Source: an uncultured Verrucomicrobiales bacterium
Lineage (GTDB): Bacteria > Verrucomicrobiota > Verrucomicrobiia > Verrucomicrobiales > Akkermansiaceae
Direction: 5' to 3'
Assembly: GCA_937928545.1 (NCBI GenBank)
Contig: CALGJQ010000001.1
Span: forward strand, 1-64,000
Length of the DNA: 64,000 nucleotides
How positions within the stretch are numbered: position 1 is the first letter of the stretch; each line of letters opens with the position of its first letter. A program made the position numbers and the translations under genes. Below, in pieces: positions 1-64,000 of the stretch. The notes beneath the pieces were generated by a model. That model searched no databases and was not told where the DNA came from. It saw only the letters and a list, made by a program, of their open reading frames with translations.

Positions 1-294
1 ATGATCCAAACCCCGATAAACCGTCATCTCATCCCGCAGCCCCTCCAGCGGCTTCAGCAACTTCGTCGACTCATACCCCCTCCCCACCGTCTCAGGAAAA
101 AGACTCTTCGTCTGAAAACCCAACAAATTCCCCACTCCCACAAACCTCTTCGCCCCAATCCCCGCCCCCCGCGTCGCCTGCACCGTCGCCAACGAATCAG
201 CAGTTTTCCCCAAAAGCGAAGACAAACCTGGAAGCGCAAGCGTCGCCCCTGCAGTCCTCAGCAAAAAACGACGACGATTGAGCTGCTTTATCAT
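1..294 (-). CDS. DUF1552 domain protein, N-terminal part (runs off window)
   Basis: Read on the minus strand, an ATG at 294 opens a frame that stays open to base 1, so only the first 98 residues are visible. The protein begins MIKQLNRRRFLLRTAGATLA, a twin-arginine (Tat) signal with the R-R-R-F-L box at residues 7-11 followed by a hydrophobic stretch. The mature part starts with residues of the type KRFVGVGNLLGF and later YESTKLLKPLEGLRDEMTVY, which is the usual beginning of DUF1552 proteins of Planctomycetes and Verrucomicrobia. These are exported proteins of unknown biochemical function, often encoded beside DUF1592-type cytochrome-like proteins; that neighbour would lie outside the window. 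The family call is by recognition of the N-terminus only. Confidence 0.75.
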   Translation of the reverse strand, partial: MIKQLNRRRFLLRTAGATLALPGLSSLLGKTADSLATVQATRGAGIGAKRFVGVGNLLGFQTKSLFPETVGRGYESTKLLKPLEGLRDEMTVYRGLDH

Positions 295-367
295 TAAAGA
301 ACGATACGCAAGCTAAGCTCTCAGACTTTCAATCACCCATTTAAAAATCCCCCCCCGCCAGACTCGT

Positions 368-1633
368 CTATTTCACCGTCTTTTCTCCCAGCTCCGCCAA
401 GGTGCTACTGAGATCAGGCACATCTGGAAAGCGAGCGCGCAACTCCGCTGCTGCTGCTTCAATCTCTGGAGTCGTATGCTCTTGCAAACTGCTCTCACCT
501 CTCGCCACTACAGGCTCATAATGATTGGCGGAAAATTCACCAATCGCACGGTAGCAATTGAGATAGTCTACATTCGCCTGAGTCTTCCCAAGTTCATCAT
601 ACAGAGCACGAATCTCAGGACTGAACCCACCCGTAATTTTACAAGTATTCAGCAAGTGATCAGCCCAAAAATAGACCACGTATGGACGTGACGCTTTCTC
701 CTTATTGAGCCAATTAAGGAACCTCGGCTCAAAGAGCGAGATTTCCCGTTCGCACTTCTCCGGGAACTCATAAATATGGCGGCTGTAAACCCATATCAAA
801 CTCTCAAAAGCCTCTGGAGGTCGCGCAGAAGCATGTCCCCCCTTCCACATCCGGTGAATGCCACGATCCTTCGCCTTCACCGCCGCATGAGCCGAGGTGT
901 AGCGATTATAATCACGTGCTCCGCCACCCATGTAATAAAAGACCTTCTTATTAATCGACGTCCCATTCGGAATATATCCGGTGTATGGAATCGCTCCGAT
1001 ACACTTCAAGCGATCTGCACTATAAAAACTCGCGGCTCCATCTCCAGAAGACCCACTGAAGATCGCCCGCTTCGTATCTACCGGATAGTTTTTCCTGATG
1101 TGCTTCAGGCAAGCTTCGGTAATGACGTGAGATTTTGGAAAAAAATTAACCCCAGGATTTCGCTTCTCTGCCGAGATCGCGAGTGCCACCCCCGCCACTT
1201 CAGCCGCTTCATAAAAACGACCTACCAACCCTTCCTTATACCCACCATAAGCCGCGAAATAGAGAATCGGCGGAGCCACCTCCGTATCAATCGTCTTCGG
1301 AAGATAAATCCGGTAAAAGGCATTATCACCAGCATCAATTCGTTCGCTAATCTTCCCCAGCGGGATCGTCAACCCCTCGGGCACCTTCGCCTTTGGAACA
1401 TCGCTACTCGCAAAATGCTTCTTCAGAAAAATGACATCTGAATCAGAAAGCTTATTAAGGGGCACTTTCAGAGTCTTCCCAGACGAACTAACAAGAGTGA
1501 CCTCCCCTCCCGATAGCGCTGTCGCCTTCCCCTCGAAACTCGTCTTCGCCTTAGAAGTCCAAGTGCGATTTTCAGTCGGCTCGCCAGACAACATCATTGT
1601 AAGGACACAGAAGAAAAAAAGAGAGTATTTCAT
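368..1633 (-). CDS. Secreted protein with SHD1-like domain and alpha/beta-hydrolase-like region
   Basis: A 421-residue protein with a short N-terminal signal sequence (MKYSLFFFCVLTMMLSG). Residues about 24-72 (WTSKAKTSFEGKATAL through KVPLNKLSDSDVIFLKKH) match the SHD1 (SLA1 homology 1) pattern that is common in exported verrucomicrobial and planctomycetal proteins: W, an altered x-G-x-A strand, G-G-x-V-x-L, V-P-L-x-x-L-S-x-x-D. The following region resembles an alpha/beta hydrolase or esterase D-like fold, with a candidate nucleophile elbow SGSSGDG (not a canonical GxSxG) and a possible catalytic His in GGHASARP. Catalysis is therefore uncertain. It is transcribed away from a perfect inverted repeat (1648-1678) just ahead of its start. 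No operon partner is evident. Confidence 0.6.
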   Translation of the reverse strand: MKYSLFFFCVLTMMLSGEPTENRTWTSKAKTSFEGKATALSGGEVTLVSSSGKTLKVPLNKLSDSDVIFLKKHFASSDVPKAKVPEGLTIPLGKISERIDAGDNAFYRIYLPKTIDTEVAPPILYFAAYGGYKEGLVGRFYEAAEVAGVALAISAEKRNPGVNFFPKSHVITEACLKHIRKNYPVDTKRAIFSGSSGDGAASFYSADRLKCIGAIPYTGYIPNGTSINKKVFYYMGGGARDYNRYTSAHAAVKAKDRGIHRMWKGGHASARPPEAFESLIWVYSRHIYEFPEKCEREISLFEPRFLNWLNKEKASRPYVVYFWADHLLNTCKITGGFSPEIRALYDELGKTQANVDYLNCYRAIGEFSANHYEPVVARGESSLQEHTTPEIEAAAAELRARFPDVPDLSSTLAELGEKTVK

Positions 1634-1647
1634 AATGATCTAAAGTC

Positions 1648-1678
1648 GCAAAATGCTAGAATCTATTTAGCATTTTGC
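1648..1678. promoter_or_regulatory. 11-bp perfect inverted repeat upstream of the SHD1 protein gene
   Basis: GCAAAATGCTA (1648-1658) and TAGCATTTTGC (1668-1678) are perfectly complementary around a 9-nt spacer. The repeat lies 15 to 45 bases ahead of the start codon at 1633 on the minus strand, so it overlaps the likely promoter or 5' leader. It could be an operator or an mRNA hairpin. It lacks a U tract on the minus strand, so a terminator is less likely. Confidence 0.4.
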
Positions 1679-2091
1679 ACCAAAAATTATCTACAAAAAT
1701 CCTCCAGCCCCACTCCGTCCAGAATTTCCAGAGGGAACCATCCCGCCCCTGTCATTGATGATCGAACCATCATCATCGCCCTCCAAAACCGAACTGATGC
1801 CACCCAAACCCATCTTCATGCCGACATTTGAACTGTCGGCAAAGCAGAAGATTCTTATAATGCGAGCTTCTCGGATTAGTCTCCTCCTAGTCTGAAGTGG
1901 ATCCTCCTAGGAGCTTCCCAATGGGTCAAAGACCGAGTTCCCTAGCCCTGAGCGCGATTCCATGACTAAATTTCTAATCTCAGAACTTGTTTGGGCAGGT
2001 CTTCCGGCCATCGAGCCATGGATTTTCCTAATTCACGATGACAAACTCAGTGCAAGCCTCGACAAAATGAAAAAACCTACCGGAACTCAGT
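1679..2091. other. Gene-poor stretch between the SHD1 gene and the M50 protease gene
   Basis: About 410 bases without a convincing gene. It contains a small perfect hairpin (GCCGACA at 1820-1826 with TGTCGGC at 1834-1840, 7-nt loop) and a CTCCTAG repeat around 1881-1913. A 74-codon plus-strand frame from 1962 has no recognisable features and runs antisense into the protease gene. I see nothing else here. Confidence 0.4.
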
Positions 2092-2706
2092 TCACCCTCT
2101 CCTACCGAAGAGTGAGTAAAGAATACCCAGCCCATCATTGGGCGATTCCCCCTTCTCAGAGATCGCACTGCATGGAATCAAGTTGATGACCGCACCTGTC
2201 AACGCGCTCAATGCGATCCCCTGTAAAACAAGATCAAGGTGGCTTAAGCTAGGATTCAGAAATTTCTCAAAGCCAATGAAGGCGTAGATGCCAAAGAAGA
2301 CCAGCAACTCAATTCCCGGACCGGCAAAATAAACGAAAGCGCTCTTGAAGCGGCTCCAATCCGCGTCTTCACAGTGGGGCAGAATATACCCACCAATCGG
2401 CATCATTCTGAATTCAACTTTGGTCTCCTTGTATTGGAATTCTTTGATGACTTTCCCATACCCCACCACGAACTCCTTCACCTCCCAGCCCACCAGCTTC
2501 GAGACAAGCGCATGGCCGAACTCATGGAGAAAAATTAGAGGGATCCACGCCACGATAAAAACAACCGCCGCCATCTTCTTCGGCTCGAAGTTTGTCAAAA
2601 GATCGAGCCCAAAGCCCACGAACATCAATACCAGAAAGACATAATAGGTGATCTTTTCACCACGAGTCGATGGTCCAGAGTCCTTCGTGTAATCAAGGTC
2701 GATCAT
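2092..2706 (-). CDS. M50-family (site-2-protease-like) membrane metalloprotease
   Basis: A 204-residue integral membrane protein. The zinc-binding HExxH motif is visible as HEFGH (residues 61-65) at the end of the second transmembrane segment. A later NLIP...DG element (NLIPCSAISEKGESPNDG) matches the conserved N-x-x-P-(x)n-D-G motif that supplies the third metal ligand in site-2 proteases. No PDZ domain is present, so it belongs to the short, minimal M50 type. Family knowledge says such enzymes cleave membrane-spanning helices inside the bilayer; the substrate is unknown. It starts 26 bases after the stop of the giant PPC-repeat lipoprotein gene, so the two are probably co-transcribed. Confidence 0.82.
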   Translation of the reverse strand: MIDLDYTKDSGPSTRGEKITYYVFLVLMFVGFGLDLLTNFEPKKMAAVVFIVAWIPLIFLHEFGHALVSKLVGWEVKEFVVGYGKVIKEFQYKETKVEFRMMPIGGYILPHCEDADWSRFKSAFVYFAGPGIELLVFFGIYAFIGFEKFLNPSLSHLDLVLQGIALSALTGAVINLIPCSAISEKGESPNDGLGILYSLFGRRG

Positions 2707-2732
2707 AAGACTTCTTTACAGCACTGGAAGTC

Positions 2733-5700
2733 TTACCTGCTAAGCGGGCGAGCTACGGCGCGAAACAACGCCTTTGACTGCGGCTCTGACAAATGGAACC
2801 GCACACCTTCGATATCAGAATTAGGAATTGGAAATACAGTCTCTTCGATCACTGCGTCTAAAGGGACCCAGCTGCTTCCGTCCAGTTCCTGAAGCTCATA
2901 GACCACATCAAGCGGCTCGATCCGACGCTTCAAAGTCAGGAACGACGGACTCTCCAGCGAGACTCCTTGAAAGTGAGCGTCAAATTTAAACGGATCGGAG
3001 CCCCAAGCATATTCCTCCCAGTTCGTTCTGCCATCGGAGTCATGATCCTCATCGCGGCCACCGTCAAAACCCGGAGACGTCTCCTTAATCTTCAGAACCC
3101 ACTCCGAAAAAGTCGCAGGGTTCGCCAAGCTATCCACTGCCCTCAACCTCGCGTTCCAGTCTCGATGAGTCCCATCCGGAACCGCTCCTCCGAAGGTTGG
3201 GTCAAGAAGCGAATACGCCCAGATCTTTCCAGATTCGATACTAGCCACGGGCAAGAAGTCGGAAGGACTCTCGTCCATCGAGAGAACTCCTTTCCCAGAA
3301 TTATCTTCATCCGTTCCGAAAAGCGAAAGGGTCTCAACCAAAGAAGTCAGTTGCTCAACAGGACCTTGATAAAAATGACTGGTTCGATCTTCGGCTAAGA
3401 GCCCCTCTTGGAAAGCCGCAAGCACCGCTTGCGCCTGCGGTAGGACGCTCCAAGAAAGAAAATCGATCAGAAAGCGGCGGTCTTCATCTTGCCGCCACCT
3501 GAACGAGGCTTCGTTTTGCAAATACCACGACAGCATCTCGCCTCTGGTCCACGGACTCTCAAGAAGCTCCCCAAGCGTAAGGTCACTTTCAATCGAGCTA
3601 CAGAAGTCGGCCAGTGCGAGCGAGGCACCAGCAAGGTAGTAGAGGGAGAGCGCGTCCACAGCATCTATGGCAATAGGAACTCCAAATTCAGATGATGCGA
3701 AAAAATCGGAATACGACAGCGAAACCCCACGAAGGGACTGGCTCACAATTATTTCGAAATGCTCGCGATAATTGTCATCGATCAGCTGCACGAACTGCGC
3801 TGGGCTGAGCTGGAGCAGAGAGTTTTTTCCTTCCGATGGGAAGAGGTCCGCAGACATTTTGAGAGGGCTTCCCACATGGGGTAGCTCCTGAAAATGAGCG
3901 ACGTAGCGCCCCAAATCAGTCGTGTCGCTCAGATGAGAAACGCGAGCGACCACCGAGGCCATTTCAGAGGCCACGCTAGAATGGTTCGTCCTCTCTCGAA
4001 GCTCATCGTATGGCTGTAAGTCCTCGTTGATGAGACCTCTGCTCAGCGGGGCATGGAAGGTCTCGCTATCCGATTCAAAAGTCACGAACGCTGGCTCCGT
4101 GTATTTCCGAGGACAGGAATAACGAATATAGGTGACGTTAGATTTTCTGAAGCTCGCTGAAATTTCATTCCCATGAATCCCGCTGGACACCGCTCCCGCC
4201 AAGCCGAAGGCCGAGGATCCAGAGACCGAGATCACCGTGAGGCTCTGCTCCAAAGGACCGGGTCCATCGTGCTTGATACGAACCCTTCCCATCTTTTCTT
4301 TATGCTCCCAGATCCACCACACCGAAGCCCAAGAGGCGTCCTCCAGCTCGTTATCCTCGAGTTCCGAATCTCTGATAGAAGCTCGGTGCATCTCGGAGAT
4401 AAGTTGGGTTCTCGAGCAATCGCCAATCGGAAGAGCGTTCTCAACCTGGTCACCGTTCGCATAGACCTGCTGCACTGCAAAAGATGCCAGTTCCAGCGTG
4501 CCCGAAGTGAAAGCGATTTCCACCACCTGATCTTGTTCGAGATTGAGGAGTAATTCACTTCGGCACAGCCCGGTTCTCGCTGGATTTCCAAAGAAGTCCT
4601 CGTAGTAGATCTCGAACTGATACTCCAAACCCCGGTTACTAAATCTGTAGAGTCCTTGCGCTGCGGCTTGAAAAGTTGCCCAAGAAGTCGACCTCTGCAG
4701 CTCGATCGAATTTCCATCTTCTTCAGGATTGGGAGTCGAGGGACCCAGCACAATATTATGCACCAAATCCGAAGATCTCCCAAAGTTCACCGGGCTGCTT
4801 CGTTCATCATGAGAAACAGGTGAGATGACCGAGGTGACCAATTCATAGGACGACTGAACTGATCTCGTCTTCTCCTCGACCCTCACCGTATAGGTAATCC
4901 CGGCTTGAAACCTAAACACCAAATCGCTTGTCGATGAGATTAGGAGATTTTCAGGCAGGGCTTCACCGTGATAAACTTCGATCAAGAGCTGCCAAGGTGT
5001 TTCGAGTTTCAATACCAGATCTTCCTCGCTGGTCACATGATACCACAGATCTCTCGGTCGCCCTTCGAGGGAGGATGTGGACCTGCTCATATCGAAAGTT
5101 TTAGTTTCGCCAGGCACTAAAGCCTCAGCGTCAGCAACTAGATCATTCGGCGAAAACGCGGTAAAACGAATTTCGACTATGCCACCCCAAGTGACAAACC
5201 TTTCATACTCATACTGGAAAAAGTAGGTCTTACCTGCTTCCACGAGGTAATTCGCTGGAATCGTGAGCTCGTGAGGACGTTGTTCCTGAAGAACAAGATC
5301 TAGCAGGTTCACACCCTCATATACTTTGATCGAGCGAGAAAAATTGATTCGCCTTGAAACCTCGGGAGAAAATTTCCACCACAACGATTTGGCAAGCTCT
5401 CCTGGCTCCCCGACTTCCTTGGTCGCGTTCAGAGTCGAATTATATAAAAGATTCCCTCCAAAATCTGCCGCTGTTAACTCGATAGCGTCCTCAAAATTGT
5501 CATTTTGCGCAAATTCGACATCCGTGGACTCAAGGTGAACCGTCAGCGTTGGCGACCAGCCGGAAATACTCATTGAAGGAACAAAACATAAAAAATAGAG
5601 GGTGCTGCCTTCACTCGCAAAATAGTGATACTGACTGTTGGAGGAGATTTCGTTCGGGACAGGAATGAGGGTTCCGTTGTCATCCTTCACAAAGGCTTTT

Positions 5701-8700
5701 TGGGCCCCTTCAACTCGGTAGATCCCATCTGTTGGGACTTGCCAGCTATACCAACTGGCGAAGAACATCCTGTTTACCTCATGATAGGATAGCGACTCGG
5801 GCGATGGTCCTGTCCCGTGAATCTTGATTGGCGTTGGAACCCCCAACTCTAACTGAAGAGGTAGGGCTGTGTCCGACGTCGCGTTGACTTGCGGAGTCGC
5901 GTCGAAAACTCCTCCTACACGCCAAGGCTGGCTCTGGTCCGAAGCCTTCCTCGAAACGAGAAGCATTTCCTCACCCTTCTTCAGTCTGATAAACTCTCGG
6001 CTTTGATAACCCGTGCTTGGTAAATCAGCCGGTTCACGAATATAGAAGTCAGAAATGTAGAACAGCCCATCGAAGGGAGCTTTCCAAGTGCCCCAGACCG
6101 AGCCTCCGGAATATCTCGTGCCAGTTGGTTCGTCAAATTGCCTGGACGTCAGCCCAGCAATCGACTCGAAACTCCCGAACTCAGATCCAAAGTCCAGTGG
6201 ATCTTCCCAATGATCTCCGGGAACCGTTTCAATCTCAGAAATCGTGAGTGTCACTCCTTGCGAACCCGAGAAGAAAGGATCCCACGAGAAAACGTAATCT
6301 CCTGCAGGCAGGTGGACCCCTTCGGTCCCGTCGACATTCAGATAATCCACCAGCAAAATTTTATCATCACCCACGATCTTAAAGAGATTCCTAAAGGTGA
6401 AAGAATCTGCGGATTCGAAGAGAAGAGTCCTTTCGCTCGTCAGTGTGAATTTGTAATCAGGCAACACTAAATACTGCCCAAAGGTGCGATCAGGCAAGTT
6501 AATCGTCATCGGAAAGCTTTCTGTGAGCGTGATAGGACTCGGGAGAACCGGCAATGGGGTGGCTGATAGAGCAGCTCCCAGCTGATTATTTCTGACTAAA
6601 TCCTCCAAATCGCTCTCTTCCAATGAACTTCGAAGCATAATGACGTCTGACCCAGTCGCTGAGAAGCGAATCCTTAGTGGGTCCGCATCCCTGAGTTCTG
6701 AACCACGATAAGCGAACCTTGGATAGGACGAATAGTGATCGCTCGAAGGAACGGTCCAACGATACCAAATTCTCCCATCCGGATCCGACGTGATTTCTCC
6801 AAGCTGAACTTCAGGCCCTTTCACTTCTGCGACGATCGGTGCATTTCCGTTCACCTCGATGGGGTCTTCAAAAAAGCTGCCCTTTGGTAGGTCCACTTTT
6901 TCAAATTGTAGTTTGAAATCCAAAAGGTGATCTCCCGGAATTCCACCGTCTACAAAAACGGTGACACGATAGGGAACAGTCGCCGGGATCCATGCATTCA
7001 CCGATCCAGAAAATGATGGAAAGGCCTTCTCGAAATCACCCTCTGGGTATAGCGAAACTCGAACACTCGACTCGGCTCCGGAGGAGATTCGATAGCCGCC
7101 GCTCTCGGCTGGAATCCATCGATAGTGAACCGCCCGGGTCACCACACGATCATCCGATGTTGGAGCCTCGAGATGGCGGGGCAGATCGGAGAGCCGCTGG
7201 TCGGAGAGTTCGGCAGTCGCTCCATCCAAAGTGCCTGAAGTCAGCTCTCCGGTCACAAGATTTTGCGCGGAAGCAACCGAATCATTCTGAGGAGCTGATG
7301 CAATCTTCTTCCACCTCACATAAATATGGTCTGGTGCAACGAGCGATCCCCGGCGATCTGAAGCAATTCGGATTTTAAATCTTTGCCCGGCGACCGCTTG
7401 AATAAGCTCAACCTGAGAGGGCAGTCCTGCGCGGCTGAGCTTAAATGAACCGTCTGCTTCCTCGCCTACGATATCCAACAAATAGAAAAAGGCCCTTCCC
7501 CAAAAGTCACTCGCGGAAAATTGGAACCGGCCGGCCTCCGGAGCGATCCATTCAAGCTCGGTCCCTTTCAGGAATCCCGTGGAATTATAGAGAGGAGGAA
7601 ATGGCTCGAGTAAGGACTGGCCAAGATCTTGAGCCTCGATTCTGGACACTCCATCGGTGCCTGAAATAGAGACTGGAAAGTCTTGGATCAGATCGTCAAG
7701 CCTAACTAGGGTCACGGTGGTATCTTCCAAAACAAAACGTCGCCCGATACGAATAAGATACTCCTTTCCCATCGTACAATTCCAGCTGCGAAGCAGACCC
7801 TCAATCTCCTGGCTCGCAATCAACTGCCTCGCAGCCGTAGCGCCTTCAAAAATGTGAGTCGCTCCGCCCCCAATCGCAGCGGTTCCGGTAAAGTCGGCCG
7901 TCCAGCGCGCCCAAATGCTTTCCGATAGCGAGGCCTCGGATGGAAGGAGTTCGGCATCCTCCATCTGAAGCGTCCCAGTGCGACCCTCGCTCCCATTAAG
8001 CTGGGTCGCCACGTGTGAGGCAGGAATCTGCACTGCTCCGGAAATGTCATCATGGAGACTCAGGGCATCAGAAAAAGGACTGAGAAAAAAATAGCCTACG
8101 ATCTCCTCTTGTGAGACCGCCGCCGGATCTCGCAAAGAGACAATCGCGAAAGAGTATTCATATCCCAATTCAAGTTTGATTAAGGCTGAACCAAGCTCAG
8201 GAGTGGTGATGAGCGTTTTGGTTCCTGATCCCAAAGTCCGCCCAAAAACAAAGGTACGATACTCTTGACCACTATCAATCCGACCATTGAACCCCACGAC
8301 CATGTCCTCCGATGGAGTAAAATAGAACCAATTGGAGGGCCCAGTGTATCCAAGGCTTTCTAGGAACGGGTCATCATCGCGGCCCGTAAGATCGACTGCT
8401 TTGGAAAATTCCTCATCAAGAGAATCCAATCTTTCGGGAACCGTGGCACTGGCAAAGCTTTTATCAACAACTGAAACCCCTCGACCTGAAAAACCAATGA
8501 GCACCTCCTGCTGATCTTTAAGCTCGAGGAGAACCTCAGAGCTCAAATCGGAAGCTCCTAACAGTTGATCGCTTCCCGGTGCGTAGATTCCTAGTTTATT
8601 ACTGGACGAAGAGGCCGCGAAAAGAAATTTCCCGTCGTGGGGAGCGCGCCATTTCACCCAAAGTGAGTTGTGTGGGCCTATCTCCTCTTGCACCCGGTCA

Positions 8701-9146
8701 TTCGAATACTGAGACTCTTCATGCAGGGTTCCAAGAACTGAACCTTGATCAATCGCCAAGAGGTAATGGTCATTTTCCTTGTGAGAGCCAAAGTACATCT
8801 TCATCGAATAGCTCTCTGAAAACCAACTCTTACTCTCCAATCTCAGAAGAAAACGGTCTCCTTTCTGAGCAAAGATATCGTAAGAGTGCTCAAGCAAATG
8901 CTCTGGTTTAGGAAGAAATCCTTTCCAAGCTGTGAGCGAAGATCTTGAAGAGGGTGTTATCAAAGGTTGGAAATAACCGGTGCGAGATGCCGTCCATTTA
9001 AAATACCGGAAGTCTCCTGGTGCAAACTCACCAGTTGCTGCCACAGAGCCAGCCTCACTCAGATCCACATAAGTATCTCCTCGCGTAAGGCACCCAGACA
9101 GCCCTGCAAATATCAGAACCAAAAGCGGAATCAATCGAAGCTCCAT
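2733..9146 (-). CDS. Giant lipoprotein with about 13 PPC-like beta-sandwich repeats
   Basis: The frame is open from 9188 (GTG), but ATG at 9146 gives a textbook lipoprotein signal, MELRLIPLLVLIFAGLSGC, with the lipobox Cys at residue 19, so I prefer that start (2137 residues). The body is built of repeats of roughly 120-170 residues. Each is marked by a W-x-W-x-x-P-x-x-G-x-Y/F core, for example FKWTASRTGYF, VKWRAPHDGKF, ARWTADFTGTA, YRWTVPSSDHY, GTWKAPFDGLF and YSWQVPTDGIY. These resemble bacterial pre-peptidase C-terminal (PPC) domains. Near the C-terminus a DEDHDSDGRTNWEEY segment looks like a calcium-binding thrombospondin-3-type loop. No protease or other catalytic domain is seen. It is likely a surface or outer-membrane-anchored adhesive or binding protein, co-transcribed with the M50 protease gene. 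Confidence 0.75.
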   Translation of the reverse strand: MELRLIPLLVLIFAGLSGCLTRGDTYVDLSEAGSVAATGEFAPGDFRYFKWTASRTGYFQPLITPSSRSSLTAWKGFLPKPEHLLEHSYDIFAQKGDRFLLRLESKSWFSESYSMKMYFGSHKENDHYLLAIDQGSVLGTLHEESQYSNDRVQEEIGPHNSLWVKWRAPHDGKFLFAASSSSNKLGIYAPGSDQLLGASDLSSEVLLELKDQQEVLIGFSGRGVSVVDKSFASATVPERLDSLDEEFSKAVDLTGRDDDPFLESLGYTGPSNWFYFTPSEDMVVGFNGRIDSGQEYRTFVFGRTLGSGTKTLITTPELGSALIKLELGYEYSFAIVSLRDPAAVSQEEIVGYFFLSPFSDALSLHDDISGAVQIPASHVATQLNGSEGRTGTLQMEDAELLPSEASLSESIWARWTADFTGTAAIGGGATHIFEGATAARQLIASQEIEGLLRSWNCTMGKEYLIRIGRRFVLEDTTVTLVRLDDLIQDFPVSISGTDGVSRIEAQDLGQSLLEPFPPLYNSTGFLKGTELEWIAPEAGRFQFSASDFWGRAFFYLLDIVGEEADGSFKLSRAGLPSQVELIQAVAGQRFKIRIASDRRGSLVAPDHIYVRWKKIASAPQNDSVASAQNLVTGELTSGTLDGATAELSDQRLSDLPRHLEAPTSDDRVVTRAVHYRWIPAESGGYRISSGAESSVRVSLYPEGDFEKAFPSFSGSVNAWIPATVPYRVTVFVDGGIPGDHLLDFKLQFEKVDLPKGSFFEDPIEVNGNAPIVAEVKGPEVQLGEITSDPDGRIWYRWTVPSSDHYSSYPRFAYRGSELRDADPLRIRFSATGSDVIMLRSSLEESDLEDLVRNNQLGAALSATPLPVLPSPITLTESFPMTINLPDRTFGQYLVLPDYKFTLTSERTLLFESADSFTFRNLFKIVGDDKILLVDYLNVDGTEGVHLPAGDYVFSWDPFFSGSQGVTLTISEIETVPGDHWEDPLDFGSEFGSFESIAGLTSRQFDEPTGTRYSGGSVWGTWKAPFDGLFYISDFYIREPADLPSTGYQSREFIRLKKGEEMLLVSRKASDQSQPWRVGGVFDATPQVNATSDTALPLQLELGVPTPIKIHGTGPSPESLSYHEVNRMFFASWYSWQVPTDGIYRVEGAQKAFVKDDNGTLIPVPNEISSNSQYHYFASEGSTLYFLCFVPSMSISGWSPTLTVHLESTDVEFAQNDNFEDAIELTAADFGGNLLYNSTLNATKEVGEPGELAKSLWWKFSPEVSRRINFSRSIKVYEGVNLLDLVLQEQRPHELTIPANYLVEAGKTYFFQYEYERFVTWGGIVEIRFTAFSPNDLVADAEALVPGETKTFDMSRSTSSLEGRPRDLWYHVTSEEDLVLKLETPWQLLIEVYHGEALPENLLISSTSDLVFRFQAGITYTVRVEEKTRSVQSSYELVTSVISPVSHDERSSPVNFGRSSDLVHNIVLGPSTPNPEEDGNSIELQRSTSWATFQAAAQGLYRFSNRGLEYQFEIYYEDFFGNPARTGLCRSELLLNLEQDQVVEIAFTSGTLELASFAVQQVYANGDQVENALPIGDCSRTQLISEMHRASIRDSELEDNELEDASWASVWWIWEHKEKMGRVRIKHDGPGPLEQSLTVISVSGSSAFGLAGAVSSGIHGNEISASFRKSNVTYIRYSCPRKYTEPAFVTFESDSETFHAPLSRGLINEDLQPYDELRERTNHSSVASEMASVVARVSHLSDTTDLGRYVAHFQELPHVGSPLKMSADLFPSEGKNSLLQLSPAQFVQLIDDNYREHFEIIVSQSLRGVSLSYSDFFASSEFGVPIAIDAVDALSLYYLAGASLALADFCSSIESDLTLGELLESPWTRGEMLSWYLQNEASFRWRQDEDRRFLIDFLSWSVLPQAQAVLAAFQEGLLAEDRTSHFYQGPVEQLTSLVETLSLFGTDEDNSGKGVLSMDESPSDFLPVASIESGKIWAYSLLDPTFGGAVPDGTHRDWNARLRAVDSLANPATFSEWVLKIKETSPGFDGGRDEDHDSDGRTNWEEYAWGSDPFKFDAHFQGVSLESPSFLTLKRRIEPLDVVYELQELDGSSWVPLDAVIEETVFPIPNSDIEGVRFHLSEPQSKALFRAVARPLSR

Positions 9147-9286
9147 AGATGGAATGTACCAGACACCGAAGCCAATAGCAAACATCACATCTATTTGAGA
9201 TATGTGAAGTTTTCAGATTAGACCAAACCTAATCTACATAGTCTTTCGACACTCTCTGATTTCGTAAATGGCCGGGCTTGCCCCCA

Positions 9287-10429
9287 CTAGTCCACTGCGA
9301 GGAATTTTCGCTCTACCACTTCCATCGCGAGCGTCTCTAAAGTTTCATCTTCGAGCTTCTCAACTGCTTCCGCAGAGAAGCCTTTCGCAACGAGGCTACG
9401 AGCGAGCTTTGGCTGGATGCCGCGTGCCATGAGGTAAAAGATTTCTTCTTCACTCACGCGGGCGCTGGTCGATCCGTGCGAGCACTTGACGTCGTCGGCA
9501 TTGATCTCGAGACCGGGCATGGAGTGCGCCTCGCAGTCGTCCGTCATCATGAGATTCCGGCAGGTCTGGTAGGCGTCGGTTCCGTGCGCGCCTTCGTCTA
9601 CGAAGATGAGGCCGGAGAAGATGGTCTTTCCTTTTCCAAAGAGGGTGTTCTTGAAAAGGAGATTCGAATAGGTGTCGCGTGAACCGTGGTGCTGGAAGGT
9701 GCGCTGGTCGAACTCCTGATTGGTGTCAGGGAGGGCGACGGAAAGAATGTGCGACTGGCCATCGGAGCCATCGACCGTGGAGTAAGTTTCCTCACGGACC
9801 CACTTGGACCCGGTGTGGATGATCGCCTGCTTAGCATTGGCGCCAGCCTGCAAGCAGGAATCGGCGATGCGGATGAACTTGCTCGCGAGGTTCAGCTCTT
9901 GGGTGACGAGGAATTTGACATCCGCTTTGTCACCAAGGTTGACGTCGACTGCGGTGAGCACGACTGCGGCGGCTTCATCAGTCGAGATGAAGCGCTGGAT
10001 GACGCGGAGCTTCGCGCCGGCCTCGGCATTGATGACGAGACTTGGGAGAAGAAGACCTTCGCCGGTGACGAGGTGGATGATTTCGATCGTCTCCTCACCA
10101 GAGGCGGTGATAGAGATGCCGTGATCGGACTTCGCAGCGTGGAGCGCAGCAAGCTTAGGCGATCCGAGACGGGACTCGGGGCCACAGGATTCGCTGAGAG
10201 CAGTCACTGAATCATGAGAGCCTGAAACAAGCTCAGCATTTTGGAAAACAAAACGAGCAGCACCTTCGATCTCCGCAGGGAGATCAGCAGCAGCGCCTGC
10301 ACCAATCGGCTCGATGCCAGAAAGGTTTGCTTCTTTCCAGGAGCCAAAGCGCCAATTTTCGACCGTGCGGATTGGCCATTCAAGAGCGTCGAATTTTTCG
10401 AGCGCGGGAGATGTGAGAGTAGCGGACAT
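9287..10429 (-). CDS. sufD: Fe-S cluster assembly scaffold subunit SufD
   Basis: A 380-residue protein of the SufB/SufD family. The N-terminus (PIRTVENWRFGSW) is typical of SufD, and the beta-helix core ends in the shared family region HGSTSARVSEEEIFYLMARG and the following helix SLVAKGFSAEAVEKL. SufD partners SufB and SufC in the SufBC2D complex that assembles Fe-S clusters in the cytoplasm. It is the last gene of the operon, starting only 3 bases after the nucleotidyltransferase stop. Neither sufS nor sufE/sufU follows; the next gene is the giant lipoprotein, so the cysteine desulfurase must be encoded elsewhere. Confidence 0.93.
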   Translation of the reverse strand: MSATLTSPALEKFDALEWPIRTVENWRFGSWKEANLSGIEPIGAGAAADLPAEIEGAARFVFQNAELVSGSHDSVTALSESCGPESRLGSPKLAALHAAKSDHGISITASGEETIEIIHLVTGEGLLLPSLVINAEAGAKLRVIQRFISTDEAAAVVLTAVDVNLGDKADVKFLVTQELNLASKFIRIADSCLQAGANAKQAIIHTGSKWVREETYSTVDGSDGQSHILSVALPDTNQEFDQRTFQHHGSRDTYSNLLFKNTLFGKGKTIFSGLIFVDEGAHGTDAYQTCRNLMMTDDCEAHSMPGLEINADDVKCSHGSTSARVSEEEIFYLMARGIQPKLARSLVAKGFSAEAVEKLEDETLETLAMEVVERKFLAVD

Positions 10430-10432
10430 GGT

Positions 10433-10891
10433 TCAGTTTTCTGGAGGAAGGTAATCGTGAAGATCGGCAAGATCTTTAGGTCGTCCCGCTGCCTTTTTGG
10501 CAGAACGGAGATCAGGAAGGGAGATGATGGGAAACTCGCTGTCTCCCACTGGCCACTTTTCGTGGTTAGGGAAAGACTCGGCAAATTCGAGCCCGGTGAC
10601 GCGCACAAGAATATCGATGCGCCAAGGAGGAGTCCCGATTTGCTTCACCTTCGTTTCGAGGAAGCGCTCGGGAGTCATATCAAGAAAGCCGTCGCCGAAG
10701 AAATCATTAATGGCAACGATCGTGCGCTTCACATTGTCGAGGCTTGGATCAATCCAAACATCAATATCCTCGGTGTTCCGAGAGTGTCCGTGCCAAGAAA
10801 CAGCATAACCGCCGATGATCATAAAGGTGACCTTATGGCTAGTTAGATGTTCTAAGAACTCTCTGAAGTCCTTGTGGAGTGGTTCGGGCAT
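10433..10891 (-). CDS. Nucleotidyltransferase (AbiEii/DUF6036-like) inside the suf operon
   Basis: A 152-residue protein with the nucleotidyltransferase signature: GGYAVSWHGHSRNTEDIDVW at about residues 28-47, containing the GG motif and the D-x-D metal-binding pair, followed by conserved helical segments. This size and layout fit the small AbiEii or DUF6036 type of polymerase-beta-fold proteins, which often act as toxins or antitoxins. It overlaps the preceding 69-residue ORF by 53 bases and ends 3 bases before sufD, so it is translationally embedded between sufB and sufD. A role in Fe-S assembly is not known for this family; the pair may be a passenger toxin-antitoxin module. Confidence 0.78.
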   Translation of the reverse strand: MPEPLHKDFREFLEHLTSHKVTFMIIGGYAVSWHGHSRNTEDIDVWIDPSLDNVKRTIVAINDFFGDGFLDMTPERFLETKVKQIGTPPWRIDILVRVTGLEFAESFPNHEKWPVGDSEFPIISLPDLRSAKKAAGRPKDLADLHDYLPPEN

Positions 10892-11048
10892 CGGGATAAC
10901 TTTGTGAGCGGAGCATTTCCAAGAGAATCATGCGATCCGGCTTCGGTCGGGCGAGGACGACTTGCCAGTTGAAGGCCTCTGCCTCCTCATGACTATCGAA
11001 AACCTGCATCGTCCAACCGGGACGCTTCTTGGATTTTACTTCTACCAT
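10839..11048 (-). CDS. Small ORF paired with the nucleotidyltransferase
   Basis: A 69-residue ORF starting MVEVKSKKRPGWTMQVF, 11 bases after the sufB stop. A longer frame exists upstream, but it would run 49 codons into sufB in another frame and carries shadow-type sequence, so the start at 11048 is preferred. The product is basic and polar, with a helical middle (SHEEAEAFNWQVVLARPKP). No domain was recognised. Its overlap with the nucleotidyltransferase gene suggests translational coupling and a two-gene toxin-antitoxin-like unit, in which this could be the antitoxin or DNA-binding partner. That role is inference. Confidence 0.6.
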   Translation of the reverse strand: MVEVKSKKRPGWTMQVFDSHEEAEAFNWQVVLARPKPDRMILLEMLRSQSYPDARTTPQGLQRVLRTSN

Positions 11049-11058
11049 AATAAGAATA

Positions 11059-12480
11059 CTAACCGACTGAGCCTTCCATCTCGAGATCGATGAGGCGCTT
11101 AAGTTCGACGGAATATTCCATTGGGAATTCTTCGACGAGGTCGTTGATGAAACCATTGACCGCGAGCGACATCGCTTGGGTCTCGGAAAGGCCACGTTGC
11201 TGCATGTAGAAGAGCATTTCTTGCGAGACTTGGCTCACGCTAGCCTCGTGCTGAGTGACGTGCTGATTCCCCTTCACGGAGATCGCAGGATAGGTATCGG
11301 TGCGGCTCTTTGGGTTGATGAGGAGCGCGTCGCACTCGGTGTTATTCTTGCAGCCCTTGAGGTGCTTCGGAATGTGAACTTGGCCACGGTAAGTCGAGCG
11401 ACCTTCGCCGACCGAGATCGACTTGGAGACGACGTTGGAAGTCGTGTTGTTCGCGGCGTGAATCATTTTCGCACCGGTGTCTTGGTGCTGGCCGTCATTC
11501 GCGAGGGCGATGGAAATGACCTCTCCACGAGCGCGCTCTCCTTTCATGACGACACCTGGGTATTTCATGGTGAGACGTGAGCCGATGTTACAATCGATCC
11601 AGCGGATCTCGGCGTCTTCGTGAGCCAAGCCACGCTTTGTGACGAGGTTGAAGACGTTGGATGACCAGTTCTGAACGGTGATGTATTGAATCTTAGCACC
11701 CTTCATCGCGACAAGCTCCACAACCGCAGAGTGCAGCGTGGCGGTCTCGAATTTCGGAGCGGTGCAGCCTTCCATATACATGACTTCGGAACCTTCGTCA
11801 GCGATGATGAGCGTGCGCTCGAACTGGCCGAAGTTCTCGGAGTTGATGCGGAAGTAAGCCTGCAGGGGGTGCTTCAGCTTCACCCCCTTCGGGATGTAGA
11901 TGAAGGAACCACCAGACATGACCGCGGAGTTGAGCGCGGAAAATTTGTTATCGCCGACGGGGATCACTTTACCAAACCAAGGGCGGAAAATTTCTTCATG
12001 CTCCTTGAGACCTTCGGAACAAGTCACGAAAATGACGCCTTCGTCAGCGAGGGCCTCTTTGACGTTTGAGTAAGCCGCTTCGGAGTCGTATTGCGCTTCT
12101 ACTCCTGCGAGGAAGGCTCGCTCTTGCTCGGGAACGCCGAGACGATCGAATGTTTCAAGAACCTCAGGAGGGACATCATCCCATGAGCGCTTTGGCGTTG
12201 CTCCATCGGAGAGGTAATAGCGAATCTTATCGAAATCGATGGCATTGAGATCCTCCGTGGCCCAGTTAGTAGGCATTGGCTTGGAGAGAAAAACATCAAG
12301 CGCCTTATGGCGGAAATCATTGATCCACTGGGGCTCATCCTTGACCTTGGAAATGTAATCCAAGGTGTCTTTGGTGAGACCGTATCCGGCATCGAATTTG
12401 TGGTTCTCCGGGAAGGAGAAATTTCCAATGTCGTCTTTCTCAAGAGCGACTTGCTGGACGGTAGCGGTTTCTGAACTCAT
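11059..12480 (-). CDS. sufB: Fe-S cluster assembly scaffold subunit SufB
   Basis: A 473-residue protein, the normal size for SufB. Diagnostic stretches include [59 protein letters not shown] and the C-terminal [19 protein letters not shown]. SufB carries the site where the nascent cluster is built and receives sulfur from SufS via SufE/SufU. It starts 19 bases after the sufC stop in the order fur-like, sufC, sufB, ORF, nucleotidyltransferase, sufD. The reading frame is intact. Confidence 0.96.
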
Positions 12481-12499
12481 TGCGTGAAGTGTTTAAAAA

Positions 12500-13243
12500 T
12501 TAAGCAGTCTGCTTGAGGAAATCGTATCCGTCTTTCTCAAGTTCAAGAGCGAGTTCGGCACCGCCAGATTTGACAATCTGACCATCCGACATGACGTGAA
12601 CGACGTCTGGCTTGATATAGTCAAGGAGACGCTGGTAGTGGGTGATGACGAGGAAACCACGTTGCGGCGAGCGCATCGAATTGACGCCTTTCGCGACTAC
12701 CTTAAGGGCATCGATATCAAGGCCCGAATCAGTCTCATCGAGCAGGCAGTAGCGAGGGTCGAGCATCATCATCTGGAGGATCTCATTGCGCTTCTTCTCA
12801 CCACCGGAGAAGCCTTCATTGACGGCGCGCTTAGTGAACTTACGGTCCATTTCCAACTCGTCCATCTTGGCATACATGTCCTTGTAAAAGGCCACGGCAT
12901 CGATCTCTTCACCCTCAGGCATGCGAGCTTGAAGCGCAGCGCGGAGGAAGTTGGCATTTGAAACACCGGGAACTTCAGCAGGATATTGAAAGGCGAGGAA
13001 AATACCGGCACGTGAACGCTCATCAACTTCCAACTCGGCGATATCGACTCCATCGAGTTTGACTTTCCCATCGGTGACTTCGTAGTCGTCATGACCGGCG
13101 ATCACCTTCGAGAGAGTCGATTTTCCAGATCCGTTAGGACCCATAATGGCGTGAACTTCTCCCGCAGGGATCTCAAGGTTTAGTCCCTTCAGGATTGGTG
13201 TTCCATCAACGGAAGCATGGAGGTTTTCAATAGTGAGGCTCAT
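12500..13243 (-). CDS. sufC: Fe-S assembly ATPase SufC
   Basis: A 247-residue cytoplasmic ABC ATPase. The Walker A motif is GPNGSGKST, the SufC-type signature SGGEKKR is present, and Walker B is [11 protein letters not shown] with the D-loop, followed by the switch His in [10 protein letters not shown]. The Q-loop region [20 protein letters not shown] is typical of SufC. It energises the SufBC2D scaffold. The gene follows the Fur-family gene by 19 bases and precedes sufB by 19 bases. Confidence 0.96.
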
Positions 13244-13262
13244 GTGTTTATAGAAAGTCTAA

Positions 13263-13691
13263 TTATTTGCCGAAATTACCCTTTAGGCTGATTTCGAGGT
13301 GGCTGATTTCGGTTCCTTGAGGGAGTTCGAGGAGATCTTCAAGCTTAACCCCCTCTTTAAAGACAACGTCGTGGATTTTGCCCGACTCCTCGTCCTGAAA
13401 ATGACAATGATCGGAGAGGTTTGGACAGTAGCGCGATGACTCCCGCTCGAAGTTCACTTGGCGCACCAACTTATGAGAAACAAGTGCCTCGAGGCAGTTA
13501 TAGACCGTCGCCAGCGAGATCGTCGACATCCGGTCTTGAGCGCGTGAAAAAACATCGTTTGCGGTAGGATGATCCCTCTCGGCAAGAATGACCGCGAGCA
13601 CCTCCCGACGCTGCTTTGTCATCCGTAACCCCTGCAACTCCGAAGGAAAATCCTCCGGATTCGGGTTCTTTTGCTGTTCGAGCGAAATCAT
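13263..13691 (-). CDS. Fur-family transcriptional regulator heading the suf operon
   Basis: A 142-residue Fur-family protein. The winged helix is clear (RMTKQRREVLAVI, HPTANDVFSRA, ISLATVYNCLEALVSHKLV) and the metal-site region is DHCHFQDEESGKIHDV. The usual C-x-x-C zinc pair after the histidines (normally L-x-C-x-x-C-G-K) is missing, with QDEES in its place, and no C-terminal CxxC pair is seen. Structural zinc binding is therefore probably lost or altered. As the first gene of the suf operon it may be the local iron- or oxidative-stress-responsive regulator, analogous in position to SufR. A palindrome 50 bases upstream could be its operator. Confidence 0.85.
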   Translation of the reverse strand: MISLEQQKNPNPEDFPSELQGLRMTKQRREVLAVILAERDHPTANDVFSRAQDRMSTISLATVYNCLEALVSHKLVRQVNFERESSRYCPNLSDHCHFQDEESGKIHDVVFKEGVKLEDLLELPQGTEISHLEISLKGNFGK

Positions 13692-13740
13692 CGTCGGCGG
13701 AAAACTAGAGCCATAATTTCGCTCCGCAAGCCCAAATTTG

Positions 13741-13755
13741 GAATTATTCTAATTC
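13741..13755. promoter_or_regulatory. Candidate Fur-type operator upstream of the suf operon
   Basis: GAATTA-TTC-TAATTC is a perfect 6-3-6 palindrome located 50 to 64 bases ahead of the fur-like start codon on the minus strand, in an AT-rich patch between divergent genes. Size and AT-richness recall Fur/PerR boxes but it does not match the classical 7-1-7 consensus. Autoregulation of the suf operon is inferred from position only. Confidence 0.4.
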
Positions 13756-13894
13756 GGGTTACGAAAGGGAGACCCGAAAACAAAAATGCCGAGGACTCAA
13801 CCTTGGCAATTTTTCCTAGGAACACTCCTCTGCTTTAAAACTCGATGAAATTAAGCTTAAGAACTATCCTCACCGACAAATTCTCCATCCTCTA

Positions 13895-14926
13895 ATGATC
13901 AAAAAGACCTTTCATCTCTTCGTCATTCTCACCTTGCCCCTCCTCTCCAATCCCAATTTGGAAGAAGCGATGCAAAAGGCTCGGACCGAAGCCAAAATCC
14001 CCGCCATCGCCGCAGTCTCGTTCGATTCTGAGAAAGTCCTTCAATCCAAAATCATCGGCAGCACCCGCTCAGACAAGGACATCTCCATTCCAAAGAACGC
14101 CACCTGGCACATCGGATCGGATGCCAAGGCCATGACCGCCACCCTCGTGGCCATTCTCGTCGAAAAAGATCTCCTCACTTGGGAAAGCACCATGGCCGAG
14201 CTTTTCCCGAAACTCGGCGAAAAATTCCACCCCGCTGCCCAAAAAATCACCATCACCCAACTCCTCAGTCACACCGCCGGCCTCCCCGCCAATCCCGAAC
14301 CCCTTGATCGCCTCAAGTCCCGCCTCGCAGTCACCAAAATCGGCCTCGCTTCAAAACCGGATAAAGGATTCCTCTACTCAAACTATGGCTACATCATCGC
14401 CGGCGCTGTCATCGAAGAACTCCTCAACACCACTTGGGAAAAGGCCATTCAAAAGCACCTCTTCAAACCCCTCGGTATCAAAAGCGTAGGATTCGGCGCG
14501 CCCAAGGGCAGAAAAGCGATCCACGGTCATCGCGACGGCAAACCCGCCGGCACTGGATTCCTTGGCGACAACCCTCCCCTATACGGACCCGCAGGCGGTC
14601 TCCACTTGACCCTCCCCGACTGGACCCTCTTCTGCCAAGACCAGATCAAAGGCCATCACGGAAAAGGCAAACTCCTAAAGCAGGCTACCTATCAAAAACT
14701 CCACAACCCCGTGCAAGACAACTACGCCCTCGGCTGGGGAACCAAATCCGAGGATGGCAAAGTGACCCACCTCCGCCACGACGGCTCCAATACGATGTGG
14801 CGCGCCCGCGCCAATCTCAACCTCAGCACGCAACGCGGATACTGCATCATCATCAACACCAACGAAGACGAAGCTGTCGACCAAATCAGTAAAATTGCCG
14901 ATGTTCTCACAGAAGCTGCTGAATAA
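13895..14926 (+). CDS. Secreted class C beta-lactamase-fold serine hydrolase
   Basis: A 343-residue protein with a signal peptide (MIKKTFHLFVILTLPLLS). All three active-site elements of the serine beta-lactamase/DD-peptidase family can be seen: S-x-x-K as SDAK (GSDAKAMTATLVA), Y-x-N as YSN (FLYSNYGYIIAGAVIE) and H-x-G as HDG near residue 298 (RHDGSNTMWRA). The segment ITITQLLSHTAGLP is also characteristic. Members include esterases, peptidases and penicillin-binding-like proteins. True beta-lactamase activity cannot be inferred, because most environmental members of this group are not lactamases. It is transcribed divergently from the suf operon. Confidence 0.88.
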   Translation: MIKKTFHLFVILTLPLLSNPNLEEAMQKARTEAKIPAIAAVSFDSEKVLQSKIIGSTRSDKDISIPKNATWHIGSDAKAMTATLVAILVEKDLLTWESTMAELFPKLGEKFHPAAQKITITQLLSHTAGLPANPEPLDRLKSRLAVTKIGLASKPDKGFLYSNYGYIIAGAVIEELLNTTWEKAIQKHLFKPLGIKSVGFGAPKGRKAIHGHRDGKPAGTGFLGDNPPLYGPAGGLHLTLPDWTLFCQDQIKGHHGKGKLLKQATYQKLHNPVQDNYALGWGTKSEDGKVTHLRHDGSNTMWRARANLNLSTQRGYCIIINTNEDEAVDQISKIADVLTEAAE

Positions 14927-14967
14927 AAAATGTCGCACATCCCAAAACCTCGTCTTTACTCCCTCTC

Positions 14968-15477
14968 ATGAAATTCATCGCCATCTTCTGGGCCCTGTCC
15001 ATCTCCTTCCTCCTCGCTGAAGACGCTAAATTCACCGTCGGAAACTTCACCTTCACCGCCACCGACTCATGGGTCAAAGCCCCTCCCTCCCCCATGGTCA
15101 AAGCCGCTCTCAACCACGGTGAAAAAGAAGGCCCCCTCCTCAAATTCTACCACTTCGGCAAGGGACAAGGAGGCGGAGTTAAAGCCAATCTCGCCCGCTG
15201 GAAATCCCAATTCAAAGGCGAAGCCAAAGTTACTCCCGAAGAAAAAACCTACGGCGAACAAAAGCTCACCATCGTCACCATCACCGGCACCTATATGGTC
15301 GGCCCCATGATGTCTCGTAACAAAGTCGCCACCCCCGACTACATGCTCCTCGGTGCTGTTATCCCACACCCCACTGGCGATGTCTTCCTCAAAATGACCG
15401 CTCCCGAAGCCGACCTCAAAAAGGTCAAAGCCGACTTCGAGAAACTCATCGCCAGCGCCTTCCCCAAGGCCGAATAG
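14968..15477 (+). CDS. Secreted protein of unknown function
   Basis: A 169-residue protein with an N-terminal signal peptide (MKFIAIFWALSISFLLAED). The mature part contains a GKGQGGGVKANLARW segment and a beta-rich remainder ending in helices (EADLKKVKADFEKLIASAF). I recognise this as a type of short exported protein seen in Planctomycetes and Verrucomicrobia, but I know no function. It follows the serine hydrolase gene by 41 bases on the same strand and may be co-transcribed with it and with the secretin-like lipoprotein gene downstream. Confidence 0.6.
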   Translation: MKFIAIFWALSISFLLAEDAKFTVGNFTFTATDSWVKAPPSPMVKAALNHGEKEGPLLKFYHFGKGQGGGVKANLARWKSQFKGEAKVTPEEKTYGEQKLTIVTITGTYMVGPMMSRNKVATPDYMLLGAVIPHPTGDVFLKMTAPEADLKKVKADFEKLIASAFPKAE

Positions 15478-15518
15478 AAGATCGCCAGCGCCAGCGCGAT
15501 GACGTAAAGAAGCGGGTG

Positions 15519-16301
15519 ATGAAAACACCTACTTCCATCGTCGCTACCTCAATCCTTGCGGGCCTCTTTCTGGTCAGTTGTCAATCAAGCACGCCCACAA
15601 AGGACCTTCCGCCGGCTTCGCTTGTCGCCAAAACCGAAGCCCTCCCATCTTGGACAAAGTCCAGAGCCTCGCGCGCAAACTCCCGCAAGGTTAAGTTCAC
15701 CTCTAAGCTCATCGAGATCACTCGCGAAGCGAACTCTCCCGATATCCCCTCCGGCCTCTCGCAAAAGAAGCTCAGCAACAAAGAATTCCAAATCTTTGTC
15801 CGAAAAATGTCCCAGCAAAAAGGAGCCGATATTATGACCTCTCCCACCGCGACCGCCTTCGAAGGCCAAGTCGCAACCATCGAGATCGGAAACGACTTCG
15901 CCTACCACGCCCCAAATCAACCCGACCCCAATCAGCCCTCAAAATTCCTTAAAGAGAGAATCGGCGTGACCCAGTTCTTCCGTGCCCGCTCCTACGATGG
16001 AGGCCAAACTTACCGCCTCGATGTTCTCTCCCAAGCAAAGGAATTCATCGAATTCAAAAAGCTCCCCAACGGGATCGAACAACCCGTCTTCCGAACTCGC
16101 CGCCTTGGCGATTCCATTACCTTAAAACGTGGCGAAACCATCCTCTTCTCCGGCCTCGTCACCGAGAAAGAACAAAAAATCGAAGACAGAGTTCCCTTCC
16201 TTGGAAGCATCCCCCTCCTCGAACGAGCCTTCACCACAAATTCCACCGTGACTCTTAAATCCGAACTCCTCCTCGCCGTCACCGCAGAGAGGGTCCGCTA
16301 G
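15519..16301 (+). CDS. Lipoprotein with secretin-type C-terminal domain
   Basis: A 260-residue protein starting MKTPTSIVATSILAGLF with the lipobox LVSC at its end; GTG at 15516 is an alternative start one codon earlier. The C-terminal part contains LKRGETILFSGLVTEKE and VPFLGSIPLLERAFTTNS, which match the secretin (type II/III secretion and type IV pilus PilQ) pattern of a strand followed by V-P-x-L-G-x-I-P-x-L. The N-terminal half has KLIEITREANSP, like the start of a secretin domain. At 260 residues it has no full set of N-domains. It could be a small outer-membrane pore or a degenerate, non-pore member. No other secretion genes are adjacent. Confidence 0.65.
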   Translation: MKTPTSIVATSILAGLFLVSCQSSTPTKDLPPASLVAKTEALPSWTKSRASRANSRKVKFTSKLIEITREANSPDIPSGLSQKKLSNKEFQIFVRKMSQQKGADIMTSPTATAFEGQVATIEIGNDFAYHAPNQPDPNQPSKFLKERIGVTQFFRARSYDGGQTYRLDVLSQAKEFIEFKKLPNGIEQPVFRTRRLGDSITLKRGETILFSGLVTEKEQKIEDRVPFLGSIPLLERAFTTNSTVTLKSELLLAVTAERVR

Positions 16302-17161
16302 TCATCATCAGACGGTTCAATCTTTTCGATCACCGCCGTCTCTCGAAGATCTTTCGCGAGCCCTTGCAAGGCCTCGCGCCGCTTTTTCGCCAACGCGCGA
16401 TTCTCTAGCTCGTCTCGTACATCCTCCATCGGCACCACTTCTTCCTCTTTCCTCTCCACCACTTTCACCAGATGCATCGCATGTTCGTAAATGATCACCG
16501 GCGAGATTTCATCCACTCGCATTGAAAAAAGAGTCGCCTCAAATGGATTCGTCGGCCGGTCCAAAGTAATCCACCCCAAATCCAATTCACCCGTCGACTT
16601 CTCGGTCTCACGCTCAGCCAACTTCTCAAAATCAGCCCCTTCCAATCCCTCTTCACGCACCGCACACATTCTCGCGAAGACCTCCTCCGCCGTCGTGTTC
16701 TCGTTCAAGGTCCTCATCAAATGAAGACTCCGCACCTCCGCTGGCGTCCGATACTCGTCTCGATACTCCTCATAAAAAGCCTCCACCTCCGCATCACTCA
16801 CCGCATCATCACCCAAAAGATCTCCGATCAACTTATCCATCCGCATCGACGCCGCAATCTCGTGCCGCATCATATCCCGCTGAGCCTCCAACATATCCCA
16901 CGATGCTCCATGCTCTCGATACGTATCGATCATCTCCTTTAACTTCGGCTTGATCTCCTCCTCCGGGATCTCCTCAAATCGTTTCTCCGCCTCCTGCGCG
17001 ATCAAAATCGAATCCGCAACCTCCTGCTCCGCCTGCTCATAAAACTCCGGATCACGCTCACAGCAGGACACTTGTATCTTCTGCTCTTCCGCCGTCTTCA
17101 CCCGATGAAAGGTTTCTTCCACCAGTTCCTGATCAACCAATTCTCCATTCACTCGAAGCAT
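16298..17161 (-). CDS. Parvulin-type peptidyl-prolyl cis-trans isomerase
   Basis: The frame is open to ATG 17245, which would overlap the start codon of the divergent CPBP gene. The ATG at 17161 (MLRVNGELVDQELVEETFHRV, the usual start of a SurA/PpiC-like N-terminal domain) is more plausible and gives 287 residues. A helical chaperone-like region precedes a rotamase (parvulin) domain with EVRSLHLMRTLNE, LAERETEKSTGELDLGWI, and PFEATLFSMRVDEISPVI ending at HLVKVVERKEE. No signal peptide is visible from the preferred start, so localisation is unclear. It converges with the secretin-like lipoprotein gene, overlapping its 3' end by 4 bases. Confidence 0.85.
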   Translation of the reverse strand: MLRVNGELVDQELVEETFHRVKTAEEQKIQVSCCERDPEFYEQAEQEVADSILIAQEAEKRFEEIPEEEIKPKLKEMIDTYREHGASWDMLEAQRDMMRHEIAASMRMDKLIGDLLGDDAVSDAEVEAFYEEYRDEYRTPAEVRSLHLMRTLNENTTAEEVFARMCAVREEGLEGADFEKLAERETEKSTGELDLGWITLDRPTNPFEATLFSMRVDEISPVIIYEHAMHLVKVVERKEEEVVPMEDVRDELENRALAKKRREALQGLAKDLRETAVIEKIEPSDDD

Positions 17162-17243
17162 GCTCAGACCCTCGCCCACCCGCCCCAAAACTTCAACGTT
17201 GAACCTTCGGCCCTGAAAGTCGAACGTCCCCTTGCATTCACAC

Positions 17244-18038
17244 ATGTCCGAAAACCCTTACGAGGCTCCACCACCGATCCCCACCGCCACTCCGCCTCCC
17301 CTTCCAAGTTTAGAAAAGTCCCCTTGGAACGGATGGTGGACCTTACTCTGGGCCTTCCTCCTTTTCATCGCTTGGCAAATCGTCATGACCATCGGCGTAG
17401 GAATCGCCTTAATCGTCACGGGAGGCTCCTTCTCCGAACTCGATCCCGACCAACTCAAAGAAACTCTCGAATCCCTCGCCACCGATGGCGATGTCGCCGG
17501 CATCGTCGCCTTCTCCACCATCTTCGTCGTCTGCCCCGCCTGCTGGCTCATCGGTAAACTCCGCCCCGGCTGGGCCGGCTGGGAATACCTCGGCAACACC
17601 AAAACCAAATGGTGGCATTGGCCCGTCTCCGGAGTCGCCATCATTTCTTGCACCGTCATCTTCGGGCTCGTTGCCCCGCACCTCGGCGTCGATAGCCCAG
17701 ACGACTCCATGGTCGCGATGGGCAAGTCCACCCAATACCCCATCCTCCTCTTCCTAGGCGTCGCCATAGGCGCACCCCTCATCGAAGAATTCATGTTCCG
17801 TGGCGTCCTCTGGCGCGGCTGGAGAGCCTCCCGCCTCGGCCTCTTCGGTGCCCTTTTCCTCACTTCCTTTTTCTGGGCCATCCTTCACGTCCAATACCCC
17901 GGCGTCATCATCGCCTACATCTTCTGTCTCGGACTCGTTCTCGGACTCGCTCGCGAACTCACCAGCAACCTCTGGATCCCCGTCTGGATGCACGCCCTCA
18001 ACAATGGCCTCGCCACCCTTAGCATGCTTAACCTATAA
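17244..18038 (+). CDS. CPBP-family intramembrane metalloprotease
   Basis: A 264-residue membrane protein starting MSENPYEAPPPIP, a proline-rich cytoplasmic tail typical of this family in Planctomycetes and Verrucomicrobia. Several transmembrane segments follow. The catalytic motifs of the CAAX protease/bacteriocin-processing (ABI) family are present: E-E-x-x-x-R as EEFMFR near residue 180, F-x-x-x-H as FFWAILH, and a final N-x-x-x-N-like HALNNGLA. These proteases cleave within or next to membranes; the substrate is unknown. Its start codon abuts the alternative start of the divergent parvulin gene. Confidence 0.88.
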   Translation: MSENPYEAPPPIPTATPPPLPSLEKSPWNGWWTLLWAFLLFIAWQIVMTIGVGIALIVTGGSFSELDPDQLKETLESLATDGDVAGIVAFSTIFVVCPACWLIGKLRPGWAGWEYLGNTKTKWWHWPVSGVAIISCTVIFGLVAPHLGVDSPDDSMVAMGKSTQYPILLFLGVAIGAPLIEEFMFRGVLWRGWRASRLGLFGALFLTSFFWAILHVQYPGVIIAYIFCLGLVLGLARELTSNLWIPVWMHALNNGLATLSMLNL

Positions 18039-18048
18039 AATAAACCTC

Positions 18049-18789
18049 ATGAAACGCCGTCACCTCTTCACCACCTCCGCCCTCGCTACCGGAGCTACTC
18101 TCCTTCCCTCCAACTCTCCTGCGCAATCAAAAGCAAGTCCCCCCGCGCTAAAAAAAGGCGACGTCATCCTCTTTCAAGGCGACTCCATCACCGATGCCGG
18201 CCGCGACAAAAAGAACCAAGACAAGCCCAACGACCAAGGCGCCCTCGGCCGCGGCTACCCCCTCTTCATCGGCTCAGATCTCCTTGGCGCTCACCCCGAC
18301 CTCGACCTCCAAATCCACAATCGCGGCATCAGCGGACACAAGGTTCCCCAACTCCAGGCCCGTTGGAAAAAAGACACCCTCGACCTCAAACCCGCCGTCC
18401 TCTCCATCCTCATCGGAGTCAACGACATGTGGCATAAAATGAACGGCAAATACGATGGCACCGTCGAAACCTACCTCGAAGGCTTCGATGCCCTCATCAA
18501 AAGCACCCAAAAGAAGCTCCGCAAAACCACCATCGTCATCTGCGAACCCTTCGCCCTCAAATGCGGAGCCGTCAAAGACAACTGGTTCCCCGAATTCGAC
18601 CAACGCCGCGCCGCCGCCAAAGAAGTCGCCGAAAAAAACAACACCCTCTGGGTCCCTTTCCAAACCATGTTCGACGATGCCATCGCCGCCGGCACCAAAC
18701 CCCAACACTGGGCCCGTGACGGCGTCCACCCCACCTTCTCCGGCCACTCCCTCATGGCCCAAACCTGGCGCAAAGTCGTCGGTATCTAA
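18049..18789 (+). CDS. Tat-exported SGNH/GDSL hydrolase
   Basis: A 246-residue protein whose start MKRRHLFTTSALATGATLLP carries a twin-arginine-type signal. All SGNH blocks are visible: block I FQGDSITDAG (nucleophile Ser), block II Gly in NRGISGHKV, block III GVNDMW (Asn) and block V DGVHPTFSGH (Asp and His). This arrangement is typical of esterases or sugar deacetylases of the GDSL type. Longer frames upstream belong to the overlapping CPBP gene in another frame. It starts 10 bases after the CPBP stop and may be in the same transcript. A strong terminator follows at 18813-18844. Confidence 0.9.
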   Translation: MKRRHLFTTSALATGATLLPSNSPAQSKASPPALKKGDVILFQGDSITDAGRDKKNQDKPNDQGALGRGYPLFIGSDLLGAHPDLDLQIHNRGISGHKVPQLQARWKKDTLDLKPAVLSILIGVNDMWHKMNGKYDGTVETYLEGFDALIKSTQKKLRKTTIVICEPFALKCGAVKDNWFPEFDQRRAAAKEVAEKNNTLWVPFQTMFDDAIAAGTKPQHWARDGVHPTFSGHSLMAQTWRKVVGI

Positions 18790-18812
18790 GCTCACTCTTT
18801 TCTTCCACCCGA

Positions 18813-18844
18813 AAAAGCCAACTGCCACCTAGCAGTTGGCTTTT
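18813..18844. terminator. Bidirectional intrinsic terminator after the SGNH hydrolase gene
   Basis: AAAAGCCAACTGC and GCAGTTGGCTTTT form a perfect 13-bp stem around a 6-nt loop (18826-18831). T tracts are available on both strands, so it can terminate in either direction. Confidence 0.85.
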
Positions 18845-19036
18845 CGCTTTTAGCCCTTAGAGCTCCCCAGCCCCAACCAAGGCGAGCCAACGAAGCCCAG
18901 GGCATCGCTCTGGGTTTCCCCATCCCCCAACCAAAGGCCAAGCCTACCACCCCGCAGCACCCAAAAAAAATCCCGCAGGCCTTCCCCTTACCCCACGCAG
19001 CAAATCCACCAACCTTCGAACATCCTCCCACCCCAG

Positions 19037-19795
19037 ATGTCTCAAATATCAATGAAACGCCCCCTCATCACCCTCGCCCTCATCATCGTCACCACCTTGG
19101 CCATCATCGCCTACCGCGACTCCCAAATCCCCCGCGCCACCGCCACCCTCCAAGTCCACCCGTCAATGATCGCGATCAACATTGAAAGCAACAGCAACGG
19201 TCGGCAAATGACACGCCACTACATGGAAAGTGAATATCAAACTATCCCCTCAAAAGAAACACTAGCTCTCGCAGCTACCCTCCTCGGTATCGAAGAAAAT
19301 CAACAAGCCGAAGCCATCCAACTCATGGATAAAAATGTCACCACCGCCCCCATTCGAGGGTCTGATTTTATCACCATCACCGCAAAATACCCCGATCCCC
19401 AACAAGCCATCAACACCGCGGACGCCATCGCCGAAGCGTACGTCCAACGCCGCACTGAAACCGAAGTATCCCATGCTAACCGCGCGCTAGAAGCCCTCGA
19501 CGAAGAAATCCTCTCCCAACAAGAAAAAGTCACCGCCCACCAAACTGACTTCCAAGCCTTCATCGACATAAACGGTCAACCTCCTTTCAATGGAGATGAC
19601 CCCGTCGAACTGTCTCTCAAACACCACCAATACACACAGGCCAAAGAAACCCACGAACAAGCCAACGCCATGCTCCGCGAAATGAAAATCAAACAACAAG
19701 AAGCCCGCATCCTCCTAAAAATGCCCCGCCAGCCCATCACCATCCACGAGCGAGCCACCCTCACCCCCTCCCCAGCCCCAACCGAGGCAAACTAA
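19037..19795 (+). CDS. Wzz/GumC-like (polysaccharide copolymerase-type) membrane-anchored protein
   Basis: A 252-residue protein with one N-terminal membrane anchor (MKRPLITLALIIVTTLAIIAY) followed by a periplasmic part. The segment RGSDFITITAKYPDPQQAINTADAIAEAYVQRR strongly resembles the conserved region of Wzz/GumC chain-length determinants and tyrosine autokinase activators. A coiled coil follows (residues about 140-235). The second, C-terminal transmembrane helix and Pro-rich TM2 motif of true Wzz proteins are absent. The M56 protease 1.4 kb downstream has a similar region, so the two may interact or be derived from one another. No glycosyltransferase genes are adjacent. Confidence 0.6.
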   Translation: MSQISMKRPLITLALIIVTTLAIIAYRDSQIPRATATLQVHPSMIAINIESNSNGRQMTRHYMESEYQTIPSKETLALAATLLGIEENQQAEAIQLMDKNVTTAPIRGSDFITITAKYPDPQQAINTADAIAEAYVQRRTETEVSHANRALEALDEEILSQQEKVTAHQTDFQAFIDINGQPPFNGDDPVELSLKHHQYTQAKETHEQANAMLREMKIKQQEARILLKMPRQPITIHERATLTPSPAPTEAN

Positions 19796-20027
19796 CGAAG
19801 CCCCCCAACCTATCCTCCAAAATTCTCCGCGCCTCTGCGTGAGACTCCCCCTCAACCAAACCACCCCAGAAACCTCCGCTGCTCACCTGCTCTGCGTGAG
19901 ACCTTCCCTCAACCAAGCTTCTGCTCCCTTCCGCTCGTTCTTTGGTTCCCTCTTCCCAGCACAATAAAACTAAAAACGTAGTTTATAGTTTGACATCCCC
20001 AAAACTCCCCCTCATGGTCCCCTCATC
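19796..20027. repeat. Intergenic region with direct repeat and candidate BlaI operator
   Basis: Two copies of a 27-base repeat of the type CTCTGCGTGAGAC-(6)-TCAACCAA lie at 19833-19859 and 19890-19916; the core recurs at 42488-42501. AAACTA (19967-19972), six bases, then TAGTTT (19979-19984) forms a perfect palindrome, and a further TAGTTT follows at 19986-19991. The palindrome is 44-61 bases ahead of the BlaI-type gene and could be its operator. Confidence 0.45.
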
Positions 20028-20423
20028 ATGAGCGAAGCAGAACTCTCCCGCCGCGAACGACAGATCCTCGAGATCCTCTTCGAGCGCGGTCCCTCCACCG
20101 TTGCCGAAATCACCGACGCCTTGCCTGATACCCTCTCGCGCAATGCCGTCCGCACCTTCCTCACTCACCTCACTTCCAAAGGTGCCGTCACCCGCGAAAA
20201 ACACGGCCGCGAATTCACCTACCACCCCGCCACTGAAAAATCCACCGCTGCCGAAGGCGCCCTCTCCAAAGTCCTCGACGTCTTCTTCAACGGCTCCCTC
20301 TCCGACGCTGTCGCTGCCCGCTTCGGAGGAGGCAAAAAGAAAATCTCCGACAAAGAACTCGCCCGCCTCGAATCCCTCATCGAAGAAGCCCGCCGTCAGA
20401 AGAGCCAGAAAGGCAAAAAATAA
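20028..20423 (+). CDS. BlaI/MecI/CopY-family transcriptional repressor
   Basis: A 131-residue protein with the BlaI winged helix: LSRRERQILEILFERGPSTV, a recognition region NAVRTFLTHLTSKG and the wing KHGREFTYHP. The C-terminal helical dimerisation arm (EGALSKVLDVFFNGSLSDAVAARF and DKELARLESLIEEARR) is complete. Family members repress their own operon and a target gene until cleaved, directly or indirectly, by the partner M56 membrane protease. The partner gene starts 18 bases downstream. Candidate TAGTTT operator half-sites lie upstream. Confidence 0.93.
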   Translation: MSEAELSRRERQILEILFERGPSTVAEITDALPDTLSRNAVRTFLTHLTSKGAVTREKHGREFTYHPATEKSTAAEGALSKVLDVFFNGSLSDAVAARFGGGKKKISDKELARLESLIEEARRQKSQKGKK

Positions 20424-20441
20424 CCCTCACCCCTGATTCCC

Positions 20442-22880
20442 ATGCTCCAAGAAATCCTCTCTCTCCCCGTCCTTCTCACCTTAGGAAAAATTACCGCTCT
20501 TCTGGTAGCGGCATTTGTGATCGCCCCCTTCATAAAACACCCCAGCCTCCGCGCCTCCCTTTGGGTCACCACTATTCTTGCCCTCCCCCTCATCACCGTC
20601 TTCTCATCTTCTTTTTCAGTTCTCCAACTGATCCCAAACCAGAAAGAAGTCATCCCAACAGTCACCCAAACCACCGCCGCCACAGCCCTTCCTCTTGAGA
20701 CTGAATCCTCCTTCCTCCTCGACTCCTTAGACAGTCCCATCCCCTCCCCAGATCTCGCCGAAAGCAGCGCCCCGCAACCCACCATCCAAGTCGCCTCGGA
20801 ACCCGCCACTTCCTTCCCCTGGCTCACCCTCATCTACTTTCTGGGGATCACGCTTGTTCTCCTCCCCGTCCTCTCCTCCCAAATCAAACTCCGCCTCCTC
20901 AAAAAATCCAAACCCTCCGGAACCCCTCAAGAACTCTGGCAGACCCTCAGTTCCTCCCTCCCTACAAACGCGCGACTTCACTTCACCCCGTCCCCCTCAG
21001 CCCCCTTCGCGAGCGGCATCCTCAAGCCCTCCATCCTCATCCCACACGAGAGCCAAACCTGGAGTGCCACCCGTCTTCAATCCACCCTCCTCCACGAGGT
21101 CGCTCACCTCAAACGCCACGATCCCCTCACCCGCTTTCTCTCCTCCCTCGTGAAAGCCCTCCTCTGGTTTCACCCCCTCGTCTGGCTCGCCCATCGACAA
21201 CTCATCGCCTCCCAAGAACAAGCCTGCGACCAATACGCCCTCACCTTCGGCATCGAGCCAGAAGACTACGCCGCCGACCTCCTTCGCTCCGCCTCTCACT
21301 CACACACCACCCCATCCCAAGCCCTCGCCATGGCCCGCTGGTCCCAAATCGGAAACCGCGTTCGCCACATTCTCAACTCAGAAAACCACCGCCCTACCAC
21401 CATGAAAAAAATCACCGCCACTTGCACCATCGTCGCACTCATGGCCTTCGCAATTTCCTCCCTCGGCTTCGCGAAAAACACCACCGACCGTAGCATCACC
21501 ATCACCTCTCTAGAAAACACTGTCGCTTACCTTACCATCACCCCAGAAGCCAAAGCTGGAAAAATCTCAAAGCTCATCAATCAGCTCCATCAAAGCGGAG
21601 CCCACCTCATCGTCCTCCAAGATCTAGAACGAAAGAACGCTCCGGCTCACGTCCTTTTCAATAACGGAAATCCTGTTATCCGACTGTCGTCAGACATACC
21701 CTCAGATCAACTTCTCGAACTCGCTCATTACATTCAAAAGAAACACTCACTCTCTACAGCAGAAAAGCCCAAGAGAAATTGGCCCATCTCGACCTCGAAT
21801 CTAAAGTATCATTCGGGTTTCAAAGACCGTCCCTCCCAAAAGACACTCAACAAAATCCTTCACTCATCCTATTTTTCGAAATCAATCTTTAAGTTCCTCC
21901 CCGAGGTCTTTGAGACCCAAGAAGAAGCAGCTTCCTTTCTCATAAACAATATCAGGGTCACCAAAACCAATGCCCCGTATGTCTCAATTGAAGCGCAACA
22001 CCCGCAGCAGACAATCGCATCTCGCATCGCCAACACCAGCGCACAAGTCTACCTCTCTTACCTCAAAGATTTCCCTCTTCAAATAGAGCCACTAGGCAGG
22101 CAAGCGAGCAGCGCAAAAATCGAAAGCCTTAACAAAGAATTGCTTAAGAATCGCCAGACCCTCACCGTCCTTATCCAAAAACATGGAGCACCATTCTTCG
22201 AAGACCTCACCACGACGGCAGATCATAAAGAAGCCCTCAAAAAATTGCTCCGTGACAAAAGGAATCTCTCCACTCTGATTAAAAAGCTTATCGAAAGAGA
22301 CGACGCCCTCCTCGTCGCAGCGGGCTTAGATCCCAAACTTTTCCCAAGCGCCCATCCTGCAGTCATGGAGTATCAGAGGCTAAAGGCGACTCATCTTGCA
22401 AATCTTGAAGGAGGATTCGGTTCAAAACACCCCTCAAACATCGCTCTAGAACAGCAAATTGCCGAACAAGAAAAGATCGTTAGGACACAATCAAATAGCT
22501 CCAACAAGGTCGCATATCATCACGAAAAATATCGGGAAACACTCGGCGAGATTGATCAACTCGTGGCCTTAGGACTTGGACCCAACCATCCTGAAATGAA
22601 AGCAGTCAAAGTGCTCGTCGATTACCACCTCAAAGAAGCGAAAGCAGCCTTGCCCGCTCTACAAACCCAACTCGAAGGAAGGCTAAAATTGACCGAACAG
22701 AGGCTCAAAGGTCTGACCTCTCTTCTTAAACTCAACTCAACGGAGATTGATCAACTCAAGATCAATTTCAAAAAAGCCAAGAACAGTTACGAAGCTTCCC
22801 GCAAGGCTCTCAAAGAAGCAAAGACAGCGCATGAACGCAAGCTCAGCCCAAGCGCTGAAATTCTTAGCGTCGAAGACTAA
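20442..22880 (+). CDS. M56 (BlaR1-type) membrane protease with a Wzz-like periplasmic C-terminal region
   Basis: An 812-residue protein. The N-terminal third has the membrane segments and zinc-protease domain of BlaR1/MecR1: the HExxH motif is HEVAH at residues 218-222 (LLHEVAHLKRHDPL), followed by the ligand helix EQACDQYAL. A further membrane segment lies near residue 325-345. The C-terminal half is not the penicillin-binding sensor of BlaR1. It is mainly coiled coil with L-G-x-x-H-P elements (FGSKHPSN near 660, LGPNHPEMKAV near 709), which recall Wzz/GumC chain-length regulators. It likely senses an envelope signal and triggers inactivation of the adjacent BlaI-type repressor. Confidence 0.8.
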   Translation: MLQEILSLPVLLTLGKITALLVAAFVIAPFIKHPSLRASLWVTTILALPLITVFSSSFSVLQLIPNQKEVIPTVTQTTAATALPLETESSFLLDSLDSPIPSPDLAESSAPQPTIQVASEPATSFPWLTLIYFLGITLVLLPVLSSQIKLRLLKKSKPSGTPQELWQTLSSSLPTNARLHFTPSPSAPFASGILKPSILIPHESQTWSATRLQSTLLHEVAHLKRHDPLTRFLSSLVKALLWFHPLVWLAHRQLIASQEQACDQYALTFGIEPEDYAADLLRSASHSHTTPSQALAMARWSQIGNRVRHILNSENHRPTTMKKITATCTIVALMAFAISSLGFAKNTTDRSITITSLENTVAYLTITPEAKAGKISKLINQLHQSGAHLIVLQDLERKNAPAHVLFNNGNPVIRLSSDIPSDQLLELAHYIQKKHSLSTAEKPKRNWPISTSNLKYHSGFKDRPSQKTLNKILHSSYFSKSIFKFLPEVFETQEEAASFLINNIRVTKTNAPYVSIEAQHPQQTIASRIANTSAQVYLSYLKDFPLQIEPLGRQASSAKIESLNKELLKNRQTLTVLIQKHGAPFFEDLTTTADHKEALKKLLRDKRNLSTLIKKLIERDDALLVAAGLDPKLFPSAHPAVMEYQRLKATHLANLEGGFGSKHPSNIALEQQIAEQEKIVRTQSNSSNKVAYHHEKYRETLGEIDQLVALGLGPNHPEMKAVKVLVDYHLKEAKAALPALQTQLEGRLKLTEQRLKGLTSLLKLNSTEIDQLKINFKKAKNSYEASRKALKEAKTAHERKLSPSAEILSVED

Positions 22881-22888
22881 CGACCCTC

Positions 22889-23908
22889 CTACTTCTCTCC
22901 TCCACCAGTGAGGAGATAGACCGCAAAGGTTCCCAGCCAGTGATCACCCTCATAGTGCCCGCTAATCGCATCGCGCAGGCCTGCTTTTTCATGGGCCTCG
23001 GCCAACTTCAGAAATTGCTCCTTTGGATCACCCACCAGCGCGCTTGCGATGCCCCGGAGATTCCAAGCGCGGTTCAAATTAAGCCCCACGAGATGAACTA
23101 GGTGGCCATCTTCGAAGTCACTCACCGTCACCGGCGTGGTGAGATTCCCGAGATCGAACTTCGGGAAGAAATTCTCGAGCCAAACTCGAAACTCATCGCT
23201 CGGGAGAACTCGCCGCATCAAGTCGGCTTCATTCAGACCAGCCGAGAAGAAATCATTTCCACTCGGTTCATAGCGGACTGGATAAGCAATATCCTTGAGA
23301 TAAAAGGCCTTCGCTTTTTTCAGGAGAAGAGCTTCGAAGCCCTCATCCCCCGTCGCCCGCGCCCAGTCCAACATGTGTCCCAAGGCAAACGAAGACTCGG
23401 GATGAAAACCACAGCGGATCGGCCAGTCCAATTTTGGCAAGTAGGCCTTAGCGTTCCCCACAATTGCCTCCTCAACTGGTCGGTAAAACTTAGCCCACTC
23501 CTTCCCCTGCTCATCTTCCAATGCGCGGAGTTCAATCCCAAGCCGCAAGGCCCAAGCCCAGCCATACATCCGCTCGAAGGATTTATTTTTAAGGAGATAA
23601 TCTGCCTCCTTTTGAAGGTCATCAGCTTGAAACTTTTTCGAAAGTTCAGCCCGGACTTTGGCATTCCATTCTGCTTTTGGAAAAAGACGAACAAGCCGAA
23701 CCAAAGTCCAATGGCCATGAACCGAAGAATGCCAATCAAAGTGGCCAAAGAAAACCGGAGTCACCTCACCAGGCGTCAAAACATCCTCAACCGAATGCAG
23801 AACGTGACCGGGCTTATTAGGAAACTCGCGATTCAAACCAGCAAGGGCGAGATTGACGAAGCGAGTCGCCTCGGCCTCCGTCATCCGATTTTTTGCGTGA
23901 ACAGACAT
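22889..23908 (-). CDS. DUF2891 family protein
   Basis: A 339-residue protein recognised as DUF2891 by the stretch GHFDWHSSVHGHWTLVRL and by its general alpha-helical, barrel-like composition (repeated helices with W, H and R). No signal peptide is visible and the family has no established function; the (alpha/alpha) toroid-like look suggests a carbohydrate-binding or glycoside-processing fold, which is inference. The frame is intact. It converges with the M56 gene, with only 8 bases between stop codons. Confidence 0.8.
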   Translation of the reverse strand: MSVHAKNRMTEAEATRFVNLALAGLNREFPNKPGHVLHSVEDVLTPGEVTPVFFGHFDWHSSVHGHWTLVRLVRLFPKAEWNAKVRAELSKKFQADDLQKEADYLLKNKSFERMYGWAWALRLGIELRALEDEQGKEWAKFYRPVEEAIVGNAKAYLPKLDWPIRCGFHPESSFALGHMLDWARATGDEGFEALLLKKAKAFYLKDIAYPVRYEPSGNDFFSAGLNEADLMRRVLPSDEFRVWLENFFPKFDLGNLTTPVTVSDFEDGHLVHLVGLNLNRAWNLRGIASALVGDPKEQFLKLAEAHEKAGLRDAISGHYEGDHWLGTFAVYLLTGGGEK

Positions 23909-23939
23909 GATCGCAAAATTTAAATAAGAAAGGTCTTCA

Positions 23940-24350
23940 TTACATCAGCTCGATCGAAGTGAACTTCTTCAAGAGATAAACAAGAAGCCAGAAAAGCGCC
24001 GCTGTGAGAAGAGCATTCACAAAAAGGGTAAAATAGAAACCGTGCCCTTTTCTCAGCATCCACGGAATGACGAGAAACATCGGCATTGTCGGGAGCACGA
24101 ACCAAAAAGTATAGTAAGCATGATTCGCGATACTCTCGATCCGGGTGGCTTGATCCGCGACCTTCGATTCATGCCGCATCCAGATCATCGCTAAGATGGA
24201 AGTGAGAGGCAGCGCGATCAATAGAGCGGATAATTTATCACTCACCAGCTGCAATTTTGTCACGATAAGAATAATCACGGCCGTAAGCAGGATCTTCACG
24301 ACGTCAAACAGGTTGGGCGTAAGGGCTTTGAAAAGTTCGTTTTTGTCCAT
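23940..24350 (-). CDS. DUF3147-like small membrane protein
   Basis: A 136-residue protein with about four hydrophobic membrane segments: FDVVKILLTAVIILIVT, SALLIALPLTSILAMIW, YYTFWFVLPTMPMFLVIPWM and TLFVNALLTAALFWLLVYLL. This architecture, and the conserved region around SALLIALPLTSILAM, fits DUF3147, a family of unknown function. It lies 31 bases upstream of the DUF2891 gene on the same strand and may form an operon with it. It is divergent from the lipoprotein gene at 24386. Confidence 0.7.
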   Translation of the reverse strand: MDKNELFKALTPNLFDVVKILLTAVIILIVTKLQLVSDKLSALLIALPLTSILAMIWMRHESKVADQATRIESIANHAYYTFWFVLPTMPMFLVIPWMLRKGHGFYFTLFVNALLTAALFWLLVYLLKKFTSIELM

Positions 24351-24385
24351 TGCGATAAGGCCACTTTGAGCGCAATGTCTCTTTT

Positions 24386-25228
24386 ATGCAAGTTGCCCGA
24401 TTATTCCTCCCCGTTGTCTGTCTTGTGACCGCCTGCTCCGCTGATCCCCGTGGAACCAGCAGCCCACCTGTCGTAGCGACAAGTCCAAGCACCGCCGCCA
24501 GCGCGATCAAACTCACTCCTGCACAGAAGTCCTCAATCGGCCGCAAAATCTGGCAAAACGAATCTGGCGGGAAAGTCACCGGACTCACTCATTGGAATGA
24601 TGGCGAGGAATTCCCCTCCATGGGCATCGGGCACTTCATCTGGTATCCCAAAGGCTTCAATGGACGCTGGACCGAGACTTGGCCAGAATTCGTCCGCTAC
24701 GCCACCCAGCGCGGCCTCGCCGTTCCCGCCGTTGGTCGTCAGGCCGATTGCCCGTGGCCCAGCAAAGCCTCCTTCACTCGTGACTTCAATGGCGCTCAAC
24801 TCGCCGGCTTACGCAAGTGGCTCGCCAGCAACATCTCAGTTCAGACTGAATTCATCGCCTACAAATCGCGCGCCGCCTTGCCCAAGGTCATGAAAGCCGC
24901 TCCGGCTGCTCAACGCGCACGCATCAAAGCCAACTACGACAAAGTCGCCACCACTCCTAACGGCATCTACGCCCTCGTCGACTACGTCAACTTTAAGGGC
25001 GACGGCACCAACCCGCGCGAAGCCTATGCCGGTCAAGGCTGGGGCTTAATGTGGGTCCTCATGGAAATGAGAAATGTCTCCTCTGGCCAAGCCGCCGCTC
25101 GTGAATTCGGAGCCGCTGCGAAACGTCGCCTCGATTTACGAATCAAGAACTCCCCAAAAAGCCGAGGCGAAACTCGCTGGCGTGCCGGTTGGCATAACCG
25201 CTGCGATTCCTACGGACGAGCACTGTAA
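24386..25228 (+). CDS. Lipoprotein of unknown function, possibly lysozyme-like
   Basis: A 280-residue protein starting MQVARLFLPVVCLVTACS, a lipoprotein signal with lipobox VTAC. The mature part begins with a Ser/Thr-rich linker and then IGRKIWQNESGGKVTGLTHW, where the E-S-G-G element recalls the catalytic Glu region of lysozyme-like muramidases. SMGIGHFIWYPKG and YALVDYVNFKGDGTNP are other conserved-looking parts. I recognise the protein as one found as a hypothetical lipoprotein in various Gram-negative bacteria, but no activity is established. The muramidase idea is inference. Confidence 0.6.
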   Translation: MQVARLFLPVVCLVTACSADPRGTSSPPVVATSPSTAASAIKLTPAQKSSIGRKIWQNESGGKVTGLTHWNDGEEFPSMGIGHFIWYPKGFNGRWTETWPEFVRYATQRGLAVPAVGRQADCPWPSKASFTRDFNGAQLAGLRKWLASNISVQTEFIAYKSRAALPKVMKAAPAAQRARIKANYDKVATTPNGIYALVDYVNFKGDGTNPREAYAGQGWGLMWVLMEMRNVSSGQAAAREFGAAAKRRLDLRIKNSPKSRGETRWRAGWHNRCDSYGRAL

Positions 25229-25250
25229 ATACAGTTTATCACAGGCGAAA

Positions 25251-25288
25251 GCCACGGAGTAGCGGCGAGACGCGTGCCGCTCCGTGGC
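25251..25288. terminator. Strong hairpin between convergent genes
   Basis: The arm at 25251-25266 pairs with GCCGCTCCGTGGC at 25276-25288, giving 13 base pairs with a 3-nt bulge and a 9-nt loop. It sits between the stops of the lipoprotein gene and the thioredoxin-like gene and has no U tract, so it may be a REP-like hairpin (it shares the CACGGAG element of other intergenic repeats here) that also protects transcript ends. Confidence 0.55.
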
Positions 25289-25289
25289 C

Positions 25290-26177
25290 TTACTCCGCCT
25301 TCAGCCGCTCTAGAATCTGCGCGGCGAACTTCCCATGCGGCGACTGAGCATCCACTGCGATGACTTCTTGGGCCGCAGTCATTGCCGCCTCTTTCTGACC
25401 CGCGTGATTCAGAGCCGCGAGCTTTGGGAAAAGCGCCTTTTGTAGAAGAGCCCCCTGAGGTTGGAATTCCGCAACATAAAGATCCACGAGCTTCACCACC
25501 TCATCATAAGAATCTTTGTGAAAGACCTCACTCAAGGCGCGCTCCAAATCGTCAAACCCCTTTTTAGTAAGGCGTGGTTTTTGAAAGCCCAATGAGTCCT
25601 CTGGATCCAGCTTCGCGAGCTCAGCCATCTCATTGGCGAAGAGTTGATCATCCCCTCCACGAGGAGCCTTCTTGAGAACTTCGATAATGGCCTTGGCCCG
25701 ATCGAGTCCTTCTTTTTCGTAAGCAGACTTGAGCGCCACCTTCTGCCCTTTTCTCTCCTCAGCTTTTTTCAACAGGCGCGCGGCATACTCCTCTGGGCCA
25801 CCCATCAGTGCTCCAGATTCAGAAGCATAAGCGATCCCCTTCGAGTTGAGATAAAAAGCTGTCGGGTAAGCCTCCACTCCGAACCTCTTGGCGATGATTC
25901 GGTTCACGGCATTCGGCAAAACCATTCCCGGCTTGGTTTCTAAGGGAACATCCAGATGAACGAGCACGAAACCTTCTTGGACTGCTTTTCGAAATGCTTC
26001 TTGTGAAAGCACCCGCTTCTCCAACTGCACACAGGCACCTGAAACCTTCAAGGAGGTGAAGATGAGGTAGATGTCTTTCTTCCCCTCAGAGGCTAGAGCT
26101 TTTGCCTGATCAAGATCCTTGAGCCACTCAGCCTGCAGCGGGAAAGTAAGGAAGATGGCGAGCAGAAATCGGAGCAT
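25290..26177 (-). CDS. Exported thioredoxin-fold protein lacking a CxxC motif
   Basis: A 295-residue protein with a signal peptide (MLRFLLAIFLTFPLQAEW). The N-terminal thioredoxin-like (DUF255/Thioredoxin_7) domain includes KKDIYLIFTSLKVSGACVQL, where family members normally have W-C-x-x-C. Here the first cysteine is replaced by Ser (S-G-A-C), leaving one Cys. The cis-proline segment is present as EAYPTAFYLNSKG. The C-terminal half is helical and TPR-like. The protein is unlikely to be a classical dithiol oxidoreductase. It starts 6 bases after the stop of a second thioredoxin-fold gene, so the two form an operon. Confidence 0.72.
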   Translation of the reverse strand: MLRFLLAIFLTFPLQAEWLKDLDQAKALASEGKKDIYLIFTSLKVSGACVQLEKRVLSQEAFRKAVQEGFVLVHLDVPLETKPGMVLPNAVNRIIAKRFGVEAYPTAFYLNSKGIAYASESGALMGGPEEYAARLLKKAEERKGQKVALKSAYEKEGLDRAKAIIEVLKKAPRGGDDQLFANEMAELAKLDPEDSLGFQKPRLTKKGFDDLERALSEVFHKDSYDEVVKLVDLYVAEFQPQGALLQKALFPKLAALNHAGQKEAAMTAAQEVIAVDAQSPHGKFAAQILERLKAE

Positions 26178-26183
26178 CAGTTC

Positions 26184-27515
26184 CTACTTTCCCTTCTGAA
26201 TTTCTTCCGCTTGCTTGCGGAGAGCCTCGGCTTGCTTTTGCAAATCGGCCGCCTTCTTTTCGAGATCGGAAATGTCGCGCTTACGCTTAGCCATGGCCTC
26301 ATGGTTCTCGACCACTTCCTTCAAGGCCTGTGCACGGCGAGCAAGCTTATCCCGATCCTCAGCCACCTTTTTTAGAGTCGCACTATCCGCCTTTTGACTT
26401 TCACGAAGCTTCTTCAGCTCAGCCTCCATCTCAGTAATTTTCTTCGTCGAAGCCGCATGAGCTTTCTTCAATTTTTCCTCCTCCGCGATTGCCTTCGCCG
26501 CAGCGGCTTCTGCATCTTTGGCATCCTTTTTCAGGGCATTAATATCTGAAACGATCGCCACAGGTTTGGAGACAATCGGCTTTGTCGCTTTCTTCGGAGC
26601 CATCTTGGCCTTTTTCACATTCTCACTCCGCGTCTTGGCACTTTTTAGCGAAGCGAGATAACTCTCCGATTGCTTTCCATACTTTGAGTCGGGGGCCAAT
26701 TTTGCCATTGCCTCAACCTCCTTTAAAGCTTCATCGAACTTCTTCTGAGCAGCGAGAGCTTGGATTTCGTAGACCTTCAATCTTTGAGCATCCTCTCCCT
26801 TCAGCTTAGCTCCCTTTTCTTTGGCGCTTTTGATCACTTCCTCGTATTTCCTATTCCTTAAGAGCATCCCAAAACGTTCCTGCTCATTTCGCAGATCCTC
26901 CGCCTTCTCAATCTCTTCCACATAGCTTGTCTCTCCTTTTGGATCTGCCTTCACAATTGCCGTGAGCTCGGGCGCATAAAAATCGCGAATCATCGATTGT
27001 GGCATCCCTTCGAGCCCTTTGATAATGAGCTTTGCTCTCTCCACTCCCTTCGCTTTTTTTGCCTCAGCAAAGAGGCGATCCCGCTCTACGCGAAGCTTAT
27101 GAAACTCTGCCAAATGTTTGAGATAAGCTGCAGGTTCTTTTTCACGAAGCCCCGTATATGCATAAGGACGGCCCGTGAAATCAGTGAGCACCACAGAGGG
27201 CATTTCACGAAAACGGTATGTCTGTTGAAGGGTTAAAAGTTCCTTGTGAGCCTCCGCACGTTGACGCGGGCAATCAATCACGACCTGCACAAAATCCTTT
27301 TCAACCCCCTTCTGAAACACCTCCGACTTAAGAATCGTCTTGTCGAACTCCTGACTTTCTTGCTGCCATTTCGCTCCTGAAAAAATCATGAGGATGTCCT
27401 TCTTCTGAGCACGGGCTTCTTTTTGAGCAAGGGTCACCTGCTCTTTTGGAGTCGCCGCGAACAGAGCGAAAGGACTAGCGATAAAAGCCGATAGAATAAG
27501 TGTGATTACTTTCAT
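26184..27515 (-). CDS. Exported thioredoxin-fold protein with long C-terminal coiled coil
   Basis: A 443-residue protein with a signal peptide (MKVITLILSAFIASPFALFAA). Residues about 24-130 form a thioredoxin-like domain: KKDILMIFSGAKWQQESQEF aligns with the active-site strand and helix, but the CxxC position reads QQES, so there is no redox pair. The cis-Pro region is EMPSVVLTDFTG. A helical, TPR-like middle (KKFDEALKEVEAMAKLAPDS) is followed by an Ala/Lys/Glu-rich coiled coil of about 120 residues to the C-terminus. It is the first gene of a two-gene operon with the related protein at 25290-26177, and lies downstream of a terminator. Confidence 0.7.
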   Translation of the reverse strand: MKVITLILSAFIASPFALFAATPKEQVTLAQKEARAQKKDILMIFSGAKWQQESQEFDKTILKSEVFQKGVEKDFVQVVIDCPRQRAEAHKELLTLQQTYRFREMPSVVLTDFTGRPYAYTGLREKEPAAYLKHLAEFHKLRVERDRLFAEAKKAKGVERAKLIIKGLEGMPQSMIRDFYAPELTAIVKADPKGETSYVEEIEKAEDLRNEQERFGMLLRNRKYEEVIKSAKEKGAKLKGEDAQRLKVYEIQALAAQKKFDEALKEVEAMAKLAPDSKYGKQSESYLASLKSAKTRSENVKKAKMAPKKATKPIVSKPVAIVSDINALKKDAKDAEAAAAKAIAEEEKLKKAHAASTKKITEMEAELKKLRESQKADSATLKKVAEDRDKLARRAQALKEVVENHEAMAKRKRDISDLEKKAADLQKQAEALRKQAEEIQKGK

Positions 27516-27575
27516 TTATGAAGTGATAATTAAGAGGAAAAGTCGCCCACCGCGGAGGTTCCGTCGAGTGGAAAA

Positions 27576-27606
27576 AATAAAAAGGCTCTGGTTTCCCAGA
27601 ACCTTT
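27576..27606 (-). terminator. Intrinsic terminator of the giant prepilin-like gene
   Basis: Read on the minus strand, AAAGGTTCTGG, a GAAA tetraloop and CCAGAGCCTTT make an 11-bp stem with one G-U wobble (27581-27606), followed by a T-rich tail. It lies just after the stop codon at 27633. Confidence 0.85.
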
Positions 27607-27632
27607 GTTTTCAAAGATTAGCTCGCTTAGCC

Positions 27633-30600
27633 TTACACTTCATCGGCACTCAACCAGCGGAATGAGACAATCTCAAAGCGACGACCGAAGTCAGTCTGAC
27701 TACCCTGAGGATCTTTCGGGTTCATCCCGGTCACCTCATCCGGAAGGACGGGCGCTGGAGTGCGCTGCACCGTGGCTTCACACCAAGCACGAGCAAGAAC
27801 CTTACCGTTCACATCAACGGACTCACCGTAGGAACGAACCGTGAAAGTATCAGAGCGTGCCACAAGACCAGAACCAACCGCCTGAAGAACATCTCCCTGG
27901 GTAATGTATCCAGGTGTTCCATATCCGGTAGAAGCGGGCTTCAATTCCTGATCGAGAAGCGTTGAATCAGCTACACGAGGAGTGCCTCTATTAGACTGAG
28001 CGATAAAGGTCGTCTTATTAGGGAGAGATTGTTTGACGATTGGGAACTTAGTGTTTTGTCCTCGGTTTGGAGTCGAGCGTTCTAGCGCTGCCTCAATTGC
28101 TCCGTTTCGACCTGTGTCGTCATCGGTAAGACGACGGTTTACAAAGTCAGACATTCCAAAGAAGGGTGCGCGGATCTTAACCTCTCGAACCATTGCTTCA
28201 GCAAGTGAGTCGATCTCTTGATCACCTAAGCTCCGGAAGCCTGTAAATACTTTCGTGGAGTACTCTGCTTTCGTATTCTCATCTCCCTTCGGGAAGAGAG
28301 TTCTTGGGAAAGGAGTTCGGTCAGGAGATCCATATCCAGTATCTCGGTTGGATGACAGAACTGCCTTCCAAGCTTCCTTATTGGTAGAATGAACATCGAA
28401 GCCACCGTCCATCATAAGACGACCTGCTGCTTGGAAAAGGTCATTCAGATCATCCGTTGGATTACCATTGGCATCCCAAAGGCGGAGGTTGCCATTCTTA
28501 AGAGGGTTATTAACAGGGTCCTGGGCAAAGTTTGCAATCTGGCTTGGAGTCGCTCCCGTGAGGAAGAAATCAGACCAGAGATTGTGATTCACTTCAAAAC
28601 TCATATCGAAAATCAGATGGTTATCATCACACATCTCGAAGACGATATTACGGAAAAGGTTCCCCCAATACTCAATTGCAAAGCCGGAACTATTCCAACC
28701 GTTGTTATTACTCATGTTTGGGCCACCATACGGAACCGTTCCAGTACTTTCGACGCGGGGATCAGCAATCGAAGATCCGATCGAGTAACTTGGATGCCAG
28801 ACAAACTCAGAAAGTTGGAGGTGACGGAGGTATCCCAGTGACGGAATGCCAACTTCACGAGTAGGAACCTCAAATGCGACCACGCTATCGACTCCGAATC
28901 CAGCACGTCCAAACGGGAAACCGGTTTGCTTTCCGTTCCGCTGACGCGGGAAGAGAGAGTTCCAGCTCAACTCATCACTTGGTAAATCACGGGTATAGAT
29001 TCCGTGAAAGTATGGTGCTCGTGTCGATACGTTGTCGAAAGGATTCCGGCATATATAGGAAGCCCGCAGGTTCCAGTTTCCGAGAGCCGAACTTTGAAGC
29101 ATAAACGGGCTATCCGCTCCAGCAAGGTTCGCTTCAGTTTCCTGCAACCAGCGAATACGGAAACCATCGCGAGTGTACGGATGCGGTGCCACTCCTTCTT
29201 CAATCACATCGTTGGGACCCGAAAGAGGAATCACCGGATGATTGAAATCATTTGCCCAGCGCAGAGGATACTCGTCACCACCTCCCGCTTGCAGCGAAAC
29301 ACTCGCATACACCAGAAGTGGTTCCCTCGCCCATGTTGGGTCCGGGCTTCTCGATCCTGGAGGAGAGAAGCGAGTCGCGCCATTCTCCAGAAGCTTGAGC
29401 ATAAACATATAGTTATCCGCACCATGTCGACTCTGGCTAAGTGGATTTTCCCGGAAAGTCGTCGGTGCCGATGGCATCAACTCCGAAACCGGAGCACCGG
29501 CAGGAGGAGTTGTCCCTCCTGTAGGAGTCGGGGTTCTCGCATAGGTTGCGCTATCCCCTGACAAATTCGTCTGAAGGTAGTCAATATAGAGATAATTCGA
29601 TGCTGACGGAGCCTGATCGGCTTGAAGAAGGTTACCCGCAAAGAGAACAGGATCTAAGGGTCTCGCGCCCTCTCCCATCGAGAAAATAAAGGTCTCCCCA
29701 GGAGGAATGGTAACTCCAGGCAACTGAAAGTAAACTTGTCCTCCATACTGGCTATCAAAGATACTTGAGACTTGTCCACTCACAGTCCGGGTTTGACGAC
29801 CTCCGTAGTAGATTTCTCGGGTAAATTGACTGTTATCATCTAAAGTGACACACTTCTTACCATTGAGAAACAGCTGCAAAACCATATCACTTCCTAGGTC
29901 CATCTCAACGTTGTACGGATTCCAAAGACCGACCCTTGGGTAGATACACTGTCGCAAAACGTGCCTTTGGGTGGAGCCTGTTCCAATAGGGTAGGTCGCA
30001 AGATTGTAATAGATACAAGCCTCAGTGATCACTGGGGTCATCTTAACGTCCGTAAGGTTGCGAGGATCTGCAGGCCTCAAGACTTCACCATCGTAGACAT
30101 TGGAATTCAGATTGCCGTTGTCTGCAGCACGAAGGACGAGAGGGCTCCCGTTGTCCGGTCCATCACTATTTCCAGAACCTGGATTCGCCGTAGCCACTTT
30201 CTGAGGACGAATTTTTGTTGAAGAGTCTCCAAAACGGAACTCTTCCGCAAGCCGGGCCCAGCGCCAAAGTAACTCGAAAGTCGGAGCGACATCATGATAC
30301 TGAGAATCGTCATAATCCTCATCACGAAGCTGAGCGTATTCCTCGTTCGGAGGTCCAATAAGACGATCTTCAGCCGAAATTCCAATGTAATGAGCCTTAG
30401 CACCACCACCCCGTGATTCGATATCTACCGGTGAATCACCATTACTTGTATGCAGAAAGGCAGACAAATTTTTCTTAAGACCCCCATCGCGAACGTTACA
30501 AAGAACGCTACTCGAGAGACCGGTCATGGCGTGGTAGTTATTGAGAACTCCAAGGCGATTGGCATCACTCACAAGAGTCAGACTCTTCGGGGTCAAAATC

Positions 30601-31430
30601 CGCTCATCACGATTCTGCTGACCTTCTTGAATGCCATCCATCACATGGGGCTCAGCGTCTTGGGGATGGAGCATTCTCCAAATACCGATCCCTTTATCAG
30701 TGATCGGAGTATTGCGGTGAGCATCGGGACGGCCAATATTTGCCTTCACGTTATTGGAGCCGACCCAGAAAGCATAACGGCCTTTGGGGCGATATTCCTC
30801 ACGACCGTCGGGAGTAAGTTGCTCCTTTTCAGTGGACACTTTCTTTACGCGAACGTAATCGTTAGGGTCACGAACCGAACCACGATAAACAATATCGATG
30901 GCCTCATCTCCAAGCTGCAAATTTTCCGTGCGGGCATCCAGAAACTGTCGCCCCCCACTCAAATTGTCCTTACCTCCCTCGTTTCCACTCACGATGTAGT
31001 TAAGAATGTAATCGCGTGCTCGATAATCCGTTCCACCTCGAGCATCGGCCAAACCACCCGAATCCATGTCACGAGTGAAAGGGCTCCCATTTCGGTTTTG
31101 TTCGTAAACCGAGCTCATCACTCCGGTCCACTGCTGGTTTGAAACTCCATCAATATTAAGAGTATCTGGATTAGAATCTAGGATCGAAGCACTCACGGCA
31201 ATCCGCTGGTCCGGCCCCAAATCACGCTGAAGTTCCCCAATCGCGATCATAAGGCCTAAGCGAGCATTGGCTCGTGCTTCCTCTTGCGCCCACTCAAAGC
31301 GGCTCGTTCTCACCGTTAGAGAGGCCAGCGAGAGAAATGCGACCGCTACCAATGTAAGCAGAAGAAGGACAGAAATCGTTGCAATGAGGGCGAATCCCTT
31401 CACTGAATTTCGAGGAGTTTGCGCTTTCAT
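27633..31430 (-). CDS. Giant prepilin-like protein, Verru_Chthon cassette protein A type
   Basis: The preferred start ATG at 31430 gives a 1265-residue protein that begins MKAQTPRNSVKGFALIATIS and continues as a hydrophobic helix. This is a type IV pilin/pseudopilin N-terminus with the processing Gly before F and a slightly divergent +5 position. The frame extends to 31463 but adds only an unlikely hydrophobic lead. The next part (EARANARLGLMIAIGELQRDLGPDQRI) is the hallmark of the large Verru_Chthon cassette protein A of Verrucomicrobia. These are thought to be secreted or pseudopilus-like proteins of unknown role, encoded with smaller pseudopilins (proteins B-D). No such partners are next to it here. 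The remainder is beta-rich, with no enzyme motifs seen. Confidence 0.78.
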   Translation of the reverse strand: MKAQTPRNSVKGFALIATISVLLLLTLVAVAFLSLASLTVRTSRFEWAQEEARANARLGLMIAIGELQRDLGPDQRIAVSASILDSNPDTLNIDGVSNQQWTGVMSSVYEQNRNGSPFTRDMDSGGLADARGGTDYRARDYILNYIVSGNEGGKDNLSGGRQFLDARTENLQLGDEAIDIVYRGSVRDPNDYVRVKKVSTEKEQLTPDGREEYRPKGRYAFWVGSNNVKANIGRPDAHRNTPITDKGIGIWRMLHPQDAEPHVMDGIQEGQQNRDERILTPKSLTLVSDANRLGVLNNYHAMTGLSSSVLCNVRDGGLKKNLSAFLHTSNGDSPVDIESRGGGAKAHYIGISAEDRLIGPPNEEYAQLRDEDYDDSQYHDVAPTFELLWRWARLAEEFRFGDSSTKIRPQKVATANPGSGNSDGPDNGSPLVLRAADNGNLNSNVYDGEVLRPADPRNLTDVKMTPVITEACIYYNLATYPIGTGSTQRHVLRQCIYPRVGLWNPYNVEMDLGSDMVLQLFLNGKKCVTLDDNSQFTREIYYGGRQTRTVSGQVSSIFDSQYGGQVYFQLPGVTIPPGETFIFSMGEGARPLDPVLFAGNLLQADQAPSASNYLYIDYLQTNLSGDSATYARTPTPTGGTTPPAGAPVSELMPSAPTTFRENPLSQSRHGADNYMFMLKLLENGATRFSPPGSRSPDPTWAREPLLVYASVSLQAGGGDEYPLRWANDFNHPVIPLSGPNDVIEEGVAPHPYTRDGFRIRWLQETEANLAGADSPFMLQSSALGNWNLRASYICRNPFDNVSTRAPYFHGIYTRDLPSDELSWNSLFPRQRNGKQTGFPFGRAGFGVDSVVAFEVPTREVGIPSLGYLRHLQLSEFVWHPSYSIGSSIADPRVESTGTVPYGGPNMSNNNGWNSSGFAIEYWGNLFRNIVFEMCDDNHLIFDMSFEVNHNLWSDFFLTGATPSQIANFAQDPVNNPLKNGNLRLWDANGNPTDDLNDLFQAAGRLMMDGGFDVHSTNKEAWKAVLSSNRDTGYGSPDRTPFPRTLFPKGDENTKAEYSTKVFTGFRSLGDQEIDSLAEAMVREVKIRAPFFGMSDFVNRRLTDDDTGRNGAIEAALERSTPNRGQNTKFPIVKQSLPNKTTFIAQSNRGTPRVADSTLLDQELKPASTGYGTPGYITQGDVLQAVGSGLVARSDTFTVRSYGESVDVNGKVLARAWCEATVQRTPAPVLPDEVTGMNPKDPQGSQTDFGRRFEIVSFRWLSADEV

Positions 31431-31656
31431 GATGAACACTATGTAAACACATTGTGCACTCATATCAACCGAGAAATGACGTGATTCACAATTTTTTTAC
31501 CCAAAAATTCGCCCCTCTCCCCATAAAACCCCGATTTCACCAGCCTTTGAGCCAATTCCCTCCCTTTTTCTAATCTTTCCTTTCTTGTATTGTCTCCTTT
31601 AGGATAGCGAAACTTTCTCGCCAAAAACCTCTAAAAAGACCCAACCCATTCCCAAA

Positions 31657-32436
31657 ATGTGCTGCTTTTCTCAAAATATAACCTCCGTCAGTCAAACAAA
31701 GATCTTCTCTCGCCTCCTCAGCGAAAAGAACCAGTCTCTCGTCTACGAAATGAGCCTCGATACCCCCGAAGACGTCGCCATGATTCTTCCAATTCCAGTT
31801 GTCGAAGGCTCGAACGAAAAATCCGTCACCTTTATCGACCTCTCAGGCTATCCGGACTTTTTTAAAGATCTCAAAAAAGGCTTCCCAGAACCTCCCACTG
31901 CAAGCCTCAGGCACACTGATTCAGAATCCATCCCAAAAAGTGCCTCCCTTCTCGAAGTCCAGAACGTCGGCTCCTTCGAAGCCTCTTTCGTCCCTACCAC
32001 TGCCGATTTTTCCCGACTCGACCCCCGTTTTAAGCTCCCCGATGGCACTTGGGAAAAACTCCCAGCCTACGCCAATTACGGATTCGCGGTCTTCAAACTC
32101 AAAAAAGGAAACAAAAAGCTCCACCCCATGGCTTTCCAATTCCCCTCCCAACTTGCCGCTAAAGCCCAGCTTTTCTTCCCCACCGTTCATATTCACGATG
32201 GACAAGTCCACGCAATGGAGGAATTCGACCACCAACTCTACGCCCAAACCTGGCTCAAAGCGGCCCTTCGAAGCAAAGACGGCTGGACCGAGTCCGCGAA
32301 ACTCGCCTCTCAGTTTACCAAAGTCGAAAAATCCCAAAAACTCATCTGGGCCTCCGGACACGTCTATCGGAAAAAGATCATCGGGCGCCAAAAAAACATC
32401 GATATCATCGCTCAACCAGTCGCCATCGGCGGCTAA
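31657..32436 (+). CDS. MCCFS-type conserved hypothetical protein
   Basis: A 259-residue soluble-looking protein starting MCCFSQNITSVSQTKIFSRL. The double-cysteine N-terminus followed by beta-rich sequence (SLVYEMSLDTPEDVAMILPIPV, ANYGFAVFKLKKG, HPMAFQFPSQL, FFPTVHIHDGQVH) is a pattern I associate with a family of unknown function in Planctomycetes and Verrucomicrobia. There is no signal peptide. The CC pair and the H-x-H-D-G-x-x-H cluster could bind a metal, which is inference. It is divergent from the giant prepilin-like gene across a 190-base AT-rich intergenic region and converges with the alkyltransferase gene. Confidence 0.6.
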   Translation: MCCFSQNITSVSQTKIFSRLLSEKNQSLVYEMSLDTPEDVAMILPIPVVEGSNEKSVTFIDLSGYPDFFKDLKKGFPEPPTASLRHTDSESIPKSASLLEVQNVGSFEASFVPTTADFSRLDPRFKLPDGTWEKLPAYANYGFAVFKLKKGNKKLHPMAFQFPSQLAAKAQLFFPTVHIHDGQVHAMEEFDHQLYAQTWLKAALRSKDGWTESAKLASQFTKVEKSQKLIWASGHVYRKKIIGRQKNIDIIAQPVAIGG

Positions 32437-32439
32437 AGA

Positions 32440-33201
32440 TCAAAGCAACAAGCCCTCGTGCCGCAAAAGCTTCTCCTTAATATCGAGCCCTCCCCCAAAG
32501 CCAATCAAAGAGCCATCCTTACCGATCACCCGGTGACATGGCACGATGATTGAGATCGGATTCGCCCCATTCGCCGTCCCCACCGCTCGCACCGCCTTCG
32601 GGTTCCCGATCCTTTCCGCGAGCTCACCATAACCTCGGGTTTCCCCAAAAGGGATCGCACTGAGCTGCCTCCAAACCTCTCGCTGAAAGGCACTCCCCCT
32701 TGCATCCAAAGGAACCGAAAACACCTCGCGCTCCCCCGCAAAGTACTCCGCCAACTCAGCCTCCGCCTGATTCAAAACCTTATCCCGTGGATTCTCCTTC
32801 GGGAGCGTTGATCTCTCAATGCGATGCCCAAAATAGATTCCAGACAGCCCCTTCTTAGAGCTCAAAATCACCAACTTTCCCACCGGGGTATTCATTTCCC
32901 GAAAAGCCACCGAATGCTCTGGCGCATGAGACTTCTTCTTCTCTTTCTCCACCTTCTTCGGCCTAGAACTCATCCCATTCCCAGCCCGATCCTTCCCAAA
33001 ATACTTCTCACTTCGATACCTCAGCCAAACCCTTAACTTTTCCGGCACCTCATCTTTTTCAGCCGCGGTCAGCTCCCCATAGGACTCCAAAGCTCGCTCT
33101 CTTTCCTTCCGACAAGCCGAATTCTCATGAGCATCCCAACGCTTTTTCGCCTCACGTATCCTTCGACAAGTCTCTTTGATCAATTCCGCCCGCCTTTCCA
33201 T
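32440..33201 (-). CDS. ogt: Methylated-DNA-protein cysteine methyltransferase (O6-alkylguanine repair)
   Basis: A 253-residue protein. The C-terminal ~165 residues are a complete Ogt/MGMT: FQREVWRQLSAIPFGETRGYGELAERIG, then VRAVGTANGANPISIIVPCHRVIG with the acceptor Cys in PCHR and the DNA-binding Arg finger helix, ending GFGGGLDIKEKLL. Ahead of it is an unusual ~85-residue charged helical extension (MERRAELIKETCRRIREAKK through YRSEKYFGKD) and a Lys-rich linker. GTG at 33210 is an alternative start. The enzyme removes alkyl groups from O6-alkylguanine stoichiometrically. The extension is neither the Ada methylphosphotriester domain nor any other that I know. Confidence 0.9.
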   Translation of the reverse strand: MERRAELIKETCRRIREAKKRWDAHENSACRKERERALESYGELTAAEKDEVPEKLRVWLRYRSEKYFGKDRAGNGMSSRPKKVEKEKKKSHAPEHSVAFREMNTPVGKLVILSSKKGLSGIYFGHRIERSTLPKENPRDKVLNQAEAELAEYFAGEREVFSVPLDARGSAFQREVWRQLSAIPFGETRGYGELAERIGNPKAVRAVGTANGANPISIIVPCHRVIGKDGSLIGFGGGLDIKEKLLRHEGLLL

Positions 33202-33234
33202 GGCTAACACCCTAAATTTTCAGCCTTCCAAAAA

Positions 33235-33417
33235 AAGTTTAAAAAACTTCGAACGAATCCCTAAGTCAGGAGTCTATTCATGCGTAACCAGCGGTAAAAC
33301 GCTAGTTTTCATATAGGGTGAACAGCTAATTTGCCTCGATTCCACAAGTGTGGAGCCTCGAGATGCAATGTTCTTTAAACCGCCGGAATTTTCTCACGAA
33401 GGTTCCGGCGGTTTTTT
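33235..33417 (+). ncRNA. Tandem structured RNA, copy 1, ending in an intrinsic terminator
   Basis: First of two adjacent, clearly homologous copies (period 208 bases). In order: an AT-rich hairpin (33235-33240 with 33244-33249); GAACGAA (33251-33257); a CAGGA...TCATG stem; AACCAGCG/CGCTAGTT; a TTCA...TGAA stem closing an AGGG loop; a CTCGA/TCGAG stem enclosing TCCAC-AAGT-GTGGA; and finally a terminator, AAACCGCCGGAA/TTCCGGCGGTTT (33377-33414) plus a T tract. Stems persist between copies while sequences differ. It could be an sRNA or a terminator-controlled riboswitch. I cannot match it to a known RNA class. Confidence 0.65.
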
Positions 33418-33436
33418 GTACAGATTTGTCACCTAA

Positions 33437-33624
33437 AAAGATTTCTTAAAGAATCTTTGAACGAAATCTCATGTCAGGGGTCTATCCCTGCGAAACCAGC
33501 GATCACACGCCAGTTTTCACACAGGGTGAACATCTATTTCCCTCGACTCCACGAGTGTGGAACCTCGAGAAGTAATGTTTTTTTTGCCGCCGGAATTTTC
33601 TCTCGAAGGTTCCGGCGGTTTTTT
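33437..33624 (+). ncRNA. Tandem structured RNA, copy 2, directly ahead of the MATE gene
   Basis: Second copy, beginning 19 bases after copy 1. The leading hairpin is AAAGATT (33437-33443) with AATCTTT (33452-33458), followed by GAACGAA (33459-33465). The next stem is CAGGG/CCCTG, fully paired where copy 1 has a mismatch, and with a G-C pair where copy 1 has A-U. AACCAGCG/CGCCAGTT and the CTCGA[TCCAC-GAGT-GTGGA]TCGAG double stem are retained. The terminator is CCGCCGGAA (33587-33595) with TTCCGGCGG (33610-33618) and six Ts. The MATE start codon is 61 bases beyond the T tract, so this copy is well placed to control read-through into the efflux gene. Confidence 0.65.
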
Positions 33625-33685
33625 GTCCTCATCACTCGAATAAAGATTCCCATCTTCTTCCACTCCCCTATTCATTCACGAAAGA

Positions 33686-35146
33686 ATGGCACGGCCCGGA
33701 AAAATCATCGAAGCCGAAACGCGTTCCACCGCTCAAGCAAGCGATGGCAAGCTCGCCGGCCGCCTTGGCCGCCTTTCATTAAGCCGCCAAATCCTCAGCC
33801 TCGCGATCTGGCCCTTTCTCGAACAAATCCTCAGCTTCATGGTCAACACCGTGGACCTCATCCTTGCCACTCGCATGGCCGATGGTGCAGCCCGCGTCGC
33901 CATCATGGATGCCCTCGGCCTCGGCGGCTACGTCATGTGGCTTATGATGATTCTTCAAGGCGCCGTCGCCACCGGCGTCATGGCCATCGTCTCCCGCGCT
34001 AGCGGTGCTCGGAATCCAGAAGAAGCTCGCCAAGGCCTCGTCCAAGGCATCCTCGCCGGCCTTCTCATGGGACTCATCTCCGGACTCATCATCCGCCTCT
34101 CCCTACCCGGCATCATTCAGATCTTTGGACTTTCCGGCACCGCCTCCAACTCCGCCTTACAATACCTTTCCATCCTCTGCTGGACCTGCCCCATCCTCGG
34201 CATCCTCTACGCCGCCACCAATGCCCTCCGCGCCATCGGTGACACCCGCACCCCCTTCTTCGTGATGCTTCTCATCAACCTCAGCAATGCCGCCTTGAGC
34301 GCCTGCTTCGTATTCCTCCAACCTCCCATCGGCGGAATGGGCATCGCCGGCCTCGCTTACGGCAGCCTCCTCGCTTGGGCTATCGGCACCATCGTCATCA
34401 TCGCCCTCCTCTTCCGAAAAACTGCTCCTCAATCCGATGAAATCACCCTCACCCTTCAACGCGCCAGCTGGATTCCCCAGCGCGAAATGATCACCCGTAT
34501 CTCCCGCGTTGGCATCCCCCAAGGAATCGAAATGCTCGGCATGTGGCTCATCCACGCCTACGTCCTCAGCTTCATCACCGCCCTTCCCTTTCAAGGAGCC
34601 CTCGGCGCTCACTTCATCGCCATTCGGGTCGAGTCCCTCAGCTTCCTTCCCGGCTTCGCCATGGGCACCGCCGCCGCCACCCTCGTCGGCCAATACCTCG
34701 GCGCCAACAACCCCGCCATGGCCATGAAAGCCCTCCGCACCACCTGGCTCTACGCCGTCATCTTCATGAGCAGTATTGGCATCTTCTTCCTCATCGCCCC
34801 TCAAGTCATCGTCCATCTCATCCTCCCCGCCACCGATGCCGAAGCCACCCGCCTCATCAACCTCGCCATCCCCCTCGTCTTCATGTGCGGCATTTTCCAA
34901 CCCGCCCTCGCCACCAACCTCATCATCAAAACCTGCCTCCGCGGAGCCGGAGCCACCAAAATCGTCATGACCTGGTCCTACACCAGCCTCATCCTCATTC
35001 GCGTCATCGGCATCACCATCGCCCACCACTTCTGGGGCCTCACTCTCACCAAGATCTGGATCTTCATGAGCATCGACCTCTTTATTCAAGCCGCCATCTT
35101 CGCCATCATCGCCAACCGCGGCAAATGGCTTAGCGCAAAAGTCTAA
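33686..35146 (+). CDS. MATE-family multidrug/Na+-coupled efflux transporter
   Basis: A 486-residue integral membrane protein with about 12 hydrophobic helices in two halves. Typical MATE features: the first helix LAIWPFLEQILSFMVNTVDLILATRMAD, the conserved region GVATGVMAIVSRASGARNPEEARQG, and in the second half RISRVGIPQGIEMLGMWL with GTAAATLVGQYLGANNP. Such proteins export cationic drugs or metabolites using Na+ or H+. The start ATG at 33686 precedes a basic N-terminal tail. The gene follows the two tandem structured RNAs, which suggests that it is regulated by premature termination. Confidence 0.92.
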   Translation: MARPGKIIEAETRSTAQASDGKLAGRLGRLSLSRQILSLAIWPFLEQILSFMVNTVDLILATRMADGAARVAIMDALGLGGYVMWLMMILQGAVATGVMAIVSRASGARNPEEARQGLVQGILAGLLMGLISGLIIRLSLPGIIQIFGLSGTASNSALQYLSILCWTCPILGILYAATNALRAIGDTRTPFFVMLLINLSNAALSACFVFLQPPIGGMGIAGLAYGSLLAWAIGTIVIIALLFRKTAPQSDEITLTLQRASWIPQREMITRISRVGIPQGIEMLGMWLIHAYVLSFITALPFQGALGAHFIAIRVESLSFLPGFAMGTAAATLVGQYLGANNPAMAMKALRTTWLYAVIFMSSIGIFFLIAPQVIVHLILPATDAEATRLINLAIPLVFMCGIFQPALATNLIIKTCLRGAGATKIVMTWSYTSLILIRVIGITIAHHFWGLTLTKIWIFMSIDLFIQAAIFAIIANRGKWLSAKV

Positions 35147-35274
35147 AGCTACGGAGAATAGACTTCAGTCTGTTTGCACAACCTAAGCCCCTTAACCAAG
35201 AATATGGAGAGCGGCGCTTCCAGCCCGTGAAATGCCCTCGGGTGCTTACCCTCAACCAAGTTCTCCAACCTTCA
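35147..35274. repeat. REP-like intergenic repeat units
   Basis: Contains TACGGAG (35150-35156), the palindrome AGACTTCAGTCT (35160-35171), CTTAACCAAG at about 35190 and a second CCCTCAACCAAG at 35249-35260. Related units occur near 36456, 44262, 45472 and 50411, always between genes. Confidence 0.5.
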
Positions 35275-36414
35275 CTATTTTTTCCCAAGCGCAAACAAAG
35301 TCCCATCCTCACTCCCGATCAAAATAACCCCCTTCGCATAAGAAGGCGCCGCAATGATCGACTCCCCTAAATCCACCTTCCAAACCACCTCACCCTTCTC
35401 CAAATCCAGCGCGTAAACACGCCCATCACTCGACCCGCAAACCAAACCATTCGTAAAAGCAATCGGCGAACTCTCCACTCGTCCACCCGTCTTAAACTTC
35501 CACAGCGCATCCCCTGACTCCCGCGAAATCGCATGGATCTTCTTATCGCGCCCCCCGATATAAATCGCCTTCTTATCCACCGCAGGAGCCGCCATGAAAG
35601 GGAAATTACGATCACTATAATCCCAACTTAACTCCCCCACCTCAAGATCTGCTCCCATCACCTTATTCGAGTGATCCCCCCACGCCACAAAGGTCCCCTC
35701 CGTCCCCACCGTCGAAACAATCGGCGCCTCACCCTCAATCGTCTTCAAAGGCTTTCCCGTCGCTAAATCGAGCGTGTAGAGCACATTGTCACAGCCCCCA
35801 AAGACCACGAATCTCCCATCCACCACCGCCGGTGTTCCATTGATCGGACTCTCCGTCTCATGCTTCCAGATCAACTCCCCATTGCTCGTCTTCAGCGCCC
35901 GGCACACCCCATCATAACCATTCATAATGATCCACGATTCATCCCCCTTTGGACTCTTCGTAATGTTCACCCCCGCTGTAATTTTATCATCCGTCTCCAC
36001 CGACCACTTCTTCTCCCCATCCGCCAAATTCAGCGCATAAAGCGAACAATCCTCACACCCAATATAAACCATCTCCCCATAAATCGCCGGAGCCGCCTCG
36101 AAGCTCTGCTCAAATTCCTTCTGCCACTTCTTCTCTCCCGTCTTCAAATCCACCGCCGTCAGCAATCCCGCCGTATTTCCAAAAATCACCACGCCCTTTC
36201 CCACCACCGCCTCCCCCACAATCGACCCCTCCGTCTTAACCATCCACTGAATCTCCGGCTTCCCCGGCAAAGCAACTCCCACCTGCCCTGACAAGCCCGC
36301 CCCCCCACGCGCCACCGGCCAATCCTCCCGCTCCTTCTTCGCAACAACCTTCCCTTCCTCACCCTTGCAAGAAACCACCGCCAAACTTAACGCCACTAAA
36401 ATCACCAACTTCAT
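35275..36414 (-). CDS. PQQ-type beta-propeller lipoprotein (BamB-like)
   Basis: The preferred start ATG at 36414 gives a 379-residue protein whose signal MKLVILVALSLAVVSC ends in a lipobox. The rest is a beta-propeller with PQQ-binding-like repeats of about 40 residues. Each repeat has an A-x-D-x-x-x-G-x-x-x-W pattern: LTAVDLKTGEKKWQ, LYALNLADGEKKW, CRALKTSNGELIWK, LYTLDLATGKPLK, IHAISRESGDALWK and VYALDLEKGEVVWK. Such lipoproteins act as scaffolds (for example BamB of the outer-membrane assembly machine), or as members of a large family of unknown role in Verrucomicrobia. No BAM genes are adjacent, so bamB itself is not claimed. Confidence 0.85.
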   Translation of the reverse strand: MKLVILVALSLAVVSCKGEEGKVVAKKEREDWPVARGGAGLSGQVGVALPGKPEIQWMVKTEGSIVGEAVVGKGVVIFGNTAGLLTAVDLKTGEKKWQKEFEQSFEAAPAIYGEMVYIGCEDCSLYALNLADGEKKWSVETDDKITAGVNITKSPKGDESWIIMNGYDGVCRALKTSNGELIWKHETESPINGTPAVVDGRFVVFGGCDNVLYTLDLATGKPLKTIEGEAPIVSTVGTEGTFVAWGDHSNKVMGADLEVGELSWDYSDRNFPFMAAPAVDKKAIYIGGRDKKIHAISRESGDALWKFKTGGRVESSPIAFTNGLVCGSSDGRVYALDLEKGEVVWKVDLGESIIAAPSYAKGVILIGSEDGTLFALGKK

Positions 36415-36432
36415 AACCCAAGTCTGCCACAT

Positions 36433-36654
36433 GACAAAAATTATCCAAGCCCCCTCACGGAAGGGCTGTCTCCAGACTGCCCACCCTCAACCTAAGCCAC
36501 CCCAACCAATCTTTTTACACCCTCTACATCTAAGGATCTCCCCCCAAATCCTTGGCGGTTCAAAACCCCTCAACCTTCCGCGCCATCCGCGCCATCCGCG
36601 TATTCCGTAGTTCAAAATCCCCCAACCAAAATTCGTCAATCAAGCTTGATCCCC
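36433..36654. repeat. Intergenic region with REP-like and CCATCCGCG repeats
   Basis: The interrupted palindrome GGGC-T-GTCTCCAGAC-T-GCCC lies at 36463-36482, followed by CCTCAACC. A tandem CGCGCCATCCG-type repeat and CCTCAACC/CCCAACCAAA motifs lie between 36560 and 36630. No gene is seen. Confidence 0.45.
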
Positions 36655-37719
36655 TCAACGCCCCAAAGCCTCCCGATAAATCTCCTCAAAATCCTCCTCC
36701 GTCAACCCCCTCGGATTAAACTGCCCCGTCCACTGTTTCGACGCCTCACCCGCCAACTGCGAAATCATCTCCGCCGCAACCTTCACCGGTTCCAACTCAG
36801 CCAGCTCCCTCAAACTCTCAACCCACTCCACCAAACCCGGCTTCAACTCCTCATAAATATCACCCACCACCTCCGCATTCCAACGCATCACGGTCGGTAA
36901 CATCGTCAGCACCGCCCGTCCATGCACCACCTCAAAATGCGCCGTCAACGGATTCGCCGTCGCATGCGCTGCCCCCAACATGCTCGCCTCAATCGCCTTC
37001 CCCGCCAAAGCCGCCCCCATCAACATTTCTCCCCGCTCCTCAATCGAAGCCTCCCCCTTCAAAACCTTTTCAATCACCGGCTCAATCTTCCGAAAAGCCT
37101 CAAACGAAAACCCCTGCGACTCCTCCGTCCGTGTTTTACAAACCGCACTCTCCAAAGCATGCGAAAGCGCATCCAGCGCCGTCAACCGAGCTACCGGCAA
37201 AGGCATCGACCCAGTCAACTCCGCATCCAAAATCACCGCCTTCGCCAAAGCCCGCGTATCACCACAGGCCATCTTCTCATGCGATCCATCCCGACTTAAA
37301 ACCGCAAAACTCTGGCACTCACTCCCCGTCCCCGCCGTCGTCGGAATCGCCACAAAAGGCAGCATCTCTCCCTTCGCCTTCCCATGCCCCTGATAATCCG
37401 AGATCACCCCACCCCCGCTCAGCAAAAACAAAGCCCCCTTCGCCGTATCCATCGAGCTTCCCCCACCCAATCCCACGATCACATCCGGCCTCACCTCCCG
37501 GGCAAACTCCGTACACCGCGCCACATCAGACTCCGTCGGATTCTCCCGAACCTCATCATACACCACCGCATCCTCCAACATCTCAACCACCCGCCCGACA
37601 TGACCCGCCTTCACGATCCCCCCATCCGTAACAATCAGCACCTTGCCCGAAACCAAAGCCGACAGCCCAGCCAGCGAGCCCGCACCGTGCAGAATTTTTT
37701 GCGAAGAGTCGTCAATCAC
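36655..37719 (-). CDS. Iron-containing alcohol dehydrogenase
   Basis: A 354-residue protein of the group III (Fe-dependent) alcohol dehydrogenase family. The NAD(P)-binding motif is GLGGGSSMDTAKGA, followed by AIPTTAGTGSECQSFAV. The metal site includes D and H residues in LDALSHALESAVC and the later AAHATANPLTAHFEVVHGRA. It would interconvert an aldehyde and an alcohol in the cytoplasm. The aldehyde dehydrogenase gene lies 90 bases upstream on the same strand, with the LuxE-like gene before that, so it is probably the last step of an acid-to-alcohol module. The frame is intact and close to normal length. Confidence 0.9.
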   Translation of the reverse strand: MIDDSSQKILHGAGSLAGLSALVSGKVLIVTDGGIVKAGHVGRVVEMLEDAVVYDEVRENPTESDVARCTEFAREVRPDVIVGLGGGSSMDTAKGALFLLSGGGVISDYQGHGKAKGEMLPFVAIPTTAGTGSECQSFAVLSRDGSHEKMACGDTRALAKAVILDAELTGSMPLPVARLTALDALSHALESAVCKTRTEESQGFSFEAFRKIEPVIEKVLKGEASIEERGEMLMGAALAGKAIEASMLGAAHATANPLTAHFEVVHGRAVLTMLPTVMRWNAEVVGDIYEELKPGLVEWVESLRELAELEPVKVAAEMISQLAGEASKQWTGQFNPRGLTEEDFEEIYREALGR

Positions 37720-37809
37720 AGATTCAAAGAGTCACCACAACAGAGTTGGTCAGGAAGCTAAAACCAATCCACATATTTTCAACACAAGGAAAAGGAAAGG
37801 AACCCCACC

Positions 37810-39222
37810 TTAAGAAACCGCCGTAAGATCCCCCTGAATCGCTCGTCGATGATAGAGGAACTCGAAAAGATTCCCCTCATGCGGCTGCTCCCACTGCACC
37901 CGATTCGTCGGAAACGGCCCAATATTCAACCTCTCAATATCCGGACTCAGCATCAGATCCTGAATCCAATTCTTATCCTCCGTAAAAGCACTCACCACCA
38001 ACGTCTCGCCGATACTCGCTAACATCTCCGCCTGCGGCATCTCCACAATACTCGCATAGGGGAACATAAATTCCGTATTCGCCAACGCATGATCTTTATC
38101 ATCACACGCGATCAAAGTCGGACAAAGATAAGTCTGCTCAAAAGCCTCCACTTTCCGGTCTCCCCCACGAGCTTCCGCCGTCACATCACGCGCTCCCTCC
38201 TCCTTCAAAAGATCCTCAATCATCCCATCGATCCCCTCCGCCATTGCCGTATTCGCAAATCCACAAAGCAAGGCGTTCGAATCATCACGAGCCAAAGGCT
38301 TAATCTCCGCCAACCTCGCCGCCAACGCCTCCGCAATCTCCTTACCATGCGATGGAACCAAAATCGCCGAAGTATTAATACAACTCCGCCCCCCATTCGC
38401 CGAAACCGAAGTCACCAGCACATCGATGAATTCCTCCCAGCGATCAATGTAATCCTCCCCAATCAAAACCTTCGAACGACCCGTCCCGTGAACCTGAATC
38501 GTCTTAAACGGCGCATACTTCCGCACCGTCACATCTGACCCGAAAGAAATCCCCGCGCCACAGGAAGTCAGCAAAGTATCACCCCCCTCGTGCGTCGTCG
38601 GATAGTACCCAAAAGCCTCCTTCGGGAAACCCGCCTGAATCATCGCCTGCACAATCCGCAAAGGCGTAAAGGGATCCTCCCGACCCGGCTTCAAAAGCAC
38701 CGGAATCTTCATCACCAAAGCCGGCAACCAGAGCGAATTCACCGCCGGCGCATTACTCGGCAGAGACACCCCCAGCGAACTCGTCGCCGGATAATAATTC
38801 ACCTTCAAATCACCCACCGAAGTGATCCCCTTATCAAAAATCTCCAGCGGCATCCCTCGCGTCAGCCCCCCAATCACCGTCCGGATCTGCGACATCGCCG
38901 CATGGATCTTCCCCATATTCATTCGCACCAAAGTATGCGGCAAACGCGTCAAAGCCGAAAGCGACTCCACATAATCATCCGGCCCTTGAGTCGAATCCCC
39001 ACACGCCAACTCCGCATTCATAAACAACTCCGCCGCCGCCTCACAATAATCCGCCAGCGTCTCCGCCGGAATTGCATCCAGCGCCGCCTTCGACTCCGCA
39101 ATCCGCAAAAGATCACGCCGAATCAAACCCGGATTCGCGGTATGCGTCGTCAGGTTTTCATTCAGTTCAACAAGATCGGCAGACTCATAAGTCTCACCAA
39201 GGCGCAGGATTGGAATTTGCAT
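37810..39222 (-). CDS. Aldehyde dehydrogenase-family protein (acylating or fatty-acid-reductase-like)
   Basis: A 470-residue member of the aldehyde dehydrogenase superfamily. The nicotinamide-binding entry is LPALVMKIPVLLKPGREDPF, the glycine-rich region is SCGAGISFGSD, and the catalytic cysteine is in SVSANGGRSCINTSA. The usual catalytic-base Glu motif of non-acylating enzymes (E-L-G-G-K) is not obvious, which would fit an acylating or LuxC-like acyl reductase. It sits between a LuxE-like adenylating enzyme and an Fe-alcohol dehydrogenase. The most likely role is reduction of an activated acyl group to the aldehyde. The substrate is unknown. Confidence 0.75.
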   Translation of the reverse strand: MQIPILRLGETYESADLVELNENLTTHTANPGLIRRDLLRIAESKAALDAIPAETLADYCEAAAELFMNAELACGDSTQGPDDYVESLSALTRLPHTLVRMNMGKIHAAMSQIRTVIGGLTRGMPLEIFDKGITSVGDLKVNYYPATSSLGVSLPSNAPAVNSLWLPALVMKIPVLLKPGREDPFTPLRIVQAMIQAGFPKEAFGYYPTTHEGGDTLLTSCGAGISFGSDVTVRKYAPFKTIQVHGTGRSKVLIGEDYIDRWEEFIDVLVTSVSANGGRSCINTSAILVPSHGKEIAEALAARLAEIKPLARDDSNALLCGFANTAMAEGIDGMIEDLLKEEGARDVTAEARGGDRKVEAFEQTYLCPTLIACDDKDHALANTEFMFPYASIVEMPQAEMLASIGETLVVSAFTEDKNWIQDLMLSPDIERLNIGPFPTNRVQWEQPHEGNLFEFLYHRRAIQGDLTAVS

Positions 39223-39249
39223 TTTTGGGTGTCGTTAACGTTTTGGTAT

Positions 39250-39288
39250 GCGGCGTCTGCTATTAGCGATTGGCTGTTGGCGATTAGC
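39250..39288. repeat. Left inverted repeat of a four-helix-bundle gene cassette
   Basis: A 39-nt arm, rich in GATTAGC and TATTAGC units, located between the aldehyde dehydrogenase start and the four-helix-bundle gene stop. Its reverse complement is closely matched by 39675-39713, allowing a small internal shift of repeat units. Together they enclose exactly one gene. Confidence 0.7.
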
Positions 39289-39297
39289 TTCTTGGAG

Positions 39298-39660
39298 CTA
39301 CCGCTCCGATTGTTGAAGAGTCTGGATAAAAGAATTAAGCATCTTACGACACTCTACGAGAGCTTGGCTGAGACGACCATTCGCCGCATCAGAAAGAAAC
39401 CCTAATTCATGAGAAAGCAACAACTGGTATTCAACTTCTGAAGCCGATCCCATCGCAATCTCACAAAATCGTCTCAACTCCGGATCCGTATTCCTTCCAC
39501 ACCCTTCCGCAATATTAGAGGGAATCGAAACCCCCGCCCGCCGAAGTTGTGAAGTCAGACCATACTGCTCCGCCGAAGGCATAGCCTGCGTCTCCTTGTA
39601 GAGCAAAAGCACAAATCCATGCGCCTTCTCCCACACCTTCAACTTCCGAAAATCCTTCAT
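39298..39660 (-). CDS. Four-helix bundle protein (23S rRNA intervening-sequence/bAvd-like family)
   Basis: A 120-residue helical protein of the four-helix-bundle or S23 family: DFRKLKVWEKAHGFVLLLY at the start, then YGLTSQLRRAGVSIPSNIAEG (the family hallmark), and GSASEVEYQLLLSHELGFL. Family members were first found in intervening sequences of spirochaete 23S rRNA and are related to the accessory protein Avd of diversity-generating retroelements. No reverse transcriptase is present here. The gene interrupts the LuxE-like/aldehyde dehydrogenase pair and is flanked by 39-nt inverted repeats, suggesting that it arrived as a small mobile or structured-RNA element. Confidence 0.88.
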   Translation of the reverse strand: MKDFRKLKVWEKAHGFVLLLYKETQAMPSAEQYGLTSQLRRAGVSIPSNIAEGCGRNTDPELRRFCEIAMGSASEVEYQLLLSHELGFLSDAANGRLSQALVECRKMLNSFIQTLQQSER

Positions 39661-39674
39661 CTAAAGCTCGCCGG

Positions 39675-39713
39675 GCTAATCGCTAATCGCCAACTGCTAA
39701 TAGCCGACTCCGC
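39675..39713. repeat. Right inverted repeat of the four-helix-bundle gene cassette
   Basis: The 39-nt partner of 39250-39288 in inverted orientation, made of GCTAATCGC/GCTAATAGC units. It lies between the four-helix-bundle start (39660) and the LuxE-like stop (39759). The arms could pair into a long stem in the transcript that would sequester the small gene. Confidence 0.7.
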
Positions 39714-39758
39714 AAACCCCAACATCCCGTCAGCACAAAAAATCATCACTTTGAGAAT

Positions 39759-40829
39759 CTAATAAACCCCCTCAATCACCGCCTTCGTCCCACTCTGGAA
39801 AGGCCTCACATCGCCCACTCCATCCCAGGGAAATTCCTCGCACTCCGGCCTCCGAATCGCCTCATCTCTCTCCAAAAATCTCGGCACAAAGAACTCCTTT
39901 GTCATCGTCGTCAACTCCACCCGACCATACTCACCGTAGTCCACCACCTTCGTCGAATCCTTCGGATCCACCACCCGCAAAATCGCCCGAGGCTGCGGCG
40001 CATAATAAGTCAGCGAATACTCACCCGGCTCCCGCTTCTTCGAAATCGCCAAGCCCATCAAGGTGTTCCCATAAGTCGGCGCGTAGTTGATCTTCCCCTC
40101 CAAAACCTCTTCCTGAATAAACTTCACATACTGCGGAGTCATCGTCGTCCCCCCCGCAAAGACCCCACGAATCCCCGCGTCCGCCAACGACATCCGCAGC
40201 GACAAACTCTCCAGCAAACGTGGCGTCGTAAAAATACACTTAATGTCACGATGACGAAGAATCGTCACTGCCTGATCGATCACATGCTCCTGATAAGCCT
40301 TCGCCATCTGCATCTCCCCCATCCCAATCAACCTCTTCACCCAACGAGGATCCAGATCGATAAAGTAACACGCCCCACCCCGGATATTGGCAAGGTGCTC
40401 GATCGCCATTCGCAAGCGACGCGGCCCCGTCGGCCCCACCATCAACCAATTCGCCCCCTGCGGAAAAAAGTCCGGCCCATAGTGCTCCGAAAACTCCGTG
40501 TAATCCGTCTTATAATCGTCCCAACCAATCCGCTGCTTCGGCATCCCCGTCGTGCCACCCGTCTCAAAAACATTATATGGACGCCCCTCATAAGCCTTCG
40601 GAATAAACTTCGCCGGATCTTCCTTCCGCAACACCTCATCATCAAAATTATCAAAGTGCAGCATGTCCGCGAAAGTCTGCACCTTCTCACGAGGATCCCA
40701 CCCCGCATTCTTCGCCCAATCCAACCAATACGGGCAACCTGTCTCGGGCGAAAAATGCCAATTGATCAACTCCTTCGTCTGCACATCAACTTGGGCACGG
40801 GCTTCTTCAACAGTCAGGGAACTACTCAT
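39759..40829 (-). CDS. AMP-forming acyl-activating enzyme, LuxE/PaaK-like
   Basis: A 356-residue protein of the phenylacetate-CoA ligase/LuxE branch of the ANL adenylating enzymes. The phosphate-binding loop is ETGGTTGMPKQR. Further motifs are VFAGGTTMTPQYV, the region APTYGNTLMGLA (in the place of the Y-G-x-T-E adenylate motif) and DYGEYGRVELTTMTKEFFVPRFLERD. It ends soon after the hinge region, so it is short, like LuxE, lacking a full C-terminal lid domain. It probably activates a carboxylic acid as acyl-AMP and passes it to the aldehyde dehydrogenase-like protein. It is the first gene of the predicted reduction operon. Confidence 0.78.
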   Translation of the reverse strand: MSSSLTVEEARAQVDVQTKELINWHFSPETGCPYWLDWAKNAGWDPREKVQTFADMLHFDNFDDEVLRKEDPAKFIPKAYEGRPYNVFETGGTTGMPKQRIGWDDYKTDYTEFSEHYGPDFFPQGANWLMVGPTGPRRLRMAIEHLANIRGGACYFIDLDPRWVKRLIGMGEMQMAKAYQEHVIDQAVTILRHRDIKCIFTTPRLLESLSLRMSLADAGIRGVFAGGTTMTPQYVKFIQEEVLEGKINYAPTYGNTLMGLAISKKREPGEYSLTYYAPQPRAILRVVDPKDSTKVVDYGEYGRVELTTMTKEFFVPRFLERDEAIRRPECEEFPWDGVGDVRPFQSGTKAVIEGVY

Positions 40830-40910
40830 AATCAGTGGACGGCAAAATGCCTGACACCAGAAGTAACCTAAGCATCAATCCTCGCAAGAAGGAGTTTTCA
40901 AAAAGGACCC

Positions 40911-41573
40911 TTAAACCAAATCACCAAGCTGCATCTCCCGCGCTTCCCTCTTCTCATTCGTCTGCCAAATTCTCCCACTCTCCACATCCAGCGCACTCAG
41001 CCACCCACCCCCATACGCGCAAGTATCCAAGCAAACCGCATAGCCTAAATTCGTCGGCAAATCCCCCTGAATGGTATGCCCGCACACCACCGTCTTCCCT
41101 GAGACATGCCGCTCCTGACTATAAAACCGCTGATAATAATACGTCTCCTGATCCTGCTCACCCACCGGCAAATGCGCCTCCACCCCCGCATGCACCAAAA
41201 TATGATCCTCTAGCTCATTATAAAGCTCCGCACTCCGCATAAACTCCCAATGCTCCTCCGGAACCTCCTCAAAGCCCCCTCCATAAGAATCCAAAGTATC
41301 CTGCCCCCCACAAAGCCCACTCAAAAACCGCTCCTGATCCTCCCGCGTCTCCAGCGCCCGAATCATCTGAATCTCATGATTCCCCATCAAATGCACAAAA
41401 TCATGCGTCTCCTTCAACTTCAGTAACTGATCAATCACCCCCTTCGAATCCGGCCCCCGATCCACATAGTCTCCCAGCGTCACCACCAAGTCATCCTGCG
41501 ATGGCGCAACCACCTCCAACATCGTCTCCAACGACTTCAAACACCCATGAATATCTCCAATCACCAATTTCAT
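40911..41573 (-). CDS. PPP-family metallophosphoesterase (serine/threonine phosphatase-like)
   Basis: A 220-residue protein with the three metal-binding signatures of PPP phosphatases: GDIHGCLKSL near the N-terminus, GDYVDRGPDSKG, and MGNHEIQMI, followed by the His-containing ILVHAGVE and VVCGHTIQG. This resembles bacteriophage lambda phosphatase and the bacterial PrpA/ApaH-like enzymes. It starts with an ATGA overlap of 4 bases with the stop of the upstream MmcQ/YjbR gene, so the two are translationally coupled. Confidence 0.92.
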   Translation of the reverse strand: MKLVIGDIHGCLKSLETMLEVVAPSQDDLVVTLGDYVDRGPDSKGVIDQLLKLKETHDFVHLMGNHEIQMIRALETREDQERFLSGLCGGQDTLDSYGGGFEEVPEEHWEFMRSAELYNELEDHILVHAGVEAHLPVGEQDQETYYYQRFYSQERHVSGKTVVCGHTIQGDLPTNLGYAVCLDTCAYGGGWLSALDVESGRIWQTNEKREAREMQLGDLV

Positions 41574-41929
41574 TTTCCAAGCTCCTCTCTTAATTTCTTC
41601 GGCATGCCCATCACCACCAAGCCATAAGAATGCTTCACCAACTCCTCAACTAATTCTCCCGACAAAGACCCATCCAAAATCACCGTATTCCAGTGCTTCT
41701 TGTTCATATGATACCCCGGCACAACCGCCTCAAACTCCTCCCGCAACTCCAACGCCCGCTCCGGATCGCACTTCAAATTCATCCGCCCCACCTCATCCTC
41801 AAACCCAAGCGTCGCAAACATCTTCCCCAGAACCTTATAAACCAAAACATCCGGCCCAAACGGTGTCTCCTCCGTCACCATCCCCATCCTCATCACAAAC
41901 GCCCGCGCATCATCCGCCAAATATTCCAT
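41570..41929 (-). CDS. MmcQ/YjbR family protein
   Basis: A 119-residue protein with the typical MmcQ/YjbR pattern: TEETPFGPDVLVYKVLGKMFATL, NLKCDPERALELRE, then YHMNKKHWNTVILDGSLS and a C-terminal helix. The fold is CyaY-like and some members have been described as DNA-binding; the cellular role is unsettled. It overlaps the downstream phosphatase gene by 4 bases and starts 12 bases after the stop of the lipoprotein gene upstream, so the three genes look like one operon. Confidence 0.9.
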   Translation of the reverse strand: MEYLADDARAFVMRMGMVTEETPFGPDVLVYKVLGKMFATLGFEDEVGRMNLKCDPERALELREEFEAVVPGYHMNKKHWNTVILDGSLSGELVEELVKHSYGLVVMGMPKKLREELGK

Positions 41930-41941
41930 CTCATATCTTTC

Positions 41942-42418
41942 CTAAAAATTTCCCCGTTCCTCCAGGCCTTGTTTTGGCCGAAATTCCTCACTCATTCTCA
42001 TGTTCTCTAAAGAAGCTACCCTCTTCGACTTCCCTTCTCTCCCCAAAATATAAAGAATCTCCATTTCATCGACTTCTTCATCGGTAAAAATTTGCCGCAT
42101 CCTCTGATCAACCTTTTCTGCCTTTGCTAGGGTCTCCGCACCATCCACATAAATCGTCGAAACAAACTCAAAGCTAAGTAGATCTTCACTCTTCACCACT
42201 CCTTCTTGTAACCCAGAACCCCTAACAGTATTCTCGACCTCAAGTTGATAGTCTGTGTCCTTGAAGTGCGCTTCAATCTTCTCACGAACATTCTCGGCAG
42301 ACTCGTTAACCCCGTCGAGATATGCCTCGACACGGTCCCACTCAGACGGTTCAGATTTACAGGAAGAAAGGCCCAGCAAGGCCAAGCTTATCGACACAAG
42401 CGTTAACAAGATCTTCAT
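41942..42418 (-). CDS. Small lipoprotein of unknown function
   Basis: A 158-residue protein with a clear lipoprotein signal (MKILLTLVSISLALLGLSSC, lipobox LSSC). The mature part is charged and helical at both ends, with a beta-like middle (DYQLEVENTVRG, LLSFEFVSTIYVDG). No domain recognised. It is the first gene of a probable three-gene operon with the MmcQ/YjbR and phosphatase genes. Confidence 0.65.
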   Translation of the reverse strand: MKILLTLVSISLALLGLSSCKSEPSEWDRVEAYLDGVNESAENVREKIEAHFKDTDYQLEVENTVRGSGLQEGVVKSEDLLSFEFVSTIYVDGAETLAKAEKVDQRMRQIFTDEEVDEMEILYILGREGKSKRVASLENMRMSEEFRPKQGLEERGNF

Positions 42419-42617
42419 CTCTATAAGAATCTCCGATTCAGGCCCGATTGCAACCCTCAGCCCCCAAGTCCCTCCGCTGCTTTGCTGCTCTGCGTGAGAC
42501 CATCAATAACCAAAGCCCCTCAACCAAGCCCCAAAAACCTCCCGCCCAACCAAGTTTCGTCCCTTTCGTAGATTTCGTGGTTGGCCAAATCACCTTTCCC
42601 CATCCACCCTCCCTCCA
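42419..42617. repeat. Intergenic region with interspersed CTCTGCGTGAGACC-type repeat
   Basis: Carries CTCTGCGTGAGACC at 42488-42501, CCCTCAACCAAG shortly after it, and a TTTCGTAGATTTCGTGGTT-type motif before the HAD gene. The first motif also occurs twice at 19833-19916. No gene is seen. Confidence 0.45.
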
Positions 42618-43259
42618 GTGAAACCCCGCGCCCTCCTCTTCGACTTCGACGGAGTCATCCTCGACACCGAATGGTCCATCTACCAATCGATGCGAAACGT
42701 CTTCCTCGAAAACGGACACGACCTCCCCCTCGAAGAATACGTCCAATGCATCGGCTCCGACTTCAACACCTGGTCGCCCGAAACCCGTCTCGAAGAACTC
42801 ACCGGAAAAACCTTCGACTGGACCGCCATCGGCATCGAGCGCAACACTTGGATCCGCCAAGAAATCGCCAAACTCGACGCCATGCCCGGTGTCCGCGAAA
42901 CCCTCACCCACTGCCGCGAAAAAAACATCCCCTGCGCCGTCGTCTCCAGCTCCTCGCACGACTGGGTCGACCGCTGGCTCGAAAAACTCCAGCTCATCCC
43001 GTACTTTGACGAAGTCGTCTGCCGCGGCGACGCCCCCCGCATCAAACCCGCCCCCGACCTCTACCTCGAAGGCGTCCGCCGCATGAACCTCCCCGCCGCC
43101 GACTGCCTCGTCATCGAAGACTCCCTTAACGGCCTAAAATCCGCCCACCAAGCTGGCTGCCCTGTCGCCGCCATTCCAAATCGCATCACCTCCTGCATCG
43201 ACTTCTCCTCCGCCGAATACCAATATCCCACCCTCCTCGAATTCCTCAAAGCCCTGTGA
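42618..43259 (+). CDS. HAD-superfamily hydrolase, phosphoglucomutase/phosphatase-like
   Basis: A 213-residue HAD hydrolase of the beta-phosphoglucomutase-like (subfamily IA) type. Motif I is FDFDGVILDTEW (nucleophile and acid Asp), motif II is in VVSSSSHDWV, the Lys motif is RIKPAPDLYLEG and motif IV is CLVIEDSLNGLKSAHQAG. The start is GTG at 42618, giving KPRALLFDFDG directly at the first strand. The substrate is probably a small phosphorylated metabolite. Its stop overlaps the GTG start of the ApbE gene by 4 bases, so the two are coupled. Confidence 0.9.
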   Translation: MKPRALLFDFDGVILDTEWSIYQSMRNVFLENGHDLPLEEYVQCIGSDFNTWSPETRLEELTGKTFDWTAIGIERNTWIRQEIAKLDAMPGVRETLTHCREKNIPCAVVSSSSHDWVDRWLEKLQLIPYFDEVVCRGDAPRIKPAPDLYLEGVRRMNLPAADCLVIEDSLNGLKSAHQAGCPVAAIPNRITSCIDFSSAEYQYPTLLEFLKAL

Positions 43260-44251
43260 TCCGCTTCCTCCTCCTTCCTCTCCTACTCCTCCCATCCTGT
43301 CAGGAGGACAAAACCCCACCCAGCCCCCAGAAAGAAAGCACCCCCGTCCGCATCGAAACCCAGCGCCCCCTCATGGGCACCCTCTTCCAAATCACCTCCT
43401 ACGCCACCGACCCCAAAGCAGGCTACCTCGCCATGGAGGACGCACTCGACCTCGCCGAAGAATTCGCCAATCAAGCCACCGACTACGAACCCGACTCTGA
43501 GCTCAACCGCCTCACCAAATCCCCCCTCAACACCCCCATTCAAGTCAGCGAAAACCTCTTCGGCTGCCTCCTCCTCGGTCAAAAACTCGCCCAACAAACC
43601 GACGGCCTCTTCGACCCCACCTACGGCCCCCTCACCCACCTCTGGCGCGAAACAAAACGCAACGGCATCATCCCTGACGAAGCCCAAATCGCCGCCGCCA
43701 AAAGCCGCTGCGGCATCCACCACCTCCGCTTCGACGAAGCCCAAAAAACCATCACCATCCTCCGACACGACCTCCAACTCGACCTCGGTGGCATCGCAAA
43801 AGGATTCGCCGCCGACCTCATCTTCGATCACCTCGTAAAACAAGGCTACCCCCAAAGCCTCGTCGCCGCCGCCGGTGACCTCCGCATCGGCGACTCCCCT
43901 CCAGAAAAAGACGGCTGGAATATCGGCCTTCGATCCTTCCGCCTCACCCCCACCAGCACCCTCACCCTAAAAAACTGCGCCGTCTCAACCTCCGGCGACC
44001 TCTTCCAAAACATCACCGCCGACGGCCAAAAATACTCCCACCTCATCGACCCAAAAACCGGCCTCGGCCTCACCACCCGCCGCTCCGCCTCCGTCATTCT
44101 CCCCGAGGCAAAACTCACCGACCCCCTCGCCACCACCGCCTGCCTCTCCAACGACCCCAAGTCCCTCCTCAAACACTACCCAAAAGCCTCCATTCGCGTT
44201 CTCTACCAAGACCAAAAAATCCCCCCCATCACCACCGGCCTTTTCAAATAA
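43256..44251 (+). CDS. apbE: FAD:protein FMN transferase (ApbE family) lipoprotein
   Basis: A 331-residue protein starting at GTG 43256, with a lipoprotein signal (MIRFLLLPLLLLPSC). ApbE hallmarks are RPLMGTLFQITSY, the Mg2+/FAD site LDLGGIAKGFAADLIF, AAAGDLRIG, the region STSGDLFQNI and KYSHLIDPKTG. ApbE attaches FMN covalently to Thr residues of exported flavoproteins such as the Na+-NQR and Rnf subunits, at the outer face of the cytoplasmic membrane. No nqr or rnf genes are in the window. The gene is coupled to the upstream HAD hydrolase gene by a GTGA overlap. Confidence 0.94.
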   Translation: MIRFLLLPLLLLPSCQEDKTPPSPQKESTPVRIETQRPLMGTLFQITSYATDPKAGYLAMEDALDLAEEFANQATDYEPDSELNRLTKSPLNTPIQVSENLFGCLLLGQKLAQQTDGLFDPTYGPLTHLWRETKRNGIIPDEAQIAAAKSRCGIHHLRFDEAQKTITILRHDLQLDLGGIAKGFAADLIFDHLVKQGYPQSLVAAAGDLRIGDSPPEKDGWNIGLRSFRLTPTSTLTLKNCAVSTSGDLFQNITADGQKYSHLIDPKTGLGLTTRRSASVILPEAKLTDPLATTACLSNDPKSLLKHYPKASIRVLYQDQKIPPITTGLFK

Positions 44252-44408
44252 CCCTCCAGAGCTACGGAGCTTGGATGGCATGCCCCTAGGGTACTTTAGT
44301 CCGAGTCCCCTCAACCCAAGCCCCTCAACCAACCCAATTGTTCATTCTGCAATCGTTCATTCGTTCATTTTCATTCCCCCTTCATCTTCAATCATCCATC
44401 CTCTCTCC
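44252..44408. repeat. Intergenic REP-like unit with CCTCAACC motifs
   Basis: Contains CTACGGAGCTTGG (44262-44274), a split ACTTTAGTCCGAG element and two CCCTCAACC(C)AA motifs, and then GTTCATTC repeats ahead of the pilT-like start. It is related to the units at 35150 and 45472. Confidence 0.45.
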
Positions 44409-45464
44409 ATGAATCTCCCCGACCTCGAAGCCTCCATCGCCCACTGGCTCGATAACAACGCCACCGACGTCTTCCTCTCCGAAGACCAACCCACCCGCCT
44501 CCGCATCAACGGCGAAATCATCGCCCTCGAAGATTCACAAATGTCACGCGATGACCTCTTCTCCCTCTGGCAAGCCTGCGGCGTTAACCCAGAATCCGAA
44601 AACGAACGCGACGCCCGCCACCTCACCTCATCTGGCACCTACCTCCGCCTCAACCTCTACCGCGCCATGGGAAAACTCTGCGCCGCCATTCGCCCCATCA
44701 AAAACACCATCCCCCCGCTAGATTCCCTCGGCCTCCCCACCGACCTCTTCCGCTCGTGGACCCAACGCCGCTCCGGGCTCGTCCTCGTCACCGGTGCCAC
44801 CGGCTCCGGAAAATCCACCACCCTCGCCTCCGCTCTCGAAGACCTCAACCATTCCCTCAATGGCCACGTCATCACCCTCGAAGACCCCATCGAATACCTC
44901 TTCGAAAACAAACACGCCTACTTCTCACAGCGTGAGCTCAACTCCGACACCCACAACTTCTCCGGAGCCCTCCGCGCCGCCCTTCGTCAAAACCCCGACG
45001 TCATCATGATCGGCGAAATCCGCGACGAAGAAACCGCCCAACTCGCCCTCCGCGCCGCCGAAACCGGTCACCTCGTCCTCTCCACTCTCCACTCCTCCGG
45101 CGTCGTCGAATCCATCGAACGCCTTAGCAACCTCTTCCCCGACGGCCCTCGCGAAACCTCCCTCATGCTCCTCTCCCGCCAACTCATTGGCGTCATCACT
45201 CAAAGCCTCCTCCCCGGCGTCGACGGCCAACTTAAGCTCGCCTGCGAATACCTCGAAAACGATGGCGCCACCCGCAACTGGATCCGCGAAGGCAAATACC
45301 GCGATATCATTGACCACCTCCTCCGCCCTCAGCAAGCTCACGCTCGCGACATGCTCACCAGCATCATCGACCTCTACCAAGCCGGCCACGTCACCGAACA
45401 AACCGCCCGTCAATCCTCTCCAAACCCCAGCGACTTCGATCGCAAAGTACGAGGAATCTCATAG
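44409..45464 (+). CDS. PilT-family type IV pilus retraction-type ATPase (paralogue 1)
   Basis: A 351-residue secretion ATPase of the PilT/PilU type. An N-terminal PAS-like domain (ATDVFLSEDQPTRLRINGEI) is followed by Walker A GATGSGKST, the Asp box ITLEDPIEYLF, Walker B and His box region (DVIMIGEIRDEETAQLALRA, ETGHLVLSTLHS). The frame extends upstream to 44271, but ATG at 44409 begins MNLPDLEASI directly at the domain. It lies 75 bases upstream of a second PilT-like gene on the same strand. The LAGC-like catalytic and AIRNLIRE-type C-terminal motifs of true PilT are not obvious, so a PilU-like or variant role is possible. Confidence 0.9.
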   Translation: MNLPDLEASIAHWLDNNATDVFLSEDQPTRLRINGEIIALEDSQMSRDDLFSLWQACGVNPESENERDARHLTSSGTYLRLNLYRAMGKLCAAIRPIKNTIPPLDSLGLPTDLFRSWTQRRSGLVLVTGATGSGKSTTLASALEDLNHSLNGHVITLEDPIEYLFENKHAYFSQRELNSDTHNFSGALRAALRQNPDVIMIGEIRDEETAQLALRAAETGHLVLSTLHSSGVVESIERLSNLFPDGPRETSLMLLSRQLIGVITQSLLPGVDGQLKLACEYLENDGATRNWIREGKYRDIIDHLLRPQQAHARDMLTSIIDLYQAGHVTEQTARQSSPNPSDFDRKVRGIS

Positions 45465-45471
45465 TCGTCCC

Positions 45472-45510
45472 TTACGGAGCTTAGACTTTAGTCTGAGTCA
45501 CCTCAACCTT
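45472..45510. repeat. REP-like palindromic unit between the two pilT-like genes
   Basis: TTACGGAGC, then AGACTTTAGTCT (45483-45494, a perfect palindromic core) and CCTCAACC. It closely matches the units at 35150 and 44262. Confidence 0.5.
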
Positions 45511-45539
45511 CCCTGAACACCCATCCCAAATTCCAAGTT

Positions 45540-46628
45540 ATGAACCAGCCACGCGAAATCCGCGAATACCTTAACCTTACCGTCGACCTCGGCGGATCCG
45601 ACCTCCACCTCACCGTCGATGCTCCACCCGCCACTCGCGTCAATGGCCTCCTTCACCCACTCGAAGAATTCCCACTCACCGCCGAGCAAGTTCGCGATCT
45701 CATCCTCGGCACCATGAACGAAACCCAACGCGCCACCCTCGATGAAGAATGGGAACTCGACTACGCCATCGAGGTCAGCGACGTCGGCCGCTTCCGTGGC
45801 AACGTCCACTTCTGCCGCCAAAACGTCGAAGCAGTCTACCGCTACATCCCTGCCGAAATCCCCGACCTCTCCACCCTCGGCCACTACCCCGTCATGGAAG
45901 ACATCTGTCACCTCCAACGCGGCCTCATCCTCATCACCGGCGTCACCGGCTCCGGAAAAACCACCACCCTCGCCGCCCTCGTCCAACGCATCTCCGAGCT
46001 CCGCTCCGGCACCATCATCACGCTCGAGGACCCCATCGAATTCACCTACCAACACAACACCTCCCTCGTCAAACAACGCGAGATCGGACGCGACACCAAA
46101 TCCTTCGCAAAAGGCCTCCGCCAATGCATGCGCCAAGACCCAGACGTCATCGTCGTTGGCGAGCTCCGCGACCGCGAATCCATGCAAATCGCCATGACCG
46201 CCGCCGAAACCGGCCACCTTGTCATCTCGACCCTCCACACCATCGACGCCCCAAAATCCATCGAGCGCATCATGGATCTCTTCCCCTCCGACCAGCAAAA
46301 GCAAATCGCCTCGCAACTCTCCAACGTCCTCCAAGCCGTCATCTGCCAACGCCTCCTCCGCCGCTCCGATGTCGAAGGCCGCGTCCTCGCCACCGAGGCC
46401 CTCCGCGTCAACTCCGGCATCCAAGCCTGCCTCCGTGAACGTAAAGTCGAGCAACTCGTCGGCCTCATGGAAATCGCCCGTAAAGAAGGCTGCCACACCA
46501 TCGACGACTGCCTCGAAACCCTCCTCAAGCACAACTACATCTCCCACCACGACGCCATCCAAAACTGCCGCAACGACCGCCGCTTCACCTCCGAAAGCCT
46601 CGCCTCCATCGCCCCCCTCAAAAAGTAG
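45540..46628 (+). CDS. pilT: PilT-family twitching motility ATPase (paralogue 2)
   Basis: A 362-residue protein with the complete PilT layout. The N-terminal domain is GGSDLHLTVDAPPATRVNG, and the core has Walker A GVTGSGKTT, Asp box ITLEDPIEFTY, VVGELRDRESMQIAMTA, and ETGHLVISTLHTIDA with the His box. A C-terminal domain follows with LLRRSDVEGRVLATEAL and DDCLETLLKHNYIS. Hexameric PilT powers retraction of type IV pili from the cytoplasmic side. No pilus structural genes are nearby apart from the giant prepilin-like protein 14 kb away. A long antisense frame over this gene is a codon-usage shadow. Confidence 0.93.
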   Translation: MNQPREIREYLNLTVDLGGSDLHLTVDAPPATRVNGLLHPLEEFPLTAEQVRDLILGTMNETQRATLDEEWELDYAIEVSDVGRFRGNVHFCRQNVEAVYRYIPAEIPDLSTLGHYPVMEDICHLQRGLILITGVTGSGKTTTLAALVQRISELRSGTIITLEDPIEFTYQHNTSLVKQREIGRDTKSFAKGLRQCMRQDPDVIVVGELRDRESMQIAMTAAETGHLVISTLHTIDAPKSIERIMDLFPSDQQKQIASQLSNVLQAVICQRLLRRSDVEGRVLATEALRVNSGIQACLRERKVEQLVGLMEIARKEGCHTIDDCLETLLKHNYISHHDAIQNCRNDRRFTSESLASIAPLKK

Positions 46629-46787
46629 CCAAACCGCTCCTTGGCCAAAGGCCAATCTCATACCAGCCCCACCCCTCTCCTTGGCCAACGGCCAAACTCA
46701 TACCAGCCCAGCGCACCGCACCGCGCTGGGTAAGCGCGATCAGAAACATGTTGGCTGAAGGCCAACTTCATAATCCCCACCAAAAAC
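46629..46787. repeat. Tandem TTGGCC-type palindromic repeats
   Basis: Two 33-base direct repeats at 46637-46669 and 46677-46709 each contain TTGGCCAA(A/C)GGCCAA and CTCATACCAGCCC. A related TTGGCTGAAGGCCAA follows at 46751-46765. Between them, CCCAGCGC (46707-46714) and GCGCTGGG (46723-46730) form a perfect 8-bp hairpin. These are REP-like intergenic elements. Confidence 0.6.
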
Positions 46788-47303
46788 CTAAGACTTCGGC
46801 GCAAACTGCCCCTTCAGCGCCTCCGGAATCTCCACCTTCGGGTGCACATACTCCGTCTCCTTCCGCCACCCCAAATGCTTCAGCGGATACAACTCTCCCA
46901 AGACAATCGCATTCCGCCTTTCCAGAATCACGCGACGCCCGCGCTTATCTAGACGCTTCTTCCCAAAGGCTATAATTGCGTCTCCTAACTGAGCATCCTG
47001 CATCGGGCCGAAAGCCAAATCAATCAGCCGACTATAAACCTCCAAATCCTCAGGATGCTTTTTGAGAAACTGCCGAAAGACATGAAAGGCCTCCGCCACC
47101 TCCCCTTGCATCGCCAAGGCATCTCCTCGACTTAACAAAGGCGGCGGCGTCCGAAACCTTTCTTGGGAAAAGAATGAAAGTGCATTGGCCATCCTTTGAC
47201 TCACCCAATGAGTAATCGGAATCGCAAATAGAATCCCTAGGATCGCCAGCGCTGCCACCGTGAAGATCGCGAAAGGAGCATGTTGGATATAGGCCATCAT
47301 CAA
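46788..47303 (-). CDS. Membrane-anchored TPR-like protein of unknown function
   Basis: A 171-residue protein with one N-terminal transmembrane segment (FAIFTVAALAILGILFAIPI). After it, a short helical-repeat part resembles a tetratricopeptide unit: RGDALAMQGEVAEAFHVFRQFLKKHPEDLEVYSRLI. The C-terminal tail contains Lys/Arg-rich segments. The start overlaps the stop of the large permease gene by 4 bases (47300-47303), so it is translationally coupled and probably works with that transporter. No enzymatic motif is visible. Confidence 0.6.
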   Translation of the reverse strand: MMMAYIQHAPFAIFTVAALAILGILFAIPITHWVSQRMANALSFFSQERFRTPPPLLSRGDALAMQGEVAEAFHVFRQFLKKHPEDLEVYSRLIDLAFGPMQDAQLGDAIIAFGKKRLDKRGRRVILERRNAIVLGELYPLKHLGWRKETEYVHPKVEIPEALKGQFAPKS

Positions 47304-50300
47304 AGACTACGCAAACTACGCGTTCCCACGAAGTTTGCAATCACCGCCATCACCACCACCAGCCCAATCATCCAAGCCAAATCACCAAAGCCCACCGTTC
47401 CCCCCAGCACCGGCACCACCGCAATCAGGGCCGAGATCAAACCAATTCCCAAACCCCAAAGCACCATCGACCTCACCTCTCTCTTCACAATCGCTCCCCG
47501 TCCTTCTTTCGAAATTCCCAACACTTTCAGGGTCTCAAATTCCCCCTTCCTCTCGACCAAATTTCGCGCCGTCACAATCCCCACTCCCACACTCCCCAGA
47601 ATAATTCCCAAGCCACCCAACACGTTAAAAATGGCAATGTAAGTATTCTCCACCTGATGAAAAGCCGCCATCCGATCCCTCGTCGCAGTGACCTTCCCTC
47701 CCAAATCCGCCGTCTCCTCTTGCAGGAGCTCCTTATCCTCCAACTCCGGCGCCAAGAACAACTGATACCCACTCATCGAGGGATATTTCGCCAGTAACTT
47801 CTCTTCATCCAAAATCAAACTCCCCTGAAAAATCGAATCCTTCACCACCCCCGCAATCGTCACCTTAAAATCACGACCCCACTCATCCTGATAGGTCAGC
47901 TCATCCCCCACCTTCTTCTTCAAGACCCACATCATCGTGGTCTCATCGACGTAAGCCTGCACTCCCTCCCCTTTCAAAATTGACCACTCATCACTCGTCT
48001 TAAATCTCCCCTCCAACAAGTCTGCATCCACCCCCAGCAAGCGCGGCTGATCCGAGGCCGTCAGATTAAAACAATCGACATCATCCCCCGCCCCGATCCG
48101 AAACGGCACCAGCGAGTCCAGCCCAAACCAAGCCACCTCACCCTTTGCATCCGCCGGACGATTCACCGGCGAAGTCGTCTCGACCCACCATGCGAATCCC
48201 CCCGCACCACTCTTCTTCTCTTCCCAATCACCTCCTCCATTTTTACGAAACGAAGCCACCGAAAGCACCAAAAATACCCCCGCCGCCAAAACTCCCACCA
48301 CCGTCAGACTCCGCGATGCCCGACGGCTCAAATTCACCTTCGCCATCCCCGCGCTCGTCAAACTTCCCAGCGCACCCACCTTCCCCAGTCGCATCCGGAA
48401 AAAGGCCAAACCCGAAATCAACACCCCAAAACCCACCAAGAAAAAGGCCCCATGCGCTCCCGCCGTAAAGCTCATTGCCACCCCTCCCATCACCATCAAT
48501 AAACCAAAAATCAAAAATCCCATCGCCCACTTACTCTTCTTCCCCACCTCTTCTTCTGCCCCTGAATTCAGTCGCACACTCGCACTCTGCTTCGCCTGCT
48601 TCCGCGTCGTCAACCACACCGCCAAGAGGGAAAGTTCCACCATCACCAACATCCCCGTCACTAAAGTTCCCGCCTTAAAGCTCAGCTGAAAATTCGTCCC
48701 GTTCCCCCAAATCGAACCAATCACCTCCAACACCAGCACGCAGAAACCCATCGCCAAAATCGCGCCCAAGATCACCCCCGCCAAGACCACAAAGAACGCC
48801 TCCCCCAGTCGCCAATTCGTCACCTTCTTCGCCGGCACTCCCACCGCTGAAAGCAAAGCCCCCTCCTCCGCCCGCTGCTCCACATTAAAGCGGAACAACA
48901 TCGCCACCAAAGCCACCGCCGCCAAAATTAGAAAGAAGCTCATCGCCAAAAAGAGCCCCGCAAAACTCACTGGCGATTTCGCCGCCTCCTTCGCCCCCTC
49001 CGCAAAATCCAAAACCTGCATCCCAGCCAAATCAGGATCTAGTAAATCCCGTACTTTCTTTTTCTCTTCTTCCACCTCACCACCCGACACCCTTACCCCC
49101 GTCACCTTCCCCCAACGATTCGCCCACATCTGCTCCCCCATTTCGTAGGAAACAAAAGCCTTCGGCGTCCCCTTAAATTCTTCCCAATACTCATCATCTT
49201 TATCGCGAATCCGCGTCATATCCAGCGGCAGCCCCGGCTCCCAGTCCCGCGCACTCTTCACATCCGCCACCCCCGGAAAATCCGGCATCCACCGCTTGTC
49301 AGCCGCTGGCCCTTCCATCGGAATGATCGCCTTCACCGTAAAGACCGTCCGCTCTTCCACCAACCTACTCCCATCTTCCACCACGAAATAATCCATCGTC
49401 AACTCATCCCCCACCTGCGCCCGCAAATCCTCTGCCAACCACTCATTTAAAATCACTTCTTCAAAGCCCAACTGCTCCGGAAAAAAGGCCGCTGACTCAC
49501 CGCTCACCGCCGTCACCATCGAGTACGGCGTCTCTCCGACTTCCGTCGCCAGCGTATTCACCAAATAGGTCAGCACCGCCTCCCCCTCAATCTTCTCCGC
49601 GATCGGACGCGTCATGAAAATCCGCTCAGACCGCACCTCCACCCCCTGCGGAACCTCCACCACCGATACCCCATAGTCTCCCAAGCTCATCTTCCCCTCG
49701 TCAAAATCATCCCCCTCTTTCAAAAGCAAAACATTCGCCTTCCCCTCCAGCTCCAACTTCTTCTGCAAGCTAACCCGCGACACAAAAACTGATGACGGCT
49801 GCACCTGCGTTTGCGCCAAACTAAAGCGCCCAAATTCCTCATCCGTCAAAACCTTCCCGATCGTAATCCGCATCGAGGCCACGGATTCACTCTCACCCGA
49901 AAGCGGCGCATCTCGAGACAACAAACCCGGCTTCTGCAACCGCACCACTGCCGAATCCCCCTCTTCCAAATCCAAAGCCCTTGCCAAAGGCCCACTAATC
50001 GCCGCCTCCCCATCCTTCAAAGTCACCTTGGTCTCTTCCGGCGCAAAATCCCAAAACTCATCCGTCACCCCCATCACCTGCACCTGCCCCTCCGCCCGCT
50101 CCTCCACATTCACCTGCCCTTTTAAATAGAGCATCGCCGCTCCCCCATTCCGCTCCTCTAAATCATCCTTAAAAAACCGCTCCCCACCCGAAAAAACCGT
50201 CGCCACCTTCCCCGTCCGCAGCTCCGCCGACTTCCGCAAATTCTCCGTCACCGAATCCCCCGCCATCAGTGCCCCCAAAAGAACCATCGCCCCAATCGCC

Positions 50301-50374
50301 GCCCCCGCCAAAACCCCAACATAAGCCGCCCGGTAATGCCGAATCCCCTTCCAAATAAACCCAAAGCTCTTCAC
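47300..50374 (-). CDS. Large FtsX/MacB-type ABC transporter permease
   Basis: A 1024-residue membrane protein. It begins MKSFGFIWKGIRHYRAAYVG with a transmembrane helix and a periplasmic MacB-PCD-like domain (about residues 40-450). Central transmembrane helices follow (LFLAMSFFLILAAVALVAMLF, VVLAGVILGAILAMGF), then a second periplasmic part and a C-terminal FtsX domain ending in three helices (GLGIILGSVGVGIVTARNLVERKGEF, MVLWGLGIGLISALIAVVPV). The duplicated layout resembles LolC/E- or YbbP-type permeases. No ABC ATPase gene is adjacent, so the partner must be elsewhere. It is coupled to the TPR-like gene downstream. Confidence 0.8.
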   Translation of the reverse strand: MKSFGFIWKGIRHYRAAYVGVLAGAAIGAMVLLGALMAGDSVTENLRKSAELRTGKVATVFSGGERFFKDDLEERNGGAAMLYLKGQVNVEERAEGQVQVMGVTDEFWDFAPEETKVTLKDGEAAISGPLARALDLEEGDSAVVRLQKPGLLSRDAPLSGESESVASMRITIGKVLTDEEFGRFSLAQTQVQPSSVFVSRVSLQKKLELEGKANVLLLKEGDDFDEGKMSLGDYGVSVVEVPQGVEVRSERIFMTRPIAEKIEGEAVLTYLVNTLATEVGETPYSMVTAVSGESAAFFPEQLGFEEVILNEWLAEDLRAQVGDELTMDYFVVEDGSRLVEERTVFTVKAIIPMEGPAADKRWMPDFPGVADVKSARDWEPGLPLDMTRIRDKDDEYWEEFKGTPKAFVSYEMGEQMWANRWGKVTGVRVSGGEVEEEKKKVRDLLDPDLAGMQVLDFAEGAKEAAKSPVSFAGLFLAMSFFLILAAVALVAMLFRFNVEQRAEEGALLSAVGVPAKKVTNWRLGEAFFVVLAGVILGAILAMGFCVLVLEVIGSIWGNGTNFQLSFKAGTLVTGMLVMVELSLLAVWLTTRKQAKQSASVRLNSGAEEEVGKKSKWAMGFLIFGLLMVMGGVAMSFTAGAHGAFFLVGFGVLISGLAFFRMRLGKVGALGSLTSAGMAKVNLSRRASRSLTVVGVLAAGVFLVLSVASFRKNGGGDWEEKKSGAGGFAWWVETTSPVNRPADAKGEVAWFGLDSLVPFRIGAGDDVDCFNLTASDQPRLLGVDADLLEGRFKTSDEWSILKGEGVQAYVDETTMMWVLKKKVGDELTYQDEWGRDFKVTIAGVVKDSIFQGSLILDEEKLLAKYPSMSGYQLFLAPELEDKELLQEETADLGGKVTATRDRMAAFHQVENTYIAIFNVLGGLGIILGSVGVGIVTARNLVERKGEFETLKVLGISKEGRGAIVKREVRSMVLWGLGIGLISALIAVVPVLGGTVGFGDLAWMIGLVVVMAVIANFVGTRSLRSL

Positions 50375-50410
50375 ATCGCGAAGTATAAGAGGATTCCCTA
50401 AACAAGCAAC

Positions 50411-50470
50411 ACGGAGCGGCGGCGTCCCGCCGCCCCCAAAGGAGTGACGGTCTCCAGACCGTCAACCACC
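50411..50470. repeat. REP-like double hairpin
   Basis: ACGGAGCGGCGG begins a perfect hairpin, GCGGCGG-CGTC-CCGCCGC (50416-50433). It is followed by GACGGTCT-CC-AGACCGTC (50446-50463) and CAACC. It shares the ACGGAG, GTCTCCAGAC and CAACC elements of the other intergenic repeats in this window. It lies between the permease start and the DsbD-type stop and may also help to stop transcription of dsbD. Confidence 0.55.
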
Positions 50471-50485
50471 CTAGCAAGCCACTTC

Positions 50486-52681
50486 CTACTTCCGAGCTGC
50501 CGCAGCCTGCTCCAGCGCCTCCAACGCATCATCCGGGCCAAAGACCTCAGGCATCAAGATCACCGGTGCATCAGGATCAGCAGGCGCAATCACATTTACT
50601 GGCAGGTTCGCTCGTCCATATCGTTTCAGGTCATCATTAATCGATTGCAGACGGTCAGTATTGTCAGCCTTAATCAAGATCACGTTGAGCTCTTCCAACT
50701 TATCGAGAACTTTCTGATTTGAGAACACACGGCCCTCATTCACTTTGCAAGTCGCTCACCAATCCGCTGTGTAGTCGACCCAAACGATTCTCTTCTTCGG
50801 TCGCGAGAGTTCCATAATCCCCGGATACCATTCGTTCCAAGCCAAGCCCTTCTCTGGTGGCTTAGAAGTCGAATAGGCCCAAGTCAAACCACCAAGAGTC
50901 AGCACTGCGGCCAAACCATAGCCCGTCACAAAGCGTTTCCCTTTTGCCACCATCGGAGTTCCCCAGCGGCCATAAATATAGGCCCCTAGTCCAATCAACA
51001 GGAGAGCGAAGAGGAAAATATTAAAGTGAGAATCACCCACCAACTTCATGTAGCCCTTCATGAAAAACACCGCCGTTGCGAAGACGAAGAAGGACATGAT
51101 CTGCTTAAAGCTCTCCATCCACGCCCCCGGACGAGGAAGCTTTTTAATGAGTGCCGGAAAGAGCGAGAGAATGATATAGGGCGAAGCAATCCCCAATCCA
51201 AAGACCGTGAAAATCACAAAAGCCTTCGCTGGCGGCTGGGCCAAGGCAAAGGCCATCGCCGCGCCCAAGAACGGGCCAGAACAAGGCGTCGCCACCAAAG
51301 TTGTCAAGACACCCGAGAAGAAAGAACCCGAGTAACCCTTCTTCGCCTGCAGCTCACCACCCACACTCGTCATACTCGTTCCCACCTCAAACACGCCATA
51401 AAGATTCAGCCCCATCAGGAAGAAGAAGATGATCATCGTCGCTAAGAAATACGGGTTCGCCAGCTGCTGACCCCAATCCAACTTCAGCGAAATAATAATC
51501 GCGGCCAAGACCCACATCGCGATCAAAAGCCCTAAGCCAAAGACCATCCCGTGCACCTTAATCTTACTCTCATCTTCACCGGCCTGGGACACAAAGCCCA
51601 TCACCTTCAAGCCCAAGACCGGAAAAACACAGGGCATGAGATTCAAAATCAAACCCCCTAAGAAAACCAAACCCAGCGATGAGAAAAAGGTCACCTTCTT
51701 CTCCTTCGCCCCACCCAAGAGAACCGCCTCGGGACGCGCATCGACATCATAGACTTCCAGTCCCGCTTTCCGATCAGCCTCGGTCGCCGGAACAAAGGCC
51801 GACAAATGACCACCACCCGAACTCACATCCGCGTCCGGCGTCAAAGGGACATTGATCTCAATACTCCCCTGCCCAAAATCACTCTCAAAAGCGAGCATCC
51901 CCGAAAGCGAATCCTTCACCTCGCCCGCGCTGATAACGAGTTCGTCATTCCCTTCATTTCGCGCCAGCGAGAGAATCACCTTCCCCTCTTTGATTTCCAC
52001 TCCCTGCTCGGCTTGCGAATCAACCTGCTCATCGGTCGAGAAGAAATAAACTGGCTCTTTGATCTCCATTCCCTCGGGATGAATAAACTCAACCCTGATC
52101 TTATTCTCTTCCTCAGTCGCGATCGCCCCCCAAGCCGAACTGTCCTGCGGCAATTTCTCACTCACCTCTGCAAAAAAGCCCTCCTCTTCCTCCACAAACT
52201 TCGTCTCATCCCCCGCACGAAGCACGAAAGAGAAATCGTGATTTCCCGGCATGCAGACCACATCGCACTCCAACCAGCTCAGGCTCCCCTTGATCGTAAA
52301 CTCTTTCCCCTGCTCGACATCATCACTCGCTTCCACCTGAGCCACAAAGGTCACTTTCCCTTCGTACCCATAACTGATGACTCCCTCACTCGACTTCATG
52401 ACATGAGGAGTCGGGAATTGTAATTCACCCGCCGTAAACCCGGCTGGCAGTTCCCATTCGACAGAAGGAGGCAAACCACTCGATCCAGCATTCTCAAAAT
52501 AGGCGTGATACTTCGGCTTCAAATCCAAAGTAAACGCCACGCGGAAATAATCTCCCGCCTCAACTGCTGTCACCTCCGGCGTGACCTTGACCGTAGTCTC
52601 ACCACCCTCACCAAATCTATTTTGAGCCTGCGTGAGAGGCGCGAGAAGGAAGGCGAGGAAGAGAATAAGAGAACGTTGCAT
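50486..52681 (-). CDS. dsbD: DsbD-family protein-disulfide reductase with in-frame UGA (candidate selenoprotein)
   Basis: The frame from ATG 52681 is interrupted by a single TGA at 50756-50758 and then continues in the same frame to 50486, giving 731 residues if the UGA is decoded. The protein has a signal peptide (MQRSLILFLAFLLAPLTQAQ), a periplasmic N-terminal domain with C-D-V-V-C, and an eight-helix DsbD/CcdA membrane domain with both conserved cysteines (C351 in NLMPCVFPVLG, C467 in ATPCSGPF). A thioredoxin domain then reads DW-UGA-ATCKVNEG, where DsbD proteins have DWCxxC. The UGA replaces exactly the first active-site Cys (position 642). The downstream 90 codons (VFSNQKVLDKLEELNVILIKAD, LPVNVIAP) are typical thioredoxin sequence without decay. 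DsbD passes electrons from cytoplasmic thioredoxin to periplasmic thiol proteins. A nonsense mutation is the alternative. Confidence 0.75.
50715..50742 (-). promoter_or_regulatory. SECIS-like hairpin downstream of the in-frame UGA
   Basis: On the minus strand, starting 13 bases after the UGA, TGA-A-TGAG (50742-50735) pairs with CTCA-AA-TCA (50723-50715): 7 base pairs with a small internal loop, extendable by two G-U pairs. The loop is GGCCGTGTGTT, containing the G and GU expected in bacterial SECIS apical loops. Distance and size are similar to the element in E. coli fdhF. Such short hairpins can occur by chance. Confidence 0.4.
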
Positions 52682-52790
52682 AGATCTGAAGTCGTGGATT
52701 GTCTTTGAGAGGGGACGAGAGGACGATTTGTTCCCAGTTTATTTCAAAAAGCAAGCGGCCAAGTTCCTAAGATTCGTCTCTCAATCTGAA

Positions 52791-52818
52791 TTTCCACTCA
52801 CAATCCGAGTCTTATAAT
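52791..52818 (+). promoter_or_regulatory. Candidate sigma-70-type promoter of the glycosidase-glycosyltransferase gene
   Basis: A consensus TATAAT box at 52813-52818 lies 16 bases after a weak -35-like TTTCCA (52791-52796) and 42 bases ahead of the start codon at 52861. It is in the divergent intergenic region with the dsbD-type gene. Confidence 0.35.
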
Positions 52819-52860
52819 TCGAACTTTGGCTCCTGAACCATTTCACCTATCGTCCTACTC

Positions 52861-54945
52861 ATGCGACTCACCGTGCACGGAAAGCACTTCCATCTTGATG
52901 GAAGCCCACACTTCCTGCGCACCGTCACTTACGGCCCCTTCCCGCCGGAGTCCCCCCACTCACCCGCCACCGACTTCCCAAAGATCCGCTCCTCCGGATT
53001 CGACTCCATCCGCATTTACCACCTCCCCGACCAAGCCTTCCTCGATACCGCCGCCGAAAACGACCTCCTCGTCATCCCCACCCACGCTTGGGGACACGGC
53101 TGCGACTTCATTAACGAAGACATCGCTCTTTTCGAAAACGCCCGCCGCGACCTCAAGGTCTGGCTCACCAAACACCACCCCCACCCCGCCCTCGGAGCCC
53201 TCCTCGTCGGGAACGAAATCCCCTCAGACATGGCCCGCTGGATGACCCCTTGGAAAGTCAACCGCGCCCTCGACTCCCTCATCCGCTCCGCCCAAAAAGC
53301 CGCCCCCGGCCTCCCCATCGCCTACGCCAACTTCCCCACCACCGAATACCTCGAGCCACCCTCCGCCGACTTCACCGCCTTCAACATCTACCTCGAAGAC
53401 CAAGAAGCCTTCCAAAGCTACCTCCCCCGCCTTCACCACCTCGCCGGTGACCGCCCCGTCTTCCTCACCGAATTCGGCATGGACACTCAGCGCAACTCCG
53501 AGGACGCCCAGGCCACTCTCCTCCCCACCGCCCTCCGCCTCTCCCGCCTCGCCGGCCTCGCCGGAGCCACCCTCTACGCCTGGTCAGACCACTGGTTTAA
53601 CAACAACCGCAGCATGGACGAATGGTCCTTCGGCCTCCTCCGCCGCGACCTCTCAGAAAAACCAGCCCTCTCAGCTCTCCGAAACCTCACCCTCCCCACC
53701 CCCCTCCCCGAAAATCCCCCCAAATTCTCCGTCATCATCTGCACTCGCAACGGCCAAGACCGCCTCGTCAGCTGCCTCGATGCCTGCCGCAACATCGACT
53801 ACCCCGACTTCGAAATCATCGTCGTCAACGACGGCTCCACCGACCAAACCGCCGCCATCCTCGACCAAGAAAAAGGCATCACCACCTACCACCTCGACCC
53901 CTGCGGCCTCTCCGCTGCCCGAAACCACGGCGCCCTAAAATCCTCCGGTGACATCCTCGCCTACACCGACGACGACTGCCAACCCGACACCCAATGGCTC
54001 ACCTGGCTCGCCCGCACCTATTCTGAGACCGACTACTCCGCCATCGGCGGCCCAAACCTCGCCCCCGTCCCCGACTCCCGCGGCCTCGCCCTCACCACCG
54101 CCGCCCCCGGCGCCCCCACCCACGTCATGATCGATGACACCACCGCCGAGCACCTCCCCGGCTGCCACCTCTCGGTCAAAAAATCCGCCTTCAACGAAAT
54201 CGGCGGCTTCGACCCCATCTTCCAAACCGCCGGCGACGACGTCGACTTCTGCTGGCGCCTCCGCGACCACGGCCACTCCCTCGGCTTCTCCGGCGCCTCC
54301 TTCGTCTGGCACCACCGCCGCGCCACCCCCGCAAAATACCTCAAACAACAAAGCGGCTACGGCAAAGCCGAGGCCCTCCTCTACAAAAAACACCCCCACC
54401 GCTTCTCCCAAGGCGGCATCCGCTGGGAAGGCTGCGTTTACCAAGGCATCGCCCTCGGTATCGAGCCCGGCGACTTCATCTACACCGGCCCCACCGGCGA
54501 GGCCCCCTACCAATCCCTCGGCAAGCTCCTCCGCCAACCCATGCGCGGCCTTCATCCTAAATTCGATACCCCCCTAAACCAAACCCTCCTCAAACTCCTC
54601 ACCTTCGCCCAAATACACCTCCGCCACCGCGCCCGCAAAAAACACGGCGGCCCCTCCGCCCGTGGCTCCTGGCCCTCCGCCCCCCGCCAAAACTCCTACT
54701 CCTCCACCCTCACCCTCATCAACTCCGATGGCCTCTCCCGCCATCACCTCTACCGCCAACTCCTCCAAGACGGCTGGAAATCCTGCCCCGACCCCGACTT
54801 TGACCTCCAAAAAGGCACCCTCAAACTCCTCGCCGCCACCGAACAAACCGGCACCCCCACCAACCGCACCTTCATCGGCCTCAACCAAGCCCCCCTCGAC
54901 CTCCTCCAAAGCGCCGAAGCCGCTGGATTCTCCAAATCACCCTGA
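52861..54945 (+). CDS. Glycoside hydrolase-like / family 2 glycosyltransferase fusion
   Basis: A 694-residue protein without signal peptide. Residues 1-280 look like a clan-A (TIM-barrel) glycosidase: HLDGSPHFLRTVTYGPF, then acid/base E119 in LLVGNEIPSDM and nucleophile E204 in PVFLTEFGMD, with a conserved W-S-D-H-W segment. Residues about 287-520 form a GT-A glycosyltransferase of family 2: FSVIICTRNGQDRLVSCL, VVNDGSTDQT, LSAARNHGAL, the D-x-D region YTDDDCQP, GCHLSVKKSAFNEIGGFD and the ED-like DDVDFCWRLRDHG. The last ~170 residues are of unknown type. Having hydrolase and transferase in one cytoplasmic chain suggests glycan remodelling or exopolysaccharide synthesis. Codon use is extremely NNC-rich. 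Confidence 0.82.
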   Translation: MRLTVHGKHFHLDGSPHFLRTVTYGPFPPESPHSPATDFPKIRSSGFDSIRIYHLPDQAFLDTAAENDLLVIPTHAWGHGCDFINEDIALFENARRDLKVWLTKHHPHPALGALLVGNEIPSDMARWMTPWKVNRALDSLIRSAQKAAPGLPIAYANFPTTEYLEPPSADFTAFNIYLEDQEAFQSYLPRLHHLAGDRPVFLTEFGMDTQRNSEDAQATLLPTALRLSRLAGLAGATLYAWSDHWFNNNRSMDEWSFGLLRRDLSEKPALSALRNLTLPTPLPENPPKFSVIICTRNGQDRLVSCLDACRNIDYPDFEIIVVNDGSTDQTAAILDQEKGITTYHLDPCGLSAARNHGALKSSGDILAYTDDDCQPDTQWLTWLARTYSETDYSAIGGPNLAPVPDSRGLALTTAAPGAPTHVMIDDTTAEHLPGCHLSVKKSAFNEIGGFDPIFQTAGDDVDFCWRLRDHGHSLGFSGASFVWHHRRATPAKYLKQQSGYGKAEALLYKKHPHRFSQGGIRWEGCVYQGIALGIEPGDFIYTGPTGEAPYQSLGKLLRQPMRGLHPKFDTPLNQTLLKLLTFAQIHLRHRARKKHGGPSARGSWPSAPRQNSYSSTLTLINSDGLSRHHLYRQLLQDGWKSCPDPDFDLQKGTLKLLAATEQTGTPTNRTFIGLNQAPLDLLQSAEAAGFSKSP

Positions 54946-55008
54946 TGTGTCGATTTTATTGAGAATTATCGACACATCTTCTTGACCTGTCGCTGCCATC
55001 GACACATT
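54944..55008. promoter_or_regulatory. Inverted and direct ATCGACACAT repeats ahead of the fic gene
   Basis: GATGTGTCGAT (54944-54954) and ATCGACACATC (54968-54978) form a perfect 11-bp inverted repeat. A third half-site ATCGACACATT follows at 54998-55008, 30 bases from the second, and degenerate TGTCG and GTCGAT elements lie between and after them. The array ends 35 bases before the fic start, so it is a good candidate operator. Confidence 0.55.
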
Positions 55009-55043
55009 CTCGAAACGCGTCGATCAATCCAGTTTTCGTAAAC

Positions 55044-56144
55044 ATGTCGTGGAATCCCGAACAGCCCTACAATGAGCTCCCGCTCCTTCCGCCTCAGGCC
55101 GAATTAGAGACTCCCCGCGTCTTAAAACAATGTATTCTCTCACGAACCGCGCTGGAAAAAGTCAACCAAGCCGCTGATTTTCTCCCCAACAAAGAGTTAC
55201 TCATCAACATCATGCCCCTACTCGAAGCACGAGCTAGCTCCGAGATCGAAAACATCATCACAACCACTGACCGTCTCTTCAGAAGCTCTGCGGTCGAAAA
55301 AAACTCCACTGATTCAGCCACCAAAGAAGCCCTCAGCTATCGCAAGGCCTTGCACGCGGGCTTCCAAAGCATCCAACAACGTCCTCTCAGCACTACCACC
55401 GCCGAGGAAATCTGCTCAGTCATCAAACAACAAGAGATGAAAATCCGCCGAATCCCCGGCACCACTCTGAGCAATGAACGCAGTGGCGAAACAATCTACA
55501 CCCCACCAGCCGGAGAACACATCATCCTCGAAAAACTCGGGAACTGGGAGAAATTCATCCACCATCCCGGCGATCTCGATCCCCTCGTCGTCATGGCCGC
55601 CGCCCACTATCAATTCGAAGCCATCCACCCCTTCACCGATGGCAATGGGCGCACCGGCCGCATCCTCAATCTTCTGATCCTCACCAGCCAAGGACTCCTC
55701 AAATCACCCATCCTCTACCACAGCCGGGGCATCATCAGACGCAAGGCCGAGTACTACCAAAACCTCATTTCTGTCACCCGCACCGATTGCTGGGAACCCT
55801 GGATTCTCTACATGCTAGAAGTCATCGAAGAATCCGCCCAATGGACCTTTCACAAGATCAACACCATTCGCGAACTCCGCCGGAGAACCAAAGAAACCCT
55901 CCGCAAAAAACACCCAAATCTCTACTCCGCCGAATTCCTCGACGTCCTCTTCAACCAACCCTACTGCCGCATTGCTGATCTCGTTGAAGCCGGAATCGCG
56001 AAACGCCAAGCCGCCTCCACCTATTTAAAACAACTCGTCGATGGTGGTATGCTCTCAGAAGAAAAAGTAGGGCGCGAAAAACTCTTCATCCACCATGCCT
56101 TTCTTGATCTCCTTCTCGACGAATCAGATCCTACGGAATCATAA
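55044..56144 (+). CDS. Fic-domain protein with C-terminal winged helix
   Basis: A 366-residue Fic protein. The catalytic loop is HPFTDGNGRTGR (His at residue 195), matching the AMP-transfer consensus H-P-F-x-D-G-N-G-R-x-x-R. A preceding Fic N-terminal domain contains EARASSEIENIITTTDRLF; its S-x-x-x-E-x-x-x-I-like part (SSEIENI) may serve as the inhibitory helix. The C-terminal ~70 residues (RIADLVEAGIAKRQAASTYL, LVDGGMLSEEKVGREKLF) form a winged-helix DNA-binding domain. Fic proteins of this layout usually AMPylate a target and may autoregulate. Repeated ATCGACACAT sites lie directly upstream. It ends 14 bases before queA. Confidence 0.92.
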   Translation: MSWNPEQPYNELPLLPPQAELETPRVLKQCILSRTALEKVNQAADFLPNKELLINIMPLLEARASSEIENIITTTDRLFRSSAVEKNSTDSATKEALSYRKALHAGFQSIQQRPLSTTTAEEICSVIKQQEMKIRRIPGTTLSNERSGETIYTPPAGEHIILEKLGNWEKFIHHPGDLDPLVVMAAAHYQFEAIHPFTDGNGRTGRILNLLILTSQGLLKSPILYHSRGIIRRKAEYYQNLISVTRTDCWEPWILYMLEVIEESAQWTFHKINTIRELRRRTKETLRKKHPNLYSAEFLDVLFNQPYCRIADLVEAGIAKRQAASTYLKQLVDGGMLSEEKVGREKLFIHHAFLDLLLDESDPTES

Positions 56145-56158
56145 AGATCATCGCCAAC

Positions 56159-57130
56159 ATGCGCACCACCGACTTCCACTACGATCTTCCGCCCGAGCTC
56201 ATCGCCTCTCGTCCGCTCGCTGACCGCGCGTCCTCGCGCATGATGCTCATCGACCGTGCCACTGGGGAAATCTCTCACCACCAATTCTCCGATTTCCCAG
56301 ATCTCCTCCCCCCAGATCACCTCCTCGTCCTCAACGACACCAAAGTCATCCCCGCCCGCCTCTTCTCCAATGATGGCAAGATCGAGCTCGTCCGCACCAA
56401 CGCCGCCGACCCCCACCATTGGTGGTGCCTCGTCCGCCCCGGCAAAAAAATGAAACCCGGCCGCGGTGTCGAAGTTGGCCAAAGTACAGGAACCGTCATA
56501 CAAACTAACGAAAAAGGCGAACGCCTCATCGAATGGGACACCCCGCCCGACCTCGACGAACACGGCCACCTCGCTCTCCCGCACTACATGGAGCGCGAGC
56601 CCGACAAGGCCGACCGCGACCGCTACCAAACCGTTTACGCCAAGGAAGAAGGAGCGATCGCCGCCCCCACCGCCGGCCTCCACTTCACTCCCGAGCTCCT
56701 CTCAAAACTCGACCACACCTTCCTCACCCTTCACGTCGGCGTCGGAACCTTCCGCCCCGTCAAAGCGGAGGACCCACGCGATCACGACATGCACTCCGAG
56801 CGTTACGAAATCAGCGCCGAAGCCGCTGCCAAAATGCAATCGGCCAAGAAAATCGCCGCCGTCGGCACCACCGTGACCCGCGTCCTCGAGCACCTCGTCC
56901 GTGATCGCGAAATCGCCGCCTGCCATGGTGAAACCGACATCTTCATCTACCCGCCCTACCAATTCAAAGCGATCAACGCGCTCCAAACCAACTTCCACCT
57001 CCCCTGCAGCACCCTCATGATGCTCGTCTCCGCCTTCGCCACCCGCGAACTCATCATGGAAGCCTACGCCAAAGCCGTCGAAGAACGCTACCGCTTCTAC
57101 TCCTACGGCGACTGCATGCTCATCCTCTGA
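56159..57130 (+). CDS. queA: S-adenosylmethionine:tRNA ribosyltransferase-isomerase QueA
   Basis: A 323-residue protein, slightly shorter than the usual 340-360 residues. Characteristic stretches: FHYDLPPELIASRPLADRASSRM, LVLNDTKVIPARLF, the AAPTAGLHFTPELL motif, FLTLHVGVGTFRPVKAED, HSERYEISAEAA and FATRELIMEAYAKAVEERYRFYSYGDCMLI at the C-terminus. QueA transfers and rearranges the ribosyl moiety of AdoMet to preQ1-tRNA to make epoxyqueuosine. No other queuosine genes are adjacent. The next gene starts 5 bases downstream. Confidence 0.95.
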   Translation: MRTTDFHYDLPPELIASRPLADRASSRMMLIDRATGEISHHQFSDFPDLLPPDHLLVLNDTKVIPARLFSNDGKIELVRTNAADPHHWWCLVRPGKKMKPGRGVEVGQSTGTVIQTNEKGERLIEWDTPPDLDEHGHLALPHYMEREPDKADRDRYQTVYAKEEGAIAAPTAGLHFTPELLSKLDHTFLTLHVGVGTFRPVKAEDPRDHDMHSERYEISAEAAAKMQSAKKIAAVGTTVTRVLEHLVRDREIAACHGETDIFIYPPYQFKAINALQTNFHLPCSTLMMLVSAFATRELIMEAYAKAVEERYRFYSYGDCMLIL

Positions 57131-57135
57131 AGACC

Positions 57136-59802
57136 ATGCCTCTCGATCTCACTTCCTTCTTCAACGAACCCGACTGGCACCATCGCTTCGATGAACACAT
57201 CCTCGCCCACGGAAAAAAAATCTCCTCCCCCCGCTTCCTCACTTCTCTCAACCTCGAAGAAGTCGATGACGGCTTCCTCCTCACCGGCCGCGCCGATGAG
57301 CACGACGCGGAAATCAATCTCTGGCCCGAATCCGAAAGTCACTGGGCCTTTGACACCTCCTGCACCTGCGACTTCGGCCCCTTCTGCCCCCACGCCGCCG
57401 CCGCCCTCCTCCGCGCCTCCCGTCCCAACACCCTCGCCCGACTTCTCCGAGGTGGCGGAACTTCCCCTCAAGCAAACCCCGATAAAAAACCTTCGCAACT
57501 TAGCGACTTAGCGGTTCAAAAAGACAACACGGTTTACGAACCCACCTTCCATCTCGAAGTCGCCGAGGAACCAGCCAGCACCCGCGTCGTCCAACTCCTC
57601 CTCCAAGCGCTCAAACTCAAAAACCGCGACACCTGGCTCGTCGCTCGCCCCACCGTCCGCTACGGCCCGCACGAATTCCCCCTCATCAAGACCTCCACCG
57701 AATCAACTGTCACCCGCGACAAAGCCGCCGAATTCCGCGCCATCGAGCAACTCACCAAGCTCGCCCTCACCAACCTCTCTACCAACCCCACCTACCGCTT
57801 CCTCCTCTCCCTCGCTAAAAAACAATCCTCCGAGCTCTCCGTCGAAGGCTGCTGGTTCCCAGACCCACACCTCTCTACCCCCTCCATGTATTGGCCATGG
57901 TTCAGATCAAAAGCCGCCAAAATGCTCACCGAGCACAACTGGACCGTCAGCATCGATGCCGACTTCGGCCATGAAGTCCACGAACTCACGGACGAGGAAC
58001 TAAAAGCCTCTCTCGAACCCGAACCCGGCGGTTGGTTTAAGCTCTCCGTCGGCATCGACATCAACGACCAACGCCTCGACCTCCTCCCTATTCTCGCTGC
58101 CCTTCTCGATGGCGACACCATCGACCAACTCGCCGAACTCGATGACGACGAACCACACCTCGTCTACCTCCCCAGCGGCGGCGCACTTCAAGTCCCTGCT
58201 GGTCGCCTCCGCACCATCCTCCATCACCTCGCCGCCCTCACCGATCCCAAGGCCCCCTCCCTTCACCCCATCGATGCCGCCAATCTTTTAGAAGCCGAAG
58301 CCCTCCCAATCGATCCCCCCGCCGAGCTAAAGCAACTCCGAGAAAAACTCCGCGTCAAAGAATCTTCACCCGAAGAATTTGCCCCACCCGATGGCCTCCA
58401 AGCCGAACTCCGCGACTACCAAAAAACCGGAGCCGACTGGATCTCCTTCCTCGCCGCGCACCAGCTCAACGGCATCCTCGCCGACGACATGGGCCTTGGA
58501 AAAACTCTCCAAACCCTCACCCACATCTTGCGCCTTAAGAACAGCGAGCAAACCGGCCCCGTTTTAATCGTCGCCCCCACCTCCGTGGTCCCAAACTGGT
58601 TCGCCGAGGCCAAAAAATTCACCCCCTCCCTCAAGGCCATCATCCTCCACGGCCCTCAACGCAAAAAACTCTTCCCTCACATCCCCCACGCCGACCTCGT
58701 CCTCACCTCCTTCGCCCTCATCCAACGCGACGTCGAAGAACTCAAGAAACACCACTTCCAGCTCATTGTCCTAGACGAAGCCCAGCACATCAAAAACCCC
58801 TCCGCCAAGGTCAGCAAAGCCGCTTGCGAACTCAAAAGCGACCAACGCCTTTGCCTCTCCGGAACCCCCGTCGAAAATAACCTCGGTGAAGTTTGGTCCC
58901 TCTTCCGCTTCCTCATGCCCGGCTTCCTCGGACCGCTCGAACGCTTCCGCAAAAACTACCAAAACCCCATCGAAAAAGAAGACGACGTAGAACGCCGCGA
59001 CTTCCTCCGCGCCCGCCTCGGCCCCCTCATCCTCCGCCGTACGAAGGACCAAGTCGCCACCGAACTCCCGCCCAAAACCATCCTCGTCCACCCTGTCGAT
59101 CTCAACTCCGCCCAACGTGACCTCTACGAAACGGTCCGCGCCACCATGGATAAAAAAGTCCGCGACGCCATCAAAGCACGTGGCCTCGAAAAATCCCAAT
59201 TCGCGATCCTCGACGCCCTCCTCAAGCTCCGCCAAATCTGCTGCCACCCACAGCTCCTGAAACTCACCACCGAAGAAGCGCGCAAAGCCAAACGCTCCGC
59301 AAAATTAGAATACCTCTTCGAGCTCCTCGAAACCCTCTTCGCCGAAGGCCGCCGCGTCCTCCTTTTCTCCCAGTTCACCTCCATGCTCGCCATGATCGAG
59401 ACCGAGCTCAACATCCGACGAATCTCGTACTTAAAACTCACTGGCGAATCAAAAGACCGCGGCAAACTAGTCGATCGTTTCCAAAACGAAACCATCCCCA
59501 TCTTCCTCATCTCCCTTAAAGCCGGCGGCACCGGCCTCAACCTCACTGCCGCCGATAGCGTCATCCACTTCGACCCCTGGTGGAACCCCGCCGCCGAAAA
59601 CCAAGCCACCGACCGCGCCTATCGCATCGGCCAAGACAAGCCCGTCTTCGTCCACAAACTCATCTGCGCCGGCACCGTCGAGGACCGCATCCACCAGCTT
59701 CAGCAGAAAAAATCACTCCTCGCCGACTCCCTCCTCGACGGCGCTGTCAAAGCCACCCCAGATGCCGCCGCTCTCCAAGAACTTCTCAAACCCCTCGCCT
59801 AA
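57136..59802 (+). CDS. SWIM-type zinc finger / SNF2-family helicase
   Basis: An 888-residue protein. A SWIM zinc finger is visible near residues 70-95 (SCTCDFGPFCPHAAAALL, C-x-C-x(n)-C-x-H). A variable middle region is followed by a Swi2/Snf2 ATPase: Walker A in LADDMGLGKTLQTL near residue 450, DEAQHIKNP near 546, SGTPVENNLGEVWSLF, and the helicase C half with LLFSQFTSMLAMIE, FLISLKAGGTGLNLTAAD and DRAYRIGQDKPVFVHKLI. Such proteins remodel protein-DNA complexes (RapA/HepA-like); the specific role is not known. It starts 5 bases after queA and is followed by the VF530 gene 6 bases on. Confidence 0.93.
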   Translation: MPLDLTSFFNEPDWHHRFDEHILAHGKKISSPRFLTSLNLEEVDDGFLLTGRADEHDAEINLWPESESHWAFDTSCTCDFGPFCPHAAAALLRASRPNTLARLLRGGGTSPQANPDKKPSQLSDLAVQKDNTVYEPTFHLEVAEEPASTRVVQLLLQALKLKNRDTWLVARPTVRYGPHEFPLIKTSTESTVTRDKAAEFRAIEQLTKLALTNLSTNPTYRFLLSLAKKQSSELSVEGCWFPDPHLSTPSMYWPWFRSKAAKMLTEHNWTVSIDADFGHEVHELTDEELKASLEPEPGGWFKLSVGIDINDQRLDLLPILAALLDGDTIDQLAELDDDEPHLVYLPSGGALQVPAGRLRTILHHLAALTDPKAPSLHPIDAANLLEAEALPIDPPAELKQLREKLRVKESSPEEFAPPDGLQAELRDYQKTGADWISFLAAHQLNGILADDMGLGKTLQTLTHILRLKNSEQTGPVLIVAPTSVVPNWFAEAKKFTPSLKAIILHGPQRKKLFPHIPHADLVLTSFALIQRDVEELKKHHFQLIVLDEAQHIKNPSAKVSKAACELKSDQRLCLSGTPVENNLGEVWSLFRFLMPGFLGPLERFRKNYQNPIEKEDDVERRDFLRARLGPLILRRTKDQVATELPPKTILVHPVDLNSAQRDLYETVRATMDKKVRDAIKARGLEKSQFAILDALLKLRQICCHPQLLKLTTEEARKAKRSAKLEYLFELLETLFAEGRRVLLFSQFTSMLAMIETELNIRRISYLKLTGESKDRGKLVDRFQNETIPIFLISLKAGGTGLNLTAADSVIHFDPWWNPAAENQATDRAYRIGQDKPVFVHKLICAGTVEDRIHQLQQKKSLLADSLLDGAVKATPDAAALQELLKPLA

Positions 59803-59808
59803 AAATTC

Positions 59809-60018
59809 ATGCCCTCAAACGACCCACTCCACGGAATCAAACTCGAGCAAATGCTCATTCAGCTCGAAGACAAATTAGGCTGGGATGAACTCGCCGACCG
59901 CATCCGCATTCGCTGCTTCGCGAATGATCCTTCCCTCAAATCCTGCCTCAAATTCCTCCGCCGTACCCCTTGGGCCCGGAACAAGGTCGAGATCCTCTAC
60001 CGAGAGACCTTCTGTTAA
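59809..60018 (+). CDS. VF530 (DUF2132) family DNA-binding-like protein
   Basis: A 69-residue protein that matches the VF530/DUF2132 family along its whole length: [40 protein letters not shown] and [17 protein letters not shown]. The family is small, helical and structurally similar to DNA-binding domains, with no fixed function. It follows the SNF2 helicase by 6 bases, probably in one transcript, and its stop overlaps the stop of the convergent AraC-type gene by 4 bases. Confidence 0.92.
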
Positions 60019-60410
60019 GAGGATTTGCGTCTTAAACGACAGCGCTCTTGAATCACCTTCTGCAACTTGAGAGGAGGAATCCCATAAAAGCCCTTCATCT
60101 CAGTTGAAAAGTGGGAGTAGTGCCGAAACCCGAGGTCTTCGGCGATCTCATGGAGGTTGAGACCTTCCTGCATCATTCGCCGTGCTAGGACTGCGCGGTA
60201 CTGACGAAAAAACACTTTCGGCTTCATTCCAACCACTTTGTCGAGAGCCAGCTCAAAATCTCGAACCGATAGCCCAAATTTTTCGGCCACTCCATTCACC
60301 ATAAAGCCCTCATCATAAGCGATTTGCAACACATCACGCCCCTCCCTATCAACAACGTGGTCACCATTGCGGTCGAAGAATGAGTTTGAACTACGTTCGT
60401 TATCGATCAT
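60015..60410 (-). CDS. AraC-family helix-turn-helix regulator (short)
   Basis: A 131-residue protein consisting mainly of an AraC/XylS DNA-binding domain. The two helix-turn-helix units are [20 protein letters not shown] with [18 protein letters not shown], and [31 protein letters not shown], the second being the conserved C-terminal AraC pattern. No ligand-binding domain is present, only a ~30-residue lead. It is divergent from the PhcB-like gene across a 97-base region containing a palindrome, so it may regulate the signalling module. Confidence 0.88.
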
Positions 60411-60453
60411 GATGGAAACTCCTAAAAGCCCCCTAGCTTACTCAGTCATATTG

Positions 60454-60468
60454 ATTATGCAACATAAT
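60454..60468. promoter_or_regulatory. Palindrome between the AraC-type and PhcB-like genes
   Basis: ATTATG-CAA-CATAAT is a perfect 6-3-6 palindrome, 43-57 bases from the AraC-type start and 40-54 bases from the PhcB-like start. A strong AGAAGGGG ribosome-binding site (about 60492-60499) precedes the PhcB-like ATG. The palindrome may bind the divergent regulator. Confidence 0.35.
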
Positions 60469-60507
60469 ATTTATCATTTTGCACAAAAATCTAGAAGGGG
60501 ATAATTC

Positions 60508-61926
60508 ATGGCCGCAACACTCACCCACCTCAACACAACCGTTGCCTGTAAAAATAGTCAAGGCCAGCAGATCGCAGCAAACGTCCTCCGACTCCGCCGA
60601 TACTCGGCGACCTTTGAAGTTTACAACCCCTTCAGCCTTCTCCAACTCTCCGAAGTTCTCAAAGGCTTTCAAATCCGCCTCAATGATCGCGTCATCTACT
60701 CCGGCGACGCGATCGTTTCAAATTTGGTCAATACTGGGATCCTCCTCATCTGCGAAGTTACTCTCAATGATGCTTGGCTAGACATTGATTTTCTTTCAGA
60801 TCGAGAAGGCTCTCTCTCTCTTGGAGACCAATTTTCTAACTTCCTCGGTGAATGGAGATCTGCCAACACCGTAGACCCAAAATTTAAACTGATCACGGCT
60901 GATCTTCAAAGCCTCCTCGTTGGAGTTCAACGTTGGATGGAACACGCCGATATCGGACTCCGAACCTCAACTGCTGAAGAGCTGATGGAATTAGAGGTCA
61001 AGACTCTTACTGGCCTAGAAAGCCAACTTTCGGAACAAGTCCATGAGGCCATGGCAAGTTTTGAAATCGCAGCTCGAAACGTTTCTCCTGACGACCAATC
61101 TGCTCACAAATTTTACGTCCGTCGGCAAATTCATCCTCTCGTGCTTTGCTCTCCTTTCGCATATCGAACTTTCTATAAGCCACTGGGCTACGCAGGTGAC
61201 TACGAGATGGTTAACATGATGTTACGTTCGCCCTATGAAGGAGCTTCCCTCTTTGCAAAGTCGATCAATTGCGCATTCCTAAAAACTCCTCCTGTCGAAG
61301 CTCATCGAAATCGCATTGCGTATCTAAAAAATCTTCTTTGTGAAACGGCTGAGCAAGGAAGATCCAGAAAAGTTCGAATTCTAAATCTGGGATGCGGACC
61401 TGCGCACGAAATCCAAGCATTCCTCAGAGATTCAGCCTTGTCCGATTTTTGCGAATTCACTCTTCTCGATTTCAATGATGAAACGATCAAGTTTACGGGC
61501 GAAGTTCTAAATGATCTCAAGCATAGCCACAATCGTGAGGCCTCCATCAATACGATCAAACGTTCCGTCCACCAATTACTCAAACAAGGAAATACCGGTG
61601 ATGCCGTCATGGATTGGGATAGCTACGACCTCGTCTACTGTGCAGGTCTCTTTGACTACCTTTCCCAGAAAGTCTGCCGACGACTCACTGACATTTTTTA
61701 CAAATTAGCGAAGCCTGGAGCCCGCGTTGTCATCACAAATGTTTCATCGACAAACCCCAGTATCGGTTGGATGGAGTTTTTGCTCGAATGGAATTTGGTT
61801 TATCGAAACAACGATGAGATGCTGGACTTAGTGCCAAGGATGAATGAAAGCTCAGGGACAAAAATCATCTCCGATAATACTGGCGTTAACCTCTTCCTCG
61901 AAATCGAAAAACCAAGCTCCAAATGA
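60508..61926 (+). CDS. PhcB-like SAM-dependent methyltransferase (3-hydroxy fatty acid methyl ester synthesis)
   Basis: A 472-residue protein. Residues 1-110 resemble a PilZ-like domain (VLRLRRYSATFEVYNPF through GILLICEV), followed by a helical region. A class I methyltransferase domain then carries motif I in VRILNLGCGPAHEIQAFL near residue 293, TLLDFNDETI, and LVYCAGLFDYLSQKV. The layout with RQIHPLVLCSPFAYRTFYKP and the GYAGDYEMVNMM stretch matches proteins annotated as extracellular factor 3-hydroxypalmitic acid methyl ester synthases, i.e. PhcB of Ralstonia. It overlaps the next gene, a Phc-type sensor kinase, by ATGA. Codons are less NNC-biased than in the preceding genes. The actual product is unproven. 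Confidence 0.8.
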   Translation: MAATLTHLNTTVACKNSQGQQIAANVLRLRRYSATFEVYNPFSLLQLSEVLKGFQIRLNDRVIYSGDAIVSNLVNTGILLICEVTLNDAWLDIDFLSDREGSLSLGDQFSNFLGEWRSANTVDPKFKLITADLQSLLVGVQRWMEHADIGLRTSTAEELMELEVKTLTGLESQLSEQVHEAMASFEIAARNVSPDDQSAHKFYVRRQIHPLVLCSPFAYRTFYKPLGYAGDYEMVNMMLRSPYEGASLFAKSINCAFLKTPPVEAHRNRIAYLKNLLCETAEQGRSRKVRILNLGCGPAHEIQAFLRDSALSDFCEFTLLDFNDETIKFTGEVLNDLKHSHNREASINTIKRSVHQLLKQGNTGDAVMDWDSYDLVYCAGLFDYLSQKVCRRLTDIFYKLAKPGARVVITNVSSTNPSIGWMEFLLEWNLVYRNNDEMLDLVPRMNESSGTKIISDNTGVNLFLEIEKPSSK

Positions 61927-64000
61927 AGCTAGTGGAGGCAAAGAAAGTCGACAACGAACGAGGCCTGTGGCTCGAATTCGAAAAGAGTGAAATTGAAACG
62001 CAAAAGCTTCAATTGAAACGGACCATCTTGTTTGCCTCTTGCTTTTCACTCTTAGGCTTTGTCCTCGATTTCCTAATCTACCCAGAATTTGTCGTCCAAT
62101 TCTTCATCTCGCGCTGTGTTGTCGTTGCTCTCATACTAGCTACCTTTATTCCACTACGCTTCAACCCAACACCCAATTTTCTTAGACTGCTTAGTCATTG
62201 GCCTGTCTCTGTCCCGATCCTGACGATCATGTTCTTCATCACCTATGCTCAGGATGGTGGATCTACTTACTACGCAGGATTGAATCTCGTTCTTGTTGGT
62301 GCCTCTCTCATCCTACGGTGGCGCTTTATTGACTCAGTCATTAACGCAAGTCTATGCTTAGTGACCTACTTGGTATTTGCCCTATCGCTACCAGGCGACA
62401 AAGCTGCTATTCTAACCAACGCCTTCTTTGTCATGGTCACGGCTGTCTTCGCATGTGCAGGCACCTTTTTCTACTCTCGCCTCCGTTATCAAGAATTCCT
62501 TCTTCGTCACCAACTTGACGCCAACCGCCAAGAACTCCAAGAAAACAACGCGAAACTTCAGGCGCTTGATGAAGCTAAAACACGCTTCTTCGCAAACATC
62601 AGCCACGAACTCCGAACTCCTCTCACCTTAATCCTCGGACCAGTTGAGCAATTGAAGACCCTCCCTTCCCTGCAAGCGGATCCCAAAGCAAGCAGTACCA
62701 TCGAAACCCTTTCAGAAAACGGTTACCGCCTTCTGCGACTCATCAATGATCTCCTTGACCTTGTCCGACTCGATACCGGCGACGTCCCACTCCGCCCCGA
62801 AAATCTCAACCTCCCAAAATTCCTCGACCTTCTCGGAGTCAGCCTCCGTCCTATGGCTGACACTCAGCAAATTGCCCTGAGTATCGAAAGCGACATGAGT
62901 AAAAACCCTGTCCAATACTACGACCGCGACATGCTCGAAAAAGTGGTTCTTAATCTCAGTATCAATGCTCTCAAATTCACGCCTGCCGGGGGCAAAGTGA
63001 CCTTAAGCCTTAGCGAAGAGGACGAGTGCTTCGTCCTCACCGTCTCTGATACCGGAAAAGGAATGAGTGAAGAAGACCTCGGGCGAATTTTTGAGCGATT
63101 CTGGCAAGCCGACGCATCGTCAAAGCGCAAAGCAAGAGGCACCGGAATCGGCCTCGCCTTAGTAAAAAGTCTGACTGAAAGTTTGGATGGAAAAATTGAT
63201 GTCAAATCAAGCCTCGGAGCAGGGACCACTTTCACCCTTCGCTTCCCAAATGTCTTTCCTTCAAGCGGACAAGACGCAATCGAAACTGAATCTAGCAAAG
63301 AACTCATTGCCGATGAGTTTGACGCTCTTCACGAAAAAGCCCGTCTCGCCGCCGCCAGTCCGCAACAACATCAAACAGCCCAGGCTGCCAGTCAAAACCC
63401 TTCCGTCCGCTCCAATAATGGAACTCCTCAGGTTCTCGTCATCGATGACGAATCCGGCATGCGCCAGTTCATCGTCTCGCAACTCGAGGACTACCAAATT
63501 CTTGAAGCGTCAGATGGAAAACAAGGTTGGGAGCTCGCCAAGCAACACTTGCCCGACTTGATTGTCCTCGACTTCATGATGCCCGAAATGGACGGAATGG
63601 AAGTGTGTCGCCTTCTCCGAGATCACCAGCCCACATCTCGCATTCCCATCGTACTTGTCACCGCTCATGCGGGAGATGCGCCCCGCTTAGAAGCTCTTAA
63701 TGCTGGCGTAAATGACTTTCTCACCAAGCCCTTCTCATCAGTCGAACTCCGTGCCCGTGTTCGCAACCTTCTCATTTCTGTCCAATACGAACGCGATATT
63801 GCCGAAAGTAATACCAGCCTGACCCACGCTCTCGAACAGCTTCAGGAGAACGAAGAACAACTCGTTCGTGCAGAAAAGCTCACTTCACTTGGTCGCATGA
63901 GCGCGGGCATCGTCCACGAGGTTAACAATCCTCTCAACTATGCCAAAACCTCGATCCACTTACTAAAAAGCTACCGCGATCTCATTCCGGCTGAAGAACA
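61923..64000 (+). CDS. PhcS/PhcR-like fused hybrid sensor histidine kinase (runs off window)
   Basis: The frame starts at ATG 61923 within the stop of the methyltransferase gene and is open to the window end (692 codons seen). An N-terminal domain of about six transmembrane helices contains AQDGGSTYYAGLNLVLVGAS, a pattern shared with PhcS/CqsS-type autoinducer sensors. A first histidine kinase follows, FFANISHELRTPLTLILGP (His228), with N, G1 and G2 boxes (LNLSINALKFTP, DTGKGMSEEDLGRIF, GTGIGLALVKSL). Then comes a receiver domain (phosphorylated Asp550 in LIVLDFMMPEMDG, Lys in LTKPFSS) and the start of a second kinase, LGRMSAGIVHEVNNPLNYAK (His665). In Ralstonia these parts are two proteins, PhcS and PhcR. 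The C-terminus is outside the window. Confidence 0.85.
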   Translation, partial: MKLVEAKKVDNERGLWLEFEKSEIETQKLQLKRTILFASCFSLLGFVLDFLIYPEFVVQFFISRCVVVALILATFIPLRFNPTPNFLRLLSHWPVSVPILTIMFFITYAQDGGSTYYAGLNLVLVGASLILRWRFIDSVINASLCLVTYLVFALSLPGDKAAILTNAFFVMVTAVFACAGTFFYSRLRYQEFLLRHQLDANRQELQENNAKLQALDEAKTRFFANISHELRTPLTLILGPVEQLKTLPSLQADPKASSTIETLSENGYRLLRLINDLLDLVRLDTGDVPLRPENLNLPKFLDLLGVSLRPMADTQQIALSIESDMSKNPVQYYDRDMLEKVVLNLSINALKFTPAGGKVTLSLSEEDECFVLTVSDTGKGMSEEDLGRIFERFWQADASSKRKARGTGIGLALVKSLTESLDGKIDVKSSLGAGTTFTLRFPNVFPSSGQDAIETESSKELIADEFDALHEKARLAAASPQQHQTAQAASQNPSVRSNNGTPQVLVIDDESGMRQFIVSQLEDYQILEASDGKQGWELAKQHLPDLIVLDFMMPEMDGMEVCRLLRDHQPTSRIPIVLVTAHAGDAPRLEALNAGVNDFLTKPFSSVELRARVRNLLISVQYERDIAESNTSLTHALEQLQENEEQLVRAEKLTSLGRMSAGIVHEVNNPLNYAKTSIHLLKSYRDLIPAEE

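Follow-up and report, generated by a model that had tools for sequence, protein, structure and literature searches.

DsbD proteins pass electrons from cytoplasmic thioredoxin to a pair of cysteines in the membrane, from these to an outer thioredoxin domain and on to an N-terminal domain, which in turn reduces substrates in the cell envelope. Selenocysteine (Sec, U) is documented in several related redox proteins, among them TsoB (NF045694), a selenoprotein resembling a rhodanese/DsbD fusion that is listed with the motif UxxxxU and two Sec residues (PMC13188914), and a thiol:disulfide interchange protein labelled PF13098 (WP_011366075.1), which has a UxxC motif (PMC1794560, cited in PMC13188914). 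The motif UxxC also occurs in thioredoxins and TlpA-like proteins that are selenoproteins, families for which the table of PMC13188914 names no membrane transporter domain. That table (Table 1, published in 2026), which covers 119 prokaryotic selenoprotein families and subfamilies, contains no DsbD with UxxC; nor does one occur in the accessible parts of PMC1794560, PMC1088965, PMC9312934 and PMC4807772, in PMC12013277, or in the openly available portion of the literature on selenoproteins with DsbD, Verrucomicrobia and Akkermansiaceae.

Here we describe what is apparently an undescribed selenoprotein variant of this known electron transporter, referred to below as Sec-DsbD. The window, the whole stretch of DNA analysed, comprises 64,000 nucleotides (positions 1 to 64,000, forward strand, of contig CALGJQ010000001.1, assembly GCA_937928545.1) of an uncultured member of the Verrucomicrobiales family Akkermansiaceae, a marine-type relative of Akkermansia that appears to read a stop codon as Sec at the active site of a membrane electron carrier. 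At 50486..52681 on the minus strand lies a complete dsbD gene of 731 codons plus stop with one in-frame UGA: 641 amino acids are followed by a single TGA (in the motif DYTADW-TGA-ATCK), 89 further codons and the stop, the frame being otherwise unbroken. The UGA, codon 642 at 50756..50758, falls on the first residue of the motif U-A-T-C, and the first-pass annotation, which had placed it at the first cysteine of a thioredoxin CxxC in a frame continuing without further stops, was exact in strand, frame and coordinates. From translation, comparison with relatives and genome content, we put the probability that this is a real selenoprotein gene, encoding a DsbD/ScsB-type transporter whose UGA is decoded as Sec, at roughly 0.95.

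Read through the UGA, the protein contains three domains, each above its Pfam cut-off: DsbD_N (residues 40-151, 52229..52564, minus strand), with conserved Cys139 and Cys143; the membrane domain DsbD_TM (residues 336-542, 51056..51676, minus strand), with conserved Cys351 and Cys467; and a thioredoxin-like domain (Thioredoxin_7, residues 614-695, 50597..50842, minus strand), which holds U642 and Cys645 and is also recognizable from an AlphaFold model and a match to the C-terminal domain of DsbD (c-DsbD). All three were found in 15 of 15 aligned members, all of them Sec forms (Pfam, E up to 0.01), in which the positions of the redox pairs C139/C143, C351/C467 and U642/C645 are invariant (U shown as C), one pair to each domain, as expected of the DsbD family in the broad sense that includes ScsB. 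The gene directly following dsbD (47300-50374, minus strand) encodes an FtsX-like permease (PF02687), and in another genome of the same genus (L057) a similar protein is also next after dsbD.

Sec-DsbD shares with E. coli DsbD the same three Pfam domains and an outer domain that is alike by both profile and fold, but has Sec where the E. coli protein has Cys at the first CxxC position. A profile of 15 Sec relatives matches solved E. coli c-DsbD structures (4ip1, 2fwe, 1uc7) at E about 2e-8, with the UGA position aligned to the first active-site Cys of ADWCVAC, whereas a phmmer search from the one protein gave no match among solved structures. The AlphaFold2 model, with a mean pLDDT of 74.7 and a pTM of 0.42 and for that reason trusted for single domains only, resembles c-DsbD 2fwe (E 2e-4; rmsd 2.4; TM-score 0.75, relative to the target). 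Its best fold match is the N-terminal domain of Proteus mirabilis ScsB (6c29, E 6e-12; profile E 8e-8), a structure that covers, and confines the comparison to, that domain; most of its other fold matches are unrelated beta-sandwich proteins. Against the NCBIfam DsbD model NF001419 the protein scores 102.3 bits, so far below the cut-off of 330 that we regard Sec-DsbD as a distant DsbD branch. Its best NCBIfam match is TsoB, with which it shares the DsbD-like region, at 161.4 bits against a cut-off of 805; the rhodanese part of TsoB was not found by Pfam in Sec-DsbD or the aligned members. WP_011366075.1, which shares UxxC in a thioredoxin-like domain, is set apart by its domain label only (PF13098 scores 14.3 against a cut-off of 27 on the thioredoxin domain of Sec-DsbD) and could be a DsbD relative, and the thioredoxin and TlpA-like selenoproteins have Sec at the same first position of the redox motif.

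Under the standard code the frame splits into ORFs of 641 and 85 amino acids, as it would if the UGA simply ended a gene broken by nonsense mutation, assembly error or decay. The same UGA codon, however, occurs in 51 distinct genomes, 31 from Akkermansiaceae and 20 from a second family of the order, which rules out a sequencing error. Within the window's family, 135 of 145 genomes have a match; 31 of these 135 carry exactly one TGA in it, at the CxxC position in every case (31/31). In the window's genus the codon is TGA in 19 of the 19 genomes whose match reaches the motif (the window's own included; G138, with an N-terminal fragment only, and G134, without a match, are left out). All 18 other family members that were fetched have TGC or TGT here, those beyond the 18 being judged only by the absence of TGA from the match. 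A search of the order (220 of 239 genomes matching at E 1e-60) added TGA forms from the second family, at least 20, and in each of these 20 the TGA falls on this codon.

In the phylum, 136 of 387 genomes match at E 1e-100, and the TGA matches are the window, G014 (of the same family) and G484; this last, the only one from another class, was set aside, having Cys in the motif and a TGA that is its ordinary terminal stop. Among the best 80 named genome records, out of at least 595 relatives, TGA stands at the motif in six, which their titles assign to Verrucomicrobiales or its families: Akkermansiaceae UBA5688, ANT-87 and g2_MAG_00019, Verrucomicrobiaceae HS5BWF_bin.44, and Verrucomicrobiales CPC300 and PW8.metabat2.79_sub. 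All six contigs are also present in the other genome sets, two of them within the window's genus. No viral contig carried the C-terminal piece of dsbD, and a search of these contigs with the alignment returned one distant relative.

The codons after the UGA are under purifying selection and evidently translated. Of 16 pairs compared over this part, four had saturated dS, and 10 of the other 12 had dN/dS below 0.18, the two higher values being 0.38 (L162/L163) and 0.46 (L028/L033, with dS of only 0.03); pairwise dN/dS upstream of the UGA ranged from 0.008 to 0.196. Eight of the 51 genomes yielded no SelB match, which would suit a broken gene; these eight are 54-92% complete. With the codon conserved, the window's frame free of any other break, selection continuing past the UGA and a conserved hairpin behind it, we consider disruption of the gene extremely improbable. 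The relatives thus show conservation, not decay, and a catalytic UGA with Cys homologues is the pattern characteristic of bacterial selenoproteins.

The machinery for Sec insertion, whose absence would have weighed heavily against the proposal, is present in the window's genome, with all four components above their cut-offs: tRNA-Sec (59.2 bits against 47; ARAGORN: SeC, anticodon tca), SelB (319.4 against 242.25), SelA (479.8 against 267.9) and SelD (380.8 against 125), the last with an in-frame TGA of its own in CGGUASK. Among genomes with Sec-DsbD, SelB was found in 29 of 31 from the family, versus 35 of the family's 114 other genomes (an association confounded with kinship), and in 14 of 20 from the second family. 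A phage-integrase gene (PF00589 over cut-off; L009:12818-14762, C29) ends about 67 nt from the intact-looking tRNA-Sec gene, possibly marking an island inserted at selC. Two short selA-like matches (C5:11411-11764; L023, L024) lie close to the intact selA (C5:13277-14623), and are perhaps a partial copy of it.

Alternatively, a changed code or a special tRNA might place a different residue (Cys or Trp) at the UGA; relatives carry Cys here, so that the protein would work if a tRNA inserted Cys. The genome has, however, a canonical tRNA-Sec (anticodon TCA) with selA, selB and selD, TGA still ends 7 of the 32 stop-to-stop frames of at least 300 codons in the window (frames rather than verified genes), and the UGA is accompanied by a hairpin that most Cys genes are without. 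We regard such a reading as very improbable, if marginally less so than a broken gene. The first-pass annotation had proposed a candidate selenoprotein, and wherever the sequences allowed that proposal to be challenged, in the machinery, in the codon of relatives and in the integrity of the gene, the outcome favoured it.

Following the UGA, at 50720..50738 (minus strand), is a SECIS-like hairpin with a 7-bp stem and the loop CGUGU, beginning 17 nt past the codon. The first-pass annotation had rightly noted a hairpin with a GU-containing loop, at a distance of 13 bases that needs correction to 17. In an alignment of 34 sequences (29 distinct; 31 from the family, three from the second family), the 7-bp stem and 5-nt loop, mostly CGUGU, recur at this distance, with standard pairs in 95.1% of cells versus 87.3% after shuffling (0 of 500 shuffles as high) and 14 cells in which both sides differ yet still pair, versus 4.0 (0 of 500 as high). 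The double changes are U-A to C-G at the stem base and C-G to G-C at the loop; when the partner strand is slid by 1-3 columns, the paired share drops to 31.5-68.5%. Of five covariation measures, two are no higher than in shuffles: the two pairs with a double change were equalled or surpassed in 385 of 500 shuffles and the eight further pair types in 217 of 500.

Constraint on the hairpin is also visible at synonymous sites, where the mean synonymous-diversity ratio of its codons is 0.32 versus 0.89 over the gene (212 columns), and where one codon is GAG in 31 of 31 sequences and another TTC in 30 of 30. No random set out of 20000 had a ratio as low; of 207 contiguous windows two did, its own among them. 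Folding of the stretch, compared with synonymous recoding, gave -6.82 kcal/mol (z -1.41) for 50 Sec genes versus -4.69 kcal/mol (z -0.19) for 99 Cys genes. By a rule set after the sequences had been seen (stem of at least 5 bp, loop of 3-6 nt containing GU), 46 of 50 Sec genes versus 19 of 99 Cys genes have the hairpin, the exceptions among Sec genes being L034, L043, L169 and L170. Synonymous recoding of the same peptides gives rates of 0.51 (Sec) and 0.18 (Cys), so the difference lies partly in the peptide. A GGUC loop occurs in some hairpins of the second family, in part together with a bulged base (L159, L172, L174). Kinship inflates all of these counts; the evidence is stronger where it comes from the double changes and from the synonymous test.

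Prediction from the window alone gave no support: no Rfam SECIS family matched at the hairpin (permissive E-values gave one chance match, E 7.8), and the single-sequence fold is unexceptional (z -0.94 to 0.02 over four lengths), so that the hairpin gains its significance only from comparison between relatives. A covariance model of the hairpin (window sequence included) had one clear match in its own genome, itself (E 6e-19; next E 0.57), and thus does not find the genome's other selenoprotein genes. Taken across relatives, the conserved and covarying hairpin probably serves as the element expected soon after the UGA of a bacterial selenoprotein gene.

In a quick tree of 123 proteins, 49 of them with Sec, every Sec row belongs to a single clade of 64 rows, unstarred at SH-aLRT 81, in which 15 Cys rows (14 distinct) are also found. 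The Sec/Cys trait requires eight changes, at least five of them forced by starred branches, and starred branches of the quick tree are less trustworthy; on this tree, Sec and Cys have been exchanged at least five times, whichever the direction. SelB was found in four of the 12 Cys genomes of the Sec clade (G154, G160, G186, G189) and not found in the other eight. Inside this Verrucomicrobiales clade lies a DsbD of the Cys type whose record bears the title Pirellulaceae (Planctomycetota; L091, CALFUT010000034.1), possibly through horizontal transfer or a mis-binned contig.

These exchanges bear on whether the UGA could be a partly selenium-controlled end, with a 641-residue form and the full Sec form both made and the short form functional in its own right. 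Both the N-terminal and the membrane domain do end upstream of the UGA, and UGA recoding in one studied case is reported to be incomplete, at 30-40% in vivo (PMC4513850). Relatives that switched to Cys nevertheless keep the full domain and lose the option of ending there, and nothing points to a function of the short form; we therefore think the production of two functional forms unlikely, though less so than the other alternatives above.

For the full-length protein we propose that UGA642 would be decoded as Sec under the direction of the downstream hairpin and the genome's SelA, SelB, SelD and tRNA-Sec. By analogy with the DsbD relay, cytoplasmic thioredoxin would reduce Cys351/Cys467 in the membrane, these would reduce Sec642-Cys645 of the outer thioredoxin domain, and this pair would in turn reduce Cys139/Cys143 of the N-terminal domain and, through them, envelope substrates. 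With Sec replacing the exposed nucleophilic Cys, transfer should gain in speed or in resistance to over-oxidation. Without decoding, translation would stop at 641 residues with the CxxC incomplete, so that activity is expected to require selenium.

Candidate partners are encoded in the same genome, which has 16 matches to the AhpC-TSA family, six with one in-frame TGA. In all six the TGA lies at the catalytic position, two being peroxiredoxin-like (TPGU) and four TlpA-like (WUGPC, WURGC, WUGGC, WUPPC). The genes are located at C59:1144-1494 (L215), C14:1689-2048 (L223), C27:5508-5864 (L217), C14:31633-31965 (L220), C18:14888-15229 (L221) and C44:83676-83996 (L222), and four have, by eye, an apparent N-terminal signal. 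Their presence supports active Sec decoding in this genome, and suggests, no more, that they are clients of Sec-DsbD. By eye, TGA-bearing AhpC-TSA matches (TGA anywhere in the match) make up 19 of 60 in 10 Sec-DsbD genomes versus 7 of 72 in 10 SelB-bearing genomes whose DsbD match is without TGA; 18 of the 19 fall in the window's genus (18/43), the other four Sec-DsbD genomes contributing 1 of 17. A tight coupling of Sec-DsbD with Sec redoxins was accordingly rejected over these 20 genomes, the association lying mostly in the one genus.

A wider reading would make Sec-DsbD an old Verrucomicrobiales selenoprotein that acts, dependent on selenium, as the membrane gate of an envelope redox network rich in this element, with the six redoxins as clients and the Cys members as repeated Sec-to-Cys escapes, partly with loss of SelB. 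Because the link to Sec redoxins is confined to one genus, we rank this lower and offer it as a hypothesis, and a rather doubtful one.

Proteins like Sec-DsbD may be hidden by ordinary annotation, because under the standard code the gene appears as a DsbD lacking the thioredoxin domain plus a short orphan ORF. If the selenoprotein reading is correct, Sec would act in the step by which reducing power crosses the inner membrane of bacteria, and the reduction of disulfides and peroxides in the envelope would be tied to selenium supply; a protein in which Sec and Cys have replaced each other repeatedly would provide a natural series on what Sec gains in a membrane thiol relay.
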